Shown here one piece after another: positions 1 through 64,000 of a DNA stretch of 64,000 bases (its first letter is position 1; each line of letters begins with the position of its first letter). The DNA is taken from positions 327,448 through 391,447 of the forward strand of contig JAQMWT010000044.1 of assembly GCA_029834535.1 (NCBI GenBank), given 5' to 3'. The notes beneath the pieces are model-generated. The model had not been told where the DNA came from. It was given only the letters and a program-made list of their open reading frames with translations, and searched no databases. This DNA comes from Chrysophaeum taylorii (Eukaryota > Sar > Pelagophyceae > Pelagomonadales > Pelagomonadaceae). A program made the translations under genes and the position numbers.

Positions 1-735
1 GCAACCAAGGTCACGACTTGCCGCTGCGAGGCGACGCGGGAGGCGGCCGTCCTCTGCGGCTGGAACGGCGCACGGCAGGTCGGCCTCAAGGACCCGGCGC
101 ACATCATCTTGGCCTTGTTTCTCGACCCCCTTTACTACGTCGAAGTGTCTCTCGCCGGGCTTGGGTGGAGATGTACCTCGTCAGCAAGTTCTACCTCCTG
201 TATCTCGCCGACGACCAGGACGCCGCCCTCCTCCAGGAGCTCGACGACCTCATCCTACGCCAAGGCATCTGGGGCGACCTCATCCGCCGCAAGCCAGCCA
301 TCGCTCATCCAACAGACGACATCATCATCGCCAAGTTTATATTAACAAAAAGATCATCGCGATCGTCAAGGTGTCGAGATCTGAAAGCAGACTCCACCAC
401 CTCCTACTGGGCCGTGACCAGCGCGGCGCAATTGATTCCCAAGCTTGCCCCCATCGCCTCGACAGGCTTGCCGTCCAGTCAACCGACGTGCCTGCAAGGC
501 CCACAATGAATGTCGTCCACACCAAGGCCCGCAACTCCCTCGACGCTTGCACCGTTCGCGTGCTCCTCCTTTTCGCGTACATCAACCCGCGTCTCCTGAA
601 TAAGTGCACAGAAGAAGTCGACTATTTCCTCCTCCAATGCATCAGCGAGTATGCACGAGAAGATACCACCAACGACACTCCTCCTGGTGCTGACGACGAC
701 GACGACGAGCCCGTAGTCGTTGCAGCCGCTATACG
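1..735 (+). pseudogene. hAT-superfamily transposase, 3' end only, degenerate
   Basis: This is the C-terminal part of a hAT (DUF659-type) transposase; the N-terminal part lies left of the window. Three reading frames carry it in turn. Around 80-145 the peptide has the plHaaAylLDP-like signature (AHIILALFLDPLYY). Around 170-310 there is a helical stretch (LADDQDAALLQELDDLILRQ). Around 505-640 comes the hAT dimerisation segment with VHTKARNSL followed by a NPRLLNK-type ending, then an acidic tail with a run of aspartates. The same segments in the same order occur in the fuller copy at 22.0-24.2 kb (IHTKTRNRL, LRLLNKR), which confirms the family. Changes of frame mean it cannot be translated as it stands. 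A transposon remnant is clear; the exact hAT subfamily is not. Confidence 0.7.
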
Positions 736-1250
736 CCATCGACGACCACAGAAAGTAAGCTTACGTGGCATGAATGATGTGGTGGCGGTCCAAAACGGGA
801 GGCCCCGAGTATTGGACAGTTCTAAAACCTTAATAAAATCCGGATTTAAAACTTTTTTTTCACAGTATAAAACTGTCAGGAGGAGCACTCTACTATCTAT
901 CGCAGCAGCAGCAGCAAAGCTTCATCGCCGAATAGTAGCACCGTAGTCACATTTGGCTTTTCTGCGTGCTTTGTATTGGATTGCATTGTCGTGTAGGCTT
1001 GATGCTCTTCAGTACCACATCCTCCAATCTCGAATTGTCTCGCTGCTTAGATACGGCTACTAGCTCGCCACACAATGATATACGGCTAGCTCGCCACAAT
1101 ATCATCGCTTTGGAGTGCTGTCGCTTTTTTTTTTACCTAAGACCCGTTCCTATTGGCGTGAACAGGTGTGTATGAAGCGCAAATATCGCCTGGTCGCGGA
1201 AGCTGTGAACTTGAGAGCGTCCGCTTGGTCGTCGCCATATCCGTGGCACA
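736..1250. other. Intergenic, no gene seen
   Basis: No convincing coding region. It contains AATAAA-type stretches near 832 and a short imperfect direct repeat near 1050-1107, where ACGGCTA...GCTCGCCACA occurs twice about 30 bases apart. A (CAG)n-like run lies near 902-915. Confidence 0.5.
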
Positions 1251-1254
1251 ACGT

Positions 1255-2035
1255 GAGTCCGACATCGAGCTGCTGCTGCTGCTCGGGCCTCGAAGCTGCG
1301 CCGGACTCTAACGACGAGCGCTACAACTGGAAAACGCGCGGGTGTCGACGACGTCGTCCAGGGTGTTCCGGCGGAACTTCCGAATGGGAATAGACGACTC
1401 CTGCTGGGGATGATTCGGCATCGGATCACGACGACTCAGTGCGACGCTCGGGCGCCCGACGATCGGACGCGCGCGGCGGCGAGATCAGACCGGAGGTGCG
1501 GTTGGCGGCGACGCTCAGAAGAAGATTCTTGGCGGGTGGTCAAGTTTGGGACATCACCGACCGCTACGGTCTCTCAGCTACCGAGTTTTACAGCTCTCCA
1601 ATTATCAGCAACGCGGAGGGAGCTCGCGACCAGGTTCCCCGTCACTGATTTGAGTGCTGTGGAGCAGGGCTTCAGGGCCAAGCAGTCGCGCAACCAGGGC
1701 TGCGTCGTCGGCGCCATCGACGACGGCTGCATATTCGAGATACAAAACTCGGGTCGTACGGTGGACAGCGTTACCACGTCCCGCGCAAGAATATGTACGG
1801 CCTCTAGGCCCGAGTGGTGTGTGATGCGGAGCGTCCTCTTCTTTGACATCAGCTTCCCTGGCAGGATTGGAACCACTTCCGCTCCACGTCACTGTTTGAG
1901 CAGTGTGAGAGCGTCACCGACAACCTCCGGTCCGACATCCTTGCCTCGAGGTCCAGAGCCGGGGATTCGCCCACCCGTCTTCGATCGCGACGGCCGCCCT
2001 CGACACCACCGAATCCGGTGAAACCGCCCCCTTCC
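1255..2035 (+). pseudogene. PIF/Harbinger transposase remnant (DDE_Tnp_4 type)
   Basis: A broken PIF/Harbinger transposase spread over several plus-strand frames. Near 1363 there is the N-terminal FRRNFRM segment usual before the helix-turn-helix. Near 1480-1610 the HTH-like region reads RLAATLRFLAGG...DITDRYGLS after allowing a frame change. Near 1690-1745 comes the first catalytic block, NQGCVVGAID followed by GCIFEI; in this family GxIDG carries the first Asp of the DDE triad. Near 1780-1875 follow the NMYGL-like block and the FDISFPG block. In intact members a second catalytic Asp follows the FPG block, but here the frame degenerates. In-frame stops and frameshifts make it inactive. No terminal inverted repeats or target duplications could be assigned. 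Confidence 0.72.
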
Positions 2036-2115
2036 AGGCCAGCCCACGCAGACGCACGGTCCGGTCGCGTGTTATTATAGCCGACACCGCAATCGTCCGC
2101 CCGCCGCCAATGACT

Positions 2116-3411
2116 TTACACCATCGTCGCGTCCGGTAATAAGATATCGGCGAAGGAAGATCGAGAGCACGCGGAAGGGACTGGAGATAGAAAGTTGGAA
2201 ACTAGTTGACGTACGGGGTTTCGAAGGAGGGTTGTTGGGGGTGTCTGTTGTTGGCGCACATCAAGTCGTTGTTGCGTGCGGCGGGCTAAGTCCAGCCACC
2301 GTTTCTGCGTGACGCTCCCTTCGGGCGCTGCCGAAGCTCGCGCCTCGAAGTTTTCGATCTTCTCCACGAGCTGAGTCTCCGTGTCGACATCCCGTAATGC
2401 GCGCTCTCGTTTTTAATCATGACCATCTGCTTGTTCAACTCCTTCTGGCCATCGTCGATGATCAACCTTAACTGCTCCTTTTCTGCCAGCCTGTCGATGG
2501 ACGCCGTAATTTGGTTTCGATTGGAGGCCGCAGAAGCTGACGAGCCGGGTCTGCGACCTGCGGTGTTGGATTTGTCGGTGCCGCTGGCAGCGCCCGAGTC
2601 CATTTTCGAAGTGAAGCGGGCGATGAGGCCGTGATCCTTGGCACCTAGGTAGAAGTAGTACACGTTGACTTCACCGTCGCAGAAATTCCAGAAGTTTGAG
2701 CTCCTGACCTCGGCTTTTTCCTCCTCCTTGCCGCCGTCACCCTGGCCGCTCCTTCTGAATCTGCCGTTGGCCTCGTCCAGCTTGCTTCGAATTTGCTTGA
2801 ACTGAAACTGCACCTTGTCCACGTCCACGATTTTTTTTCTCCGGGAAGTCATCCGCGTATAAGTTGTGGGAGGTTTCAAGTTCGGGTCGTTGAAGGTGGC
2901 TGCAATCACCATCCAGACGGTTACGTTGCGAGACACACCTTTCGCTGGACTCGTCGATTTTGAGGAAGGCCTCCTTCTCGTGCTCGAGGATGGCTCCAGC
3001 CAGGCGCGCGTCAACATCACGCGAATGCGAGTAGCGCCCTACCACCGGCGGCGGCCGCTCCGGCGACGACGACGGCTCCCAACCGCCAGTCGCGGGCGGC
3101 GGGGAGCGCCTTGCCATCGGCGGCGACGGTGGCCGCGACGCCTCGTGTGATGCAAAAGCCGCACCTTCGCTCGCTGGAGCTCCTCTTCGTCCCGTGCGTT
3201 TCCTGCGAGAATTTAGACGTTTGGACGGGTTTTGGTGCGGACTCGGCACCGAAAGCTTTCTAGAGCGGCGCCTTTCAGCTTGAAGAGGTGCCTTCTGAGC
3301 AGATCCATGCATGAGCTCGTCGAACCCATCTTCTTCGTCGCTGTCGTCGCTAGCGTCAACCGGCTCGGAGGCTCGCAGAACGCCATACATACCTCCGCCC
3401 GCATCGATCAA
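2116..3411 (-). pseudogene. Myb/SANT-like domain protein with coiled coil, frame broken
   Basis: Minus-strand coding region read in two overlapping frames (about 3411-2900, then about 2960-2290). The N-terminal third is acidic and then Arg/Pro/Ser rich. The middle has a block resembling the trihelix or Myb/SANT-like domain of transposon-associated and regulatory proteins: IAATFNDPNLKPP, then FKQIRSKLDEANGRF, the SGQGDG turn, and NFWNFCDGEVNVYYFY. The C-terminal part is a predicted coiled coil with many Gln, Glu and Lys (SIDRLAEKEQLRLIIDDGQ). At least one change of frame near 2900-2960 is needed for a single protein, so it is either an intron-containing gene or a pseudogene. A short AATAAGGGA / TCCCTTATT inverted repeat lies just upstream (3413-3472). 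The domain call is from memory of the pattern, not from a search. Confidence 0.4.
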
Positions 3412-3533
3412 AAAATAAGGGAGCGAAGTGTGGCTAACACAAGCCGGCCGCTATTCTTTGATCGGTCCCTTATTTACGATCGCACCCCAATTAAGCCAAA
3501 AATAAGGCTTAATAAGCCCCCGGTTAGGAACGG

Positions 3534-5355
3534 GTCTTACGTGGCATGGATTTCGCAGTTATTTATGTTCGGGAGATCAATGACTCTTCTAGCGTCCCAG
3601 CTCGCAGAGACTCGATCATGTTGTGGAGTGATCAATGCGGCGCACGCCCCCAGGTATAAGTGTTCGTGTTGCACCAAAACAACGGCCGTTATAGCAAAAA
3701 AAAGCCTCGTATTCAACCAACGCCACCCAAAGCTCATTACTGATTGTCTAGGGGAGTCCAATAATGTTGTGGGTAGCCGTGTACAGTTTGAGCACGTGGT
3801 GCATACGCAGCAAGGAACGAACAAGTTGGTATCGCGCCCGGAACCTCGTCTTATTGAGGTCGACCTTGAGCTTCGGCCATTTATATCCCCGGCTGCAATG
3901 GCAAAAAGCGCACGCAGATCCTTCAAAAGTGTGGGTGTGCCGTAAGAAAAGAACTTGGCTCCATCGTGGCCACCACTGTTCAGCAGCTCCTGGCCAGCTG
4001 GGAATGGATTGATCACCTGCTTGCCTCTGGATCGTGTCAAGTCGCCACGTGCCGCTGCCGATAGATCTTTGAGATATATCATGCGCATGTCACGCGTGTC
4101 ATCGACCTCAACAAAAGATTCTTCGGCGACGCCAATTTGGGAGCCCGGTCTTGAACAATGGTTGCGGCCGCCAAATCGATATCGATTCCCGCACGCTCTG
4201 CGACCTCATAACTGGGCAGAGAAGCCGTGCCGGAATCGGTTCCGTAGTCGTCAGCTGGAACGAGGCCCACGCGGGAACACCGTCTCAACGCCACTCCAAT
4301 CGGGCCAGATGAAGGATACAAGGCCAATGGCCTGTCGCTTGAACTTCTTATCCTTGAGTGTCCCGCCGCCGTCATGCAGCACACACCTGGGGGGCGAATG
4401 GATTGCCGAAAGCCGCCGCTTCATAAATAACACTCCGTGCTTCAAGATTCGAACAACAAAGCAACGATATTCCGCGTCGTCCACCCATTCATCAAACAGC
4501 GCCTTTCGAGTCATGAACGAGGGCGCTTGCCTTTCCCGCCGCCACTGCCGCGGCAATATTACGCCTCAATTATTTGGTTGCGATGATCTTCGTCGTCAGT
4601 CAAAGGTGCGCTTGGAAAAAATCCGCTGCGACGTGTACACGTTGTGCCGAGCCGAGAACGCCATCAGGGAAGAGTGCTTTGCCTGGGCATGGCCATGAAG
4701 TATCTCGTAATATCCGATTTACCCTTCGAGGCTGCTGCCACAACGCCCACGGCCGTCATCAAAAACGCCCTCCTTTTTCTTATTCTATCTTCTGTTTCTT
4801 GGTGAGCTGTTGACGTCCCAGGTCGTCGAATCCTCCTCCGGATGCGCAGCCTTGTAGTGGGCCGGCCCCAAGAGGGCTTGGTCGTCTGTCTGCTACGTGC
4901 CCTTTTCTCGAAGTCTCTCGTCACCACCTTCAGGTGCTCCCAGCACCGGATACACACATGCGTCGTCGCCTTCCCACTGGTCGAAGCGGTGGTCAGGATG
5001 ATGTTCATTTTTTGTCGACGCACGCAGTCCCACCATACCATACCTTGGAAAAACCTGCCACCACACCTTGGAAAAAAAAAAAAAACCTGGTTGTTGATCG
5101 TCCACTTTTGGTTGATACCGGTCGCGTTATCCACGTGACAACATCGACATCGGCTCGTTGTTGTGAACTTCCTCCTTCTGTTAACACCGCGTTTAAATTC
5201 CTCCTCATCATCAACATTATCCTCCACCTCCTTGTAGCGCGGCTCGACTTGGCTCATCGAGGGTCAGGCCGTCAGCCAGAGTGAATGAACGTGAAGTGAA
5301 CATTGGACGAAAAATTCGTGTGAAGTGAAGAAAATTCAGTGAACGTAGTGAATTC
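3534..5355 (-). mobile_element. hAT-like DNA transposon, copy 1 (long form)
   Basis: A repeat also present, inverted and shortened, at 15187-16431. Read on the minus strand, the right part (about 5257-4680) encodes a Cys/His-containing N-terminal region (HVCIRCWEHLK) that resembles a BED finger, followed by Arg-rich sequence ending in DITRYF, a common hAT feature. The rest (4676-3534) encodes segments such as IDIDLAAATIVQDRAPKL and VINPFPAGQELLN...FFSYGTP, then, in another frame, NKTRFRARYQLVRSLLR and a downstream block with conserved Trp. This order resembles the DDE core and TRF motif of hAT transposases. Several frames and stops make it inactive. The left boundary is sharp (GTCTTACGTGGCATGG at 3534); no clear terminal inverted repeats were found. 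Confidence 0.55.
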
Positions 5356-5882
5356 TAAAGAAAGCTTAAAAAGTAGGGCTCTCGCGTCGTCATCACCCTA
5401 AATTTGGTAGTGATGACTGAGAGCAGATCCAGCAGCTCGAGGCAGCGCAAGAAGGGAGCGCCGCCGAGCGCGTTCGGAACCAGGCCGAGCAGAGGTACGA
5501 GGACGACGGGAGGAGCGCCGCCGGGGGAGAAGTTGGCGCGAAGGAGAAGCAGTACGACACCGACATATGCCGCGAAGGTGCAGCGGCGAGCTCAACGAGA
5601 CCAAGGCCAGTCAAAGGAGGCGGCGGGACAGGCTGCCAACCGAAGAAACCGGACCCTCGGGATAACTCAAGGACAAGTACGCCGCCGCCGCCTTCAACCA
5701 GGAGGCGATGGAGATCGAGGTCGCCGTAGGAGGGGGAGATCGAGCGGCTGTGGGAGCGGGTTGTTGCCCTCGAGGAGTAGGACGCAGAAGCGCCGCGGAA
5801 GACATCTGGCAAGGGATCCGGCGAGGGCGCGCCGTGAGACTCGAAGCCCGGGGCGCCGTCATCGAAAAGAAGGGGAAAAATT
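5356..5882. other. GC-rich, coding-like but unassigned
   Basis: The plus strand around 5413-5790 shows Glu/Gln/Arg-rich coding character in shifting frames (for example EQIQQLEAAQEG), as if a coiled-coil gene had decayed. No family recognised and no continuous frame. Confidence 0.3.
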
Positions 5883-5967
5883 TCCTTGGGGGATCATGGT
5901 TTGCGTACCCAGGGATCATAAATTTTGGGTAAAAAATCCCATGGCACTATAAGAGGACTTGACGTCG
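5883..5967 (+). repeat. Left arm of an 80-base inverted repeat pair
   Basis: Starts with CTTGGGGGATCAT, contains GTACCCAGGGATCATA and ends in an A-run, CCCA and CTATAAG. The reverse complement of 7353-7434 matches it along its length with a few changes. The two arms point inward, as terminal inverted repeats of a 1.55 kb DNA element would. A TATA-like CTATAAG sits at the inner edge of each arm. Confidence 0.55.
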
Positions 5968-7352
5968 CGACGTCGCTCCTGGGGCACGCGCGGCACGGTG
6001 AGTGGCCCGACGGCGCACGCGACACAAAAAAAAAAAACGACTAAAACAATCAGCGCTCAGCATAGCGCGACCGCTGCGACCACTCGACGAGGTGTTTGCC
6101 GCTGCTTTGAAGATGCTGACTGGTAAAAAAGAGTGCTGACTGGAACGTCCTGCGTGCTCGAGAATCGCGAGGCGTGCGACGCTTTCGGCACCGCCGCCGC
6201 CAAGATATATTAGTCCATAACAAGAATAAACGGACCACCTCGGTTTGGACGGATGTCGCGGTGCTGGCGGCGGCTGATGTCCACGACGGTATAGCGGGCA
6301 CGCGCGGTGCAAGCCGGGGGCATCGTGCGAGGAGATCCGTGCGGCGGCCCCATCCCGACGCGTCCGCGACGGGCGAAAGCGGGCGGCGGCGAGCGCCGAG
6401 TTCGTCGAGCTCACCGCCGCGGCGAGGATCCTGCTGCGCAAGGCGTCGTCGTCAAAGTCTTTCGCTTTCGGAAAAGTGTGAAAACGAACGAATACCCCCC
6501 GTCGGAATGAATGGGTGCCGGCGGTGCGGCGCGCGACGAGCCCGGACGAGGTGCTGCTCTCCGCACGAGATGCCGGACGGCCTGCGACGACTCGAGGTCG
6601 CCAACGACTTTTGTTTCCGGACCAATTCGAGATGGAGGAGCGATATCTCGGGACCGACCCGCGTGCTGCCCCTCCTGAAACTCGTGCACGGCCAGAACCG
6701 GATCGGCGCTGTCGATGAGATACCCGCGAAGACGCCTTCCTCGCCGTTATCGCTCTTCGACCGCGAGGTCGCAACGGCGATGCGGGTGCGACGCGGCGGC
6801 GTTGACGAGACGATTTTTCGGGGTTTTCAAGTCCAAGCTCGCGAGTCCGGTGGTTAAGCGCGGGGTCACGGTTTTTGTTTGGGTGGGGGGGTGCGCAAGA
6901 CCCACTTCGTGCGGACGACCCACCGCCTCCTCGAGAGCGCGAGCCCCGGGGTCACCTCGATGCTGTGATATGTTGTCGCGCGGGCCGGCCTTCCGCCTTG
7001 TTTTTTTTTTTTTTCACACCCCGGTATCTTGTCGTCGCAAAGTGCACTCGGGCCTCGTTTCCCTCCCTCCGCGGGCGTTTGGCTCCCGTTCTTCCACGAC
7101 TTAGGGTCCGACCACTACGCCGAGCGCGAAGAAGTCTGCTCGACATCGCGGGACATCGCAACTAAGCGCGCTGCCATACCAGGCTCGGCTGCTACCCCAC
7201 CCCACACCACAGCACCTCTGTGCGCGTGCCCATACACCACACCATGACCTTCAAGCACCCGCACCGCCACCTCTTTGCGCGCCCCTCAAATTTTTAGAGC
7301 GGTTTCGAGCGACGAGCCAGGGCATAGCCACCTACCACCGTTAAACACTTGA
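5968..7352. other. Interior between inverted repeats, no gene recognised
   Basis: High-GC sequence with short Arg/Ser-rich frames only. I could not recognise a transposase on either strand. Homopolymers are present: an A-run near 6026-6038 and a T-run near 7001-7015. If the flanking arms are terminal repeats, this would be a non-autonomous element. Confidence 0.35.
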
Positions 7353-7434
7353 TCCCAACATTGGACTACTTATAGGTGGGTTTTTTTCCCCCAAATGTAT
7401 GATCCCTGGGTACGTAAACGATAATCCCAAGAGC
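7353..7434 (-). repeat. Right arm of the 80-base inverted repeat pair
   Basis: On the minus strand it reads CTTGGGATTAT...GTACCCAGGGATCATA...A-run...CCCACCTATAAG, matching the arm at 5883-5967. No matching target-site duplication was evident outside the CTTGGG/CCCAAG ends. Confidence 0.55.
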
Positions 7435-9100
7435 GACCCGGTCCGATTGAAAGTGTTCGCCTTGGAATTCGAAAATGCAAGAAGTCCTGGCTTCGGTCGT
7501 CGAGGGCGCCCAAGGGCGCTACGGCGACGTACGCGGCGTCAAACGCGTCGTCGAGACGGAGAACTGGACGACGCTCAGGTCGCACGTGATCTCCGACCAG
7601 AGCGCGGCGCGCGAGGCCAAGGCGATCGCCAGTCGGTTTGACCTGAGTAGTCCAGCGCTCCACCTCGTTAAGATATTGCGGAGCCGGTTCTCGAGCTCCT
7701 TCCGAGTTTGCCAGGATATATTCCACATATCGCGCACGAGGCCTTCGACGCCGAAAACCGACAGTTCTGACGGTTGTTCGAATAAGTCTCCCGCGGACAC
7801 CAACGATCCAGAGACCAGACATCCAGAGCGCGGCGGAACTCGAGTTTAGCACCTTGAATTTTTACAAATAATACGCCGTCACGTCAAAGAGTGCGGTCGA
7901 ATCGCTCCACTACGACTCGAGCTTGGGGACGGTGATGTTAACGGCGAACCCCAGCACGAATTGGAGGGGCATATCTCAGTCCAATGCTGCGAAAGTCGGT
8001 GTCGGGTGGGCCGCCGCGTAGCCCGACCAAGAAGGAGCTCGAGCAGCAGCAGCAGCGACTTGAGAAGCAGGTAGCGACGTTGCGTGCCAGCCAGCCAGCC
8101 TCGAGTAGGCGATGCGGCGCACGACGACGGCGCTCTCAATGCTGAGGTGGTGGTTGCGGAGGCTGAGGAGTGCCGAGACCAGGCCCCCGAGTTGCAGTTG
8201 GAGGAGGCTGTCCGTGTCGCGCCGCAGCTCGAGACGACGGAGCGTGCTGATCAACCGACACGAAGACGCCAAGTCCAGCACTCCCGCGACGCTCGAGGTG
8301 GCCGAGGAAGCGGCCGAGGGATGCACCCGGCGTTCGAATCCAAAGGAGTACCGCAAGCTCCAGTAACCGCGAGCGAGCGAGCAACATCTCGAGCATTTAT
8401 CTCCGGCGTCGTCGTCGTTTGCTGTAGGGATATGGTGTGTTTGGCCGGCTTGGCGACTCGATCCGTGCCCAGCGCGCGTAGCACATCCGGGTCGATGCAA
8501 ACGGCGGTGAAGCGTCGGCGCAAGGTTGAGCAGAGCGATGGAGTGTTGGGCTCACTCTCACTCTCACCCCAGCTCGCGGCGGCGGCGGCGGCGGCGCTCG
8601 AGAGTGGTCGCCGTTCACTTGCAGATTTGACAGCCGACGCGAGGGCTCAGCACAACGGTGCTGCCCAAGAGCGGCGTCGCGACGAGGATCGAGATGTGGA
8701 GAAGGCCCTCGACTTGCGCCAAGTAAGTAAGTCGAGGCTCTGGTCAAGTCGAGGTCACGCCCGTCTGATCGTCGTCGAATATTAGATCTCCACAACGGGT
8801 GTGTTTGTGGCTCTGCGAAAAAACATTCGCGAGCTTTTTCCACTCGGCTCTCCGACAGATCTATCCCGCGGCCGTGATGTCAGGGCAGCAGATCGAGTGC
8901 TGGGCATGGGGCGAAAGAGCGTGGGTTCTAAACCAACGCAAATATCGCCAAGGCCGGCTGCAGCGGAATTTTTCGATCTTAATATCTGAGAAAGAAGCTT
9001 TTCCCGTTAGCGCGCGAGCCATCGGTGCCGACGAGGCCGAAGAGCGAATTGCGGAAGCGACATGCCGACGTTCCGCAACAATCTAATCCGGTGCTGACGG
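7435..9100 (+). other. Degenerate coding region, coiled-coil rich
   Basis: A plausible start at 7984 gives a short basic N-terminus followed by ELEQQQQRLEKQVATLRAS, a good coiled-coil heptad pattern, up to about 8100, after which the frame is lost. Further coding-like pieces follow: Glu/Ala-rich at 8130-8270 and an Ala run then ESGRRSLADLTADARAQ at 8570-8720, which ends at a splice-donor-like CAAGTAAGTAAG (8719-8730). It could be one intron-containing or decayed gene. No family is recognised. The minus strand at 7519-7803 has another unassigned 94-residue frame. Confidence 0.3.
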
Positions 9101-10186
9101 ACGGGGAGCTCAAATGGAATCGGGGCGTTAAGTCAACAAACAAAGCCGGGATGGACGGGCGGCAACAACGTCGGCTGGATTTACATTATGTCTACGAGGA
9201 GGAGGATTACGGCCCCTCGTACTCCAAGGCCGCCAACTCCTGGCGGCGCATGGACCTTGCTTAAACCGGTCGTCGACGCAGAAGACGAATCCGAGCTTGG
9301 ACGAAGACGACGGTCTGCGACGTCGCGACCCAGCGGGGTGCCCGCTGTTGTCTAGTCGCGTCTCCCCAAACGCTTTGCCCAGCTGCCCTACGTTGTCGAG
9401 TCCGCATCGCGTCGTCCCAGAACGGCCTCCGATGATGATGACGACCAAAATATTATCAGCGCTAGCGGTGTTGAAACTGTAGTCCGGCCACCGGGACGTA
9501 TTTCGGATCGTCGTCAAAAAAAACCCGCGCGAGTTATTTGGGGCACCTCCGGTTTCTTCTTAGAGCCGTTCTCTACGATCCAAGTTGTTTCGAACGCAGG
9601 CCTGGTAATAAATAATCCGTGCCCCGACTTCACACGTCACTTCCTTCAAGATAGCGCGTCGGGCGGGCTCAATTTATGGGAAAGGAAGCGCGGCGCGCCT
9701 CCGAATTGGAATTGGTTGGTTGGTTAAACTGGCAGGCATTGGGTGGCGAGGCATGAATCACCGGACGACCACTGGAAGGACGCCGACATCGCGTACACGG
9801 TCATCATCATCATCATCATACCGGGACTGGTTGTTTCCGCGTCGCCGGTACGGACGCAGCCGTCGCTTTCTCAGATCAACCCAAGTCAAGGTGCGGGCAA
9901 ACTTTCTGAGGAGGAGGGACCAGACGGGGGTATGCGGGCCGAGCTGGAGTCCGACACCAACTGGTTCTGGAAAATACGCCCGAACTCGACACGAACCTCT
10001 TTCCGTACCGAGTAGGAGCAGGGACGGAACCCCCTTTTGATATTTTCTCGCGCCCCCCCCCCCCGATCAAGTAGCCGACCTGCATATATGCTTGACCTCT
10101 TCTGAACGAACTCCCAGGGACCAGGAAAAAAGAAAGCTATTCGCTATTCGTCGCACGTTTAGGGTTCGAAAAAAGACCTTAATAAA
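9101..10186. other. No recognised gene
   Basis: Plus-strand frames near 9260-9540 show acidic and Arg-rich coding-like character with stops. A frame at 9743-10015 includes a run of six Ile from (ATC)n at 9801-9820. I do not recognise any of it. A C-run lies at 10051-10063. Confidence 0.3.
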
Positions 10187-10187
10187 A

Positions 10188-10246
10188 TCCCGACCGACCG
10201 ACCCAGGCTCTTTTTTTTTATTTAGAAAAAGAAATCAGTCGGTCGG
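10188..10246. other. Inverted repeat overlapping the 3' end of the histone-fold/AP2 gene
   Basis: CGACCGACCGAC at about 10191-10202 pairs with GTCGGTCGG at 10238-10246, which lies at the last codons and stop of the minus-strand gene. The loop holds a T-run and TTTATTTAG. It could act as a 3'-end or transcript-stability structure; this is inference. Confidence 0.4.
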
Positions 10247-10819
10247 CGCCGGTGCCTCCGCGTCGTCGTTAGTTTCCTTTTTGAGATATTTGGAACTCTC
10301 GGGAAAGTCTTCTGGAAAATTGAGTAGCTCTGCCGCCGCGGTGCCGAGCTTACTCCATATCGCGCGATCGTAGGCCCGTGCCGCGTCCTCGGGGGCCGCG
10401 AAGGAACCGAGATGTATCGGCTGGCCAGCGATGGATATCTGCGAATACCAAGCGTTGATCGAACCTTGGTAGACGCCCCTATACTTTTTAAGCGTGGGCG
10501 CGTGCTTCGGCCGATGCGCGCGGTCCGATTCGAGGTGAGCGTTGCATGGGTCGACCCAATCCTCGTACCTCAGACTCTTGAGGGCGTTCACGACGTCTTG
10601 GGAACTTATGGTCTGTCGCTTCGCTTCTTTACATATAGACACGGCGGCCGCCGTGACGTACAGGACGAACAATCCTCCCATCCGCGCCATGGCCGTCTGC
10701 GCCGAGGGACTCATGGCAATGGCCGTCGGCTGCCCGCCCTGAGCGACGCCCTTGGCACCCAGCTTGAGAATGGCGGCGCGCGGGAGCTCAAAACTCAGCA
10801 CATCATCGTCCTCGGTCAT
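10235..10819 (-). CDS. Histone-fold (POLE3/NF-YB type) protein fused to an AP2/ERF DNA-binding domain
   Basis: Intronless, 194 residues. Residues 10-95 form a histone fold of the H2B/NF-YB/POLE3 class. It begins with LPRAAILKLGAKG, continues through an AxxRMGGLFVLYVTAAAV central helix and ends with KRQTISSQDVVNALKSL, closely following DNA polymerase epsilon subunit POLE3/Dpb4. Residues 112-169 are a complete AP2 domain: KYRGVYQG, W at 124, the LGSFAAPEDAARAYDRA core and the terminal LNFP. The tail is short and acidic. Histone-fold proteins work as heterodimers; AP2 domains bind DNA through a beta sheet. The combination suggests a sequence-specific DNA-binding factor that tethers a histone-fold dimer, but this role is inferred. 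The start at 10819 lies 93 bases from the divergent ankyrin gene. Confidence 0.88.
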   Translation of the reverse strand: MTEDDDVLSFELPRAAILKLGAKGVAQGGQPTAIAMSPSAQTAMARMGGLFVLYVTAAAVSICKEAKRQTISSQDVVNALKSLRYEDWVDPCNAHLESDRAHRPKHAPTLKKYRGVYQGSINAWYSQISIAGQPIHLGSFAAPEDAARAYDRAIWSKLGTAAAELLNFPEDFPESSKYLKKETNDDAEAPAPTD

Positions 10820-10912
10820 CTTGGGGTTTAGGGTATTTATTATCTATCACCCCTAAAACTTAACCCTTGTCAAGGCAAAGAGAGAGAGAGGTCCTCCTCC
10901 TCCTCCTCGCAT
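10820..10912. promoter_or_regulatory. Short divergent intergenic region (candidate bidirectional promoter)
   Basis: Only 93 bases separate the start codons of two divergent genes. It holds an AT-rich stretch TATTTATTATC, a GA run and a (CTC)n run next to the ankyrin start. The two genes probably share promoter elements; inferred from geometry alone. Confidence 0.5.
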
Positions 10913-12562
10913 ATGGAGGTGGTTTACGACGACGATTCTATGCGAAACGATAGTTTGGCGCTCTGGATTGCGAGCGCCGACGGTAAAGTCGATGTAGCTC
11001 GCCGCATGCTCGAGCGCGGGGCTCACGTGAACTACGTGGATTATATAGGAAAGTCGTCTCTTTACGTTGCGAGCCAGAACGGTCACGTGGATGTCGTGCG
11101 CCTTCTGCTCGAAGAAGAACACGGGGCCGACGCGAACTTGGTCGACGAGATGGGCGTCTCGATTCTCCTCGTTGCGTGCCGAGAGCGTCGCACTGACGTC
11201 GTACGCCTTCTGCTCGAACGCGGCGCGAACGTCGATCAATCGACCCGCGGACGAATCAAATCCCCGCTTCGCGTAGCGAGCGAGCACGGCGACGTCGATA
11301 TCGCGCGCCTTCTGCTCGAACGCGGGGCCAACGTCAACGAGGTCGCGAGCGATGGGTCGTGGTGTCTTTACGTCGCGAGCCAGAACGGTCACGTTCTGGT
11401 CGCTCGCCTTTTGCTCGAACGCGGGGCCGACCCAAACCAGACCACGATCCGCCGGGCTTCGTCGCTTTACGTCGCGAGCCATAACGATCACGTTCTGGTC
11501 GTTCGCCTTTTGCTCGAGCACGGGGCCGACCCCAACAAGACCACGTTCAGCGGATTCACGTCACTCTACATCGCGAGCCAGAACGGTAACGGTCTGGTCG
11601 TTCGCATTCTTCTCGAGCGCGGCGCCGACGTCAACCAGGTTATGAGGGATGGGTTCACGGCTCTTCGCGTTGCGAGCAAGCACGGTCACGTGGATGTCGC
11701 GCGCCTTCTGCTCGAGCACGGGGCCAACGTCAACCAGGTCGACGAAGAAGGCGCCTCGTCTCTTCACGTCGCGAGCGAGAAGGGTTGCCTCGAGGTTGCG
11801 CGCGTTCTGCTCGACCGCGGGGCCGCCGACGTAAACCAGGTCGCTCTCAACGGCTTCTCGCCTCTTCACGTCGCGTGCCAGAACGGTCGCGTCGACGTAG
11901 CACGCCTTCTGCTCGAGCACGGGGCCGACGTAAACCAGGCCGCGAGCGACGGCTTCGCGTCTCTGCACGTCGCGGCCCGAAACGGTCACTTTCTGGTCGC
12001 TCGCCTTTTGCTCGAAGAACACGGGGCCAATGTCAACCAGGTCACGAAGCACGACGTCTCGTCTCTTCACATTGCGACCCAGAACGGTCGCGTCGACGTC
12101 GCGCGCCTTTTGCTCGAACAACGCGGCGGGGCCGACGTCGACGCGGTGACGAACGGAGGACAATCGTGTCTTCACGTCGCGAGCCGCAAAGGATATCACG
12201 ACATCGTGCGCATTCTTCTCGAGCACGATGCGGCGCCGAACCGCGCGGATGACGAGGGGTTCACGCCTCTTGCGCACGCCTGCACGAATGGCCGGGTCGA
12301 GACCGCGAGAGTTATTCTCGCTCGCCTGCGCGACGTTCGTCGCGACGCGACGACCAACGCGAGGTCGATTCTTTACGTCCTGCACATGCGTGGCTTTTTG
12401 CGGGGTCTGCCGTGGCTGCCGTACGCAGACACGACGCATGTGGTTTTCAGTAGTCAACAACCTCAAAGTCTTCGCGACTTGGCCTCGAATCACCCGGCTA
12501 TCGTACGACTTCTCGACGACGACCGAGTCGCCCGCCCCTCCAAGCGCGCCAGGCGACAGTAG
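10913..12562 (+). CDS. Ankyrin-repeat protein (about 14 repeats)
   Basis: Intronless, 549 residues. From residue 12 to about 480 it is an uninterrupted series of 33-36 residue ankyrin repeats with the usual pattern (xxLHVASxNGHxDVARLLLExGADVNQV). I count fourteen, plus a partial last one. Some repeats carry an extra residue (LLLEEHGA, LLLEQRGGA), which slightly bends the solenoid. The repeats are very alike even at base level, suggesting recent internal duplication. The C-terminal 70 residues are non-repetitive and end in the basic PSKRARRQ, a possible nuclear signal. Ankyrin solenoids bind other proteins; no enzyme or membrane domain is attached, so the partner is unknown. It is divergent from the histone-fold/AP2 gene. 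Confidence 0.92.
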   Translation: MEVVYDDDSMRNDSLALWIASADGKVDVARRMLERGAHVNYVDYIGKSSLYVASQNGHVDVVRLLLEEEHGADANLVDEMGVSILLVACRERRTDVVRLLLERGANVDQSTRGRIKSPLRVASEHGDVDIARLLLERGANVNEVASDGSWCLYVASQNGHVLVARLLLERGADPNQTTIRRASSLYVASHNDHVLVVRLLLEHGADPNKTTFSGFTSLYIASQNGNGLVVRILLERGADVNQVMRDGFTALRVASKHGHVDVARLLLEHGANVNQVDEEGASSLHVASEKGCLEVARVLLDRGAADVNQVALNGFSPLHVACQNGRVDVARLLLEHGADVNQAASDGFASLHVAARNGHFLVARLLLEEHGANVNQVTKHDVSSLHIATQNGRVDVARLLLEQRGGADVDAVTNGGQSCLHVASRKGYHDIVRILLEHDAAPNRADDEGFTPLAHACTNGRVETARVILARLRDVRRDATTNARSILYVLHMRGFLRGLPWLPYADTTHVVFSSQQPQSLRDLASNHPAIVRLLDDDRVARPSKRARRQ

Positions 12563-13370
12563 AAAGGGGAAGGAAGGAAAACAGCGGTTTGTGGATTACG
12601 TGAAGAAATGGTCCTCCAGTCTCTGTTGTTGGTGAAGCGAGCACGTTTGGGCGAACGAACGAACGAACTAATCGGTTGGTTTTACAAACAAACAAACAAA
12701 CAAACACCCGCAAACCTCGGAGGAGGGAGGTGCCGGCGTATTTATTACCATCCTAGGTTGACAAAATTCATGCGGATGATCGTCTGGAACGGATTTGTTG
12801 TTGTTGCATCGTGGTGGCCTCGCGACGCGGTTGATCGAGGCGCTCATTCGACAGGCTCAAAATTGGCAGCAGTTCCCCCGTCTTCGAATTCAGCCATGCT
12901 GCATATGCCAAATGGATCACCTCTATTGCCACGGACCGCGCACGTTTGTTTGTTTGTTTGTTTGTTTGTTTCGGGTGGGTTGAGGGCACCATCGTCCGGA
13001 CCAGCGCAAACGACGTGCAACTAACTAACTTAGTAGGGGTGGTTCGCTGCTCCCGCACTGTTTTCGATCTTGCGCTCGCTGTTGGTTGGCCGGTCCCTGA
13101 TATTATCAAGCTGCAGCGGGCGTGCCACGAGAACCGAGGTTTGGTGGTGGTCCGCGACGAAGGACAGACGGATATACCTTCCACGACGAGTGTATTCCTC
13201 TTTTAAAGGTCGCGCGCTTGATTGAAGACATTACTCCATGTGGATGCTGTCGACCTTGTCGTTGGACCCGAATTAATTAATTCGGGTCGTGGCAGGTATC
13301 ATCCATCTGTGGTGACGTTGCCTTGCGCGTGTTTGACGGCACCTTCTTACTTGCGTATAGTTGATGTGCA
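12563..13370. other. Intergenic with microsatellites
   Basis: Contains (GAAC)n then (CAAA)n at 12652-12706 and (GTTT)n at 12944-12971. Two stretches look weakly coding: the plus strand at 12990-13206 (for example CSRTVFDLALAVGWPVPD) and the minus strand at 12770-12920. Neither has a good start or a recognised domain. A perfect palindrome AATTAATTAATT lies at 13270-13281. Confidence 0.35.
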
Positions 13371-13772
13371 AGTCGCGGATGGTGATAACACGCGCTTGTG
13401 TCCGACGAGACCGCGGCCATTTTTTCCCGGAGACGAGGTCTCGGAGTTCTTTTCGGCCGACTAGGTCGGGTCGGAAGTTTTTCTTTACGCTCGAGTTTTC
13501 AATTCCCCGACAGACAACCTAAAGCATGCTGACTTCTTTGATCGCGAGCTTAACGTCTTCGCAACCTCGACCCGTCGCACGGCCACTGCTGCCACGGCAC
13601 GAGATACATGATCGATCGTAGGGCCAGACGCCCCGCGAGGTCGGCGTCCTCTTGCCCAAGCCCGTCTTCTGCCACGTCCAGCTGCTCTACGTGGCTCTCT
13701 GTCGAGTCGGCAACCCCGAGGATAATAGATATCCTCTTCTGGGTCGACGACTCCGCCTGTAGGTTTTTCTCG
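13371..13772 (+). repeat. Dispersed repeat, copy 1 (partner at 21086-21516)
   Basis: Matches 21086-21516 in the same orientation over several blocks: CCCGGAGACGAGG...TCGGAGTTCTTTTCGGCC; GATCGCGAG...CTTCGCAACCTCGACCC; and CAGACGCCCCGCGAGGTCGG...GTCTTCTGCCACGTCCAGCT. The copies differ by small indels, and copy 2 has about 70 extra bases after GATCGATCG. Parts look coding but are broken in both copies, so this is probably a decayed mobile or duplicated gene segment. Confidence 0.6.
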
Positions 13773-13925
13773 GACAATTATTAGGGCGCTAGCTAGCGAG
13801 CGATAAGGAGGGAATGAATGAATGAATGAATGACGCAGGATAGGTGGTGCAAAGAATCTGAGGAGGGTAAGGGTGTGTGAATAAAAGATACTTGACGCCT
13901 AACGCCCCACAGGACGGAAAAAAGG

Positions 13926-15160
13926 ATGCCTCTGGTTGCCGAGCCGAAGTCGTCCGAGGACGACGTGACGTACTTGGTCCGAAAGATCCGGAAAGTGCTG
14001 CGGACCGAGGCGAAGAGCGAGTCTTTGAGGTCCTTGTTCCGGGAGCTGGACAGGAACGGCGACGGATCGATCACTGCCCTCGAGTTCAGGAAGGGACTCC
14101 GAGACCTTGGATTTCGGCTCGACGAGTTCGAGGTGACCGAGCTCGTGCGGCACTGCGATCTCAACGGCAACGGCTGCGTCTCGTTCCGGGAATTCGAAGA
14201 CTTTGTCAACTGCAGGACGATGCGCGATAGAGACGCGCGAGGCGGCGTCGACGCTGCTCGTTAGGCTCACCAAGCTGTTGTTGTTGTTGTTGTTGTTGTT
14301 AGCCTCATCGAAAAGATAGACGCCTCGACTCGGAAACCGCGTAGGTGCAAGAAGTGCTCGACCGGCTCGGCGAAATCGTGGAAAAGAAGTACTCGTGGCG
14401 CGGGATGCAGGAAGCGTTCGAGGAATTCGACGCCGACTTTTCGGGCGAGATTGATGCCGAGGAAATGCATGAAGGCCTGCGAAAATTCGGCATCACGTTG
14501 AGCGTCGCCGAAGCCGAACGAGTTCTGGCGCGGTTCCCCGGGGACGGGCGCCGCGTGCGGTACCGGGACTTCGTCGCGGCGATGAGCGGCAGGCCCCCGC
14601 CGTTTTACGCGGGGGCGCGAACGGCGACATACGCGATACGGCGGCTGGCCCAAGAAGTCGAGCGATGCTCCAGAACCAAAACGGGCTACGACGTTCGGAA
14701 GGTCTTCGAAGATCTGGACGAAGACGGCTCGGGAAGCCTCGACAGACGCGAAATCCGCGTCGCCCTCGAGCGCATCGGTGTTTCCCTCACCCGCTCAGAA
14801 CTCATGGGCGTCATGGACTTTTTTGGAGGTAATCCTATCGACGTCGCGACTTTCACTCAGTTCGCGCTCCGCGAAGATCCCGGCACCAAACAACTTCTAA
14901 ACCTAGTGCGCCGCGAGCTCGACCGCCTCTCCGAAAGGAACCGGGGACCTCCCGACTACCGCGGTGCCTTCCGCGAACTCGACGCCGACGCTTCTGGCAC
15001 GATTGACCACTTCGAGTTCAAGACGGCAATGCGCAACCTCGGACTCCGCCTCTCCTCCGCCCAAGTCCGGCAGATCATGTGCATGTTCGACGCCAACGGC
15101 GACAACCGGATCTCCTGTCGCGAGTTCGTCGAATTCCTCGAAGCTAAGAACTTTGATTAA
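13926..15160 (+). CDS. Multi-EF-hand calcium-binding protein (four EF-hand pairs)
   Basis: Two adjoining reading frames, 13926-14264 and 14345-15160, form one repetitive protein. The start at 13926 has a good eukaryotic context (AAAGGATGCC). Each roughly 90-residue module is a pair of EF-hands with a leading helix. Loops seen: DRNGDGSITALEF, DLNGNGCVSFREF; DADFSGEIDAEEM with a degenerate partner; DEDGSGSLDRREI with a degenerate partner; DADASGTIDHFEF, DANGDNRISCREF. So six loops look able to bind calcium and two (in modules 2 and 3) have lost ligands. The first frame stops at 14262 and the next opens right after a TAG at 14342-14344. An intron of about 100 bases ending at that AG, containing a (TTG)n run at 14276-14300, would join them in phase (candidate donor near 14247). 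Calmodulin/centrin-like regulatory role; targets unknown. Confidence 0.85.
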
Positions 15161-15186
15161 TAATAATAAGTAAATACATACCAGCC

Positions 15187-16431
15187 TTGGGAATTCACTC
15201 GGCTCGCTTCACTAGGTTATTCACTTCACTTCATTTCACCGGAATTTTTCGTCTCCGAAGTCCAATGTTCACTTCCCGTTCATTCACTCTTCCCTGATGG
15301 CGTTCTCGGCTCGGCACTACGTGTACACGTCGCAGCGGATTTTTTCCAAGCGCACCTTTGACTGACGACGAAGATCATCGCAACCAAATAATTGAGGCGG
15401 CGTAATATTACCGCGGCAGTGGCGGCGGGAAAGGCAAGCGCCCTCGTTCATGACTCGAAAGGCGCTCTTTGATGAATGGGTGGACGACGCGGAATATCGT
15501 TGCTTTGTTGTTCGAATCTTGAAACACGGAGTGTTATTTATGAAGCGGCGGCTTTTCGGCAATCCATTCGCCCCCCAGGTGTGTGCTGCATGACGGCGGC
15601 GGGACACTCAAGGATAAGAAGTTCAAGCGACAGGCCATTGGCCTTGTATCCTTCATCTGGCCCGATTGGAGTGGCGTTGAGACGGTGTTCCCGCGTGGGC
15701 CTCGTTCCAGCTGACGACTACGGAACCGATTCCGGCACGGCTTGTCGGCTCCGTTCTGTGGTCGCGGAGCGTTCGAGAATCGATATCGATTTGGCGGCCC
15801 CAACCAACCATTGTTCAAGACCGGGCTCCAAAATTGGCGTCGCCGAAAAATAATTTTTTGTTGAGGTCGAAGACGCGCGTGACATGTGCATGATATATCT
15901 CACAGATCTAGCGGCATGTGGCGACTTGACACGATCCAGAGGCAAGCAGGTGATCAATCCATTCCCAGCTGGCCAGGAGCTGCTGAACAGTGGTGGCCAC
16001 GATGGAGCCGAGTACTTTTCTTACGGCACACCCACACGTGTGAAGGATCTGCATGGGCTTTTTGCCATTACAGCCGGGGAAATAAAAGCTCAAGCTCGAC
16101 CTCAATAAGACGAGGTTCCGGGCGCGATACCAAGTTATTCGTTCCTTGCTGCGTATGCACCACGTCGTGCTCAAACTGTATACGGCTACCAAAATTGGAC
16201 TCCCCTGGACAATCCATCAGTGATGAGCAATGGGTGGCGTTGGCTGAATTCGAGGCGATTTTTGCTATAACGGATGCGGCCGTTGTTTTCGTGCAACATG
16301 AACACTTATACCTGGGGGCGTGCGCCGCATTGATCATTCCACAACATGATCGAGTCTCTGCGAGCTGGCACGCTAGAAGAGTCATTGATCTCCCGAACAT
16401 AAATAACTGCGAAATCCATGCCACGTAAGAC
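15187..16431 (+). mobile_element. hAT-like DNA transposon, copy 2 (internally deleted, inverted relative to copy 1)
   Basis: Reverse complement of the element at 3534-5355. The match runs from CCACGTAAGAC (ending 16431) to the AGAGTG near 15285-15290, then continues with GTGAATGAACG...GAAGTGAACATTGG, which in copy 1 lies 600 bases further on (5277-5355). The 600-base block that encodes the BED-like N-terminus is missing. Plus-strand frames retain GDLTRSRGKQVINPFPAGQ, FFSYGTP-like sequence and the QWVALAEFEAIF block, so the transposase core is recognisable but broken. It lies directly 3' of the EF-hand gene. Confidence 0.6.
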
Positions 16432-17378
16432 TGTCGATGTTGACGAGACCGGCAAAATCTCTCTTGATCGGGCTATTTATTATTCTCGAACGAGAGCGTC
16501 GTTTTTTTGCAGGAATAATGAAAACAACTACGTGCGTCGCTTCGATTACGAATTCAACGATCGCGAGCTGATTGCCTTCCTTCTTGACTTTCGGACTATT
16601 AACTGCCGGCGCCTGTCGTCGTCCAATCAGAGAGCTCGGGCCAGGAAGTTGCTTGCTTGCTCAAGGGAGAATATGTGATTCACGCACGGACTGCATTCCA
16701 CCACCACGAAAAGGCAAAGACTTCCTCCTCCGAGCCCGCGCCGCCCTTCCTTGTCGTTCATCTCGGCGCGCAATTTTTGTCGCGCCAGCTCGAAGGTAGC
16801 GCGGGGCTTCGGGAAAATAAATGTCGGTCGCAAAAAATTCGCGATTTGACACCGTAAAAAAACCGCTTTGTTCTCCAACCCGACAGAGTGGTGTCTCGAT
16901 GTCGCGCCAGAACAGCGACCTGCTGCCGCAACGACGAAAGCTCTATTGCCTCTCGGCTTTTCGGACAAACGATCGAACCGCTTCTTCTGCGTCGCGTCGT
17001 AAATTCGAAATCGTGCTTTGCCGCAACTCGGCGGACGGTTTCCTCGGTGCGCTCGCTTTCTGATCCACGGAGTGCGCACGCGATTTGAAGACTTCGCGCG
17101 GACACCAGGTTCGTGGTGCCCGTAATTTTCCGCCTCGAGTTTGACCTCCTCGCGGGCGGCGAGTGCCCTCTTCGCTTTCGTCTGTTTGTTAGAATCGCCT
17201 TCAAGGCCGGAGGACTTGCGTGGGGGCTTTCCTTTCGGCGGCGACAGGCAACAAGGCTGCTGCATAAACATGCCGAAACGCAAAGGGTTTCAGACAGACA
17301 GACAGAGACAAGGGTTATTTATTATTAAAGAAAAGAGGGGGGACAAACATCTGTCGATTAGTAGTAAGGATAGAATAC
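16432..17378. other. Unassigned, coding-like on the minus strand
   Basis: A minus-strand frame from 17283 to 16627 and an overlapping one at 17204-16758 have basic, Glu-rich sequence (for example KRALAAREEVKLEAENYG) reminiscent of a bZIP basic-leucine region, but the frame drifts and no family can be confirmed. A plus-strand 86-residue frame at 16418-16678 starts inside the hAT-like repeat and is probably spurious. (ACAG)n lies at 17290-17308. Confidence 0.3.
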
Positions 17379-17867
17379 TCATCGGAGGACCTCTACTTTG
17401 GTGATGGCGTTTGTGACAGAGACGGGGAGGTCGTTCGGCTCGTCGTAGTCGGCCCAGTCGCCGTCGGAGAGGTCGACGTCGAAGATGGTGCCTTCCGTCG
17501 AAGCAGCGACGAAGTTATCGCCGAGGTCAACTTTTAGGACGTCCATCCCGCGCGCCTCCATCGCCAAAAAGGGCGTCCAGTTGTCGTCCGTTACCGCCCG
17601 CAGCTTGAGCTTCTTGAGTTTCTTGTCGTCCGAACTCAGAATCCTGCAGGTCGACTTCTCCTTGGCGTCGGCAAACTTTATTATCAAATTGGCCGTCCCC
17701 CGCGACCCCTCGATTTCGAAATCATCGCCGGCGGAAATCGTCACCCCACGCCGCGTTTCGTCGCTCTGACCGTTCTTCGCGTCGATGACCCACACCGACT
17801 GCGTCTTGGGAGCCAGCGACGACACGTTCTCTAGATCTACCTTGATCGACAACACGAACACCGGCAT
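17379..17867 (-). CDS. CZIB / UPF0587 (DUF866) family protein lacking the CXXC zinc site
   Basis: Intronless, 162 residues, the usual length of the family (human C1orf123/CZIB, yeast YCR090C). Recognisable family blocks in order: an N-terminal strand LSIKVDLENVSSLAP; the GSRGTANLIIKF block, where family members have GGRGSA; CRILSS; ARGMDVLKV; STEGTIFDVDL; DWADYDE. Family members normally bind a structural zinc through two CXXC pairs. At those places this protein has IDAKNGQSDE (about 28-37) and KFADAKEK (about 64-71) with no cysteine; the only Cys is at 74. So the fold seems kept and the zinc site lost. The gene's 3' flank carries ACATCTGTCGATTAGTAG, also found at 20859-20881. Confidence 0.82.
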   Translation of the reverse strand: MPVFVLSIKVDLENVSSLAPKTQSVWVIDAKNGQSDETRRGVTISAGDDFEIEGSRGTANLIIKFADAKEKSTCRILSSDDKKLKKLKLRAVTDDNWTPFLAMEARGMDVLKVDLGDNFVAASTEGTIFDVDLSDGDWADYDEPNDLPVSVTNAITKVEVLR

Positions 17868-19479
17868 GCCTTCTTTCCTTCAACCACTCCGCTTTCAAAG
17901 TAGGGTTAGGAGTGGAGGGCTTGGGGCCCAGGAAGGACTTGGAACCCCAAAAAAAAAAAAACGCGAAACTAAAGCCCGCTGCATCGAAGAAAGAGGTGCG
18001 CTCAAGCAAGGGCGCGAGCAGCAGAAGCCGCGAACCGGCCGTGGCCGGAGAGCGGCTGAGCACGCGGGGAAGGATCGCACCGGCGGGGAAGGACCGCATT
18101 CGGCACACGCAAATGATTCCCACGGCACGCAGGCAAAGCAGCAATGTCGCCGGAAGGGCCCAATAGGAGTCGAGGGCCGCGCGCGCGAATCGTCGTCCAG
18201 CGGACTACTTGTCGAGAAGTAGAGAGCACCATAGTCGCGCACTTTGATTGCCTCGCCATACGGCAGAGGACAGCGTCGCGCGGGGGGGGGGACAGCCAGG
18301 ACGCCGTCATCGAAGAAGAAGAAGAAGAAGCGACCACAAACAAAACCGCCCGAAGAAGCTTTGGGGGAAGGTTGGCGTTATCTTCTGGCGTCCGCCATTC
18401 TCTTCTGAACGAAAGGAGGCAAAGGCAGCACCGCAGCTATGCCGTCGTCGACGTCTATCGCGTCATCCTCCCGCTCTCATTTAGTCGTCATAATCGGAGC
18501 GCCAGGAAGCCGGCTTGGAGTCCTCGAAGAAGGTCGGCGCTGATTTAAAACGTCGTCGTCGTCAGAAACGAAAATCCAGCCAAGAGTATCTTGCGACCGT
18601 CGTCGGATACTGCCGGGACATCACCGATTTCAATCCCAGAGAACCTCGGCGCGCGACCCGACCAAACAGCCGCTTCCTGCGGGGCGAGAGGCGCCTCAAC
18701 CTTGGCCTCGAGTGAGTTCGTCGTCGAGGTGCCGCCTGTCGCCACTGCTGCCGCCTCGGCGAACAACTCGATAAAACCATAGACTGGTTTTTGTTGTTTG
18801 AGGAATTCGACGTTGGCGGCGTCCTCGATCAACTCGCGTTCTAGCCCGCGGGTTGTCGTTCAACCAGAGTCGCTGGCGCTGTTGTATGCTTCAAGGTGCG
18901 GTGCTAACCTCGAGTTCCGCCGCCGCACTGGCCGTCGACAGAGAGAGAGCTTGGGCGACCCAGCAGCTTGGATCTCGACCCGGAACCCGGGTTTTTTTTG
19001 GATTACAAATCTTGGCGAACGAGCAGCGTTTGGGTCGCTGCGAGCCGTTGACGATCGATCGAGATCTCGTACGCCCCCCCCGTTTTCTTGACGCGAGGGT
19101 GCTACAGATATCTTCGACGACGGACGGACGGACGGACGGACGGACGGACGTCTCGGTTGATGGACTCGGACGTCCGCGCGTGCGCTCCCGACTCTTTTAG
19201 TCAATCCGAATTCGCACGGAATCTTGATTTATCAGTGGCAGCCCGACGCTCGTGTCTGATGTCACGCTCGGCCTTGGCTCCTCCTTCGTCCGCACGGCTT
19301 CGTCGCTAACTGCTGCTCAACACTATCCATCGTCTATCAGCCCGGATGACTCACTAATCTTACGACTGGGAAAGACGTTCCTTCGAACACTTCGACCGAA
19401 ACCTCCTGCAGAACAACCTCCGAACCGCCGTTGTTAATGTGCCTTTACAGAAACAAGACGCGCCTTTACTACTTTTCTG
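17868..19479. other. Intergenic, no gene recognised
   Basis: Short frames only. On the plus strand 17906-18166 is Lys/Arg/Ser rich after an A-run. On the minus strand 18832-18545 is a 95-residue frame starting MIEDAANVEFLKQQKPV, unrecognised. A G-run lies near 18282-18290, (GAA)n at 18314-18330, and a (GGAC)n microsatellite at 19120-19148. Confidence 0.35.
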
Positions 19480-20409
19480 AGAACAGCTCGCACGACGGAA
19501 GCAAGCTCCATCAACTACTTTCAGAGTTGATGGCGACTACGACCACAAGAGCCCGTTTCTTAACCGATTCGATTGAGTAAAGTACGCGTATGAGTCCTTC
19601 TCATAGCACAACTGCGACACTTCCTCATCAAGGAGAGGTGGGAACGTTTTCTTCTACTCGAGTAAAGTCTCGTCAAGCACTTCGTTGCGAAGGACGACTT
19701 CGTAGTTAACGCAAAATCTTGTGTACGAGTCGCACTCAAAAATATGGCGCCAGCACATACGGTGAAACCGTAGCATCTATCTGCCAGGATCTGCAAACAA
19801 GCCCTCCCTCCCTCCCTCCCTCCGAAGTTGGAAGCGATGCCCCTTATGTTTGAGGAACTCAAAAAAAAAAACGGGTGTCTCGGAGCTCTGATTGTTCTGC
19901 CGCGAGAACTGTGACGTGAACCCGTATAGTCAGAGCAGGTTCTTGGCGACTACCTCTAGGAGGGGCTCTGCCTAGAGGGAGGAGTCTATGTACACCCATC
20001 GTTTAAACGATGGCAAGATGTTTTTTATCTCTGTGTGCAAACTATGATTCCAATCAAAAGTGCACTCGCTTAGCACGAACTGGCAGTTGTGTAATGTGGT
20101 GCTCTGCCTTGCAAGAGCTGTATATGCTGCGTCATCGTTGAGCGTCCAGGTGGACGTACCCAAAATATTCAATAGCGCGCGCACACTCTGTACAGCTAAC
20201 AAAACAGAATATACGCCAACACTCCAACGACAATACGAGAACACACAAACAGACACACACAAGTCTTATGTACAGCAGCAGCAGCAGCAGCCCACGTATG
20301 TTAAGCGCGTCAAAATACAGTCGTGGTGCATGGCGAGGCGAGACCGGCGCGGTAACGGTCTGATACCCATCGGAGCATGCGACACGCGGTTCTTCACCAA
20401 GCAACCCCG

Positions 20410-20423
20410 CTGGGCCCATATCC
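20410..20423 (-). other. Primer-binding site of the truncated copia copy
   Basis: On the minus strand GGATATGGGCCCAG directly follows the LTR end (CTCTGGA). It is one base different from the GGTTATGGGCCCAG of the large element and complementary to the anticodon arm of initiator tRNA-Met. Confidence 0.65.
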
Positions 20424-20795
20424 TCCAGAGGAGTCTGAAGTGCAGTGGTAAAAAGTCACTTAAGAACAACCATCCCGTTAGAGTTCAGGGAACAGGCTAT
20501 AGTCCCCCTAGCCTCAACGACAGACGACACGTAGATCTACATCTAGTTTCGCGTGTAAGAAGACTACGTACCTACGGGATGCGCTAATCAATAAAGATGA
20601 GCGCGACCACGACAACTCTGATGACTAAGAGTTGTGAAGAAGGGAAGAAGAAGGGTTCAGGAGTAAGTAAACTCGAAGGTTTATTAGAGGGCGGAGCGTG
20701 CGCTGAATACAAGCAGCTTAGATTGGCGGGAGTCCGAGCGTCGAGCGGAAAAAGGAAGTCGTCCTCAACGGACGGCATAAGGGTTTGAGACTGCA
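20424..20795 (-). repeat. Diverged LTR of the truncated copia copy, with an insertion
   Basis: Begins TGCAGTC (20795) and ends CTCTGGA (20424) on the minus strand. It aligns with the LTR at 25763-26075 but carries extra sequence, roughly 20665-20755. Part of that insertion (AAGCAGCTTAGATTGGCGGG at 20711-20730) resembles 21716-21735. Confidence 0.6.
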
Positions 20796-21085
20796 GATTT
20801 TTTTTCCGCAATTGGACATCAAAGTTACCGAACAGCTTTAAACGTTCTTTTTTTCCTAACTACTAATCGACAGATGTTTGTCTGTCTGTTTGTTTGTCTG
20901 TCTGTTTGTTTGTCCCTCGATTTAGGGTAAGGATCAGGTAGGCGCGAGAGTAAGGATCAGGTAGGCGCGAGAGCCAGACAGTGATCCTCCAAGCCGTCTA
21001 CGGCGACCTCGCAGACTATTTCCACGACCCGCGGCGGCTGTTTTAGCCAGCGCGCCATTCTCACGCCCCGTCGAAACGATGTTGT
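20796..21085. other. Intergenic with TCTG/TTTG repeats
   Basis: Contains the ACTACTAATCGACAGATG motif shared with the 3' flank of the CZIB gene (20859-20876), a TCTG/TTTG microsatellite at 20878-20912, and a 22-base unit with GGATCAGGTAGGCGCGAGAG repeated twice at 20931-20972. Confidence 0.45.
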
Positions 21086-21516
21086 CGATGCTGACAACGC
21101 GCGCATGACCGCGGCCTTTTTTTCCCGGAGACGAGGCGTCGGAGTTCTTTTCGGCCGACTAGGTTGGGTCGGAAGACGACGCCTCGCTCTTTATAGTCGA
21201 GTTTTCGACTCCCTGACAACCGACGGCATGCTGACTTTGATCGCGAGGTTAAAGTCTTCGCAACCTCGACCCGTCGCACGGCCTCTGCAATAGTACCAGA
21301 TACATGATCGATCGCGTGTCACCGAGGCTCCTCCAACCTGTATCCCGTAAGGCCCGCCGACGCCAAACGATCACCAAGAGCCAGGGCCAGACGCCCCGCG
21401 AGGTCGGCGTCCTCTTGGCGAAGCCCGTCTTCTGCCACGTCCAGCTCTACGTGGCTCTCTGTCGATCGGCAACCCCGAGGATATCCTCTTCTGAGTCGAC
21501 GACTCCACCCTACCCC
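21086..21516 (+). repeat. Dispersed repeat, copy 2 (partner at 13371-13772)
   Basis: Same orientation and block order as 13371-13772, with an extra stretch near 21315-21385. Both copies include CCCGCGAGGTCGGCGTCCTC and GTGGCTCTCTGTCGA. Confidence 0.6.
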
Positions 21517-21570
21517 ACACGTGCTGCGCAATACCGATAGGCCCCCTCCCGGCGTCTACACGCGCACTGT

Positions 21571-21905
21571 AGGTGAACTTACTGGGACCAGGTGAACTTA
21601 CTGGGGTTTGAGATTGGGACTAGGTGAACTTAGTGACCAGGTGAACTTACTGGGACCAAGTGAACTTACTGGGGTTTTTAGAGTGAACGCAAAGGCTAGC
21701 GGCGTGTGCGGATCAAAGCAGCTTGGATTGGCGGAGGTGAGAGCGACGAGCTCGAAGGAGAGTGGGGTGAGTGGATGTGAGCACGAGTGGGCTTACGCCG
21801 AACTTACTGGGGTTAGAGATTGGGACTAGGTGAACTTACTGGGACCAGGTGAACTTACTGGGGTTAGAGATTGGGACCAGGTGAACTTACTGGCGAACTT
21901 ACTGG
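21571..21905. repeat. Minisatellite built on AGGTGAACTTACTGGGACC
   Basis: The unit AGGTGAACTTACTGGGACC is repeated about ten times with variants (GGGTTAGAGATTGGGACTAGG alternates as a longer form, shown here with its first base only as part of the higher-order unit). A non-repetitive 110-base segment (about 21680-21795) interrupts the array. It abuts the degenerate hAT transposase. Confidence 0.7.
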
Positions 21906-22024
21906 CCTGCACTTGTTTTAATATAACTTCGTTTTATTTCGATATAATTTCGATATTATATCGTTTCGTTTGTATTTTTTTCAAAATTTCGCTTTGAAAA
22001 TCCTCTCGGCGGGTCAGTACTTGG

Positions 22025-24235
22025 TTGTACAGTACTTTTGAGAGGCGGTTGCGTCGATGGCGCCAAAGGTTGGCCGCAAAAAGAGCATCGTCGCGGACTA
22101 CGTCGTCGAGGGACCTACGAATTCCGAAAATCAAACGACGTATTCTTGTGCGGCGGCGGCGCATGGCTGCACCTATTCGAATGAGACGCAGACATGGACG
22201 GCGTCGTACTGGGCGGATCCCTCATATTGTTGGGTGCAAGTTAGTTTACTACTGGTGAGGTCAAAATCGCCGTCGCCATGCCTGAATCGATCTGTGTCCC
22301 CTCTAAGCGAACAGCCGAGTCCGAGCCAGCCGCGAGCAGTAAGAGTAAGCAGGCACGGGTAACACACTGGCTGCTTTGACCGTTGTGACGACGCGCGTGC
22401 ACAGCGCATCACCGCGACGATCACCAAGTTTGTTGTCGGGTGCGCTCTCCCGTTCTCCATCGTGGACTCCTTGGTGTTCTTCATTGATATGATTATAGCT
22501 CTCAACTCGGCATACTAAAAGCACTTGCCGCCCAAGTGCGACGCCGCGTTCCGGCGAACCTGGATGGTCCAGCTCTTCAACGACACGGTCGCGAACATCG
22601 ACAAGATGTGGGCCAGCCAGCCTTGGAAAAAAAATCCGCGGCGGGTCATGGGCTTCGACGGGTACGAGACGGAGGCCAACACGCACGTCATCAACGTCAC
22701 CGAGACTGCCGGCAACAAGTCGGCGTTCAAGGCCTGCGTAGACAGACCCCGGCGAGTACCGAGAGACGGGCGAGTACTTGGCCACGGTGCTCGAGGGCCA
22801 GCTGGTCGAGGGCGCTGACAATAAAGCCGGCAAATCTGTCGAGGAAACATACGTTGGTGTCGTCGCGGACAACAACAGCGTCAGCTACAATTTGAGCGCT
22901 TTCAGACTCCTCGCCTTCAAGTTCCCGCACCTGTTCTTTCTGGGCTGCGCGGCGCACTGTTTGTTTCGACCTGATGATGATGGAGGACCTCGCCAAGATC
23001 CGCGAGTTCAAGAAGCTCATCGATATCGTTGTTTTTTACGTGGCCGTCTTCGTCCGCAACCACAAAGTCGTCGTATATGCTCGGTTCAAGAATATCATCG
23101 GTAAGACAGACGGGCAAGATGGTCATCGGCTTCCCGCAGACCCGCTTCGCCTACGCCGACCTGACCATTACCCGCTGCTTCAAGAATGCGCACAACCTCG
23201 AGAAGCTCATCTTCGCCGACAGCTGGTCTGAAGCTGCCCCCTGGGCATCAAGGCCACCCAGCTCAACAAGTTCGAGTGCTGCATCCGCGACCAGTCCTTC
23301 CGGAAGATGGAGTGCCTGCACGAGCTGCTCGGCCCCGTCGACGCGGCCATCCACCATATCGAGACGTGCGGCGCCAAGCTGTTATGGGTCTTCATGCTAT
23401 TCTCCGGCGTCTACGCCGACACCAACAACTGGGCGAAGAAGTCGTCGACGAAGCACTGCTTTCTCGGCGGATACGATCAAGGCGGCGACTGATGCGATTA
23501 CTGGGCGGTGGCTCGGCTTGGGGTCGCGGCAGGTTGGTCTCCTGGACTCGCTGCACATCTTCGCCTGGCTGGTAGACCCGTTCACGACGCCGACGTATGA
23601 TGAGCTTCTTAGTGTGACAGACTGGGAAGAAAGACCGCGGCATCAAGATAATCGAGCGGGTCTACCCAGACTCTACTGATCGCCGCGAGGTGGCCTTCAC
23701 CGAGCTCAAGCAGATCGCTCTCCGACGGGGCCAGTGGGGCGCGCTCATCGAACGCGAGCAGTCCCTCATCAAACCGCCCGCCGACATGCGATTCAAGAAA
23801 ACGTCCACCGAGCGCGAGATCTTCAAGCAGTCGCGGATGATCTCATGTCCGTCGCCGACGACTGGCGACTCTGACACCGGCATCAAGCAATTCCCAAAGA
23901 CTGATCTGATCACCCCCATCGCCATCAGCATCGACGAGATGACTGTCCAGTCTGCCGACGTCGAGCGAGTCGAGTCTGCAAGACCCACAAGCTCATCCAC
24001 ACCAAGACGCGCAACCGCCTCTACACCCTCACCGTCCATCGCCTTCACTTTACCTACGTCAACCTCCGTCTCCTCAACAAGCGCACCGAGGAACTCGGCG
24101 ACTTTTTTCCTCGTGCAGCAGACGCTGAGCAACTGCCACGACGAGGACGAGCCCCCTCTCGACCAGCCGGGCGCGCTCCGACTACGAAGAGCCAACCGCA
24201 GTCGCCGATGACGCCTCCTTCGTCGCCGCAGTGCT
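22025..24235 (+). pseudogene. hAT-superfamily (DUF659-type) transposase, nearly full length but frame-broken
   Basis: Segments of a hAT transposase in the expected order, over several frames. A BED-like Cys/His N-terminus lies at 22057-22250 (YSCAAAAHGC). The DUF659 start is at 22400-22520 (TKFVVGCALPFSIVDSL), then a long block at 22520-22730. The AYVGVVADN-like segment with FPHLFFLGCAAHC is at 22845-22965 (second catalytic region). MEDLAKIREFKKLIDIV and VFVRNHK follow at 22980-23060. The QTRFAYADLTITRCF block (hAT TRF signature) is at 23135-23175, the LDP-like Trp/HIFAWLVDP block near 23530-23590, and the dimerisation end IHTKTRNRL...VNLRLLNKR at 23995-24090. Frameshifts occur near 22740, 22970, 23110 and 23225. 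The fragment at 1-735 is the same family. Confidence 0.75.
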
Positions 24236-25762
24236 GGACGACGACGAGAGCATTTTGTTTATTTATTTATTTATTTCCGAGATTTAATAAGTTGGGCTGT
24301 TGGTTTGTTTAATTTTGTTTAGGCGTTTTTTTTTTAAGCGGCTCCTATATAACATAAAACGAAAAAAAACAATATTATATTTTTGCCAATATAATATAGC
24401 GCCGTTCAATACAATCAAAGCATAAGCGAAAGCAATACATTTGTAAAACGTCGTCGTCGTCAAATTTCGACATAAAAAATGAACTAACTAACTAACTAAC
24501 TTCAGACCTCTCCCGAGCATGGGAGCCAGGCCGGACCGACAGGTGCCAGTCCGGAATCACGGGCCTGTAGACGAGGAGCGCCGAAAGGTCGGTCGGCGGA
24601 GAGTGACCATCAAGCTTGTCACCATGCGACGAGGAGACCGCGATGCGACTGACAACCAACTCGTCGATAACCTTCCGTCTTCGCCCCCCGGCCATACCCC
24701 GTCCCACTGCGAACGTTCCGGCTGCCAACCGGCCCGCACGGATAAAGTAAATTTCGTGTAAAAACCGATTTGGTTGCACTATATACATACAGGTATAGCA
24801 TTGGCGAACATCATTATAAGTCAGGTGGTAAGTGATGTTAGCGCTGTGAAGTTGTTAACTAACTCCTTACGCGGGAAGGTATCTGAGGTCTCTCTCTCTC
24901 TCTCAAATCCAAATAACCCTTCCATCCATCGCTCGAGATTTTTTCGCTTCTGAAAACCACTGGAGCAGCCACACTCGTCGTTCGTTCCCCTTTGGCCCCA
25001 GGTACAACAAAGAGCGTCGAAATCGCCCAAACCACGAAGGTTTCCTTCCTCAAAAATATTTTCGGAGCGTATGAATCATTCGAGGAGGAAATGCAAGGTA
25101 GTGAGTTTTGCAGAGTAGAATTCTCGAGTAAAGGCAGCGTCGCACAGTGCGCGTGACAGCATCTTGTGCGATCATGGGAAGCGTCACTTAAAAAAACAGC
25201 TTTGGACTGACTAAGACCGCAATGCATGGGGCGTAGGCTCATCTAATCCGAGCGCGCGTGGATTCGGGCGTAGAGTCGAGGAACCGTCGCCATGCGAGGT
25301 GACTGGCAACAAAATCGTCGGTAACCTTTTTTCCTTTGCTGCGAACCTTCCAGATTTTTTCATACTTCGCGTAAAAAGGAAAACTCGAAAAAAGCCGTGT
25401 CTTTAAAGGTCGACTGCGAAGAGGGGGCCCATAACCTTGAGAACAGTAATCACAACTGTGTCACCCTTCAGCAGCAGAGCGTGAGAACAGTGGTAGTCTG
25501 TCCTCGAATCTCCTGTCTCTTAATCGAGGACAGACAGCCAGTGTGGATAAAGAACACAGCGTTTTCTTCAATCACTAAAGGTGGCAACGTTAACCCTATA
25601 ACATGGGGTACTAACCCTAGTTCGGTTTGTTTATCTCTACGCCCCCACAGATGATTGAACGCGGGGAGCGAAATCTGGATCAAACTAAGCGGGAAGCGTC
25701 TTACCATCGACAAGAATGTAGAGAAAACCGTGTCCGTCAACAGTGGTGGTTAGGGTTTAGGC
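24236..25762. other. AT-richer intergenic, no gene
   Basis: (TTTA)n at 24252-24275, (AACT)n at 24480-24501, (CT)n at 24889-24904. Two diverged copies of a segment with GATGCGACTGACAACCAACTCGTCG...TAACCTTCCG-type sequence, abbreviated here, lie near 24633-24760 and 25290-25385. No continuous coding frame. A two-unit TTAGGGTTTAGG lies just left of the copia LTR (25750-25761). Confidence 0.4.
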
Positions 25763-26075
25763 TGCAGAGAAATCTACTGCCTCTTACCCTTATCCGTCCG
25801 TTGAGAACGTGATCTCTTCCTTACCCTTCTTCTTCCTCTCTACACAGTCCTCAATTAGTCCTCTGATTCGTGCTCAAGCTCATCATCATGGTCTAGCGCG
25901 TCCCGAGGTATGTAGCACTATACACTTTCGTGTAGTTCTAGATGCCGCCTGTCGTGTTCTGAGGATGTAGGGAACATAACCTTTCATTCCCCGAATTTAA
26001 TAATACTTCCAGACGTTCATGATGAGACGGGGTGGTTTTCCAGGTGACTTACCACTGCATGCTAAATGCTCTGCA
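25763..26075 (+). repeat. 5' LTR of the copia element
   Basis: 313 bases, starting TGCAGAGAAATC and ending TGCTCTGCA; the first and last seven bases are a perfect inverted repeat. Aligns along its whole length with 37593-37918, with scattered substitutions and small indels (roughly nine bases in ten alike by eye). Confidence 0.9.
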
Positions 26076-26089
26076 GGTTATGGGCCCAG
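26076..26089 (+). other. Primer-binding site, initiator tRNA-Met anticodon arm
   Basis: GGTTATGGGCCCAG begins at the first base after the LTR. It is complementary to CTGGGCCCATAACC, the anticodon stem-loop of eukaryotic initiator tRNA-Met. From memory, Drosophila copia uses the same internal site, priming from a cleaved half-tRNA. Confidence 0.8.
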
Positions 26090-26613
26090 GCGGGTCCCTG
26101 AGAAACCATGTGTTAAAACGTGCACGTAACCACCTATGGGTTTTGGACTGTTACCGCGCCGGTCCAGCCTCGACATGGAGACACCCTTGTCAATATAACG
26201 CCACTAACATAGGGCTGTATATAGCATATTTTGCTCGCGTAATCGTGTAACAACCTTGTGTGCAGCTGTTCATAGTATCGTATTGTCATGTTAATGTTGA
26301 TGTGTGTGTAAGTTGGCTAACCTGTACTCTTGCACACATGTTATGGAATATTTTGGGTACGTCCACTCGTACATTCCATGGCAATGCACCTAACAAGCTC
26401 CCTGAGAGCAATAAAAATAACCAGCTGCCATGAGTGACTACGCTTAGCGACACTACTCTGGACTCACATCTTGCACAGTTGTCAAATAGACATTTATTTT
26501 CATCGATAACGGACCATGAGTGTACGTAGACACCGATAGATAGACAGACCCCCTTAGAATGTCTAGACAGTGTCAACTGCGTGACTGAACCCACAGGTTC
26601 CCCGTCAACTGCC
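26090..26613 (+). other. Untranslated leader of the copia element
   Basis: No open frame. Aligns with the leader of the truncated copy (19930-20409, minus strand), so it is a conserved part of the family. Could hold RNA packaging or dimerisation signals; nothing specific identified. Confidence 0.5.
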
Positions 26614-28317
26614 ATGGCAGAACACGCAGCACGAGCCGCACCCAAGGCGATCACAGGTGCGGATATATTGAAGCTCGAAACTCCTGTAGTTGAGTTTCTC
26701 AGCGAAGGAAATCGATTTCAGCTTCAGACCCGCAAGGTATCCTTGTAAATTAAACATATCAAGCAATTATTACGGTCCAGTCATGCCGATGCCTTCCTCG
26801 AGTACGACTCGTACGAAGCATACACTCGGTCATGCAAGGACTACGAGATCCTCCGGAATCAAATTCTCGATCGCGTTTTCCTGGAATGGAAGACCGATAC
26901 GGCTGCTGATCTCCGTTTAGCTGTTGATGAATTGCCCCCTGAGTATCAGGAATGGCACTTCACCAATGAAGCTTTCCCCAACTTACCTGACGCAGGAGTA
27001 CCTCAGCTACCTACTGTCTGTTGCGACAATGAAGTCAAGGCATTACGCCCTGAAATCAATGATCGTTTCTTAGAAGAGGAACAAATATTAAATCGCGCGC
27101 ACCCGAAAGCATTAGCTTTTGACACCCGTGTTCGTGCCCCTGTTACTGTGTTTTCGCTAACTGCTGCTGACTGGCACACTTATCAGAACACGTATGCTAC
27201 ATTCTTGCATACTTACTTCAATCTTGAAAGCGTTGGAAAACCAGCACTTGCTGCCTGGCCCGCCATCAATGAGGTATGTAACAAAAGTTATTTACCCAAC
27301 AAGGCTCTCGAGCCATTATGCTCATTGCCTTTAGCCACTACGAGTCTGTTACGACTACTGATGTGTCCTACTTGAAACAGCAGTTTTACTCTGTTGTTTA
27401 TAATCCTAACTGGTATGTCCATGTATTTATCGAAGCTGTCCTAGCATTCAGCCAAATCTCTTACCAACTTAACCAGGAAGAGACTGACCTTCAATTCGAC
27501 TTTGGTACTCTTTGTAGAAAAAAAAATTATGAAGAGATACATCGGCATTATGCCGATAATACCAGCAACAATCGTTACGATCGTGGTTGGGTAGATTGGT
27601 GTTATATGTATGAAACCCGATCTTCATCTCGACCTGTGCCAGACGCTGAACGATTGTGTCACCCCACCAACCCTACGCATTAGACTTATATAATGTAGTA
27701 TCAAATGGGTCGAACAAAAGACGCTTAGAACGCCCTGTTTCTTGGCAACCCTACGTCGAAGGATTGACACCACAACCAAAGCCAAAACTACTACTGACCA
27801 ACACGCTGGATTTATCAGACAAAAATCTGACTCAAACTGCAAACACACTCGCGTCCATTACTTCTTCTCAACCTGGAACATCCTCCGCGTTTAACGCTAG
27901 ACGCTAGCGTAACTCTAATGATGCTCGCCAGCCTTTCTCTCGCAGTGACCTATCGTATTATCGTTCTGTTGATTCTTATGTCACCAAGAAACTGCTGGAC
28001 AGTCCCATGACCGTCCAATTTACCCTCGCACTTTCGACAGGTCCTCTCGATCTACCATGAAATTATTAGATCGAACGAAGCACGCCTTAAATACTACACT
28101 GCAAGAGCAGTGTAGTGAACTTACGAAACATGTGACAGATAATGATATCACGGCTCAGCTACAACAGAACATCACCAAGTTACTTGAGACTCTGTTGCAA
28201 TCCGCTGATATTCTGTCAACGACATCTACTGATGACAATAGTGACTTAATTCGCCTAAACGAACAACTCATGTTCGCAGAAGACATCATTTATGATGTAG
28301 ACGTTCATCTATCCTCG
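26614..28317 (+). pseudogene. gag: copia Gag region
   Basis: The start at 26614 has a strong context (GCCATGG) and the frame runs MAEHAARAAPKAITG... to a TAA at 26746. It then continues in the same frame (DAFLEYDSYEAYTRSC, YEILRNQILDRVFLEW) to about 27310, moves to another frame (27318-27683), and returns near 28057 for a helical segment up to the first processing motif at 28318. The position after the leader, the conserved block shared with the truncated copy and the absence of enzymatic motifs identify it as Gag, the capsid-forming part. I did not see a CCHC zinc knuckle, which many copia Gags have. Stop and frameshifts show decay. Confidence 0.65.
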
Positions 28318-28338
28318 ACCGAAAAGTCGTTAAACTAC
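28318..28338 (+). other. Repeated TEKSLNY motif 1 (Gag/protease junction)
   Basis: ACCGAAAAGTCGTTAAAC then TAC, translated T-E-K-S-L-N-Y. It lies between the Gag helix region and the protease. Candidate self-processing site. Confidence 0.6.
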
Positions 28339-29055
28339 GTGGAGCCACAACATCATACTGTTGCTACTGCTCCCACCCCAACGGCAACTCCTCCTACTAC
28401 AGATACCAAGAATGCCTCCAACACACAGGGTAATCCCTCCGATATTGTGCCTAACTTCTTTACTGCTTCCGCCATCTCGGCGTTACCACCAGCGTTACTG
28501 TCCTCGCTATCTTCACAGGTCAAATCAGCCATTAACCAACCACCACAAGCCGAAACCACAAGGGATGTCGATCAGACCTCGCTATCATTATTTGATGAGA
28601 AGCACGGCATGGCTGATGAGGCTGACGAACCATCACCACCTGTTCAACCGATTATCATTCCAAATCACTTGTTATTTCTGGAGAACTTCTTCACTGCCAG
28701 CCTCTCCACTACTTGCCCACATTCGGAAAATGCACTTCTAACCAAATATATGAAGGTAAACAGTGTCCCCCAACATTGTTCCTTTTTATATTTTGACTCT
28801 TGTGCTACCATATCATTGATGTCCACATACGATTTTAAAATACCAAATCATATTATTCCACTGGATTCCAAATACGCGCCGATTATCATACAAACCGTCA
28901 CTGGACAACAACGTGCCTCACATATGATGCTAAAACGTAATATAGTTGTTCCCCTACCAGATCATCCACAAACCGGCTACGTCAAGATTGAGTTCGCCTT
29001 ATGTCTTCAGCCAGTGCACAATCGACATCTCGCTATCCTGAGCATGCTCGAGTGA
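28339..29055 (+). pseudogene. copia aspartic protease
   Basis: After a Pro/Thr-rich spacer the frame gives LYFDSCATISLMS, with the catalytic Asp at 28795-28797. The usual retropepsin triplet is DSG or DTG; here it reads DSC, so either a tolerated variant or a mutation. Downstream residues (VTGQQRASHMMLKRNIVVPL, then FALCLQPVHNRHLAILS) fit the flap and C-terminal strands of a copia protease, which works as a homodimer to cut Gag-Pol. The frame ends with TGA at 29053. The next coding segment (29060-29400) leads into the methyltransferase with no processing motif visible between, so protease and methyltransferase might stay joined. Confidence 0.65.
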
Positions 29056-29414
29056 AACCAGACGAACTTGACCACTGTGTTCAATGATCGATCTGCGCAA
29101 AAGCTCAGCGCTGTCACGAGCCGCATAGACAAAGATGTGCGTATTCCCATACACTACGTAGCAGCTAATTTACCTGCTCTCCCTTGTCTCACCTACAACA
29201 TCGCTCGCGACAAGCAACTCGAACTACGCTCCCTCGCATTTCCGCTCAACCGATACCACGAAAACAGGGATCTACTGACACATATTACAACTATCTCCTC
29301 AAGAGAGTTTTACCAGATCGCCCGTGGATTCGCCCTTTGGTTCTTAATCTTCGGAAACAGAACAAGTTCGTCCAGCAAAACACTCCGCCGTTAACATGAA
29401 TACTTTCTTGCTCA

Positions 29415-31160
29415 GTGTTTCTCTCACAAGAGCCCGATCTTCGCACACCCTCTGTCATGTTGCTCTGTTCTGGTTTGTCAACCCCAGCGTTCCTGTCTCA
29501 AGACACTAATGACCTAGGCTTAAATATCAATGTAAAAGTTGTTGTTGAGTCTGATGATACGCTTGTGCGCATGTTACGCCACCGTTTTCCTACAGCATTA
29601 TTATTTGAATCTTTACCCACCTTTATCAACCATCTTCACCTAATCTCACCAGAGGAAAGGCGCAAATTTTATTGCGATATTATTGAGATCACTTCTCCCT
29701 GCACCAACAGGAATCTACTAAAGCAGCATAAGACCGAAGACTTACACAGCCTTCTCGACGACTCTCTGTTTGACAGCATGCTGTCTGTCATCAAACTTCT
29801 CCAACCCTTGGTACTACTGGCTGAGGTGACACCACCCCACAAGTACTGACATCAAGACCACATAAGCGTCGCCAATCTCATCCATGCCACACTCGATTAC
29901 TGTGCCGATGTTGTTGACAGGTTCCCGACCTACCTCTGTGGCGACTACCAATCTAGGGAAAGGATGGACCTGCATCGCACGCAGGTATTCTACTGGACCA
30001 ATCAACATACTGTCTTGGCATATCCACCATCCACGCCCCTTCCTTAAGATCGTGGATGACATACAAGCCATTCCTAAGCGACTTTGGCTATCCAAACATA
30101 CCGCCAAAGGTTGGATCCGGGTGTTCCCCGATCCTCCATATGTCCCCGTTCCTAAAGCTTTTGCACCTTACTCTCGCACAGGTTCTGTTCAGCTTACTAT
30201 GACTGACCTTGAAACACTCAATATGTTGTTTTTGCGCCGTCACTCACAACAGGCTCACGAGCAACGCACGCACTCTGTTCAATCCGAGTGTACTTACCAT
30301 CAGCTGTGTTTCAAACGCTCCTCCATGGATCCGCTGCCTCATGCAACTAACCCACTGCATGTCAAGGCTTTTACCATCCTCTGTAACGTGTTTGCCAGAT
30401 TGCACACTAACTCACCCACTCCTGTGTCCTATTACATAACCGTTTTCGAAACTGACCAACCGTCAGTCACATAGGTTACTACTTACAACCTCATCAACAT
30501 CCCATAATACCTACTTCCTAACCGGCGGCCACCATTCTGACGGCAACCTCACCATAGAAAACGCCGCCACCAAATATCATGCTTGCATTGACGCGTTTGG
30601 AAGCACGTATACGTTTACTGCCTCCAACGTCCCCCGCGACAGAGACAGGTCTATATATTTGGAGCCGTTTATGGGTTACTTGTGGATAATCCAACCCCTT
30701 CCTCAAGTTGGCTCCGCTGCCACCTATGGCACCGCCATACAAAAGCTCTTGTCCAGATGCTCCCTTGTGATGCCTGGCTGCCTTACCTACAAGGCCACCA
30801 ACAATTCTTTCGACTACAAGGATTCTCATTTTGCTCTGGAAGATCACCACTTATCTCATAGTCGCTATATAGGGTATCTTCGTGGAAGTGACACCAAACT
30901 CGGCTCTAAAATCCACTCCATGCTTGCTCCATTGCCTACCGTCCGCGGATATGCAAACATTATCTTATTACTCGACCTTCGCAACGGGAAATTACGCTAT
31001 CCCACTCGACCGGAGTTGATTCGTGCTAACTAACCACACCAAACAACAGGAATCTTTCCTCTTGTCTCTTCGCCACGACCTTTGCTGCGACATGCTCAGC
31101 AATGCTCTGCCTGCCGGTACGTACAGCACACTGTACAAGCACCTTTCGCTCCTCGTTGCC
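29415..31160 (+). pseudogene. Cytosine-C5 DNA methyltransferase domain within the copia polyprotein
   Basis: Motifs of C5 methyltransferases appear in order. Motif I (AdoMet binding) VMLLCSGLSTPAF at 29454-29495. An acidic motif II-like VVVESDD near 29545. Motif IV ITSPCTNRN with the catalytic Pro-Cys, Cys codon at 29700-29702. Motif VI LLAEVTPP with its Glu at 29823-29825. Motif VIII DYQSRERM at 29943-29966 (QSRER is the hallmark). After about 1 kb that would be the target-recognition region come motif IX (GKLRYPTRPELIRA, 30985-31026) and motif X (LSNALPAGTY, 31092-31122). Family enzymes methylate C5 of cytosine in DNA. Two consensus residues differ (PCQ is PCT, ENV is EVT). A TGA at 29847 and frame changes near 30046, 30480 and 31020 show this copy is inactive. 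Similar captures by retrotransposons have been reported in other algae and dinoflagellates. Confidence 0.78.
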
Positions 31161-31328
31161 GATATTAAATCCCTTATGTTGGACCCTACCTTCCAACATA
31201 CTGCTGCCGTGACGAAGAAATCCTATGTATCCAACTTCATGACCTTTGATCCGGCCTCCACCACGTGCAGCACAGATACCTTGTCTTTGGCACAGGCCTT
31301 TATGGCGTCTATCTCCTGCAATTGCTTG

Positions 31329-31349
31329 ACCGAAATGTCGTTAAACTAT
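31329..31349 (+). other. Repeated TEMSLNY motif 2 (methyltransferase/integrase junction)
   Basis: ACCGAAATGTCGTTAAAC then TAT, T-E-M-S-L-N-Y, located between methyltransferase motif X and the integrase zinc-binding domain. Confidence 0.6.
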
Positions 31350-33484
31350 ATATCTTCGTCCTACGAAGATACTCTCGCTACTCGTGATGATGAGGATGCA
31401 CCTCCAAGTGACCCTGCTGCGCACCAGGATGACGACGCACCACCTCCTCCTGCCTTGGACACCGAACTCAAGTTCGATGTTCGGCGCAAACGTCATATCC
31501 CCGCTCATCCCATTCCTCGCAAATCCTTCGCACACGGATCTGCTGAATACCTCAACGCCAAAGAACGTGCCAATCGCTTCCACCGGGTGCACCACTGCCC
31601 CGACAACGTCGCAGCCAAGGCCCCCAACGTACTGGCTCGCCCTGGCTTCTCTGCCTCCGACCTACCGTATCGCGACTTATGCACCGACTGCATCGCACAT
31701 AACAAGCGCCACCCGCACAAGCACTTCAATCCGACCAAGCCCTCTTTTGAGCAAACTCACAAAGCCGGCGAAGTCTGGGCGTGCGACGGCGGCTATGTGA
31801 CAATTCCATCAGAATGGGGAGGCTTCACACATATTATTGTGTTCAAAGAACTTATCTCGAAGTTTCTCTTGGTGTACTTTACACGCACCACCAACGCCAC
31901 GGAGTTCGCTCAAGCTCTAGACTTTGTGTATGACTTTTGTCGTACACAAATCAACGTGCACATGCGCACCCTCTAGTCAGATGCCTTCAAGCCCTATTTT
32001 AGCCAGCACATTACCTCCCCGTACCGCGTCGATAAGGGCATTCAGCTCATCGCTTTCCGTACATGCACCACTTTAACTTTGAAGTCGAGTTAGCCATCGG
32101 CTTCATCGCCTCCGCCTCCTCAACTCGCCTTCGTTCTCTCCTTCATGCTCATTATCGTAGCTCAAAGATCGTGGAGCGCGCTATCATGTTTCCCTGGGCG
32201 GTAATACACACCATCCAAAGCTACAACCTTCTCCCGAACGCCACGCTCGAGCGCATTCACCATGCTATCCTGGGTCCGCAACAGCTACTCTACAACCAAC
32301 TAAACACCCCCCAGCATGACATGCTCAAGATCTTCGGCGCTGAATGCTACCTTCTATTGGAACCCCACGAGCACCACAAGTGGGAACCGTGCCGCCGCAA
32401 ATATCTGTATCTCTGTTGCGCCAACGCACAAAACCCGCTCGTCTCCCCACGTGTTGACCATATTGCCGACGTCGTCCTCAACCCTGAAAACGGACAAATT
32501 CGTGTTTCGTCCAAGCTGCAATTTCTCTACATGCTCCAGCATCCTACTCCTGATCCTGAACTTGCTCCTCCGCCTCACGCTCCTCCCACGCCTTTCTCGC
32601 TCACACCCCACGCTGCTATCCAAGACCATGTCATTCAGAGGGGGACACGGACACTTCATCCTCAGAGGGGGCACTCTCCACCTCACTCAGCTCCTTCTTC
32701 ATCCCCTGCTCCTGCCTCTCTTCACATTTCCGACGCTCCCGTCGACGAATCTGGCTCTATGCCACCGCCGCCCTTGCTTCCTTCTTACAAAGACCTTTTC
32801 TCACAAGATGACCTCATTCTTGTCCCAGGTTCCAAACAACCTAACACCCGCAAGGCAACCTCCATGAAAAATATCCAAGCCCGGCTGCAAGCGTCTACTA
32901 TTGGTGCTTACGCTGGTGGCAAACTCGCCGATTCCCGCTGGGATCTTCGCCACCACTTTCTTACGTTCAAGTCTCCCGCCCTCTCCGCCCTTCATATCAA
33001 TGGTGGTATCCTGTGGTCTGCTATCTGCTCAGAGGGGGAACATGCGTTGTTAGCTCGTCTCCTTCTCCCGTTGCGCACTGACTTAATAGCCCGTCACCCT
33101 CGCGTCGATGGTTACTTCGCCCACGCTAAGTGCGCATCCAGCATCCCAGCCGCCACCTTTCTAACTGCTGATGGCTCACCTACGTGCCCCATTCCTCAGC
33201 CTCTCTTAGCTGCGTTCACTGAACACGCTGCTGCCTTTGGCATCTCTTCCTTATAGTATGCACTTACGTATCTGGCGCCGACCAGCTTTATCGATCACAA
33301 CTCTTCCGAGTTCGGCGCTAATTCTGCATCTCTGTCTGACTTGGAGGAATACCTCCTGGTCTCTACAGAGTATATCACCCAGGTCTCACATGCCGACCCT
33401 ACTATCCATATCCAACTGAAATCTGCCCCTACTACTCCTACTGACGCTGTTTCCGCTCATCCCGAAGTTGCGCACACGGCCTCG
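31350..33484 (+). pseudogene. copia integrase
   Basis: After an acidic Pro-rich spacer, the zinc-binding (GAG-pre-integrase) domain reads RFHRVHHC...DLCTDC (31575-31691). The catalytic core begins EVWACDGGY with the first Asp at 31785-31787, followed by FTHIIVFKELISKFLLVYF. A TAG at 31974 interrupts just before the second Asp (SDAFKPYF). After a frame change near 32050 the core resumes (KIVERAIMFPWAVIHTIQSYNLLPN) and the C-terminal GKK-like region follows (EPHEHHKWEPCRRKYLYLCC). A long Pro/Ser/His-rich stretch, as in copia integrase C-termini, runs to about 33256. Integrase inserts the cDNA into the host genome; this one cannot be made intact. Confidence 0.75.
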
Positions 33485-33505
33485 AACGCAACGTCGCTAA
33501 ACTAT
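33485..33505 (+). other. Repeated NATSLNY motif 3 (integrase/RT junction)
   Basis: AACGCAACGTCGCTAAAC then TAT, N-A-T-S-L-N-Y, between integrase tail and reverse transcriptase. Confidence 0.6.
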
Positions 33506-35414
33506 AATTCACCAGCCATTGTTGGTCCTGACGAATATAAGGTCCAAGAAGCGGACGTTTCCATTGACGAATATAAACTTAAGTGCCTCCACGGTATGTC
33601 GCCTGAAGACAGGCACGCCTACCTCAAGGCCATCGCCAAGGAACTCCACGACATTATCCGCTTTGGCTGCTTCAAACTTTCATTACCCGACAGTGTCTCT
33701 CGCCCTATTGACAGCAGGATGGTGCTGAAGATTAAAACAGACTCTGCAGGCAAATACGTTAAGCACAAGGCCCGCCTCGTGCTACTTGGCTTTCTAGCAT
33801 CCCTTGGCGCCGATTTCTTTGGCACCTTCAGCCCAATGGCCACAATGACCGCAATCCGGGTACTACTGGCTATTGCAGCATACAAGCAATTGCCTGTCTA
33901 CCAAGCAGACGTCCCGAACGCCTTCGTTCAGTCTGACATTGATGCCAACGTCTATGTTCAGTTACCAGACGGCATCAAGCTTATCGACCCCGATGACGCT
34001 AAGTACAAGGGCCGACGCCTACCGAAACTGCTGAAGTCACTTTATGGACTTCGTCAATCGCCATCTCTTTGGAACAAAGAGATAGACGGCTTCTTCCGTA
34101 GCCTTGGCTACAAGCGCCTGCATTCGGACTCTTGCCTATATGCTCGAGTATCCGCACATGCTAAGTTCGTCGTATGCAGTCTGTCTGTAGACAACATTGT
34201 TGTTGTGTCCAATGATAACAATTCTTCGTACTGAGTTACAGGATGCCCTCCACCAACGGTATGCTGTAGAGCAGTTTGAACCTGTCCATACCCTCCTAGG
34301 CATGCGTGTGTGTCGCACATCTGATGGATCCATTTCCCTGGATGTGCAAGCCAAGCTTGATGAACTCTTCGCTGATCATCCTGTCTTGCAGCAACTAACC
34401 CCGCTTAAATATTCAATGTCCTCGTCTTTCAAGTATAAAGATGGCACTCCCAGCTCTGAAACAGAGTTGTACATCAACTCGCACTTTGCCACCCTCCTTG
34501 GCAAGCTGGTGTTCTTGCAAGTGGCCTGCAGACTTGACTTCTCGCAAGCCTTGGGCAGATGTTCGCGTGGTATGCATGCACCCAAGTATGTTCGCGTTCA
34601 AATGCTAGAGCACCTGCTCCGCTACCTGAGGAAGCCCGAAAACCGCTCACTTCGCCTCTGGTTCCATCCTAAAGGTAATGCTATTGAAGCTCACCTTCGC
34701 ACTGTTTCCGCTAATCGAATTGATCTTTCCACTGTGGTTGACTACCAACCGCAGGATGTGTCCACTGGACAGTTTGATCCCTTAGTTGCCATGGTTGACG
34801 CTGACAACGCCCCTTCCATAGCACAGGAAGATAGGAAATCTACCGCCGGGTTTGTCTTCTATCTTTTCAACTGCCTTATTGGTTGGAAAAGCACGCTTCA
34901 ACCGATTGTCTCCTGCTCAACTCACGAAGCTGAGTTGATTGCCCTCAGTGTTTGTGCTGATGAAGCTGTTTGGCTACGCAAGCTGCTGTTGGAACTCTCC
35001 TTTGCCGTCAACCCCACCTTTTACGTCAACAATGTTAACGGTGAGAACACCGCTGATCCTGTTCATTTCGATGACAATGACAACCCAATTGCTGAAGATA
35101 TGCGCTTCATCAGAAGCCTACCTCTCTTGTCTGACAATGCTGCTGCTGTTCACACCTCTAATAACCCAGATGGATCCTCTCGATCCAAGGCAGTGTCGAC
35201 CAGATGGTTTAAGATCCGTGAGTACATCTCGCTACAGAAAATTCGAGTCCATCATGTTCCCGGCAAGCTAAACGTGCCTGATGGTTTTACAAAGCCACTT
35301 GCTGCTGAGTTCTCCATTTTTCGTTCTCTACTCGGTATGCATCATGCCTCTGACGACAAGCCTCTACAGGATAGAAGATGCCTAACGCTAGTGACCGCAA
35401 CGTCGTTAAACTAG
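33506..35414 (+). pseudogene. copia reverse transcriptase and RNase H
   Basis: RVT_2-type reverse transcriptase. Landmarks are the YKVQEADVS spacer, RMVLKIKTDSAGKYVKHKARLV, GADFFGTFSPMATMTAIRVLLAIAA (written here in parts of under 20), and motif A VYQADVPNAFVQSDID with its Asp at 33908-33910. KSLYGLRQSPSLWNKEID follows. The active-site box normally YVDD reads SVDN (34184-34195), so the second catalytic Asp is lost. The frame shifts near 34230. RNase H follows: DADNAPSIAQEDRKSTAG, STHEAELIALS, LSDNAAAVHTS and VHHVPGKLNVPDGFTKPL, with the acidic residues kept. The frame ends at 35412-35414 with TAG at the last position of the fourth SLNY motif. Confidence 0.85.
35394..35414 (+). other. Repeated TATSLN-stop motif 4 (end of RNase H)
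   Basis: ACCGCAACGTCGTTAAAC then TAG, T-A-T-S-L-N-stop. In the other four copies the last codon is TAC or TAT (Tyr), so the stop differs by one base. Confidence 0.6.
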
Positions 35415-35469
35415 CCCTGGCCCTACCTTCTTTTGCCACAAATTTTTTGTACGTGTGTGAGTGTTGCTC

Positions 35470-37446
35470 ATGTCCTTTTCTTGGCACTCCCGTGGCCGCG
35501 GCATCTCCCCAGTCGTTCGAAGGACAGTCCCACGCCCGCTCTCCACGGCCGAACCTTCTCCCAGGTTGTCGAAAAAGCGACAACCTATGACCGCTGTTAC
35601 TGCTACCCCACAGGCTGCTGCTGTTGCACCGACACCAGCCGAAAATATCTTACCTCAATCGCTAACGCTCCAGGACGGCCTCAGCATGGACTATGCTTTG
35701 TACGAACGAGGAATCTCTCTCCTTGAGAACTTCCGTGTCCCTGTCACCCCATTTCTCTCTTCTTTTATGCGAGTGGAACTCATCTCAGCCCTACACTCTG
35801 TCTATGAGTCTACTGACTTTTCATTGTTTGTGGAACTGACCACATTCATATCCATGCGCTTACCCATTACTATACCTTGGGAAGCTGCTCCTGCTATTGC
35901 TTCTATTGGCTGCTACAGAGGCCCCAAACGCGAACGTTTCATTTTGTCGTCCTTTTGTACGCAATGCCTTACTGATCTTGGACAACCGACTTTCCTCGTC
36001 TCGACCACGTACAGTTCCAAGGCACAAACACCTCGTGAACTTCCCACTGAAGTGCTGAGTCATCTCAACACGGACGACCATAAGAAGAATGGTCACATCC
36101 CCATCTCTGCTATTACTATGGGTATGTGCTTTGTTTGTCACAATACTGGTCAGGTGCCTATACAACCTACTGTATGTGCTCGCAATGATACTTCCTTCCA
36201 ATTCCCTTGTGATGCGCGCTCAGCTGGTCATATACGCGCTACCCTCATACGCATCTATCATTTGCCAAGGGAGTTATATACTCTTTTGACAAGTATACTA
36301 GCACAACACCCGTCACTTGTTAACTTGGTCTTATCTGTATCCGCTCTGGCCACAACAGATCCTACTACACAATGGCCATTCGCACTGGATCTTCGGCTTA
36401 TAACACAGATGCACCTTGAGCATCTTAATTTCCTTGTGACCCTTGTTCGAACACAGAGTCGCAAAGCTCAGGCTATGTTCAAGCCCTCCAAATTCCAACC
36501 TGTGGTTACCACAGTTGCCCAATCGTGGGTACAACATCTTGACGACTACGTATCATCTTCAGATGATACAAAACCGCCGTCACTCCTGGATGTAATGTTC
36601 GGCCCCACTTATACTCAGGCAGAACACCAAGACTTTCTGCGCTTTTTAAACGCGAAACACCCCCTACTTGCACAGCATGTGTTGACCGAAACGTCGTTAA
36701 ACTACTCAATCTCCACATCAGACCCAACTCTGGAGATGTCTTCGCCATCGACACACCCTGCGCCTTCTGCCTCGCTTGATGATGTCGATGCCTTGCGTCA
36801 ACAAGTCGAACAACCCCAGGAAACTCTTCGTCTACACATCCGCAAGGTCAACATTCTCAGTGCTGAGAATCAATCTCTACGCACAGATCTACAGGCTGCC
36901 ATTGCTTCAATCACCTCCCTGGAGAACCGGCTCTTACCTCCTACAGCCAACGCGCACGTGTTACTTATAACACTGTACAAGATCACAGAGCTGTTGTCTC
37001 GCTTAACTCTTAGCGCTCATGACCAATATGCCGCCAACCACTCCTCCCAGGACGATCACCTCCTTCATCTGCGTGACAAGTTGCTCTCGTGTATTCAGAG
37101 CATCCCATTCGCATGTGAATCGGAAGACTCTTCTATCTTCTCGGATCCGTTCGCTGAGTCCAACTTCTTGGAAAACCAACTGGACACCCTGCAACTTGAC
37201 TCGCTGGTGCCATCCATACTGAATGCTTTACTTGCACTCACGTTTCGCGTGGTACCACACCATTCTGCTATTGGTGTTCACCACCTTACAGCAGAAGCTG
37301 ACGACGACGATACCGATACTCTCGAACCAGTAACGATGTTCACCACCTCAGATAGCCTTAACACACTGTCTGTCGTACCTGTGTTTCGTAATGCTCTGTT
37401 CAAAAGCGTCAAGTCGACTCTCAGCTCCACCAAGTCCACGCCCTAA
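35470..37446 (+). CDS. Novel two-module ORF downstream of RNase H in the copia element
   Basis: The longest intact frame of the element, about 658 codons from the ATG at 35470 (the ATG at 35587 is an alternative). I do not recognise it. The N-terminal module (to about 36684) is helical with two Cys pairs (FCTQC near 35955 and MCFVCH near 36125) that could form a zinc site. The motif T-E-T-S-L-N-Y at 36685-36705 then separates a second module with a coiled coil (LRQQVEQPQETLRLHIRKV, then SLRTDLQAAIASITSLENR) and an acidic region (AEADDDDTDTLEP). No signal peptide or membrane helix, so it does not look like an envelope protein. Its lack of stops, while Gag and Pol are broken, is notable. It may be released from the polyprotein or translated separately. 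Confidence 0.7.
   Translation: MSFSWHSRGRGISPVVRRTVPRPLSTAEPSPRLSKKRQPMTAVTATPQAAAVAPTPAENILPQSLTLQDGLSMDYALYERGISLLENFRVPVTPFLSSFMRVELISALHSVYESTDFSLFVELTTFISMRLPITIPWEAAPAIASIGCYRGPKRERFILSSFCTQCLTDLGQPTFLVSTTYSSKAQTPRELPTEVLSHLNTDDHKKNGHIPISAITMGMCFVCHNTGQVPIQPTVCARNDTSFQFPCDARSAGHIRATLIRIYHLPRELYTLLTSILAQHPSLVNLVLSVSALATTDPTTQWPFALDLRLITQMHLEHLNFLVTLVRTQSRKAQAMFKPSKFQPVVTTVAQSWVQHLDDYVSSSDDTKPPSLLDVMFGPTYTQAEHQDFLRFLNAKHPLLAQHVLTETSLNYSISTSDPTLEMSSPSTHPAPSASLDDVDALRQQVEQPQETLRLHIRKVNILSAENQSLRTDLQAAIASITSLENRLLPPTANAHVLLITLYKITELLSRLTLSAHDQYAANHSSQDDHLLHLRDKLLSCIQSIPFACESEDSSIFSDPFAESNFLENQLDTLQLDSLVPSILNALLALTFRVVPHHSAIGVHHLTAEADDDDTDTLEPVTMFTTSDSLNTLSVVPVFRNALFKSVKSTLSSTKSTP
36685..36705 (+). 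other. Repeated TETSLNY motif 5 (inside the 3' ORF)
   Basis: ACCGAAACGTCGTTAAAC then TAC, T-E-T-S-L-N-Y, the sequence nearest the consensus. Divides the 3' ORF into a Cys-containing module and a coiled-coil module. Confidence 0.6.
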
Positions 37447-37585
37447 GACACCCTTCTATACTCTCGATGCTTCATATGTGACCTCTGCGACCATCAAGAC
37501 TGTATTGTCCTTTTTTTTCTTTCCTTCATCATCATCTTTCTCAAGAGATGCTCTACAGTCGCACCTCGAGCGCTTAAGACATCTC
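37447..37585 (+). other. Non-coding spacer before the 3' LTR
   Basis: T-rich (a run at 37510-37518) with ATCATCATC; no coding content. Confidence 0.4.
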
Positions 37586-37592
37586 GAGGGGG
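37586..37592 (+). other. Polypurine tract
   Basis: GAGGGGG sits immediately before the TG of the 3' LTR, the position where plus-strand DNA synthesis is primed. Short but well placed. Confidence 0.6.
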
Positions 37593-37918
37593 TGCAGAGA
37601 AATCTGCTGCTGCCTCTTACCCTTATCCGTCCGTTGAGAAAGTGATCTCTTCCTTACCCTTCTTCGTCCTCTCTATACAGTCCTCAATTAGTCCTCTGAT
37701 ATTTGTGCTCAAGCTCATCATCATGGTCTAGCGCGCGCCCCGAGGTATGTCTATACACTTAACCCCTTTCTCGAGTAGTTCTAGATGCCGCCTGTCGTGT
37801 TCTGAGGATATAGGGAACATAACCTTTCATTCCCCGAATTAAATACTTCCAGACGTTCATCATGATGACGGGATGGTTTCCCAGGTGAGTTGCACCACTG
37901 CATGCTAAATGCTCTGCA
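37593..37918 (+). repeat. 3' LTR of the copia element
   Basis: 326 bases, TGCAGAGAAATC to TGCTCTGCA. The length difference from the 5' LTR comes from small indels (for example GCTGCTGCC against CTACTGCC, and an extra stretch near 37757). Confidence 0.9.
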
Positions 37919-38902
37919 GAAGCAATATTACTTTTAGTCGACACGTTTTAAGGGTAGAGTAAAAAAAGCCTTTACTTAGTTTTTGAGGTCGCGACAAGGG
38001 ACAAAACGTTCAGAGTAAAATCAAGTGGCCGCTTTTAGATTATCGCGTCTAGGGGAAAAAGCAAAATAAAGTAAAAATAGACATGCAGTCTTTTTCGTAT
38101 CCGCCGAATTATTCCACGCATGGCACTAGCATAAAAAACCTGGCGGGGATCGTGGTCTCGTCGGCGAAGTTGAGTTCTCGCCGTATTTGTCACGGGCCCA
38201 CTCCAGGAACTCGCGGTTCATGCGCAAGAGGACGAGCGTGTGAGTTCTTCGTCGCCAAGCCGCGAGTTAGTAACCCCGTTCGCAGAAGCTTTCGGCAGGA
38301 AGCGTAAAGATGGTGAGGATCTCGTTTGGGGAGAAGGCCGTACTTGGGGTGTCTTTCTCGACCAAGTTCACGAGAGGAGGTTGCGCACAGGTCATCACAC
38401 AAACGGGTTAAGACAAGTCCTCCTTGGGTCGCGAGAGGGGCAAAGTAATAAAGGCAAAATAATAAGGAAAATCAGGAGGAGGTTTTTTTACAACCTCTTC
38501 TTCTTTCTACTCCTCTGTAATAAAGAGTAGTAAAGGTGCAAAACGCTGGAACTTTCTTTGAGCAAGCAGTGCAGGGAGCGCTTTAAAAAAGCACGTTTTG
38601 CCCAACGCAGGCGCCCAGCGTCGAGGCGGAATACGAAGGCTGCGAGCAGCACAGAGGCAACGTTGGAGAGCGACATCGAAGCGCCCAAAACAAACAACAA
38701 AGCTCGCGCAGCAGCAGGCAACGAGCGATCACGCCCGAAAAAAAAGTTGAAGCTCGCAAGCAAGCGAAGCGGCGGCTCACCTTGCGACCCTGGCCAGGCG
38801 CATGCTTCATGGCGCAGCTGCTGAAGGAGCGTACTGGCCTGCACTCGTCGTAAAAAAATTAAAAAATCGTTGATCTATCAACTCGCGTATCAGTATAAAA
38901 TG
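37919..38902. other. Between copia element and giant gene, no confirmed gene
   Basis: The minus strand around 38400-38100 has coding-like pieces (PPLVNLVEKDTPSTAF, then LLRMNREFLEWARDKYGEN) in one frame with a stop between, possibly exons of an unrecognised or decayed gene. The plus strand 38558-38824 is basic and low complexity. ACTGGCCTGCACT at 38828-38840 is shared with 21900-21912. The last 60 bases are the 3' flank of the giant minus-strand gene. Confidence 0.35.
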
Positions 38903-41900
38903 TTAGGCAGTTTCTGAAAAGAAGATGCCAGTTCTGCGAGCATAAGCGCCTTCTTCTTCTTCTTCGAGGCTGAGGAAGACGTCGTCGGGAGGAAGGGGGT
39001 CAGTTGCGAACAGGTCGTCGTCTTTATATTCCGATACTTCGACGATTTCGCGCAATTCTTTGGGTGGAACATCAACCAACAACGGATTAGGCTTATTGTC
39101 GGACGGAATCTCGTCGATCTCGATGAAGAGTTCGTCGATCGAATCGTCGAGGAAACCAGCAAAGGAAGGTGCGGCATACAAGCCTCTGCTGCGGAAGAAC
39201 TGGAGCATACCGTAGGCGAGAACGACAAGATTCGTGAAGAAGCCGAGAGCAGTCGCGTAGTCGGGATCCGCGAGAATTAAAAAAGCGATCTTGGTAACGA
39301 GTTGCAGCGCCGAGGACGCGGCGGAGATAGCTATCGCGCGCGCGTAGACGCGCGGGCTCCCGGTGGTAATAATAGTCCCCGGAAGCAAGAGCCACGGACT
39401 AAACGCGATGCCGACGACGAGACTTGGTTCGAGGTATTTCTTTGTTGCCAATAACGAAAATAAGACGCGAGCGGCGATGATGGCGAGGCCGATCCACGAG
39501 TAAACGCCGTGGCGAAGACATACGAACAAAAAGTCGCAGCCAGCGTCGCAGACAGCAAAATAGAGGAAGGGGGAGCGTTTCCGGCCAACGACGATCAACC
39601 CCGCGAGCGTGATAATCCCGACTGCAACGTAGCAATTCGAAGAAGAAGAAGAAGAAAAGCTCCTGTGCTGCTGGGATGACGCAGCCTCATCCTCCAAGAT
39701 CGCGAATTCCCCAGTGTAGAATACGGTCTCGCTCAGACGTCTACGACCTCCTCCGGTAGCAGCGGCGACAACGTAGGTGACGAAGCGGTAGTCGTAGCGA
39801 GGGACGCCGAGAGATGGCGACGGAAGGGTATGCGTGGATACGACGGTCCCAGCTTGGACGAAAGACTCGTTTGCAATTAGATCTGAGAATTCTCTGCACG
39901 GCTCGACGTCGTCGCCGTTCGCACACAAAAGGGTCTTAACTCGGACATTTTGAGCCGACGCGCGAAACGTGTAAGACAACGCGAAGGTGTCGCCCACGTA
40001 GAGGTGAGCGGAGTTGTTCGCCATGTCGATTTCTGCGTCTTCGGCGTCCAAAACAGACATTGTGGAGAGAATCATCGAATCCCCGGATGCCGCCGCCGCA
40101 GCAGCAGAAGATGTTTTGGGGCAAGAACACTCGTATTCGCCGGTATACCCTCTTCCGTGGAGTTCGATGCCGTTCAAATCGTTTCCGTTGTATGACTTGG
40201 CGACGATGAAGCCGTCGACGTAGCCTATGTTTTGGTTCAGGAGTTCGACGTGCGCGAACGGAGCGAGCACGGATGGTCCGAACTGTCGACCTCCGCCGTC
40301 GGTGAGGAGAACGTCCGCGGTTCCGAGGAAAACGACCAGCGTTTTACCGTTGTTCGCGCCCTGAGAGTTTTGATCCCCAAAGTCGAACAGGTTCCAAGTG
40401 TCGCCCGCCTGTTGCGTGACCACGTACACGTTCTCGGCTGGTTCGATCGAGAGCGCGAGCGCCTCTATATCTTCCCAGCTTTTGAACCAACCAGGGAGAA
40501 AGGACGTATTCACGCCGCTCTGGAACCGCACGTTATCGAGCGGGAGTCCGTCGTTCACATAACTGGGCCCCTGGTCTTGAAAATTTGATGCGATCTCGAT
40601 ACTGTCGCCACCGTCTTTTCGCGTCAGGTTGCCACCAATGACGATGGGTCCGTAGATAGTCTTCGCCGCGATGTCTGCGTCGTCCCGCGTGATGAGCGTG
40701 TACTGCCGAAATTTGGTGATCAGCTTGCTGTACACATCGTTCTCCTCGCAAGAAAAAGTCGTGCCATTCGGCGGGCACACTCCATCGCGAGTGGTCGGAG
40801 CTGGCACCGGTGCCGAGCTGGGCAAGGCTGTCGGTGCCGCGAGTGGTCCTTGTGATGGTGCACTAGTAGGGCCGGCCAAAGGAGTGCTCGATGGCTGCGA
40901 CGTGGGCGCGCTGATTGGCGAACCAGAGGGACTGACAGTCGGATCTGGCACCGGCGCCAAGCTGGGCAAGGCTGTCGGTGCGGGGAGTGGTCCTCGAGAT
41001 GGTCCACTAGTAGGGCCGGCCAAAGGAGTGCTTGTTGGCTGCAACGTGGGTGCGCTGATTGGCAAACCAGAGGGACTGACAGTCGGAGCTTGTAATGGCG
41101 TCGCGCTGGGCAAGGCTGTCGGTGCCGCGAGTGGTCCTCGAGATGGTGCACTAGTAGGGCCGGCCAAGGGGGTGCTCGTTGGCTGCGACGTGGGCGCGCT
41201 GATTGGCGAACCAGAGGGACTGACAGTCGGATCTGGCACCGGCGCCGAGCTGGGCAAGGCTGTCGGTGCGGCGAGTGGTCCTCGAGATGGTGCACTAGTA
41301 GGGCCGGCCAAAGGAGTGCTTGTTGGCTGCAACGTGGGCGCGCTGACTGGCGAACCAGAGGGACTGACAGTCGGATCTGGCACCGGCGCCAAGCTGCGCA
41401 AGGCTGTCGGTGCGGGGAGTGGTCCTCGAGATGGTCCACTAGTAGGGCCGGCCAAAGGAGTGCTTGTTGGCTGCAACGTGGGTGCGCTGATTGGCAAACC
41501 AGAGGGACTGACAGTCGGAGCTTGTAATGGCGTCGCGCTGGGAAAGGCTGTCGGTGCCGCGAGTGGTCCTCGAGATGGTGCACTAGTAGGGCCGGCCAAA
41601 GGAGTGCTTGTTGGCTGCAACGTGGGCGCGCTGACTGGCGAACCAGAGGGACTGACAGTCGGATCTGGCACCGGCGCCAAGCTGCGCAAGGCTGTCGGCG
41701 CAGCATGCGGTCCTTGTGATGGTGTCCTTGTAGGGCCTGCGGCAAATGGAGTGCTCGTTGGCTGTGCCGTGGGCGCGCTGACTGGCGAAGCAGAGGGGCT
41801 GACAGTCGGAGCTTGTAACGGCGCCGAGCTTGGCAAGGCTGTCGGTGTCGCGAGTGGTCCTTGTGATGGTGTCCTTGTAGGGCCGGCGGCAAATGGAGTG

Positions 41901-44900
41901 CTCGTTGGCTGTGCCGTGGGCGCACTGATTGGCGAACCAGAGAGACCGACAGTCGGAACTGGCAGCGGCGCCAAGCTTGGCAAGGCTGTCGGTGTCGGGC
42001 ACGAACACTCGTATTCGCCGGTATACCCTCTTCCGTGGAGTTCGATGCCGTTCAAATCGTTTCCGTCGTATGACTTGGCGACGATGAAGCCGTCGACGTA
42101 GCCTATGTTTTGGTTCAGGAGTTCGACGTGCGCGAACGGAGCGAGCACGGATGGTCCGAACTGTCGACCTCCGCCGTCGGTGAGAACAACGTCCGCGGTT
42201 CCGAGGAAAACGACCAACGTTTTCCCGTTGTTCGCGCCCTGCGCGTTCTGATCCCCAAAGTCGAACAGGTTCCAAGTGTCGCCCGCCTGTTGCGTGACCA
42301 CGTACACGTTCTCGGATGGTTCGATCGAGAGCGCGAGCGCCTCGATGTCATCCCAGCTTTTGAACCAACCCGGGAGAAAGGACGTATTCACGCCGCTCTG
42401 AAACCGCACGTTATCGAGCGGGAGTCCGTCGTTGACGTAGCTCGGTCCTCGATCTTGAAAATTCGATGCGATCTCGATGCTGGCGCCATCGTCTTTTCGC
42501 GTCAGGTTGCCACCGATGACGATGGGTCCGTAGATGGACTTCGCCGAGATGTCTGCGTCGTCCCGAGTGATGAGCGCGTACTGCCGAAATTTGGTTATCA
42601 GCTTGGTGTACACATCGTCCTCCTCGCAAGAATAAGTCGTAGCATTCGGCGGGCACACACCATCGCTCGCCGAGGGAGTGAGCGTCGTCGGAGCTGGCAC
42701 GAGCACCGAGCTTGGCAGGGCTGTCGGTGTTTCGAGCGGTCCATGTGATGGTGTCCTTGTAGGGCCGGCGGCAAATGGAGTGCTCGTTGGCTGTGCCGTG
42801 GGCGCACTGACTGGCGAACCAGAGAGACTGACTGTCGGAACTGGCAGCGGCGCCAAGCTTGGCAAGGCTGTCGGTGTCGGGCACGAACACTCGTATTCGC
42901 CGGTATACCCTCTTCCGTGGAGTTCGATGCCGTTCAAATCGTTTCCGTCGTATGACTTGGCGACGATGAAGCCGTCGACGTAGCCTATGTTTTGGTTCAG
43001 GAGTTCGACGTGCGCGAACGGAGCGAGCACGGATGGTCCGAACTGTCGACCTCCGCCGTCGGTGAGGAGAACGTCCGCGGTTCCGAGGAAAACGACCAAC
43101 GTTTTCCCGTTGTTCGCGCCCTGCGCGTTCTGATCCCCAAAGTCGAACAGGTTCCAAGTGTCGCCCGCCTGTTGCGTGACCACGTACACGTTCTCGGATG
43201 GTTCGATCGAGAGCGCGAGCGCCTCGATGTCATCCCAGCTTTTGAACCAACCCGGGAGAAAGGACGTATTCACGCCGCTCTGGAACCGCACGTTATCGAG
43301 CGGGAGTCCGTCGTTGACGTAGCTCGGTCCTCGATCTTGAAAATTCGATGCGATCTCGATGCTGGCGCCATCGTCTTTTCGCGTCAGGTTGCCACCGATG
43401 ACGATGGGTCCGTAGATGGACTTCGCCGAGATGTCTGCGTCGTCCCGAGTGATGAGCGCGTACTGCCGAAATTTGGTTATCAGCTTGGTGTACACATCGT
43501 CCTCCTCGCAAGAATAAGTCGTAGCATTCGGCGGGCACACACCATCGCTCGCCGAGGGAGTGAGCGTCGTCGGAGCTGGCACGAGCACCGAGCTTGGCAG
43601 GGCTGTCGGTGTTTCGAGCGGTCCATGTGATGGTGTCCTTGTAGGGCCGGCGGCAAATGGAGTGCTCGTTGACTGCGCCGTGGGCGCACTGATTGGCGAA
43701 CCAGAGAGACTGACTGTCGGAACTGGCAGCGGCGCCAAGCTTGGCAAAGCTGTCGGTGTCGGGCACGAACATTCGTATTCGCCAGTATACCCTCTTCCGT
43801 GGAGTTCGATGCCGTTCAAATCGTTTCCGTCGTATGACTTGGCGACGATGAAGCCGTCGACGTAGCCTATGTTTTGGTTCAGGAGTTCGACGTGCGCGAA
43901 CGGAGCGAGCACGGATGGTCCGAACTGTCGACCTCCGCCGTCGGTGAGAACAACGTCCGCGGTTCCGAGGAAAACGACCAACGTTTTCCCGTTGTTCGCG
44001 CCCTGCGCGTTCTGATCCCCAAAGTCGAACAGGTTCCAAGTGTCGCCCGCCTGTTGCGTGACCACGTACACGTTCTCGGATGGTTCGATCGAGAGCGCGA
44101 GCGCCTCGATGTCATCCCAGCTTTTGAACCAACCCGGGAGAAAGGACGTATTCACGCCGCTCTGGAACCGCACGTTATCGAGCGGGAGTCCGTCGTTGAC
44201 GTAGCTCGGTCCTCGATCTTGAAAATTCGATGCGATCTCGATGCTGGCGCCATCGTCTTTTCGCGTCAGGTTGCCACCGATGACGATGGGTCCGTAGATG
44301 GACTTCGCCGAGATGTCTGCGTCGTCCCGAGTGATGAGCGCGTACTGCCGAAATTTGGTTATCAGCTTGGTGTACACATCGTCCTCCTCGCAAGAATAAG
44401 TCGTAGCATTCGGCGGGCACACACCATCGCTCGCCGAGGGAGTGAGCGTCGTCGGAGCTGGCACGAGCACCGAGCTTGGCAGGGCTGTCGGTGTTTCGAG
44501 CGGTCCATGTGATGGTGTCCTTGTAGGGCCGGCGGCAAATGGAGTGCTCGTTGACTGCGCCGTGGGCGCACTGATTGGCGAACCAGAGAGACTGACTGTC
44601 GGAACTGGCAGCGGCGCCAAGCTTGGCAAAGCTGTCGGTGTCGGGCACGAACATTCGTATTCGCCAGTATACCCTCTTCCGTGGAGTTCGATGCCGTTCA
44701 AATCGTTTCCGTCGTATGACTTGGCGACGATGAAGCCGTCGACGTAGCCTATGTTTTGGTTCAGGAGTTCGACGTGCGCGAACGGAGCGAGCACGGATGG
44801 TCCGAACTGTCGACCTCCGCCGTCGGTGAGAACAACGTCCGCGGTTCCGAGGAAAACGACCAACGTTTTCCCGTTGTTCGCGCCCTGCGCGTTCTGATCC

Positions 44901-47900
44901 CCAAAGTCGAACAGGTTCCAAGTGTCGCCCGCCTGTTGCGTGACCACGTACACGTTCTCGGATGGTTCGATCGAGAGCGCGAGCGCCTCGATGTCATCCC
45001 AGCTTTTGAACCAACCCGGGAGAAAGGACGTATTCACGCCGCTCTGGAACCGCACGTTATCGAGCGGGAGTCCGTCGTTGACGTAGCTCGGTCCTCGATC
45101 TTGAAAATTCGATGCGATCTCGATGCTGGCGCCATCGTCTTTTCGCGTCAGGTTGCCACCGATGACGATGGGTCCGTAGATGGACTTCGCCGAGATGTCT
45201 GCGTCGTCCCGAGTGATGAGCGCGTACTGCCGAAATTTGGTTATCAGCTTGGTGTACACATCGTCCTCCTCGCAAGAATAAGTCGTAGCATTCGGCGGGC
45301 ACACACCATCGCTCGCCGAGGGAGTGAGCGTCGTCGGAGCTGGCACGAGCACCGAGCTTGGCAGGGCTGTCGGTGTTTCGAGCGGTCCATGTGATGGTGT
45401 CCTTGTAGGGCCGGCGGCAAATGGAGTGCTCGTTGGCTGTGCCGTGGGCGCACTGATTGGCGAACCAGAGAGACTGACTGTCGGAACTGGCAGCGGCGCC
45501 AAGCTTGGCAAAGCTGTCGGTGTCGGGCACGAACATTCGTATTCGCCAGTATACCCTCTTCCGTGGAGTTCGATGCCGTTCAAATCGTTTCCGTCGTATG
45601 ACTTGGCGACGATGAAGCCGTCGACGTAGCCTATGTTTTGGTTCAGGAGTTCGACGTGCGCGAACGGAGCGAGCACGGATGGTCCGAACTGTCGACCTCC
45701 GCCGTCGGTGAGAACAACGTCCGCGGTTCCGAGGAAAACGACCAACGTTTTCCCGTTGTTCGCGCCCTGCGCGTTCTGATCCCCAAAGTCGAACAGGTTC
45801 CAAGTGTCGCCCGCCTGTTGCGTGACCACGTACACGTTCTCGGATGGTTCGATCGAGAGCGCGAGCGCCTCGATGTCATCCCAGCTTTTGAACCAACCCG
45901 GGAGAAAGGACGTATTCACGCCGCTCTGGAACCGCACGTTATCGAGCGGGAGTCCGTCGTTGACGTAGCTCGGTCCTCGATCTTGAAAATTCGATGCGAT
46001 CTCGATGCTGGCGCCATCGTCTTTTCGCGTCAGGTTGCCACCGATGACGATGGGTCCGTAGATGGACTTCGCCGAGATGTCTGCGTCGTCCCGAGTGATG
46101 AGCGCGTACTGCCGAAATTTGGTTATCAGCTTGGTGTACACATCGTCCTCCTCGCAAGAATAAGTCGTAGCATTCGGCGGGCACACACCATCGCTCGCCG
46201 AGGGAGTGAGCGTCGTCGGAGCTGGCACGAGCACCGAGCTTGGCAGGGCTGTCGGTGTTTCGAGCGGTCCATGTGATGGTGTCCTTGTAGGGCCGGCGGC
46301 AAATGGAGTGCTCGTTGGCTGTGCCGTGGGCGCACTGATTGGCGAACCAGAGAGACTGACTGTCGGAACTGGCAGCGGCGCCAAGCTTGGCAAAGCTGTC
46401 GGTGTCGGGCACGAACATTCGTATTCGCCAGTATACCCTCTTCCGTGGAGTTCGATGCCGTTCAAATCGTTTCCGTCGTATGACTTGGCGACGATGAAGC
46501 CGTCGACGTAGCCTATGTTTTGGTTCAGGAGTTCGACGTGCGCGAACGGAGCGAGCACGGATGGTCCGAACTGTCGACCTCCGCCGTCGGTGAGAACAAC
46601 GTCCGCGGTTCCGAGGAAAACGACCAACGTTTTCCCGTTGTTCGCGCCCTGCGCGTTCTGATCCCCAAAGTCGAACAGGTTCCAAGTGTCGCCCGCCTGT
46701 TGCGTGACCACGTACACGTTCTCGGATGGTTCGATCGAGAGCGCGAGCGCCTCGATGTCATCCCAGCTTTTGAACCAACCCGGGAGAAAGGACGTATTCA
46801 CGCCGCTCTGGAACCGCACGTTATCGAGCGGGAGTCCGTCGTTGACGTAGCTCGGTCCTCGATCTTGAAAATTCGATGCGATCTCGATGCTGGCGCCATC
46901 GTCTTTTCGCGTCAGGTTGCCACCGATGACGATGGGTCCGTAGATGGACTTCGCCGAGATGTCTGCGTCGTCCCGAGTGATGAGCGCGTACTGCCGAAAT
47001 TTGGTTATCAGCTTGGTGTACACATCGTCCTCCTCGCAAGAATAAGTCGTAGCATTCGGCGGGCACACACCATCGCTCGCCGAGGGAGTGAGCGTCGTCG
47101 GAGCTGGCACGAGCACCGAGCTTGGCAGGGCTGTCGGTGTTTCGAGCGGTCCATGTGATGGTGTCCTTGTAGGGCCGGCGGCAAATGGAGTGCTCGTTGA
47201 CTGCGCCGTGGGCGCACTGATTGGCGAACCAGAGAGACTGACTGTCGGAACTGGCAGCGGCGCCAAGCTTGGCAAAGCTGTCGGTGTCGGGCACGAACAT
47301 TCGTATTCGCCAGTATACCCTCTTCCGTGGAGTTCGATGCCGTTCAAATCGTTTCCGTCGTATGACTTGGCGACGATGAAGCCGTCGACGTAGCCTATGT
47401 TTTGGTTCAGGAGTTCGACGTGCGCGAACGGAGCGAGCACGGATGGTCCGAACTGTCGACCTCCGCCGTCGGTGAGAACAACGTCCGCGGTTCCGAGGAA
47501 AACGACCAACGTTTTCCCGTTGTTCGCGCCCTGCGCGTTCTGATCCCCAAAGTCGAACAGGTTCCAAGTGTCGCCCGCCTGTTGCGTGACCACGTACACG
47601 TTCTCGGATGGTTCGATCGAGAGCGCGAGCGCCTCGATGTCATCCCAGCTTTTGAACCAACCCGGGAGAAAGGACGTATTCACGCCGCTCTGGAACCGCA
47701 CGTTATCGAGCGGGAGTCCGTCGTTGACGTAGCTCGGTCCTCGATCTTGAAAATTCGATGCGATCTCGATGCTGGCGCCATCGTCTTTTCGCGTCAGGTT
47801 GCCACCGATGACGATGGGTCCGTAGATGGACTTCGCCGAGATGTCTGCGTCGTCCCGAGTGATGAGCGCGTACTGCCGAAATTTGGTTATCAGCTTGGTG

Positions 47901-50900
47901 TACACATCGTCCTCCTCGCAAGAATAAGTCGTAGCATTCGGCGGGCACACACCATCGCTCGCCGAGGGAGTGAGCGTCGTCGGAGCTGGCACGAGCACCG
48001 AGCTTGGCAGGGCTGTCGGTGTTTCGAGCGGTCCATGTGATGGTGTCCTTGTAGGGCCGGCGGCAAATGGAGTGCTCGTTGACTGTGCCGTGGGCGCACT
48101 GATTGGCGAACCAGAGAGACTGACTGTCGGAACTGGCAGCGGCGCCAAGCTTGGCAAAGCTGTCGGTGTCGGGCACGAACATTCGTATTCGCCAGTATAC
48201 CCTCTTCCGTGGAGTTCGATGCCGTTCAAATCGTTTCCGTCGTATGACTTGGCGACGATGAAGCCGTCGACGTAGCCTATGTTTTGGTTCAGGAGTTCGA
48301 CGTGCGCGAACGGAGCGAGCACGGATGGTCCGAACTGTCGACCTCCGCCGTCGGTGAGAACAACGTCCGCGGTTCCGAGGAAAACGACCAACGTTTTCCC
48401 GTTGTTCGCGCCCTGCGCGTTCTGATCCCCAAAGTCGAACAGGTTCCAAGTGTCGCCCGCCTGTTGCGTGACCACGTACACGTTCTCGGATGGTTCGATC
48501 GAGAGCGCGAGCGCCTCGATGTCATCCCAGCTTTTGAACCAACCCGGGAGAAAGGACGTATTCACGCCGCTCTGGAACCGCACGTTATCGAGCGGGAGTC
48601 CGTCGTTGACGTAGCTCGGTCCTCGATCTTGAAAATTCGATGCGATCTCGATGCTGGCGCCATCGTCTTTTCGCGTCAGGTTGCCACCGATGACGATGGG
48701 TCCGTAGATGGACTTCGCCGAGATGTCTGCGTCGTCCCGAGTGATGAGCGCGTACTGCCGAAATTTGGTTATCAGCTTGGTGTACACATCGTCCTCCTCG
48801 CAAGAATAAGTCGTAGCATTCGGCGGGCACACACCATCGCTCGCCGAGGGAGTGAGCGTCGTCGGAGCTGGCACGAGCACCGAGCTTGGCAGGGCTGTCG
48901 GTGTTTCGAGCGGTCCATGTGATGGTGTCCTTGTAGGGCCGGCGGCAAATGGAGTGCTCGTTGACTGCGCCGTGGGCGCACTGATTGGCGAACCAGAGAG
49001 ACTGACTGTCGGAACTGGCAGCGGCGCCAAGCTTGGCAAAGCTGTCGGTGTCGGGCACGAACATTCGTATTCGCCAGTATACCCTCTTCCGTGGAGTTCG
49101 ATGCCGTTCAAATCGTTTCCGTCGTATGACTTGGCGACGATGAAGCCGTCGACGTAGCCTATGTTTTGGTTCAGGAGTTCGACGTGCGCGAACGGAGCGA
49201 GCACGGATGGTCCGAACTGTCGACCTCCGCCGTCGGTGAGAACAACGTCCGCGGTTCCGAGGAAAACGACCAACGTTTTCCCGTTGTTCGCGCCCTGCGC
49301 GTTCTGATCCCCAAAGTCGAACAGGTTCCAAGTGTCGCCCGCCTGTTGCGTGACCACGTACACGTTCTCGGATGGTTCGATCGAGAGCGCGAGCGCCTCG
49401 ATGTCATCCCAGCTTTTGAACCAACCCGGGAGAAAGGACGTATTCACGCCGCTCTGGAACCGCACGTTATCGAGCGGGAGTCCGTCGTTGACGTAGCTCG
49501 GTCCTCGATCTTGAAAATTCGATGCGATCTCGATGCTGGCGCCATCGTCTTTTCGCGTCAGGTTGCCACCGATGACGATGGGTCCGTAGATGGACTTCGC
49601 CGAGATGTCTGCGTCGTCCCGAGTGATGAGCGCGTACTGCCGAAATTTGGTTATCAGCTTGGTGTACACATCGTCCTCCTCGCAAGAATAAGTCGTAGCA
49701 TTCGGCGGGCACACACCATCGCTCGCCGAGGGAGTGAGCGTCGTCGGAGCTGGCACGAGCACCGAGCTTGGCAGGGCTGTCGGTGTTTCGAGCGGTCCAT
49801 GTGATGGTGTCCTTGTAGGGCCGGCGGCAAATGGAGTGCTCGTTGGCTGTGCCGTGGGCGCACTGATTGGCGAACCAGAGAGACTGACTGTCGGAACTGG
49901 CAGCGGCGCCAAGCTTGGCAAAGCTGTCGGTGTCGGGCACGAACATTCGTATTCGCCAGTATACCCTCTTCCGTGGAGTTCGATGCCGTTCAAATCGTTT
50001 CCGTCGTATGACTTGGCGACGATGAAGCCGTCGACGTAGCCTATGTTTTGGTTCAGGAGTTCGACGTGCGCGAACGGAGCGAGCACGGATGGTCCGAACT
50101 GTCGACCTCCGCCGTCGGTGAGAACAACGTCCGCGGTTCCGAGGAAAACGACCAACGTTTTCCCGTTGTTCGCGCCCTGCGCGTTCTGATCCCCAAAGTC
50201 GAACAGGTTCCAAGTGTCGCCCGCCTGTTGCGTGACCACGTACACGTTCTCGGATGGTTCGATCGAGAGCGCGAGCGCCTCGATGTCATCCCAGCTTTTG
50301 AACCAACCCGGGAGAAAGGACGTATTCACGCCGCTCTGGAACCGCACGTTATCGAGCGGGAGTCCGTCGTTGACGTAGCTCGGTCCTCGATCTTGAAAAT
50401 TCGATGCGATCTCGATGCTGGCGCCATCGTCTTTTCGCGTCAGGTTGCCACCGATGACGATGGGTCCGTAGATGGACTTCGCCGAGATGTCTGCGTCGTC
50501 CCGAGTGATGAGCGCGTACTGCCGAAATTTGGTTATCAGCTTGGTGTACACATCGTCCTCCTCGCAAGAATAAGTCGTAGCATTCGGCGGGCACACACCA
50601 TCGCTCGCCGAGGGAGTGAGCGTCGTCGGAGCTGGCACGAGCACCGAGCTTGGCAGGGCTGTCGGTGTTTCGAGCGGTCCATGTGATGGTGTCCTTGTAG
50701 GGCCGGCGGCAAATGGAGTGCTCGTTGACTGCGCCGTGGGCGCACTGATTGGCGAACCAGAGAGACTGACTGTCGGAACTGGCAGCGGCGCCAAGCTTGG
50801 CAAAGCTGTCGGTGTCGGGCACGAACATTCGTATTCGCCAGTATACCCTCTTCCGTGGAGTTCGATGCCGTTCAAATCGTTTCCGTCGTATGACTTGGCG

Positions 50901-53900
50901 ACGATGAAGCCGTCGACGTAGCCTATGTTTTGGTTCAGGAGTTCGACGTGCGCGAACGGAGCGAGCACGGATGGTCCGAACTGTCGACCTCCGCCGTCGG
51001 TGAGAACAACGTCCGCGGTTCCGAGGAAAACGACCAACGTTTTCCCGTTGTTCGCGCCCTGCGCGTTCTGATCCCCAAAGTCGAACAGGTTCCAAGTGTC
51101 GCCCGCCTGTTGCGTGACCACGTACACGTTCTCGGATGGTTCGATCGAGAGCGCGAGCGCCTCGATGTCATCCCAGCTTTTGAACCAACCCGGGAGAAAG
51201 GACGTATTCACGCCGCTCTGGAACCGCACGTTATCGAGCGGGAGTCCGTCGTTGACGTAGCTCGGTCCTCGATCTTGAAAATTCGATGCGATCTCGATGC
51301 TGGCGCCATCGTCTTTTCGCGTCAGGTTGCCACCGATGACGATGGGTCCGTAGATGGACTTCGCCGAGATGTCTGCGTCGTCCCGAGTGATGAGCGCGTA
51401 CTGCCGAAATTTGGTTATCAGCTTGGTGTACACATCGTCCTCCTCGCAAGAATAAGTCGTAGCATTCGGCGGGCACACACCATCGCTCGCCGAGGGAGTG
51501 AGCGTCGTCGGAGCTGGCACGAGCACCGAGCTTGGCAGGGCTGTCGGTGTTTCGAGCGGTCCATGTGATGGTGTCCTTGTAGGGCCGGCGGCAAATGGAG
51601 TGCTCGTTGGCTGTGCCGTGGGCGCACTGATTGGCGAACCAGAGAGACTGACTGTCGGAACTGGCAGCGGCGCCAAGCTTGGCAAAGCTGTCGGTGTCGG
51701 GCACGAACATTCGTATTCGCCAGTATACCCTCTTCCGTGGAGTTCGATGCCGTTCAAATCGTTTCCGTCGTATGACTTGGCGACGATGAAGCCGTCGACG
51801 TAGCCTATGTTTTGGTTCAGGAGTTCGACGTGCGCGAACGGAGCGAGCACGGATGGTCCGAACTGTCGACCTCCGCCGTCGGTGAGAACAACGTCCGCGG
51901 TTCCGAGGAAAACGACCAACGTTTTCCCGTTGTTCGCGCCCTGCGCGTTCTGATCCCCAAAGTCGAACAGGTTCCAAGTGTCGCCCGCCTGTTGCGTGAC
52001 CACGTACACGTTCTCGGATGGTTCGATCGAGAGCGCGAGCGCCTCGATGTCATCCCAGCTTTTGAACCAACCCGGGAGAAAGGACGTATTCACGCCGCTC
52101 TGGAACCGCACGTTATCGAGCGGGAGTCCGTCGTTGACGTAGCTCGGTCCTCGATCTTGAAAATTCGATGCGATCTCGATGCTGGCGCCATCGTCTTTTC
52201 GCGTCAGGTTGCCACCGATAACGATGGGTCCGTAGATGGACTTCGCCGAGATGTCTGCGTCGTCCCGAGTGATGAGCGCGTACTGCCGAAATTTGGTTAT
52301 CAGCTTTGTGTACACATCGTCCTCCTCGCAAGAATAAGTCGTCGCATTCGGCGGGCACACACCATCGCTCGCCGAGGGAGTGAGCGTCGTCGGAGCTGGC
52401 ACGAGCACCGAGCTTGGCAGGGCTGTCGGTGTTCCGAGCGGTCCATGTGATGGTGTCCTTGTAGGGCCGGCGGCAAATGGAGTGCTCGTTGGCTGTGCCG
52501 TGGGCGCGCTGATTGGCGAACCAGAGAGACTGACTGTCGGAACTGGCAGCGGCGCCAAGCTTGGCAAGGCTGTCGGTGTCGGGCACGAACATTCGTATTC
52601 GCCAGTATACCCTCTTCCGTGGAGTTCGATGCCGTTCAAATCGTTTCCGTCGTATGACTTGGCGACGATGAAGCCGTCGACGTAGCCTATGTTTTGGTTC
52701 AGGAGTTCGACGTGCGCGAACGGAGCGAGCACGGATGGTCCGAACTGTCGACCTCCGCCGTCGGTGAGAACAACGTCCGCGGTTCCGAGGAAAACGACCA
52801 ACGTTTTCCCGTTGTTCGCGCCCTGCGCGTTCTGATCCCCAAAGTCGAACAGGTTCCAAGTGTCGCCCGCCTGTTGCGTGACCACGTACACGTTCTCGGA
52901 TGGTTCGATCGAGAGCGCGAGCGCCTCGATGTCATCCCAGCTTTTGAACCAACCCGGGAGAAAGGACGTATTCACGCCGCTCTGGAACCGCACGTTATCG
53001 AGCGGGAGTCCGTCGTTGACGTAGCTCGGTCCTCGATCTTGAAAATTCGATGCGATCTCGATGCTGTCGCCATCGTCTTTTCGCGTCAGGTTGCCACCGA
53101 TGACGATGGGTCCGTAGATGGACTTCGCCGAGATGTCTGCGTCGTCCCGAGTGATGAGCGCGTACTGCCGAAATTTGGTTATCAGCTTGGTGTACACATC
53201 GTCCTCCTCGCAAGAATAAGTCGTAGCGTTCGGCGGGCACACACCATCGCTCGCCGAGGGAGTGAGCGTCGTCGGAGCTGGCACGAGCACCGAGCTTGGC
53301 AGGGCTGTCGGTGTTTCGAGCGGTCCATGTGATGGTGTCCTTGTAGGGCCGGCGGCAAATGGAGTGCTCGTTGGCTGCGCCGTGGGCGCACTGATTGGCG
53401 AACCAGAGAGACTGACAGTCGGAACTGGCAGCGGCGCCAAGCTTGGCAAGGCTGTCGGTGTCGGGCACGAACATTCGTATTCGCCGGTATACCCTCTCCC
53501 GTGGAGTTCGATGCCGTTCAAATCGTTTCCGTCGTATGACTTGGCGACGATGAAGCCGTCGACGTAGCCTATGTTTTGGTTCAGGAGTTCGACGTGCGCG
53601 AACGGAGCGAGCACGGATGGTCCGAACTGTCGACCTCCGCCGTCGGTGAGAACAACGTCCGCGGTTCCGAGGAAAACGACCAACGTTTTCCCGTTGTTCG
53701 CGCCCTGCGCGTTCTGATCCCCAAAGTCGAACAGGTTCCAAGTGTCGCCCGCCTGTTGCGTGACCACGTACACGTTCTCGGATGGTTCGATCGAGAGCGC
53801 GAGCGCCTCGATGTCATCCCAGCTTTTGAACCAACCCGGGAGAAAGGACGTATTCACGCCGCTCTGGAACCGCACGTTATCGAGCGGGAGTCCGTCGTTG

Positions 53901-56900
53901 ACGTAGCTCGGTCCTCGATCTTGAAAATTCGATGCGATCTCGATGCTGGCGCCATCGTCTTTTCGCGTCAGGTTGCCACCGATGACGATGGGTCCGTAGA
54001 TGGACTTCGCCGAGATGTCTGCGTCGTCCCGAGTGATGAGCGCGTACTGCCGAAATTTGGTTATCAGCTTGGTGTACACATCGTCCTCCTCGCAAGAATA
54101 AGTCGTAGCATTCGGCGGGCACACACCATCGCTCGCCGAGGGAGTGAGCGTCGTCGGAGCTGGCACGAGCACCGAGCTTGGCAGGGCTGTCGGTGTTTCG
54201 AGCGGTCCATGTGATGGTGTCCTTGTAGGGCCGGCGGCAAATGGAGTGCTCGTTGACTGCGCCGTGGGCGCACTGATTGGCGAACCAGAGAGACTGACTG
54301 TCGGAACTGGCAGCGGCGCCAAGCTTGGCAAAGCTGTCGGTGTCGGGCACGAACATTCGTATTCGCCAGTATACCCTCTTCCGTGGAGTTCGATGCCGTT
54401 CAAATCGTTTCCGTCGTATGACTTGGCGACGATGAAGCCGTCGACGTAGCCTATGTTTTGGTTCAGGAGTTCGACGTGCGCGAACGGAGCGAGCACGGAT
54501 GGTCCGAACTGTCGACCTCCGCCGTCGGTGAGAACAACGTCCGCGGTTCCGAGGAAAACGACCAACGTTTTCCCGTTGTTCGCGCCCTGCGCGTTCTGAT
54601 CCCCAAAGTCGAACAGGTTCCAAGTGTCGCCCGCCTGTTGCGTGACCACGTACACGTTCTCGGATGGTTCGATCGAGAGCGCGAGCGCCTCTATATCTTC
54701 CCAGCTTTTGAACCAACCCGGGAGAAAGGACGTATTCACGCCGCTCTGGAACCGCACGTTATCGAGCGGGAGTCCGTCGTTGACGTAGCTCGGTCCTCGA
54801 TCTTGAAAATTCGATGCGATCTCGATACTGTCGCCATCGTCTTTTCGCGTCAGGTTGCCACCGATAACGATGGGTCCATAGATAGACTTCGCCGAGATGT
54901 CTGCGTCGTCCCGAGTGATGAGCGCGTACTGCCGAAATTTGGTTATCAGCTTGGTGTACACATCGTCCTCCTCGCAAGAATAAGTCGTCGCATTCGGCGG
55001 GCACACTCCATCGAGAGTGGTCGGAGCCGACAAGCTTGGCGCGGCTGTCGGTGTTGCGAGCGGTCCTCGGTATGGTGCACTTGTAGGGCCGGCCAAGGGG
55101 GTGCTCGTTGGCTGTGGCGTCGGCGCGCTGACAGGCAAAGCAGAGGGACTGACAGTCGGTTCGGGCACTGGCGCCGAGCTTGGCACGGCTGTCGGTGTCG
55201 CGAGCGGTCCTTGAGATGGTGTACTTGTAGGGCCGGCCAAAGGACTGCTCGTTGGCTGTGGCGTCGGCGCGCTGACAGGCAAAACAGAGGGACGGACAGT
55301 CGGTTCTGGCACTGGCGCCGAGCTTGGCACGGCTGTCGGTGCCGCAAGCGGTCCTTGCGATGGTGCACTTGTAGGGCCGGCCAAAGGACTGCTCGTTGGC
55401 TGGGGCGTCGGCGCGCTTACAGGCAAACCAGAGGGACTGACAGTCGGTTCTGGCACTGGCGCCGAGCTTGGCACGGCTGTAGGGCCGGCCAAAGGACTGC
55501 TCGTTGGCTGTGGCGTCGGCGCGCTTACAGGCAAACCAGAAGGACTGACAGTCGGTTCGGGCACTGGCGCCGAGCTTGGCACGGCTGTAGGGCCGGCCAA
55601 AGGACTGCTCGTTGGCTGTGGCGTCGGCGCGCTGATTGGCAAACCAGAGGGACTGACAGTCGGTTCTGGCACTGGCGCCGAGCTTGGCACGGCTGTCGGT
55701 GCCGCAAGCGGTCCTTGCGATGGTGCACTTGTAGGGCCGGCCAAAGGACTGCTCGTTGGCTGCGGCGTCGGCGCGCTTACAGGCAAACCAGAAGGACTGA
55801 CAGTCGGATCTGGCACTGGCGCCGAGCTTGGCACGGCTGTAGGGCCGGCCAAAGAAACGCTCGTTGGCTGTGGCGTCGGCGCGCTTACAGGCAAACCAGA
55901 GGGACTGACAGTCGGTTCGGGCACTGGCGCCAAGCTTGGCACGGCTGTAGGGCCGGCCAAAGGAACGCTCGTTGGCTGCGGCGTCGGCGCGCTTACAGGC
56001 AAACCAGAGGGACTGACAGTCGGTTCGGGCACTGGCGCCGAGCTTGGCACGGCTGTAGGGCTGGCCAAAGGACTGCTCGTTGGCTGTGGCGTCGGCGCGC
56101 TGACAGGCAAACCAGAAGGACTGACAGTCCGTGCGGGCACTGGCGCCGAGCTTGGCACGGCTGTAGGGCCGGCCAAAGGAACGCTCGTTGGCTGCGGCGT
56201 CGGCGCGCTTACAGGCAAACCAGAGGGACTGACAGTCGGTTCGGGCACTGGCGCCGAGCTTGGCACGGCTGTAGGGCCGGCCAAAGGACTGCTCGTTGGA
56301 TGTGGCGTCGGCGCGCTGATTGGCAAACCAGAGGGACTGACAGTCGGTTCTGGCACTGGCGCCGAGCTTGGCACGGCTGTCGGTGCCGCAAGCGGTCCTT
56401 GCGATGGTGCACTTGTAGGGCCGGCCAAAGGAGTGCTCGTTGGCTGTGGCGTAGGCGCGCTTACAGGCAAAACCGAGGGACTGACAGTCGGTTCGGGCAC
56501 TGGCGCCGAGCTTGGCACGGCTGTCGGTGCCGCAAGCGGTCCTTGCGATGGTGCACTTGTAGGGCCGGCCAAAGGGGTGCTTGTTGGCTGTGCAGTCGGC
56601 GCGCTGACAGGACCACTAGTAGGCATCGGTGATGGCACCGAGGTCGGCGCCGGACTTGGCCTGCATTTAGCGAGCCTGGCACTGAAGCGATCCGACTCGA
56701 TCAGCTTGTAGAGCTCGTCGATTTCTGGTGTCGAGAGCGCCGTGTCAAAGATCATGACGTCGTCGATCGCACCAACCCATCCCAGCGCGTCGCTGCTTGG
56801 CACGTCCTCGACGTGCCCGATGATGAAGTCAAGGTCGGAGCCCGTCGCGACATCTTCCGGGGGGGTGTACGTCACCAGCAAGTCGCCGTCGGCATGGATA

Positions 56901-59900
56901 GACACGTCAACCCCGTCGAAGCGCACGCACAGGAAATGCCAGTCGCTGGGATTCGACACTCTCTCCGAAGGCCCTGAGAATTGCTCGTCACAGCTGGAAG
57001 CTCCACTGCCAACCCAAGATAAGCTTCCATCGTCGTCGCTGAACTGCAGCTCGAACCTCGAGCACGTATCGGCGCCTCCAGCAACTTCGTCTCCAGTATG
57101 GAAGAGCGCGTACCATGGCTCGTCGTCCGAGGAGTCGTCCGCGCGAGCCCAAGCGCAATACGTCCGAGGTTCGGCCCCGCCGATCGCGGCGTCGTCGCAG
57201 AACACGTTGCTCGAGCCGTTGAAGAGAAGCGCGCCGGCGGAGTCGCCGAGCCGATCGGTCGTTTCTGTCGCACCTCGGACCACGCAAGTCTGGCCGTTGC
57301 CAGTGTAGTCGACGGCGAGACCGTCCTCGAACGGGAAGTAGGCGACCAAGCCACCGAGATCGATGCAAAACGTCGTTGGCGAAAATGATGGCACAGAGCT
57401 CGGTGCTGGCGATGGCACTCGCGTAGGAACGAACGTAGGACTGCTCGAGGGATCACCCGTCGGCTTTGGTGACGGCACCGAGGTCGGCGCCGGACTTGGT
57501 CTGCATTTAGCGAGCCTGGCACTGAAGCGACCCGACTCGGTCAGCTTGTAGAGCTCGTCGATTTCTGCTGTCGAGAGCGCCGTGTCAAAGATCATGACGT
57601 CGTCGATCGCACCAACCCATCCCAGCGCGTCGCTGCTTGGCACGTCCTCGACGTGCCCGATGATGAAGTCAAGGTCGGAGCCCGTCGCGACATCTTCCGG
57701 GGGCGTGTACGTCACCAGCAAGTCGCCGTCGGCGTGGATAGACACGTCAACCCCGTCGAAGCGCACGCACAGGAAATGCCAGTCGCTGGGATTCGACACT
57801 CTCTCCGAAGGCTCTGAGAATTGCTCGTCACAGCTGGAAGCTCCACTGCCAATCCAAGATAAGCTTCCATCGTCGTCGCTGAACTGCAGCTCGAACCTCG
57901 AGCACGTATCGGCGCCACCAGCAACTTCGTCTCCAGTATGGAAGAGCGCGTACCATGGCTCGTCGTCCGAGGAGTCGTCCGCGCGAGCCCAAGCGCAATA
58001 CGTCCGAGGTTCGGCCCCGCCGATCGCGGCGTCGTCGCAGAACACGTTGCTCGAGCCGTTGAAGAGAAGCGCGCCGGCGGAGTCGCCGAGCCGATCGGTC
58101 GTTTCTGTCGCACCTCGGACCACGCAAGTCTGGCCGTTGCCAGTGTAGTCGACGGCGAGACCGTCCTCGAACGGAAAGTAGGCGACCAAGCCACCGAGAT
58201 CGATGCAAAACGTCGTTGGCGAAAATGATGGCACAGAGCTCGGTGCTGGCGATGGCACTCGCGTAGGACCGAACGTAGGACTGCTCGAGGGATCACCCGT
58301 CGGCTTTGGTGATGGCACGGAGGTTGGCTTTGGTGACGGCACCGAGGTCGGCGCCGGGCTTGGTCTGCATTTAGCGAGCCTGGCACTGAAGCGATCCGAC
58401 TCGGTCAGCTTGTAGAGCTCGTCGATTTCTGCTGTCGAGAGCGCCGTGTCAAAGATCATGACGTCGTCGATCGCACCAACCCATCCCAGCGCGTCGGTGC
58501 TAGGTACGTCCTCGACGTGCCCGATGATGAAGTCAAGGTCGGAGCCCGTCGCGACATCTTCCGGGGGCGTGTACGTCACCAGCAAGTCGCCGTCGGCGTG
58601 GATAGACACGTCAACCCCGTCGAAGCGCACGCACAGGAAATGCCAGTCGCTGGGATTCGACACTCTCTCCGAAGGCCCTGAGAATTGCTCGTCACAGCTG
58701 GAAGCTCCACTGCCAACCCAAGATAAGCTTCCATCGTCGTCGCTGAACTGCAGCTCGAACCTCGAGCACGTATCGGCGCCTCCAGTAACTTCGTCTCCAG
58801 TATGGAAGAGCGCGTACCATGGCTCGTCGTCCGAGGAGTCGTCCGCGCGAGCCCAAGCGCAATACGTCCGAGGTTCGGCCCCGCCGATCGCGGCGTCGTC
58901 GCAGAACACGTTGCTCGAGCCGTTGAAGAGAAGCGCGCCGGCGGAGTCGCCGAGCCGATCGGTCGTTTCTGTCGCACCTCGGACCACGCAAGTCTGGCCG
59001 TTGCCAGTGTAGTCGACGGCGAGACCGTCCTCGAACGGAAAGTAGGCGACCAAGCCACCGAGATCGATGCAAAACGTCGTTGGCGAAAATGATGGCACAG
59101 AGCTCGGTGCTGGCGATGGCACTCGCGTAGGACCGAACGTAGGACTGCTCGAGGGATCACCCGTCGGCTTTGGTGATGGCACGGAGGTTGGCTTTGGTGA
59201 CGGCACCGAGGTCGGCGCCGGACTTGGTCTGCATTTCGCGAGCCTGGCACTGAAGCGACCCGACTCGGTCAGCTTGTAGAGCTCGTCGATTTCTGCTGTC
59301 GAGAGCGCCGTGTCAAAGATCATAACGTCGTTGATCGCACCAACCCATCCCAGCGCGTCGGTGCTTGGCACGTCCTCGACGTGCCCAATGATGAAGTCAA
59401 GGTCGGAGCCCGTCGCGACATCTTCCGGGGGCGTGTACGTCACCAGCAAGTCGCCGTCGGCGTGGATAGACACGTCAACCCCGTCGAAGCGCACGCACAG
59501 GAAATGCCAGTCGCTGGGATTCGACACTCTCTCCGAAGGCCCTGAGAATTGCTCGTCACAGCTGGAAGCTCCACTGCCAACCCAAGATAAGCTTCCATCG
59601 TCGTCGCTGAACTGCAGCTCGAACCTCGAGCACGTATCGGCGCCACCAGCAACTTCGTCTCCAGTATGGAAGAGCGCGTACCATGGCTCGTCGTCCGAGG
59701 AGTCGTCCGCGCGAGCCCAAGCGCAATACGTCCGAGGTTCGGCCCCGCCGATCGCGGCGTCGTCGCAGAACACGTTGCTCGAGCCGTTGAAGAGAAGCGC
59801 GCCGGCGGAGTCGCCGAGCCGATCGGTCGTTTCTGTCGCACCTCGGACCACGCAAGTCTGGCCGTTGCCAGTGTAGTCGACGGCGAGACCGTCCTCGAAC

Positions 59901-60073
59901 GGAAAGTAGGCGACCAAGCCACCGAGATCGATGCAAAACGTCGTTGGCGAAAATGATGGCACAGAGCTCGGTGCTGGCGATGGCACTCGCGTAGGACCGA
60001 ACGTAGGACTGCTCGAGGGATCACCGTCGGCTTTGGTGACGGCACCGAGGTCGGCGCCGGACTTGGTCTGCAT
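38903..60073 (-). CDS. Giant repetitive cell-surface protein: LamG domains, PT-rich linkers, 16 choice-of-anchor-A-type domains, six-helix membrane anchor
   Basis: Open frame of 7056 codons ending with TAA at 38903. From N to C terminus it has four complete LamG domains, a PT-rich linker, fifteen tandem 294-residue units, another PT-rich linker, a final diverged anchor-A domain, a membrane-proximal domain, six hydrophobic helices and an acidic tail. The formal ATG at 60073 is not a credible start: it lies out of phase inside a repeat boundary, and LamG copies continue to the right beyond single-base frame breaks (60022 and others). No signal peptide is therefore visible; it should lie further upstream. 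Each domain is rich in paired Cys and N-glycosylation sequons, as expected for an extracellular protein. Likely an adhesin or cell-coat protein; the ligand is unknown. The frame's survival over 21 kb of repeats argues for coding function. Confidence 0.85.
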   Translation of the reverse strand: MQTKSGADLGAVTKADGDPSSSPTFGPTRVPSPAPSSVPSFSPTTFCIDLGGLVAYFPFEDGLAVDYTGNGQTCVVRGATETTDRLGDSAGALLFNGSSNVFCDDAAIGGAEPRTYCAWARADDSSDDEPWYALFHTGDEVAGGADTCSRFELQFSDDDGSLSWVGSGASSCDEQFSGPSERVSNPSDWHFLCVRFDGVDVSIHADGDLLVTYTPPEDVATGSDLDFIIGHVEDVPSTDALGWVGAINDVMIFDTALSTAEIDELYKLTESGRFSARLAKCRPSPAPTSVPSPKPTSVPSPKPTGDPSSSPTFGPTRVPSPAPSSVPSFSPTTFCIDLGGLVAYFPFEDGLAVDYTGNGQTCVVRGATETTDRLGDSAGALLFNGSSNVFCDDAAIGGAEPRTYCAWARADDSSDDEPWYALFHTGDEVTGGADTCSRFELQFSDDDGSLSWVGSGASSCDEQFSGPSERVSNPSDWHFLCVRFDGVDVSIHADGDLLVTYTPPEDVATGSDLDFIIGHVEDVPSTDALGWVGAIDDVMIFDTALSTAEIDELYKLTESDRFSARLAKCRPSPAPTSVPSPKPTSVPSPKPTGDPSSSPTFGPTRVPSPAPSSVPSFSPTTFCIDLGGLVAYFPFEDGLAVDYTGNGQTCVVRGATETTDRLGDSAGALLFNGSSNVFCDDAAIGGAEPRTYCAWARADDSSDDEPWYALFHTGDEVAGGADTCSRFELQFSDDDGSLSWIGSGASSCDEQFSEPSERVSNPSDWHFLCVRFDGVDVSIHADGDLLVTYTPPEDVATGSDLDFIIGHVEDVPSSDALGWVGAIDDVMIFDTALSTAEIDELYKLTESGRFSARLAKCRPSPAPTSVPSPKPTGDPSSSPTFVPTRVPSPAPSSVPSFSPTTFCIDLGGLVAYFPFEDGLAVDYTGNGQTCVVRGATETTDRLGDSAGALLFNGSSNVFCDDAAIGGAEPRTYCAWARADDSSDDEPWYALFHTGDEVAGGADTCSRFELQFSDDDGSLSWVGSGASSCDEQFSGPSERVSNPSDWHFLCVRFDGVDVSIHADGDLLVTYTPPEDVATGSDLDFIIGHVEDVPSSDALGWVGAIDDVMIFDTALSTPEIDELYKLIESDRFSARLAKCRPSPAPTSVPSPMPTSGPVSAPTAQPTSTPLAGPTSAPSQGPLAAPTAVPSSAPVPEPTVSPSVLPVSAPTPQPTSTPLAGPTSAPSQGPLAAPTAVPSSAPVPEPTVSPSGLPISAPTPHPTSSPLAGPTAVPSSAPVPEPTVSPSGLPVSAPTPQPTSVPLAGPTAVPSSAPVPARTVSPSGLPVSAPTPQPTSSPLASPTAVPSSAPVPEPTVSPSGLPVSAPTPQPTSVPLAGPTAVPSLAPVPEPTVSPSGLPVSAPTPQPTSVSLAGPTAVPSSAPVPDPTVSPSGLPVSAPTPQPTSSPLAGPTSAPSQGPLAAPTAVPSSAPVPEPTVSPSGLPISAPTPQPTSSPLAGPTAVPSSAPVPEPTVSPSGLPVSAPTPQPTSSPLAGPTAVPSSAPVPEPTVSPSGLPVSAPTPQPTSSPLAGPTSAPSQGPLAAPTAVPSSAPVPEPTVRPSVLPVSAPTPQPTSSPLAGPTSTPSQGPLATPTAVPSSAPVPEPTVSPSALPVSAPTPQPTSTPLAGPTSAPYRGPLATPTAAPSLSAPTTLDGVCPPNATTYSCEEDDVYTKLITKFRQYALITRDDADISAKSIYGPIVIGGNLTRKDDGDSIEIASNFQDRGPSYVNDGLPLDNVRFQSGVNTSFLPGWFKSWEDIEALALSIEPSENVYVVTQQAGDTWNLFDFGDQNAQGANNGKTLVVFLGTADVVLTDGGGRQFGPSVLAPFAHVELLNQNIGYVDGFIVAKSYDGNDLNGIELHGRGYTGEYECSCPTPTALPSLAPLPVPTVSLSGSPISAPTAQSTSTPFAAGPTRTPSHGPLETPTALPSSVLVPAPTTLTPSASDGVCPPNATTYSCEEDDVYTKLITKFRQYALITRDDADISAKSIYGPIVIGGNLTRKDDGASIEIASNFQDRGPSYVNDGLPLDNVRFQSGVNTSFLPGWFKSWDDIEALALSIEPSENVYVVTQQAGDTWNLFDFGDQNAQGANNGKTLVVFLGTADVVLTDGGGRQFGPSVLAPFAHVELLNQNIGYVDGFIVAKSYDGNDLNGIELHGRGYTGEYECSCPTPTALPSLAPLPVPTVSLSGSPISAPTAQPTSTPFAAGPTRTPSHGPLETPTALPSSVLVPAPTTLTPSASDGVCPPNATTYSCEEDDVYTKLITKFRQYALITRDDADISAKSIYGPIVIGGNLTRKDDGDSIEIASNFQDRGPSYVNDGLPLDNVRFQSGVNTSFLPGWFKSWDDIEALALSIEPSENVYVVTQQAGDTWNLFDFGDQNAQGANNGKTLVVFLGTADVVLTDGGGRQFGPSVLAPFAHVELLNQNIGYVDGFIVAKSYDGNDLNGIELHGRGYTGEYECSCPTPTALPSLAPLPVPTVSLSGSPISAPTAQPTSTPFAAGPTRTPSHGPLGTPTALPSSVLVPAPTTLTPSASDGVCPPNATTYSCEEDDVYTKLITKFRQYALITRDDADISAKSIYGPIVIGGNLTRKDDGASIEIASNFQDRGPSYVNDGLPLDNVRFQSGVNTSFLPGWFKSWDDIEALALSIEPSENVYVVTQQAGDTWNLFDFGDQNAQGANNGKTLVVFLGTADVVLTDGGGRQFGPSVLAPFAHVELLNQNIGYVDGFIVAKSYDGNDLNGIELHGRGYTGEYECSCPTPTALPSLAPLPVPTVSLSGSPISAPTAQPTSTPFAAGPTRTPSHGPLETPTALPSSVLVPAPTTLTPSASDGVCPPNATTYSCEEDDVYTKLITKFRQYALITRDDADISAKSIYGPIVIGGNLTRKDDGASIEIASNFQDRGPSYVNDGLPLDNVRFQSGVNTSFLPGWFKSWDDIEALALSIEPSENVYVVTQQAGDTWNLFDFGDQNAQGANNGKTLVVFLGTADVVLTDGGGRQFGPSVLAPFAHVELLNQNIGYVDGFIVAKSYDGNDLNGIELHGRGYTGEYECSCPTPTALPSLAPLPVPTVSLSGSPISAPTAQSTSTPFAAGPTRTPSHGPLETPTALPSSVLVPAPTTLTPSASDGVCPPNATTYSCEEDDVYTKLITKFRQYALITRDDADISAKSIYGPIVIGGNLTRKDDGASIEIASNFQDRGPSYVNDGLPLDNVRFQSGVNTSFLPGWFKSWDDIEALALSIEPSENVYVVTQQAGDTWNLFDFGDQNAQGANNGKTLVVFLGTADVVLTDGGGRQFGPSVLAPFAHVELLNQNIGYVDGFIVAKSYDGNDLNGIELHGRGYTGEYECSCPTPTALPSLAPLPVPTVSLSGSPISAPTAQPTSTPFAAGPTRTPSHGPLETPTALPSSVLVPAPTTLTPSASDGVCPPNATTYSCEEDDVYTKLITKFRQYALITRDDADISAKSIYGPIVIGGNLTRKDDGASIEIASNFQDRGPSYVNDGLPLDNVRFQSGVNTSFLPGWFKSWDDIEALALSIEPSENVYVVTQQAGDTWNLFDFGDQNAQGANNGKTLVVFLGTADVVLTDGGGRQFGPSVLAPFAHVELLNQNIGYVDGFIVAKSYDGNDLNGIELHGRGYTGEYECSCPTPTALPSLAPLPVPTVSLSGSPISAPTAQSTSTPFAAGPTRTPSHGPLETPTALPSSVLVPAPTTLTPSASDGVCPPNATTYSCEEDDVYTKLITKFRQYALITRDDADISAKSIYGPIVIGGNLTRKDDGASIEIASNFQDRGPSYVNDGLPLDNVRFQSGVNTSFLPGWFKSWDDIEALALSIEPSENVYVVTQQAGDTWNLFDFGDQNAQGANNGKTLVVFLGTADVVLTDGGGRQFGPSVLAPFAHVELLNQNIGYVDGFIVAKSYDGNDLNGIELHGRGYTGEYECSCPTPTALPSLAPLPVPTVSLSGSPISAPTAQSTSTPFAAGPTRTPSHGPLETPTALPSSVLVPAPTTLTPSASDGVCPPNATTYSCEEDDVYTKLITKFRQYALITRDDADISAKSIYGPIVIGGNLTRKDDGASIEIASNFQDRGPSYVNDGLPLDNVRFQSGVNTSFLPGWFKSWDDIEALALSIEPSENVYVVTQQAGDTWNLFDFGDQNAQGANNGKTLVVFLGTADVVLTDGGGRQFGPSVLAPFAHVELLNQNIGYVDGFIVAKSYDGNDLNGIELHGRGYTGEYECSCPTPTALPSLAPLPVPTVSLSGSPISAPTAQSTSTPFAAGPTRTPSHGPLETPTALPSSVLVPAPTTLTPSASDGVCPPNATTYSCEEDDVYTKLITKFRQYALITRDDADISAKSIYGPIVIGGNLTRKDDGASIEIASNFQDRGPSYVNDGLPLDNVRFQSGVNTSFLPGWFKSWDDIEALALSIEPSENVYVVTQQAGDTWNLFDFGDQNAQGANNGKTLVVFLGTADVVLTDGGGRQFGPSVLAPFAHVELLNQNIGYVDGFIVAKSYDGNDLNGIELHGRGYTGEYECSCPTPTALPSLAPLPVPTVSLSGSPISAPTAQPTSTPFAAGPTRTPSHGPLETPTALPSSVLVPAPTTLTPSASDGVCPPNATTYSCEEDDVYTKLITKFRQYALITRDDADISAKSIYGPIVIGGNLTRKDDGASIEIASNFQDRGPSYVNDGLPLDNVRFQSGVNTSFLPGWFKSWDDIEALALSIEPSENVYVVTQQAGDTWNLFDFGDQNAQGANNGKTLVVFLGTADVVLTDGGGRQFGPSVLAPFAHVELLNQNIGYVDGFIVAKSYDGNDLNGIELHGRGYTGEYECSCPTPTALPSLAPLPVPTVSLSGSPISAPTAQPTSTPFAAGPTRTPSHGPLETPTALPSSVLVPAPTTLTPSASDGVCPPNATTYSCEEDDVYTKLITKFRQYALITRDDADISAKSIYGPIVIGGNLTRKDDGASIEIASNFQDRGPSYVNDGLPLDNVRFQSGVNTSFLPGWFKSWDDIEALALSIEPSENVYVVTQQAGDTWNLFDFGDQNAQGANNGKTLVVFLGTADVVLTDGGGRQFGPSVLAPFAHVELLNQNIGYVDGFIVAKSYDGNDLNGIELHGRGYTGEYECSCPTPTALPSLAPLPVPTVSLSGSPISAPTAQSTSTPFAAGPTRTPSHGPLETPTALPSSVLVPAPTTLTPSASDGVCPPNATTYSCEEDDVYTKLITKFRQYALITRDDADISAKSIYGPIVIGGNLTRKDDGASIEIASNFQDRGPSYVNDGLPLDNVRFQSGVNTSFLPGWFKSWDDIEALALSIEPSENVYVVTQQAGDTWNLFDFGDQNAQGANNGKTLVVFLGTADVVLTDGGGRQFGPSVLAPFAHVELLNQNIGYVDGFIVAKSYDGNDLNGIELHGRGYTGEYECSCPTPTALPSLAPLPVPTVSLSGSPISAPTAQSTSTPFAAGPTRTPSHGPLETPTALPSSVLVPAPTTLTPSASDGVCPPNATTYSCEEDDVYTKLITKFRQYALITRDDADISAKSIYGPIVIGGNLTRKDDGASIEIASNFQDRGPSYVNDGLPLDNVRFQSGVNTSFLPGWFKSWDDIEALALSIEPSENVYVVTQQAGDTWNLFDFGDQNAQGANNGKTLVVFLGTADVLLTDGGGRQFGPSVLAPFAHVELLNQNIGYVDGFIVAKSYDGNDLNGIELHGRGYTGEYECSCPTPTALPSLAPLPVPTVSLSGSPVSAPTAQPTSTPFAAGPTRTPSHGPLETPTALPSSVLVPAPTTLTPSASDGVCPPNATTYSCEEDDVYTKLITKFRQYALITRDDADISAKSIYGPIVIGGNLTRKDDGASIEIASNFQDRGPSYVNDGLPLDNVRFQSGVNTSFLPGWFKSWDDIEALALSIEPSENVYVVTQQAGDTWNLFDFGDQNAQGANNGKTLVVFLGTADVVLTDGGGRQFGPSVLAPFAHVELLNQNIGYVDGFIVAKSYDGNDLNGIELHGRGYTGEYECSCPTPTALPSLAPLPVPTVGLSGSPISAPTAQPTSTPFAAGPTRTPSQGPLATPTALPSSAPLQAPTVSPSASPVSAPTAQPTSTPFAAGPTRTPSQGPHAAPTALRSLAPVPDPTVSPSGSPVSAPTLQPTSTPLAGPTSAPSRGPLAAPTAFPSATPLQAPTVSPSGLPISAPTLQPTSTPLAGPTSGPSRGPLPAPTALRSLAPVPDPTVSPSGSPVSAPTLQPTSTPLAGPTSAPSRGPLAAPTALPSSAPVPDPTVSPSGSPISAPTSQPTSTPLAGPTSAPSRGPLAAPTALPSATPLQAPTVSPSGLPISAPTLQPTSTPLAGPTSGPSRGPLPAPTALPSLAPVPDPTVSPSGSPISAPTSQPSSTPLAGPTSAPSQGPLAAPTALPSSAPVPAPTTRDGVCPPNGTTFSCEENDVYSKLITKFRQYTLITRDDADIAAKTIYGPIVIGGNLTRKDGGDSIEIASNFQDQGPSYVNDGLPLDNVRFQSGVNTSFLPGWFKSWEDIEALALSIEPAENVYVVTQQAGDTWNLFDFGDQNSQGANNGKTLVVFLGTADVLLTDGGGRQFGPSVLAPFAHVELLNQNIGYVDGFIVAKSYNGNDLNGIELHGRGYTGEYECSCPKTSSAAAAAASGDSMILSTMSVLDAEDAEIDMANNSAHLYVGDTFALSYTFRASAQNVRVKTLLCANGDDVEPCREFSDLIANESFVQAGTVVSTHTLPSPSLGVPRYDYRFVTYVVAAATGGGRRRLSETVFYTGEFAILEDEAASSQQHRSFSSSSSSNCYVAVGIITLAGLIVVGRKRSPFLYFAVCDAGCDFLFVCLRHGVYSWIGLAIIAARVLFSLLATKKYLEPSLVVGIAFSPWLLLPGTIITTGSPRVYARAIAISAASSALQLVTKIAFLILADPDYATALGFFTNLVVLAYGMLQFFRSRGLYAAPSFAGFLDDSIDELFIEIDEIPSDNKPNPLLVDVPPKELREIVEVSEYKDDDLFATDPLPPDDVFLSLEEEEEGAYARRTGIFFSETA
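38906..40117 (-). other. C-terminal membrane module of the giant protein
   Basis: Directly after the last anchor-A domain comes an Ala run, then about 140 residues with strand-like pattern and two Cys (VKTLLCANGDDVEPCREF), ending in a Ser run (39637-39655). Six hydrophobic segments follow between about 39640 and 39195: YVAVGIITLAGLIVV, FLYFAVCDAGCDFLFVCL, WIGLAIIAARVLFSLL, SLVVGIAFSPWLLLPGTI, ISAASSALQLVTKIAFLILA and GFFTNLVVLAYGMLQFF. The last 96 residues are acidic (DDDLF, EEEEE) and probably cytoplasmic. A multi-pass anchor for an adhesin is unusual; single-pass or GPI anchors are the norm. Confidence 0.7.
40118..40790 (-). other. Choice-of-anchor-A-type domain, membrane-proximal diverged copy
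   Basis: Same fold signature as the tandem units but with its own substitutions (PPNGTTFSCEENDVY, IAAKTIYGPIVIGGN, SYNGNDLNG). It lies outside the tandem array, separated by a PT-rich linker, and has escaped the homogenisation seen in the array. Confidence 0.75.
40791..41997 (-). repeat. PT-rich linker between tandem array and last anchor-A domain
   Basis: Low-complexity repeats of the type SAPTLQPTSTPLAGPTSAPS, period about 48 residues (144 bases). Likely an extended, O-glycosylated stalk. The plus-strand open frames over it are shadows of the repeat period. Confidence 0.8.
41998..55016 (-). repeat. Tandem array of fifteen 882-base units encoding choice-of-anchor-A-type domains plus PT linker
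   Basis: Fifteen units with an exact 882-base (294-codon) period, nearly identical to one another. Each begins DGVCPPNATTYSCEEDDVY and contains IYGPIVIGGNLTRKDD, a KTLVVFLGTADVVLTDGGG strand, QFGPSVLAPFAHVELL, NIGYVDGFIVAKSYDG and the end GRGYTGEYECSCP, then a linker of about 70 residues. The pattern (vGGNLT... VLAPfA.v...G.vdGfivAks) matches the bacterial choice-of-anchor A family (TIGR04215 type), which is attached to cell surfaces by different anchors. Cys pairs at both ends probably close the domain. Linker variants AQPTS and AQSTS alternate irregularly along the array. Confidence 0.85.
55017..56704 (-). repeat. PT-rich linker between LamG and anchor-A regions
   Basis: About fourteen imperfect units of 36 or 48 residues of the form SAPTPQPTSSPLAGPTAVPS...EPTVSPSGLPV (broken here). 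The longer form has an extra SAPSQGPLAAPT. The base-level period is 108 or 144, keeping the frame. Confidence 0.8.
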
Positions 60074-62450
60074 TTCGCGAGCCTGGCACTGAAGCGATCC
60101 GACTCGGTCAGCTTGTAGAGCTCGTCGATTTCTGCTGTCGAGAGCGCCGTGTCAAAGATCATGACGTCGTCGATCGCACCAACCCATCCCAGCGCGTCGC
60201 TGCTTGGCACGTCCTCGACGTGCCCGATGATGAAGTCCAGGTCGGAACCCGTCGCGACATCTTCCGGGGGCGTGTACGTCACCAGCAAGTCGCCGTCGGC
60301 GTGGATAGACACGTCAACCCCGTCGAAGCGCACGCACAGGAAATGCCAGTCGCTGGGATTCGACACTCTCTCCGAAGGCCCTGAGAATTGCTCGTCACAG
60401 CTGGAAGCTCCACTGCCAACCCAAGATAAGCTTCCATCGTCGTCGCTGAACTGCAGCTCGAACCTCGAGCACGTATCGGCGCCACCAGCAACTTCGTCTC
60501 CAGTATGAAAGAGCGCGTACCATGGCTCGTCGTCCGAGGAGTCGTCCGCGCGAGCCCAAGCGCAATACGTCCGAGGTTCGGCCCCGCCGATCGCGGCGTC
60601 GTCGCAGAACACGTTGCTCGAGCCGTTGAAGAGAAGCGCGCCGGCGGAGTCGCCGAGCCGATCGGTCGTTTCTGTCGCACCTCGGACCACGCAAGTCTGG
60701 CCGTTGCCAGTGTAGTCGACGGCGAGACCGTCCTCGAACGGAAAGTAGGCGACCAAGCCACCGAGATCGATGCAAAACGTCGTTGGCGAAAATGATGGCA
60801 CAGAGCTCGGTGCTGGCGATGGCACTCGCGTAGGACCGAACGTAGGACTGCTCGAGGGATCACCGTCGGCTTTGGTGACGGCACCGAGGTCGGCGCCGGA
60901 CTTGGTCTGCATTTAGCGAGCCTGGCACTGAAGCGATCCGACTCGGTCAGCTTGTAGAGCTCGTCGATTTCTGCTGTCGAGAGCGCCGTGTCAAAGATCA
61001 TGACGTCGTCGATCGCACCAACCCATCCCAGCGCGTCGCTGCTTGGCACGTCCTCGACGTGCCCGATGATGAAGTCAAGGTCGGAGCCCGTCGCGACATC
61101 TTCCGAAGGCGTGTACGTCACCAGCAAGTCGCCGTCGGCGTGGATAGACACGTCAACCCCGTCGAAGCGCACGCACAGGAAATGCCAGTCGCTGGGATTC
61201 GACACTCTCTCCGAAGGCCCTGAGAATTGCTCGTCACAGCTGGAAGCTCCACTGCCAACCCAAGATAAGCTTCCATCGTCGTCGCTGAACTGCAGCTCGA
61301 ACCTCGAGCACGTATCGGCGCCTCCAGCAACTTCGTCTCCAGTATGGAAGAGCGCGTACCATGGCTCGTCGTCCGAGGAGTCGTCCGCGCGAGCCCAAGC
61401 GCAATACGTCCGAGGTTTGGCCCGCCGATCGCGGCGTCGTCGCAGAACACGTTGCTCGAGCCGTTGAAGAGAAGCGCGCCGGCGGAGTCGCCGAGCCGAT
61501 CGGTCGTTTCTGTCGCACCTCGGACCACGCAAGTCTGGCCGTTGCCAGTGTAGTCGACGGCGAGACCGTCCTCGAACGGAAAGTAGGCGACCAAGCCACC
61601 GAGATCGATGCAAAACGTCGTTGGCGAAAATGATGGCACAGAGCTCGGTGCTGGCGATGGCACTCGCGTAGGACCGAACGTAGGACTGCTCGAGGGATCA
61701 CCCGTCGGCTTTGGTGACGGCACGAGGTCGGCGCCGGACTTGGTCTGCATTTAGCGAGCCTGGCACTGAAGCGATCCGACTCGGTCAGCTTGTAGAGCTC
61801 GTCGATTTCTGCTGTCGAGAGCGCCGTGTCAAAGATCATGACGTCGTCGATCGCACCAACCCATCCCAGCGCGTCGTGCTTGGCACGTCCTCGACGTGCC
61901 CGATGATGAAGTCAGGTCGGAGCCCGTCGCGACATCTTCCGGGGCGTGTACGTCACCAGCAAGTCGCCGTCGGCGTGGATAGACACGTCAACCCCGTCGA
62001 AGCGCACGCACAGGAAATGCCAGTCGCTGGGATTCGACACTCTCTCCGAAGGCTCTGAGAATTGCTCGTCACAGCTGGAAGCTCCACTGCCAACCCAAGA
62101 TAAGCTTCCATCGTCGTCGCTGAACTGCAGCTCGAACCTCGAGCACGTATCGGCGCCTCCAGCAACTTTGTCTCCTGAATGAAAGAGCGCGTACCATGGC
62201 TCGTCGTCCGAGGAGTCGTCCGCGCGAGCCCAAGCACAATAAGTCCGAGGTTCGGCCCCGCCGATCGCGGCGTCGTCGCAGAACACGTTGCTCGAGCCGT
62301 TGAAGAGAAGCGCCGGCGGAGTCGCCGAGCCGATCGGTCGTTTCTGTCGCACCTCGGACCACGCAAGTCTGGCCGTTGCCAGTGTAGTCGACGGCGAGAC
62401 CGTCCTCGAACGGAAGTAGGCGATCAACCACCGAGATCGATGCAAAATTG
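56705..62450 (-). repeat. Array of seven LamG/concanavalin A-like domains
   Basis: Seven copies, about 668 bases each, with PT linkers; starts (FCIDLGG) lie near 57371, 58211, 59075, 59939, 60778, 61616 and 62450. Domain pattern: LVAYFPFEDGLAVDYTGNG, GATETTDRLGDSAGALLFNG, WHFLCVRFDGVDVSIHADG, GWVGAIDDVMIFDTALS and EIDELYKL, typical of the LamG_3 jelly roll that binds glycans or proteins. Spacings are 840, 864, 864, 839, 838 and about 834. The last three are not multiples of three, so the rightmost copies are out of frame with one another. The first four (low coordinates) are in the long open frame. Confidence 0.85.
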
Positions 62451-64000
62451 TCGGTGGCAGTTGTGGCATCAAACTATCTAGAGATCGGTGCACTTTGGGT
62501 TGGCCGAGGGGATGATTGTCGGCAGGGCTGTCGACGTGTTGTAGGATGACTAGGGGCTGACACTCGGAGCTGGCGAAGAAGCCGAGGTTGGAGACGTTGA
62601 TGTGCGTAAGCTCGGTAGAAAAGATGGGGCAGTAACTGGTAAAGAGAGTTGGACACATTGTTGGTAGTGATGTAGGCGTGCTGAGAGGCAAGTTTGAAGG
62701 ACAGGCAGTGGGAGCGGGTGACGAAATAAGATGGTGACACCGTCGGCAGCGCACTCGGCCCTGGGGATGGGAAACGGATGGGGAAACTGTCGGACTACTC
62801 GTCGGCAAGCAGTTGGTGTACCAACAGGCAACTCCGAAGGACTAAGACGAGCTCGCGTTGGAACAATCGAGGGCAAGGCAGTCGGCACACCGCCTAGGGC
62901 CAGAAGACGGCGTGCTCGCCGGGCCAGACAGGGCGTGCTCGTCGGCAGCGCGTGGGCGTGCTCGCTGGCAAACTCGATGGCCGTACAGTCGGAGCCAATG
63001 CAATGGCACCCGCAAGGCCGTCGGCGCTGCACTCGGGCCAGAGGACGGGGCACCACTCGGCATTGAGCTCGGCGAGGCAGTCGGCGCCGCGCTAGGGCCA
63101 GAAGACGGCGCGCTCGTCGGGCCAGACGAGGGCGTGCTCGTCGGCAGCGACGTGGGCGTGCTAGCTGGCAAACTCGACGGGCGTACAGTCGGAGCCGGCA
63201 ATGGCACCGACGATGGCAAGGCCGTCGGCGCTGCACTCGGGCCCGCGGACGGGGCACCACTCGGCATTGAGCTCGGCGAGGCAGTCGGCGCCGCGGCCAG
63301 AAGACGGCGCGCTCGTCGGGCGCCAGGGAGGTGTCGTCGGCAGCGACGTGGGCGTGCTCGCTGGCAAACTCGATGGACTTACAGTCGGAGCCGGCGATGG
63401 CACCGACAATGGCAAGGCCGTCGGTGCTGCACTCGGGCCAGAGGACGGGGCACCACTCTGCATTGAGCTCGGCGAGGCAGTCGGCACGCGCTGGGCCAGA
63501 AGACGGCGCGCTCGTCGGCCAGACGAGGCGTGCTCGTCGGCAGCGACGGGGCGTGCTCGCTGGCAAACTCGATGGCCGTACAGTCGGAGCCGGCAATGGC
63601 TCCGACGATGGCAAGGCCGTCGGCGCTGCCTCGGGCCAGAGGACGGGCACCACTCGGCATTGAGCTCGGCGAGGCAGTCGGCGCCGCGCTAGGGCCAGAA
63701 GGCGGCGCACTCGTCGGGCCAGACGAGGCGTGCTCGTCGCGGCAGCGACGTGGGCGTGCTCGCTGGCAAACTCGACGGGCTACAGTCGGACGGCAATGGC
63801 ACCGACGATGGCAAGGCCGTCGGCGCTGCACTCGGGCCAGAGGACGGGGCACCACTCGGCATTGAGCTCGGCGAGGCAGTCGGTCGGCGCCGCTAGGGCC
63901 AGACGGCGCGCTTCGTCGGGCCAGGAAGCGAGGCGTGCTCGTCAGCATGACACGGTGAGGCCGGTCACTCATGGCAGCTCAATTCAACCAGGCAGTCGGG
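62451..64000 (-). pseudogene. Degenerate PT-rich N-terminal part of the giant gene or of its neighbour
   Basis: All three minus frames carry pieces of the same PSSMPSGAPSSGPSAAPTAL-type repeat (about 111-147 bases per unit), switching frame every few dozen bases through single-base deletions (for example GGGCGTGC against AGGGCGTGC). No signal peptide or start found. It runs off the window. Either read errors near a contig end or true decay. Confidence 0.6.

Follow-up and report, generated by a model that had tools for sequence, protein, structure and literature searches.

Retrotransposons with cytosine methyltransferases are already known: LINE, DIRS, and Gypsy elements that carry DNMTs have been published (PMC5890265, used here in excerpt), and, as an initial annotation of the DNA studied below had noted, they come from dinoflagellates and a charophyte. 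According to the same excerpts, CG methylation by a retrotransposon DNMT has been shown experimentally, de Mendoza et al. argue that SymbioDIRS-Dnmt3 methylates cDNA in the particle, and in Symbiodinium, where Copia is the retrotransposon superfamily of highest abundance, its members have no DNMT domain (PMC5890265). A single sentence in the excerpted text of PMC12344493 assigns DNMT3 members to "LTR Copia and DIRS" elements, with PMC5890265 (2018) as its source. Beyond that sentence, a copia element with a C5-methyltransferase is undescribed in the literature that we searched, which was mostly open access and partly in excerpt, and none is described in the excerpts of PMC9998398, PMC12477816, PMC6338049, PMC3145265, and PMC5670126. 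A copia carrier is hardly, if at all, known.

We analyzed a 64,000-nucleotide stretch of Chrysophaeum taylorii contig JAQMWT010000044.1 (referred to here as the window; coordinates are window based unless a locus or contig is named). Judged from its sequence, the element in the window belongs to a high-copy Ty1/copia family, termed A; in this family and in two others, B and C, a predicted methyltransferase stands after the protease and before the integrase. The conserved TGA, ORF3, and the two other families described below are additions to the initial annotation. The setting is a small genome with an abundant element and several comparable families.

Structure of the element in the window

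The region at 29415-31160, which the initial annotation had read as a cytosine-C5 methyltransferase built into a Ty1/copia polyprotein, falls inside an LTR element of ~12.2 kb (25763-37918), whose parts all lie on the plus strand in the order gag, protease, methyltransferase motifs, integrase, reverse transcriptase (RT), RNase H-like end, ORF3, and LTR. The 5' LTR (25763-26075, TGCAGAG...CTCTGCA) and the 3' LTR (37593-37918) were found by BLAST against each other, with their ends read from the sequence, and a purine-rich tract, CTCGAGGGGG, stands just before the latter. In the window copy, to which these LTR observations refer, the pair aligned by BLAST at 89%, the alignment of 333 columns containing 17 mismatches and 19 gap positions, and the LTRs are direct and have the TG...CA ends that serve as a Ty1/copia criterion. 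This copy, whose LTRs have diverged, has no target site duplication (TAGGC before, GAAGC after); Ty1/copia membership is compatible with the loss of the duplication. Directly after the 5' LTR, we read a putative primer binding site, GGTTATGGGCCCAGG (26076-26090), which would be complementary to the anticodon arm of initiator tRNA-Met; a genome search with a 19-base pattern of this arm gave 8 matches, which are candidate tRNA loci only.

The gag and protease region (26749-29055) is broken across frames 1, 3, and 1, as judged by eye against copy L069. Its active-site motif, DSCAT (28795-28809), was recognized by motif reading, had no Pfam match, and is presumably that of an aspartic protease. 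An in-frame TGA codon (29397-29399), which is kept across family A, marks the boundary between the protease side and the methyltransferase. The catalytic part of the predicted methyltransferase (29400-29963) follows, then an ~350-codon stretch at the position of a target recognition domain (29964-30994), which is broken in the window copy, and then motifs IX and X (30995-31112), which are kept in most of the copies examined. The integrase (31581-31976; rve, E = 0.0068, below the curated cut-off) comprises an HHCC motif (31581-31691) and the start of the catalytic core, with the first catalytic Asp at 31779-31799, and is followed by an SH3-like domain (32306-32425; PF25597, E = 5.4e-5, below the curated cut-off). 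The copia-type RT (33683-34219) matched PF07727 (RVT_2) at E = 4.6e-36, and the RNase H-like end of pol (34797-35414) was identified by eye from the motif DADNAPSIAQ...STAGF, without a Pfam match. Taken together, the LTRs and an integrase that precedes an RVT_2-type RT bear out the Ty1/copia assignment; the same order, with rve under its cut-off, was found in L069, L071, L075, and the window copy.

Between the RNase H-like end and the 3' LTR lies ORF3 (35461-37446), a frame of 661 amino acids that is open in the window copy. It has 72 matches in the genome, 15 of which, the window copy included, span residues 4 to 656 or more without an internal stop, and a Pfam search with it gave no significant family. 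ORF3 occupies the position where some elements have env-like genes.

Elsewhere in the window, a 7,082-amino-acid open frame on the minus strand (38906-60151) was seen by eye to consist of repeated LamG-like units with PSxxPS-type linkers, its internal frames repeating at 882-base steps, and ankyrin-repeat-like and EF-hand-like frames were noted by eye on the plus strand (10832-12559 and 14345-15157).

Methyltransferase motifs in the window copy

Motifs I (CSGLSTPAF, 29466-29492), IV (TSPC, inside 29691-29714), VI (LLAEV, 29814-29837), VIII (QSRER, 29949-29963), and X (SNALP, 31098-31112) are encoded in frame 3, and motif IX (RYPTRPEL, 30995-31018), in frame 2, is the sole one outside it; motifs IX and X were identified by eye. 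All six were thus found in the order that the initial annotation had claimed, between 29466 and 31112, and their placement between protease and integrase holds as well, with DSCAT before them and the HHCC motif after. The window methyltransferase is disrupted by a frame 3 stop (29847-29849), after which it continues as fragments in frames 1, 2, and 3, and none of the 10 window pieces scanned with Pfam matched PF00145 at E ≤ 10. The window copy is a decayed member of its family.

Three families of related copies

When the initial methyltransferase piece of the window, 149 amino acids long, was searched against the genome (70.8 Mb), at least 150 matches were obtained, the window included, based on scoring of the best 150 of 821 first-look candidates. 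Among the matches listed, those other than the window are 81 to 94% identical to the query, and an internal stop is absent from 135 of the 150 and present in 15. The sister copies that the initial annotation had proposed to look for therefore exist, and in four longer-frame family A copies (L010, L026, L069, and L070) motifs I to X stand in a single frame, which in L069 is 1,691 amino acids long. Motif IV in these four copies is PPC, not SPC, and individual motif residues deviate in L010 and L070.

Family B was discovered by a PF00145 profile search of the genome, which gave 57 matches. L001 and L002, the two top-ranked ones, resemble host genes; for three of the remaining matches (L003, L004, and L006), the surrounding frames were inspected. 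L001 holds a free-standing Dcm-like C5-methyltransferase of 360 amino acids (L001:1498-2580; PF00145, 69.6 bits), beside which a light-harvesting-like protein was seen by eye on the opposite strand; this protein and the host DNMT5-like gene described below would suit a secondary-plastid alga, for instance a stramenopile or a haptophyte. In family B, L071 has a 1,952-amino-acid single frame with DGGAS, PF00145 (E = 1.1e-7, 32.1 bits), rve (E = 0.0061, under the cut-off), and RVT_2 (E = 1.6e-38) in that order. Family C, which is defined from one copy (L075) and a match list, has a domain of the same kind, with 52% identity to family A over the aligned part and with rve (under the cut-off) and RVT_2 downstream.

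Matches in the genome number at least 150 for family A, at least 151 for B, and at least 131 for C, together at least 432 in 70.8 Mb; these totals are lower bounds on matches and not element counts, since some B matches are fragments of one copy. When the best 150 of 1670 first-look RVT_2 candidates were scored and the sequence 3 to 7 kb away was searched, an A or C methyltransferase match was found 3.4 to 6.3 kb upstream on the same strand at 70 of the 150 RT hits (48 with A and 23 with C, one of them with both; median distances of 4.5 and 4.3 kb, respectively). Controls on the wrong side or strand gave 0 matches for A and 2 for C. The 80 unpartnered RTs do not amount to 80 elements lacking the domain, because the methyltransferase lists are lower bounds and do not include family B.

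Identity of the domain

The methyltransferase identity of family B can be regarded as established at the level of sequence comparison. Relative to the curated PF00145 cut-off of 22 bits, L071 scored 32.1 and 34.4 bits, and 9 of 9 aligned B rows, two of which are the same copy, matched the profile. Family B also matched TIGR00675 (dcm) at E = 3.1e-8 with 33.6 bits, under the 100.65-bit cut-off of that profile, as well as phrog_363 (E = 1e-8) and an archaeal-virus methyltransferase (tblastn, E = 3e-6). The initial annotation had named the lack of a significant PF00145 or methyltransferase match, in the segment or in intact sister copies, as the result that would speak against its reading; the search was run, and sister family B gave a PF00145 match at E = 1.1e-7. 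The proposed PF00145 comparison thus succeeded for family B and for an outside relative described below, P0002, and failed for the window pieces and for single A and C sequences, as 5 of 5 of the latter had no match.

For families A and C, the methyltransferase identity is very probable, and for the window's family A this reading draws on profile comparison and intermediate sequences rather than on a direct Pfam match. L069 itself matched phrog_116 only at E = 0.06. Two outside relatives of family A serve as intermediates that, on their sequence matches, tie it to methyltransferases, both of them matching the same phage methyltransferase profile: P0001 (mmetsp, a transcriptome source; 42% identity over 55% of the query) scored 20.2 bits against PF00145, under the cut-off, and matched phrog_116 at E = 3e-8, and P0002 (ena source, a 9,613-base contig; 39% identity over 39% of the query) scored 23.0 bits, over the cut-off, and matched phrog_116 at E = 4.6e-7.

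We compared the families by hhalign with a reference profile of 12 C5-methyltransferases (ten from phages and two from the host). Family A without the outside relatives matched this profile with 85.3% probability (E = 6e-6); with P0001 and P0002 included, it reached 95.5% (E = 1.4e-8), or 89.5% (E = 2e-6) when the reference consisted of the ten phage sequences only. Family B reached 97.1% (E = 4.8e-11), a figure that is partly circular because three of the ten phage sequences were chosen by their match to B; no phage reference sequence was selected by family A. The controls gave 0.0% for the family A protease/gag part, 0.4% for integrase, and 0.0% for reversed A, and 0.7% was obtained for the family A stretch that separates motif VIII from motif IX.

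A decayed protein whose likeness to methyltransferases consists of chance short motifs would fit the broken state of the window copy and the failure of window pieces and single A sequences to match PF00145, but it would leave the hhalign match with its clean controls, the intermediates P0001 and P0002, the clear sister family B at the same polyprotein position, and the purifying selection described below to coincidence; we regard this explanation as highly improbable. Chance motif matches were rejected, given that the family A profile matches methyltransferases with all controls at ≤0.7%.

The alignment pairs motif I with phage CAGVGG, PC with PC, QSRER with PQRRER, and the Glu of family A motif VI with the E of ENV. 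Motifs I, IV (PC), VI (E), VIII (R), IX, and X are in order, with departures at VI in family A, which has EM (EV in the window) for ENV, and at VIII in family B, where ISKTRY is without the usual Gln. In sequence searches of the PDB at E ≤ 10, the best match of query A1 was a cytosine methyltransferase (E = 0.18), that of query A2 was a ribosomal protein (E = 1.6), and P0002 had no match.

Selection and conservation of residues

Pairwise dN/dS values were calculated by the Nei-Gojobori method with our own code for 32 A and 37 B sequences. In family A, the median was 0.07 for motifs I to VIII (486 of 487 pairs below 0.5), 0.17 for the gag/protease part (464 of 488), and 0.21 for the inter-motif region (450 of 489); in family B, it was 0.15 for motifs I to VIII (662 of 666), 0.19 for the protease part (623 of 663), and 0.23 for the inter-motif region (623 of 665). 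For the short IX-X part, our thresholds yielded no value. Since nearly all of these loci had been selected because they resemble a methyltransferase query, a choice that reduces dN in this domain, we also compared domains in a few elements picked by ORF length or divergence. The methyltransferase, integrase, and RT values were 0.08, 0.05, and 0.07 for L069/L070; 0.21, 0.21, and 0.35 for L071/L072; and 0.15, 0.04, and 0.07 for L071/L074. Two pairs with L073 had high RT values (0.47 and 0.51). The domain is under purifying selection in families A and B, equal to that on integrase and RT in some pairs and weaker in others.

Mean position identity to the reference copy was 0.90 in both families. 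Among the copies examined, the motif IV Cys was retained in all of those from family A (32 of 32) and family B (37 of 37), and the motif VI Glu was retained in 32 of 32 and 35 of 37, respectively. These counts bear on whether the domain has lost methylation and persists as a module for DNA binding or structure, such as an integration guide. The motif departures in A and B and the weak scores of family A on standard profiles would suit such a module, but retention of the presumed catalytic Cys and Glu would not, nor would the stronger constraint on motifs I to VIII than on the inter-motif region (0.07 versus 0.21 in A and 0.15 versus 0.23 in B), and we consider loss of methylation rather unlikely. 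An active methyltransferase remains our preferred reading. With purifying selection on the domain and with the same position, after protease and ahead of integrase, in all three families, what the element gains from a DNA methyltransferase becomes testable.

A conserved TGA codon before the methyltransferase

In family A, a TGA codon was present at 120 of 122 genome matches to a junction pattern in which that codon was left free; the sequence on either side of it was set according to copies already seen, and the window junction, being one base off, is outside the 122. A per-copy listing covered 33 loci, two of which (L037 and L075) had no anchor. TGA occupied the expected codon in 28 of the 31 anchored loci (the exceptions being L032, L038, and L070), and in 27 of these 28 the upstream peptide stayed in frame throughout the listed stretch; in L034, it did so only next to the TGA. 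In contrast, any stop within the 149 codons after the TGA was found in 15 of the 150 matches listed. The codon that follows the TGA varies (CTA, ATA, ATG, or ATC), and because a start codon after the TGA is not conserved, we favor bypass over re-initiation. These observations suggest that the family A TGA is a probable stop-bypass site and mark it as a likely control point of element translation. The one family C copy has TGA-CGC at a similar position. RNA folding of 141 to 142 nucleotides around the TGA, limited to secondary structure without pseudoknots, gave nothing beyond shuffled sequences in 5 of 5 sequences.

In family B, protease and methyltransferase share one frame in L071, and the gag frame overlaps the protease-methyltransferase-integrase-RT frame by 37 bases (L071:2597-2633), upstream of the protease motif. 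This arrangement suggests that B may use frameshifting, where A uses a TGA at a different place.

Proposed function of the methyltransferase

On balance, we think it probable that this copia Pol contains a C5-cytosine DNA methyltransferase, that its synthesis involves stop bypass, and that a packaged extension methylates the element's own cDNA before integration; the confidences that we attach to this explanation and to its rivals overlap. Gag-protease would be the major product, and bypass of the TGA would yield a minor methyltransferase-integrase-RT extension that could be packaged together with Gag. The natural substrate within the particle would be element cDNA, which may be methylated there or in the preintegration complex, ahead of integration, such that a new copy would arrive in the genome already marked.

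C>T changes per site, counted by context in A and B copies, gave no CpG-mutation signature: in family A, the value was 0.0147 for CG and 0.0124 to 0.0207 for other contexts, and in family B, it was 0.0317 and 0.0223 to 0.0354, respectively. The unraised CG value counts against a strong lasting CG mark. CpG observed/expected ratios were 0.78 to 0.96 in the element (six 2-kb bins) versus 1.07 to 1.49 in the other 26 bins of the window, although a lower ratio could also stem from base composition and codon use.

The lack of a CpG-mutation signature would also suit a methyltransferase that targets RNA, either genomic RNA or the primer tRNA, rather than DNA. Some C5-methyltransferase lineages are RNA associated (DNMT2 and DNMT6; PMC12344493, in excerpt), de Mendoza et al. 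raise the possibility for SymbioLINE-Dnmt (PMC5890265, in excerpt), and motif VI of family A differs from ENV. Nevertheless, the domain adjoins integrase and RT in Pol, both of which handle cDNA, and motifs IX and X together with the long inter-motif region suit the layout of a DNA methyltransferase, so that an RNA target seems unlikely to us.

A DNA methyltransferase could alternatively mark chromatin near insertion sites or genome-wide and recruit host silencing, with copies being tolerated; this idea is compatible with methylation of the element's own cDNA and does not exclude it. Marks once set could be maintained by a host DNMT5-like gene on contig C621, where a single open frame of 2,086 amino acids combines a DNA methylase (L002, C621:15462-18998) with a partial SNF2 match (C621:19899-20237), and with this gene methylation maintenance may be possible. 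The copies, however, have no CpG-mutation signature, and we judge chromatin marking to be quite unlikely. Methylation of the element's own cDNA is the reading that we carry forward.

Origin of the methyltransferase

In a tree of the core region, families A, C, and B together with P0001 and P0002 stood apart from the ten phage and two host enzymes with 99/99 support; the stems of A and B are long (1.86 and 1.23), so long-branch attraction is still a possible cause of this grouping. By hhalign, A matched B with 80 to 86% when the outside relatives were included in A, versus 0.5% without them and 1% with earlier, smaller alignments. Because A and B share their position in Pol, a single methyltransferase capture for the two appears to be the simpler reading of these sequences.

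A close donor was not found among phages, IMG/VR, GTDB contigs, or the protein database. In searches against phages, the L071 domain matched 18 records at E ≤ 1 (best E = 3e-6) and P0002 had no match. No confirmed match was obtained in IMG/VR with queries A3 and A1 or in GTDB genome contigs with query A3. In the protein database, the L071 domain had no match at E ≤ 0.001 among the 8000 candidates scored, the L069 domain had one match, and query A3 had two.

A broader proposal, which we put forward tentatively and consider possible but doubtful, is that these elements represent an old copia lineage that several protists share (provided that such elements are also the source of P0001 and P0002), with a packaged, UGA-dosed cDNA methyltransferase that A, B, and C would owe to one capture and that is perhaps unlike known eukaryotic DNMT clades. 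If true, the element would parallel, among retroelements, those phages that modify the DNA of their own genomes.

Comparison with known systems

Tca2 of Candida albicans is a copia-type element. Like family A, this LTR element has a UGA between two polyprotein ORFs that needs to be bypassed, but in Tca2 the UGA lies between gag and pol and is followed by a potential pseudoknot (PMC2194720, in excerpt), whereas the TGA of family A comes after the protease and before the methyltransferase and had no fold signal.

The sentence on Copia in PMC12344493 agrees with our data in naming Copia as a DNMT carrier; it differs in that it concerns DNMT3 and, in the excerpted text, describes no element, and the excerpts of the 2018 paper that it cites report Gypsy.

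Among the characterized systems (all from excerpts of PMC5890265), SymbioLINE-Dnmt resembles the element described here in being a retrotransposon methyltransferase, and perhaps also in falling outside the main DNMT families. It belongs to a LINE, however, with the methyltransferase in an upstream ORF, and CG depletion is reported for it, in contrast to the copies here, which have no CpG-mutation signature. SymbioDIRS-Dnmt3 of Symbiodinium is likewise a C5-methyltransferase in a retrotransposon Pol; retrotransposon DNMTs number in the hundreds in its genome, and purifying selection on its domain resembles that on RT. Unlike the LTR copia element with a DDE integrase studied here, it is a DIRS element with a tyrosine recombinase; it falls in the DNMT3 clade, whereas our core tree compared phage and two host sequences only. 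KnitGypsy-Dnmt3 of Klebsormidium nitens shares with our families an LTR element, a methyltransferase in the Pol ORF, and purifying selection, but it is a DNMT3 in the Gypsy superfamily, whereas the carrier here is copia. With the C. taylorii families, Ty1/copia would join LINE, DIRS, and Gypsy among the retrotransposon groups documented to carry a cytosine methyltransferase.
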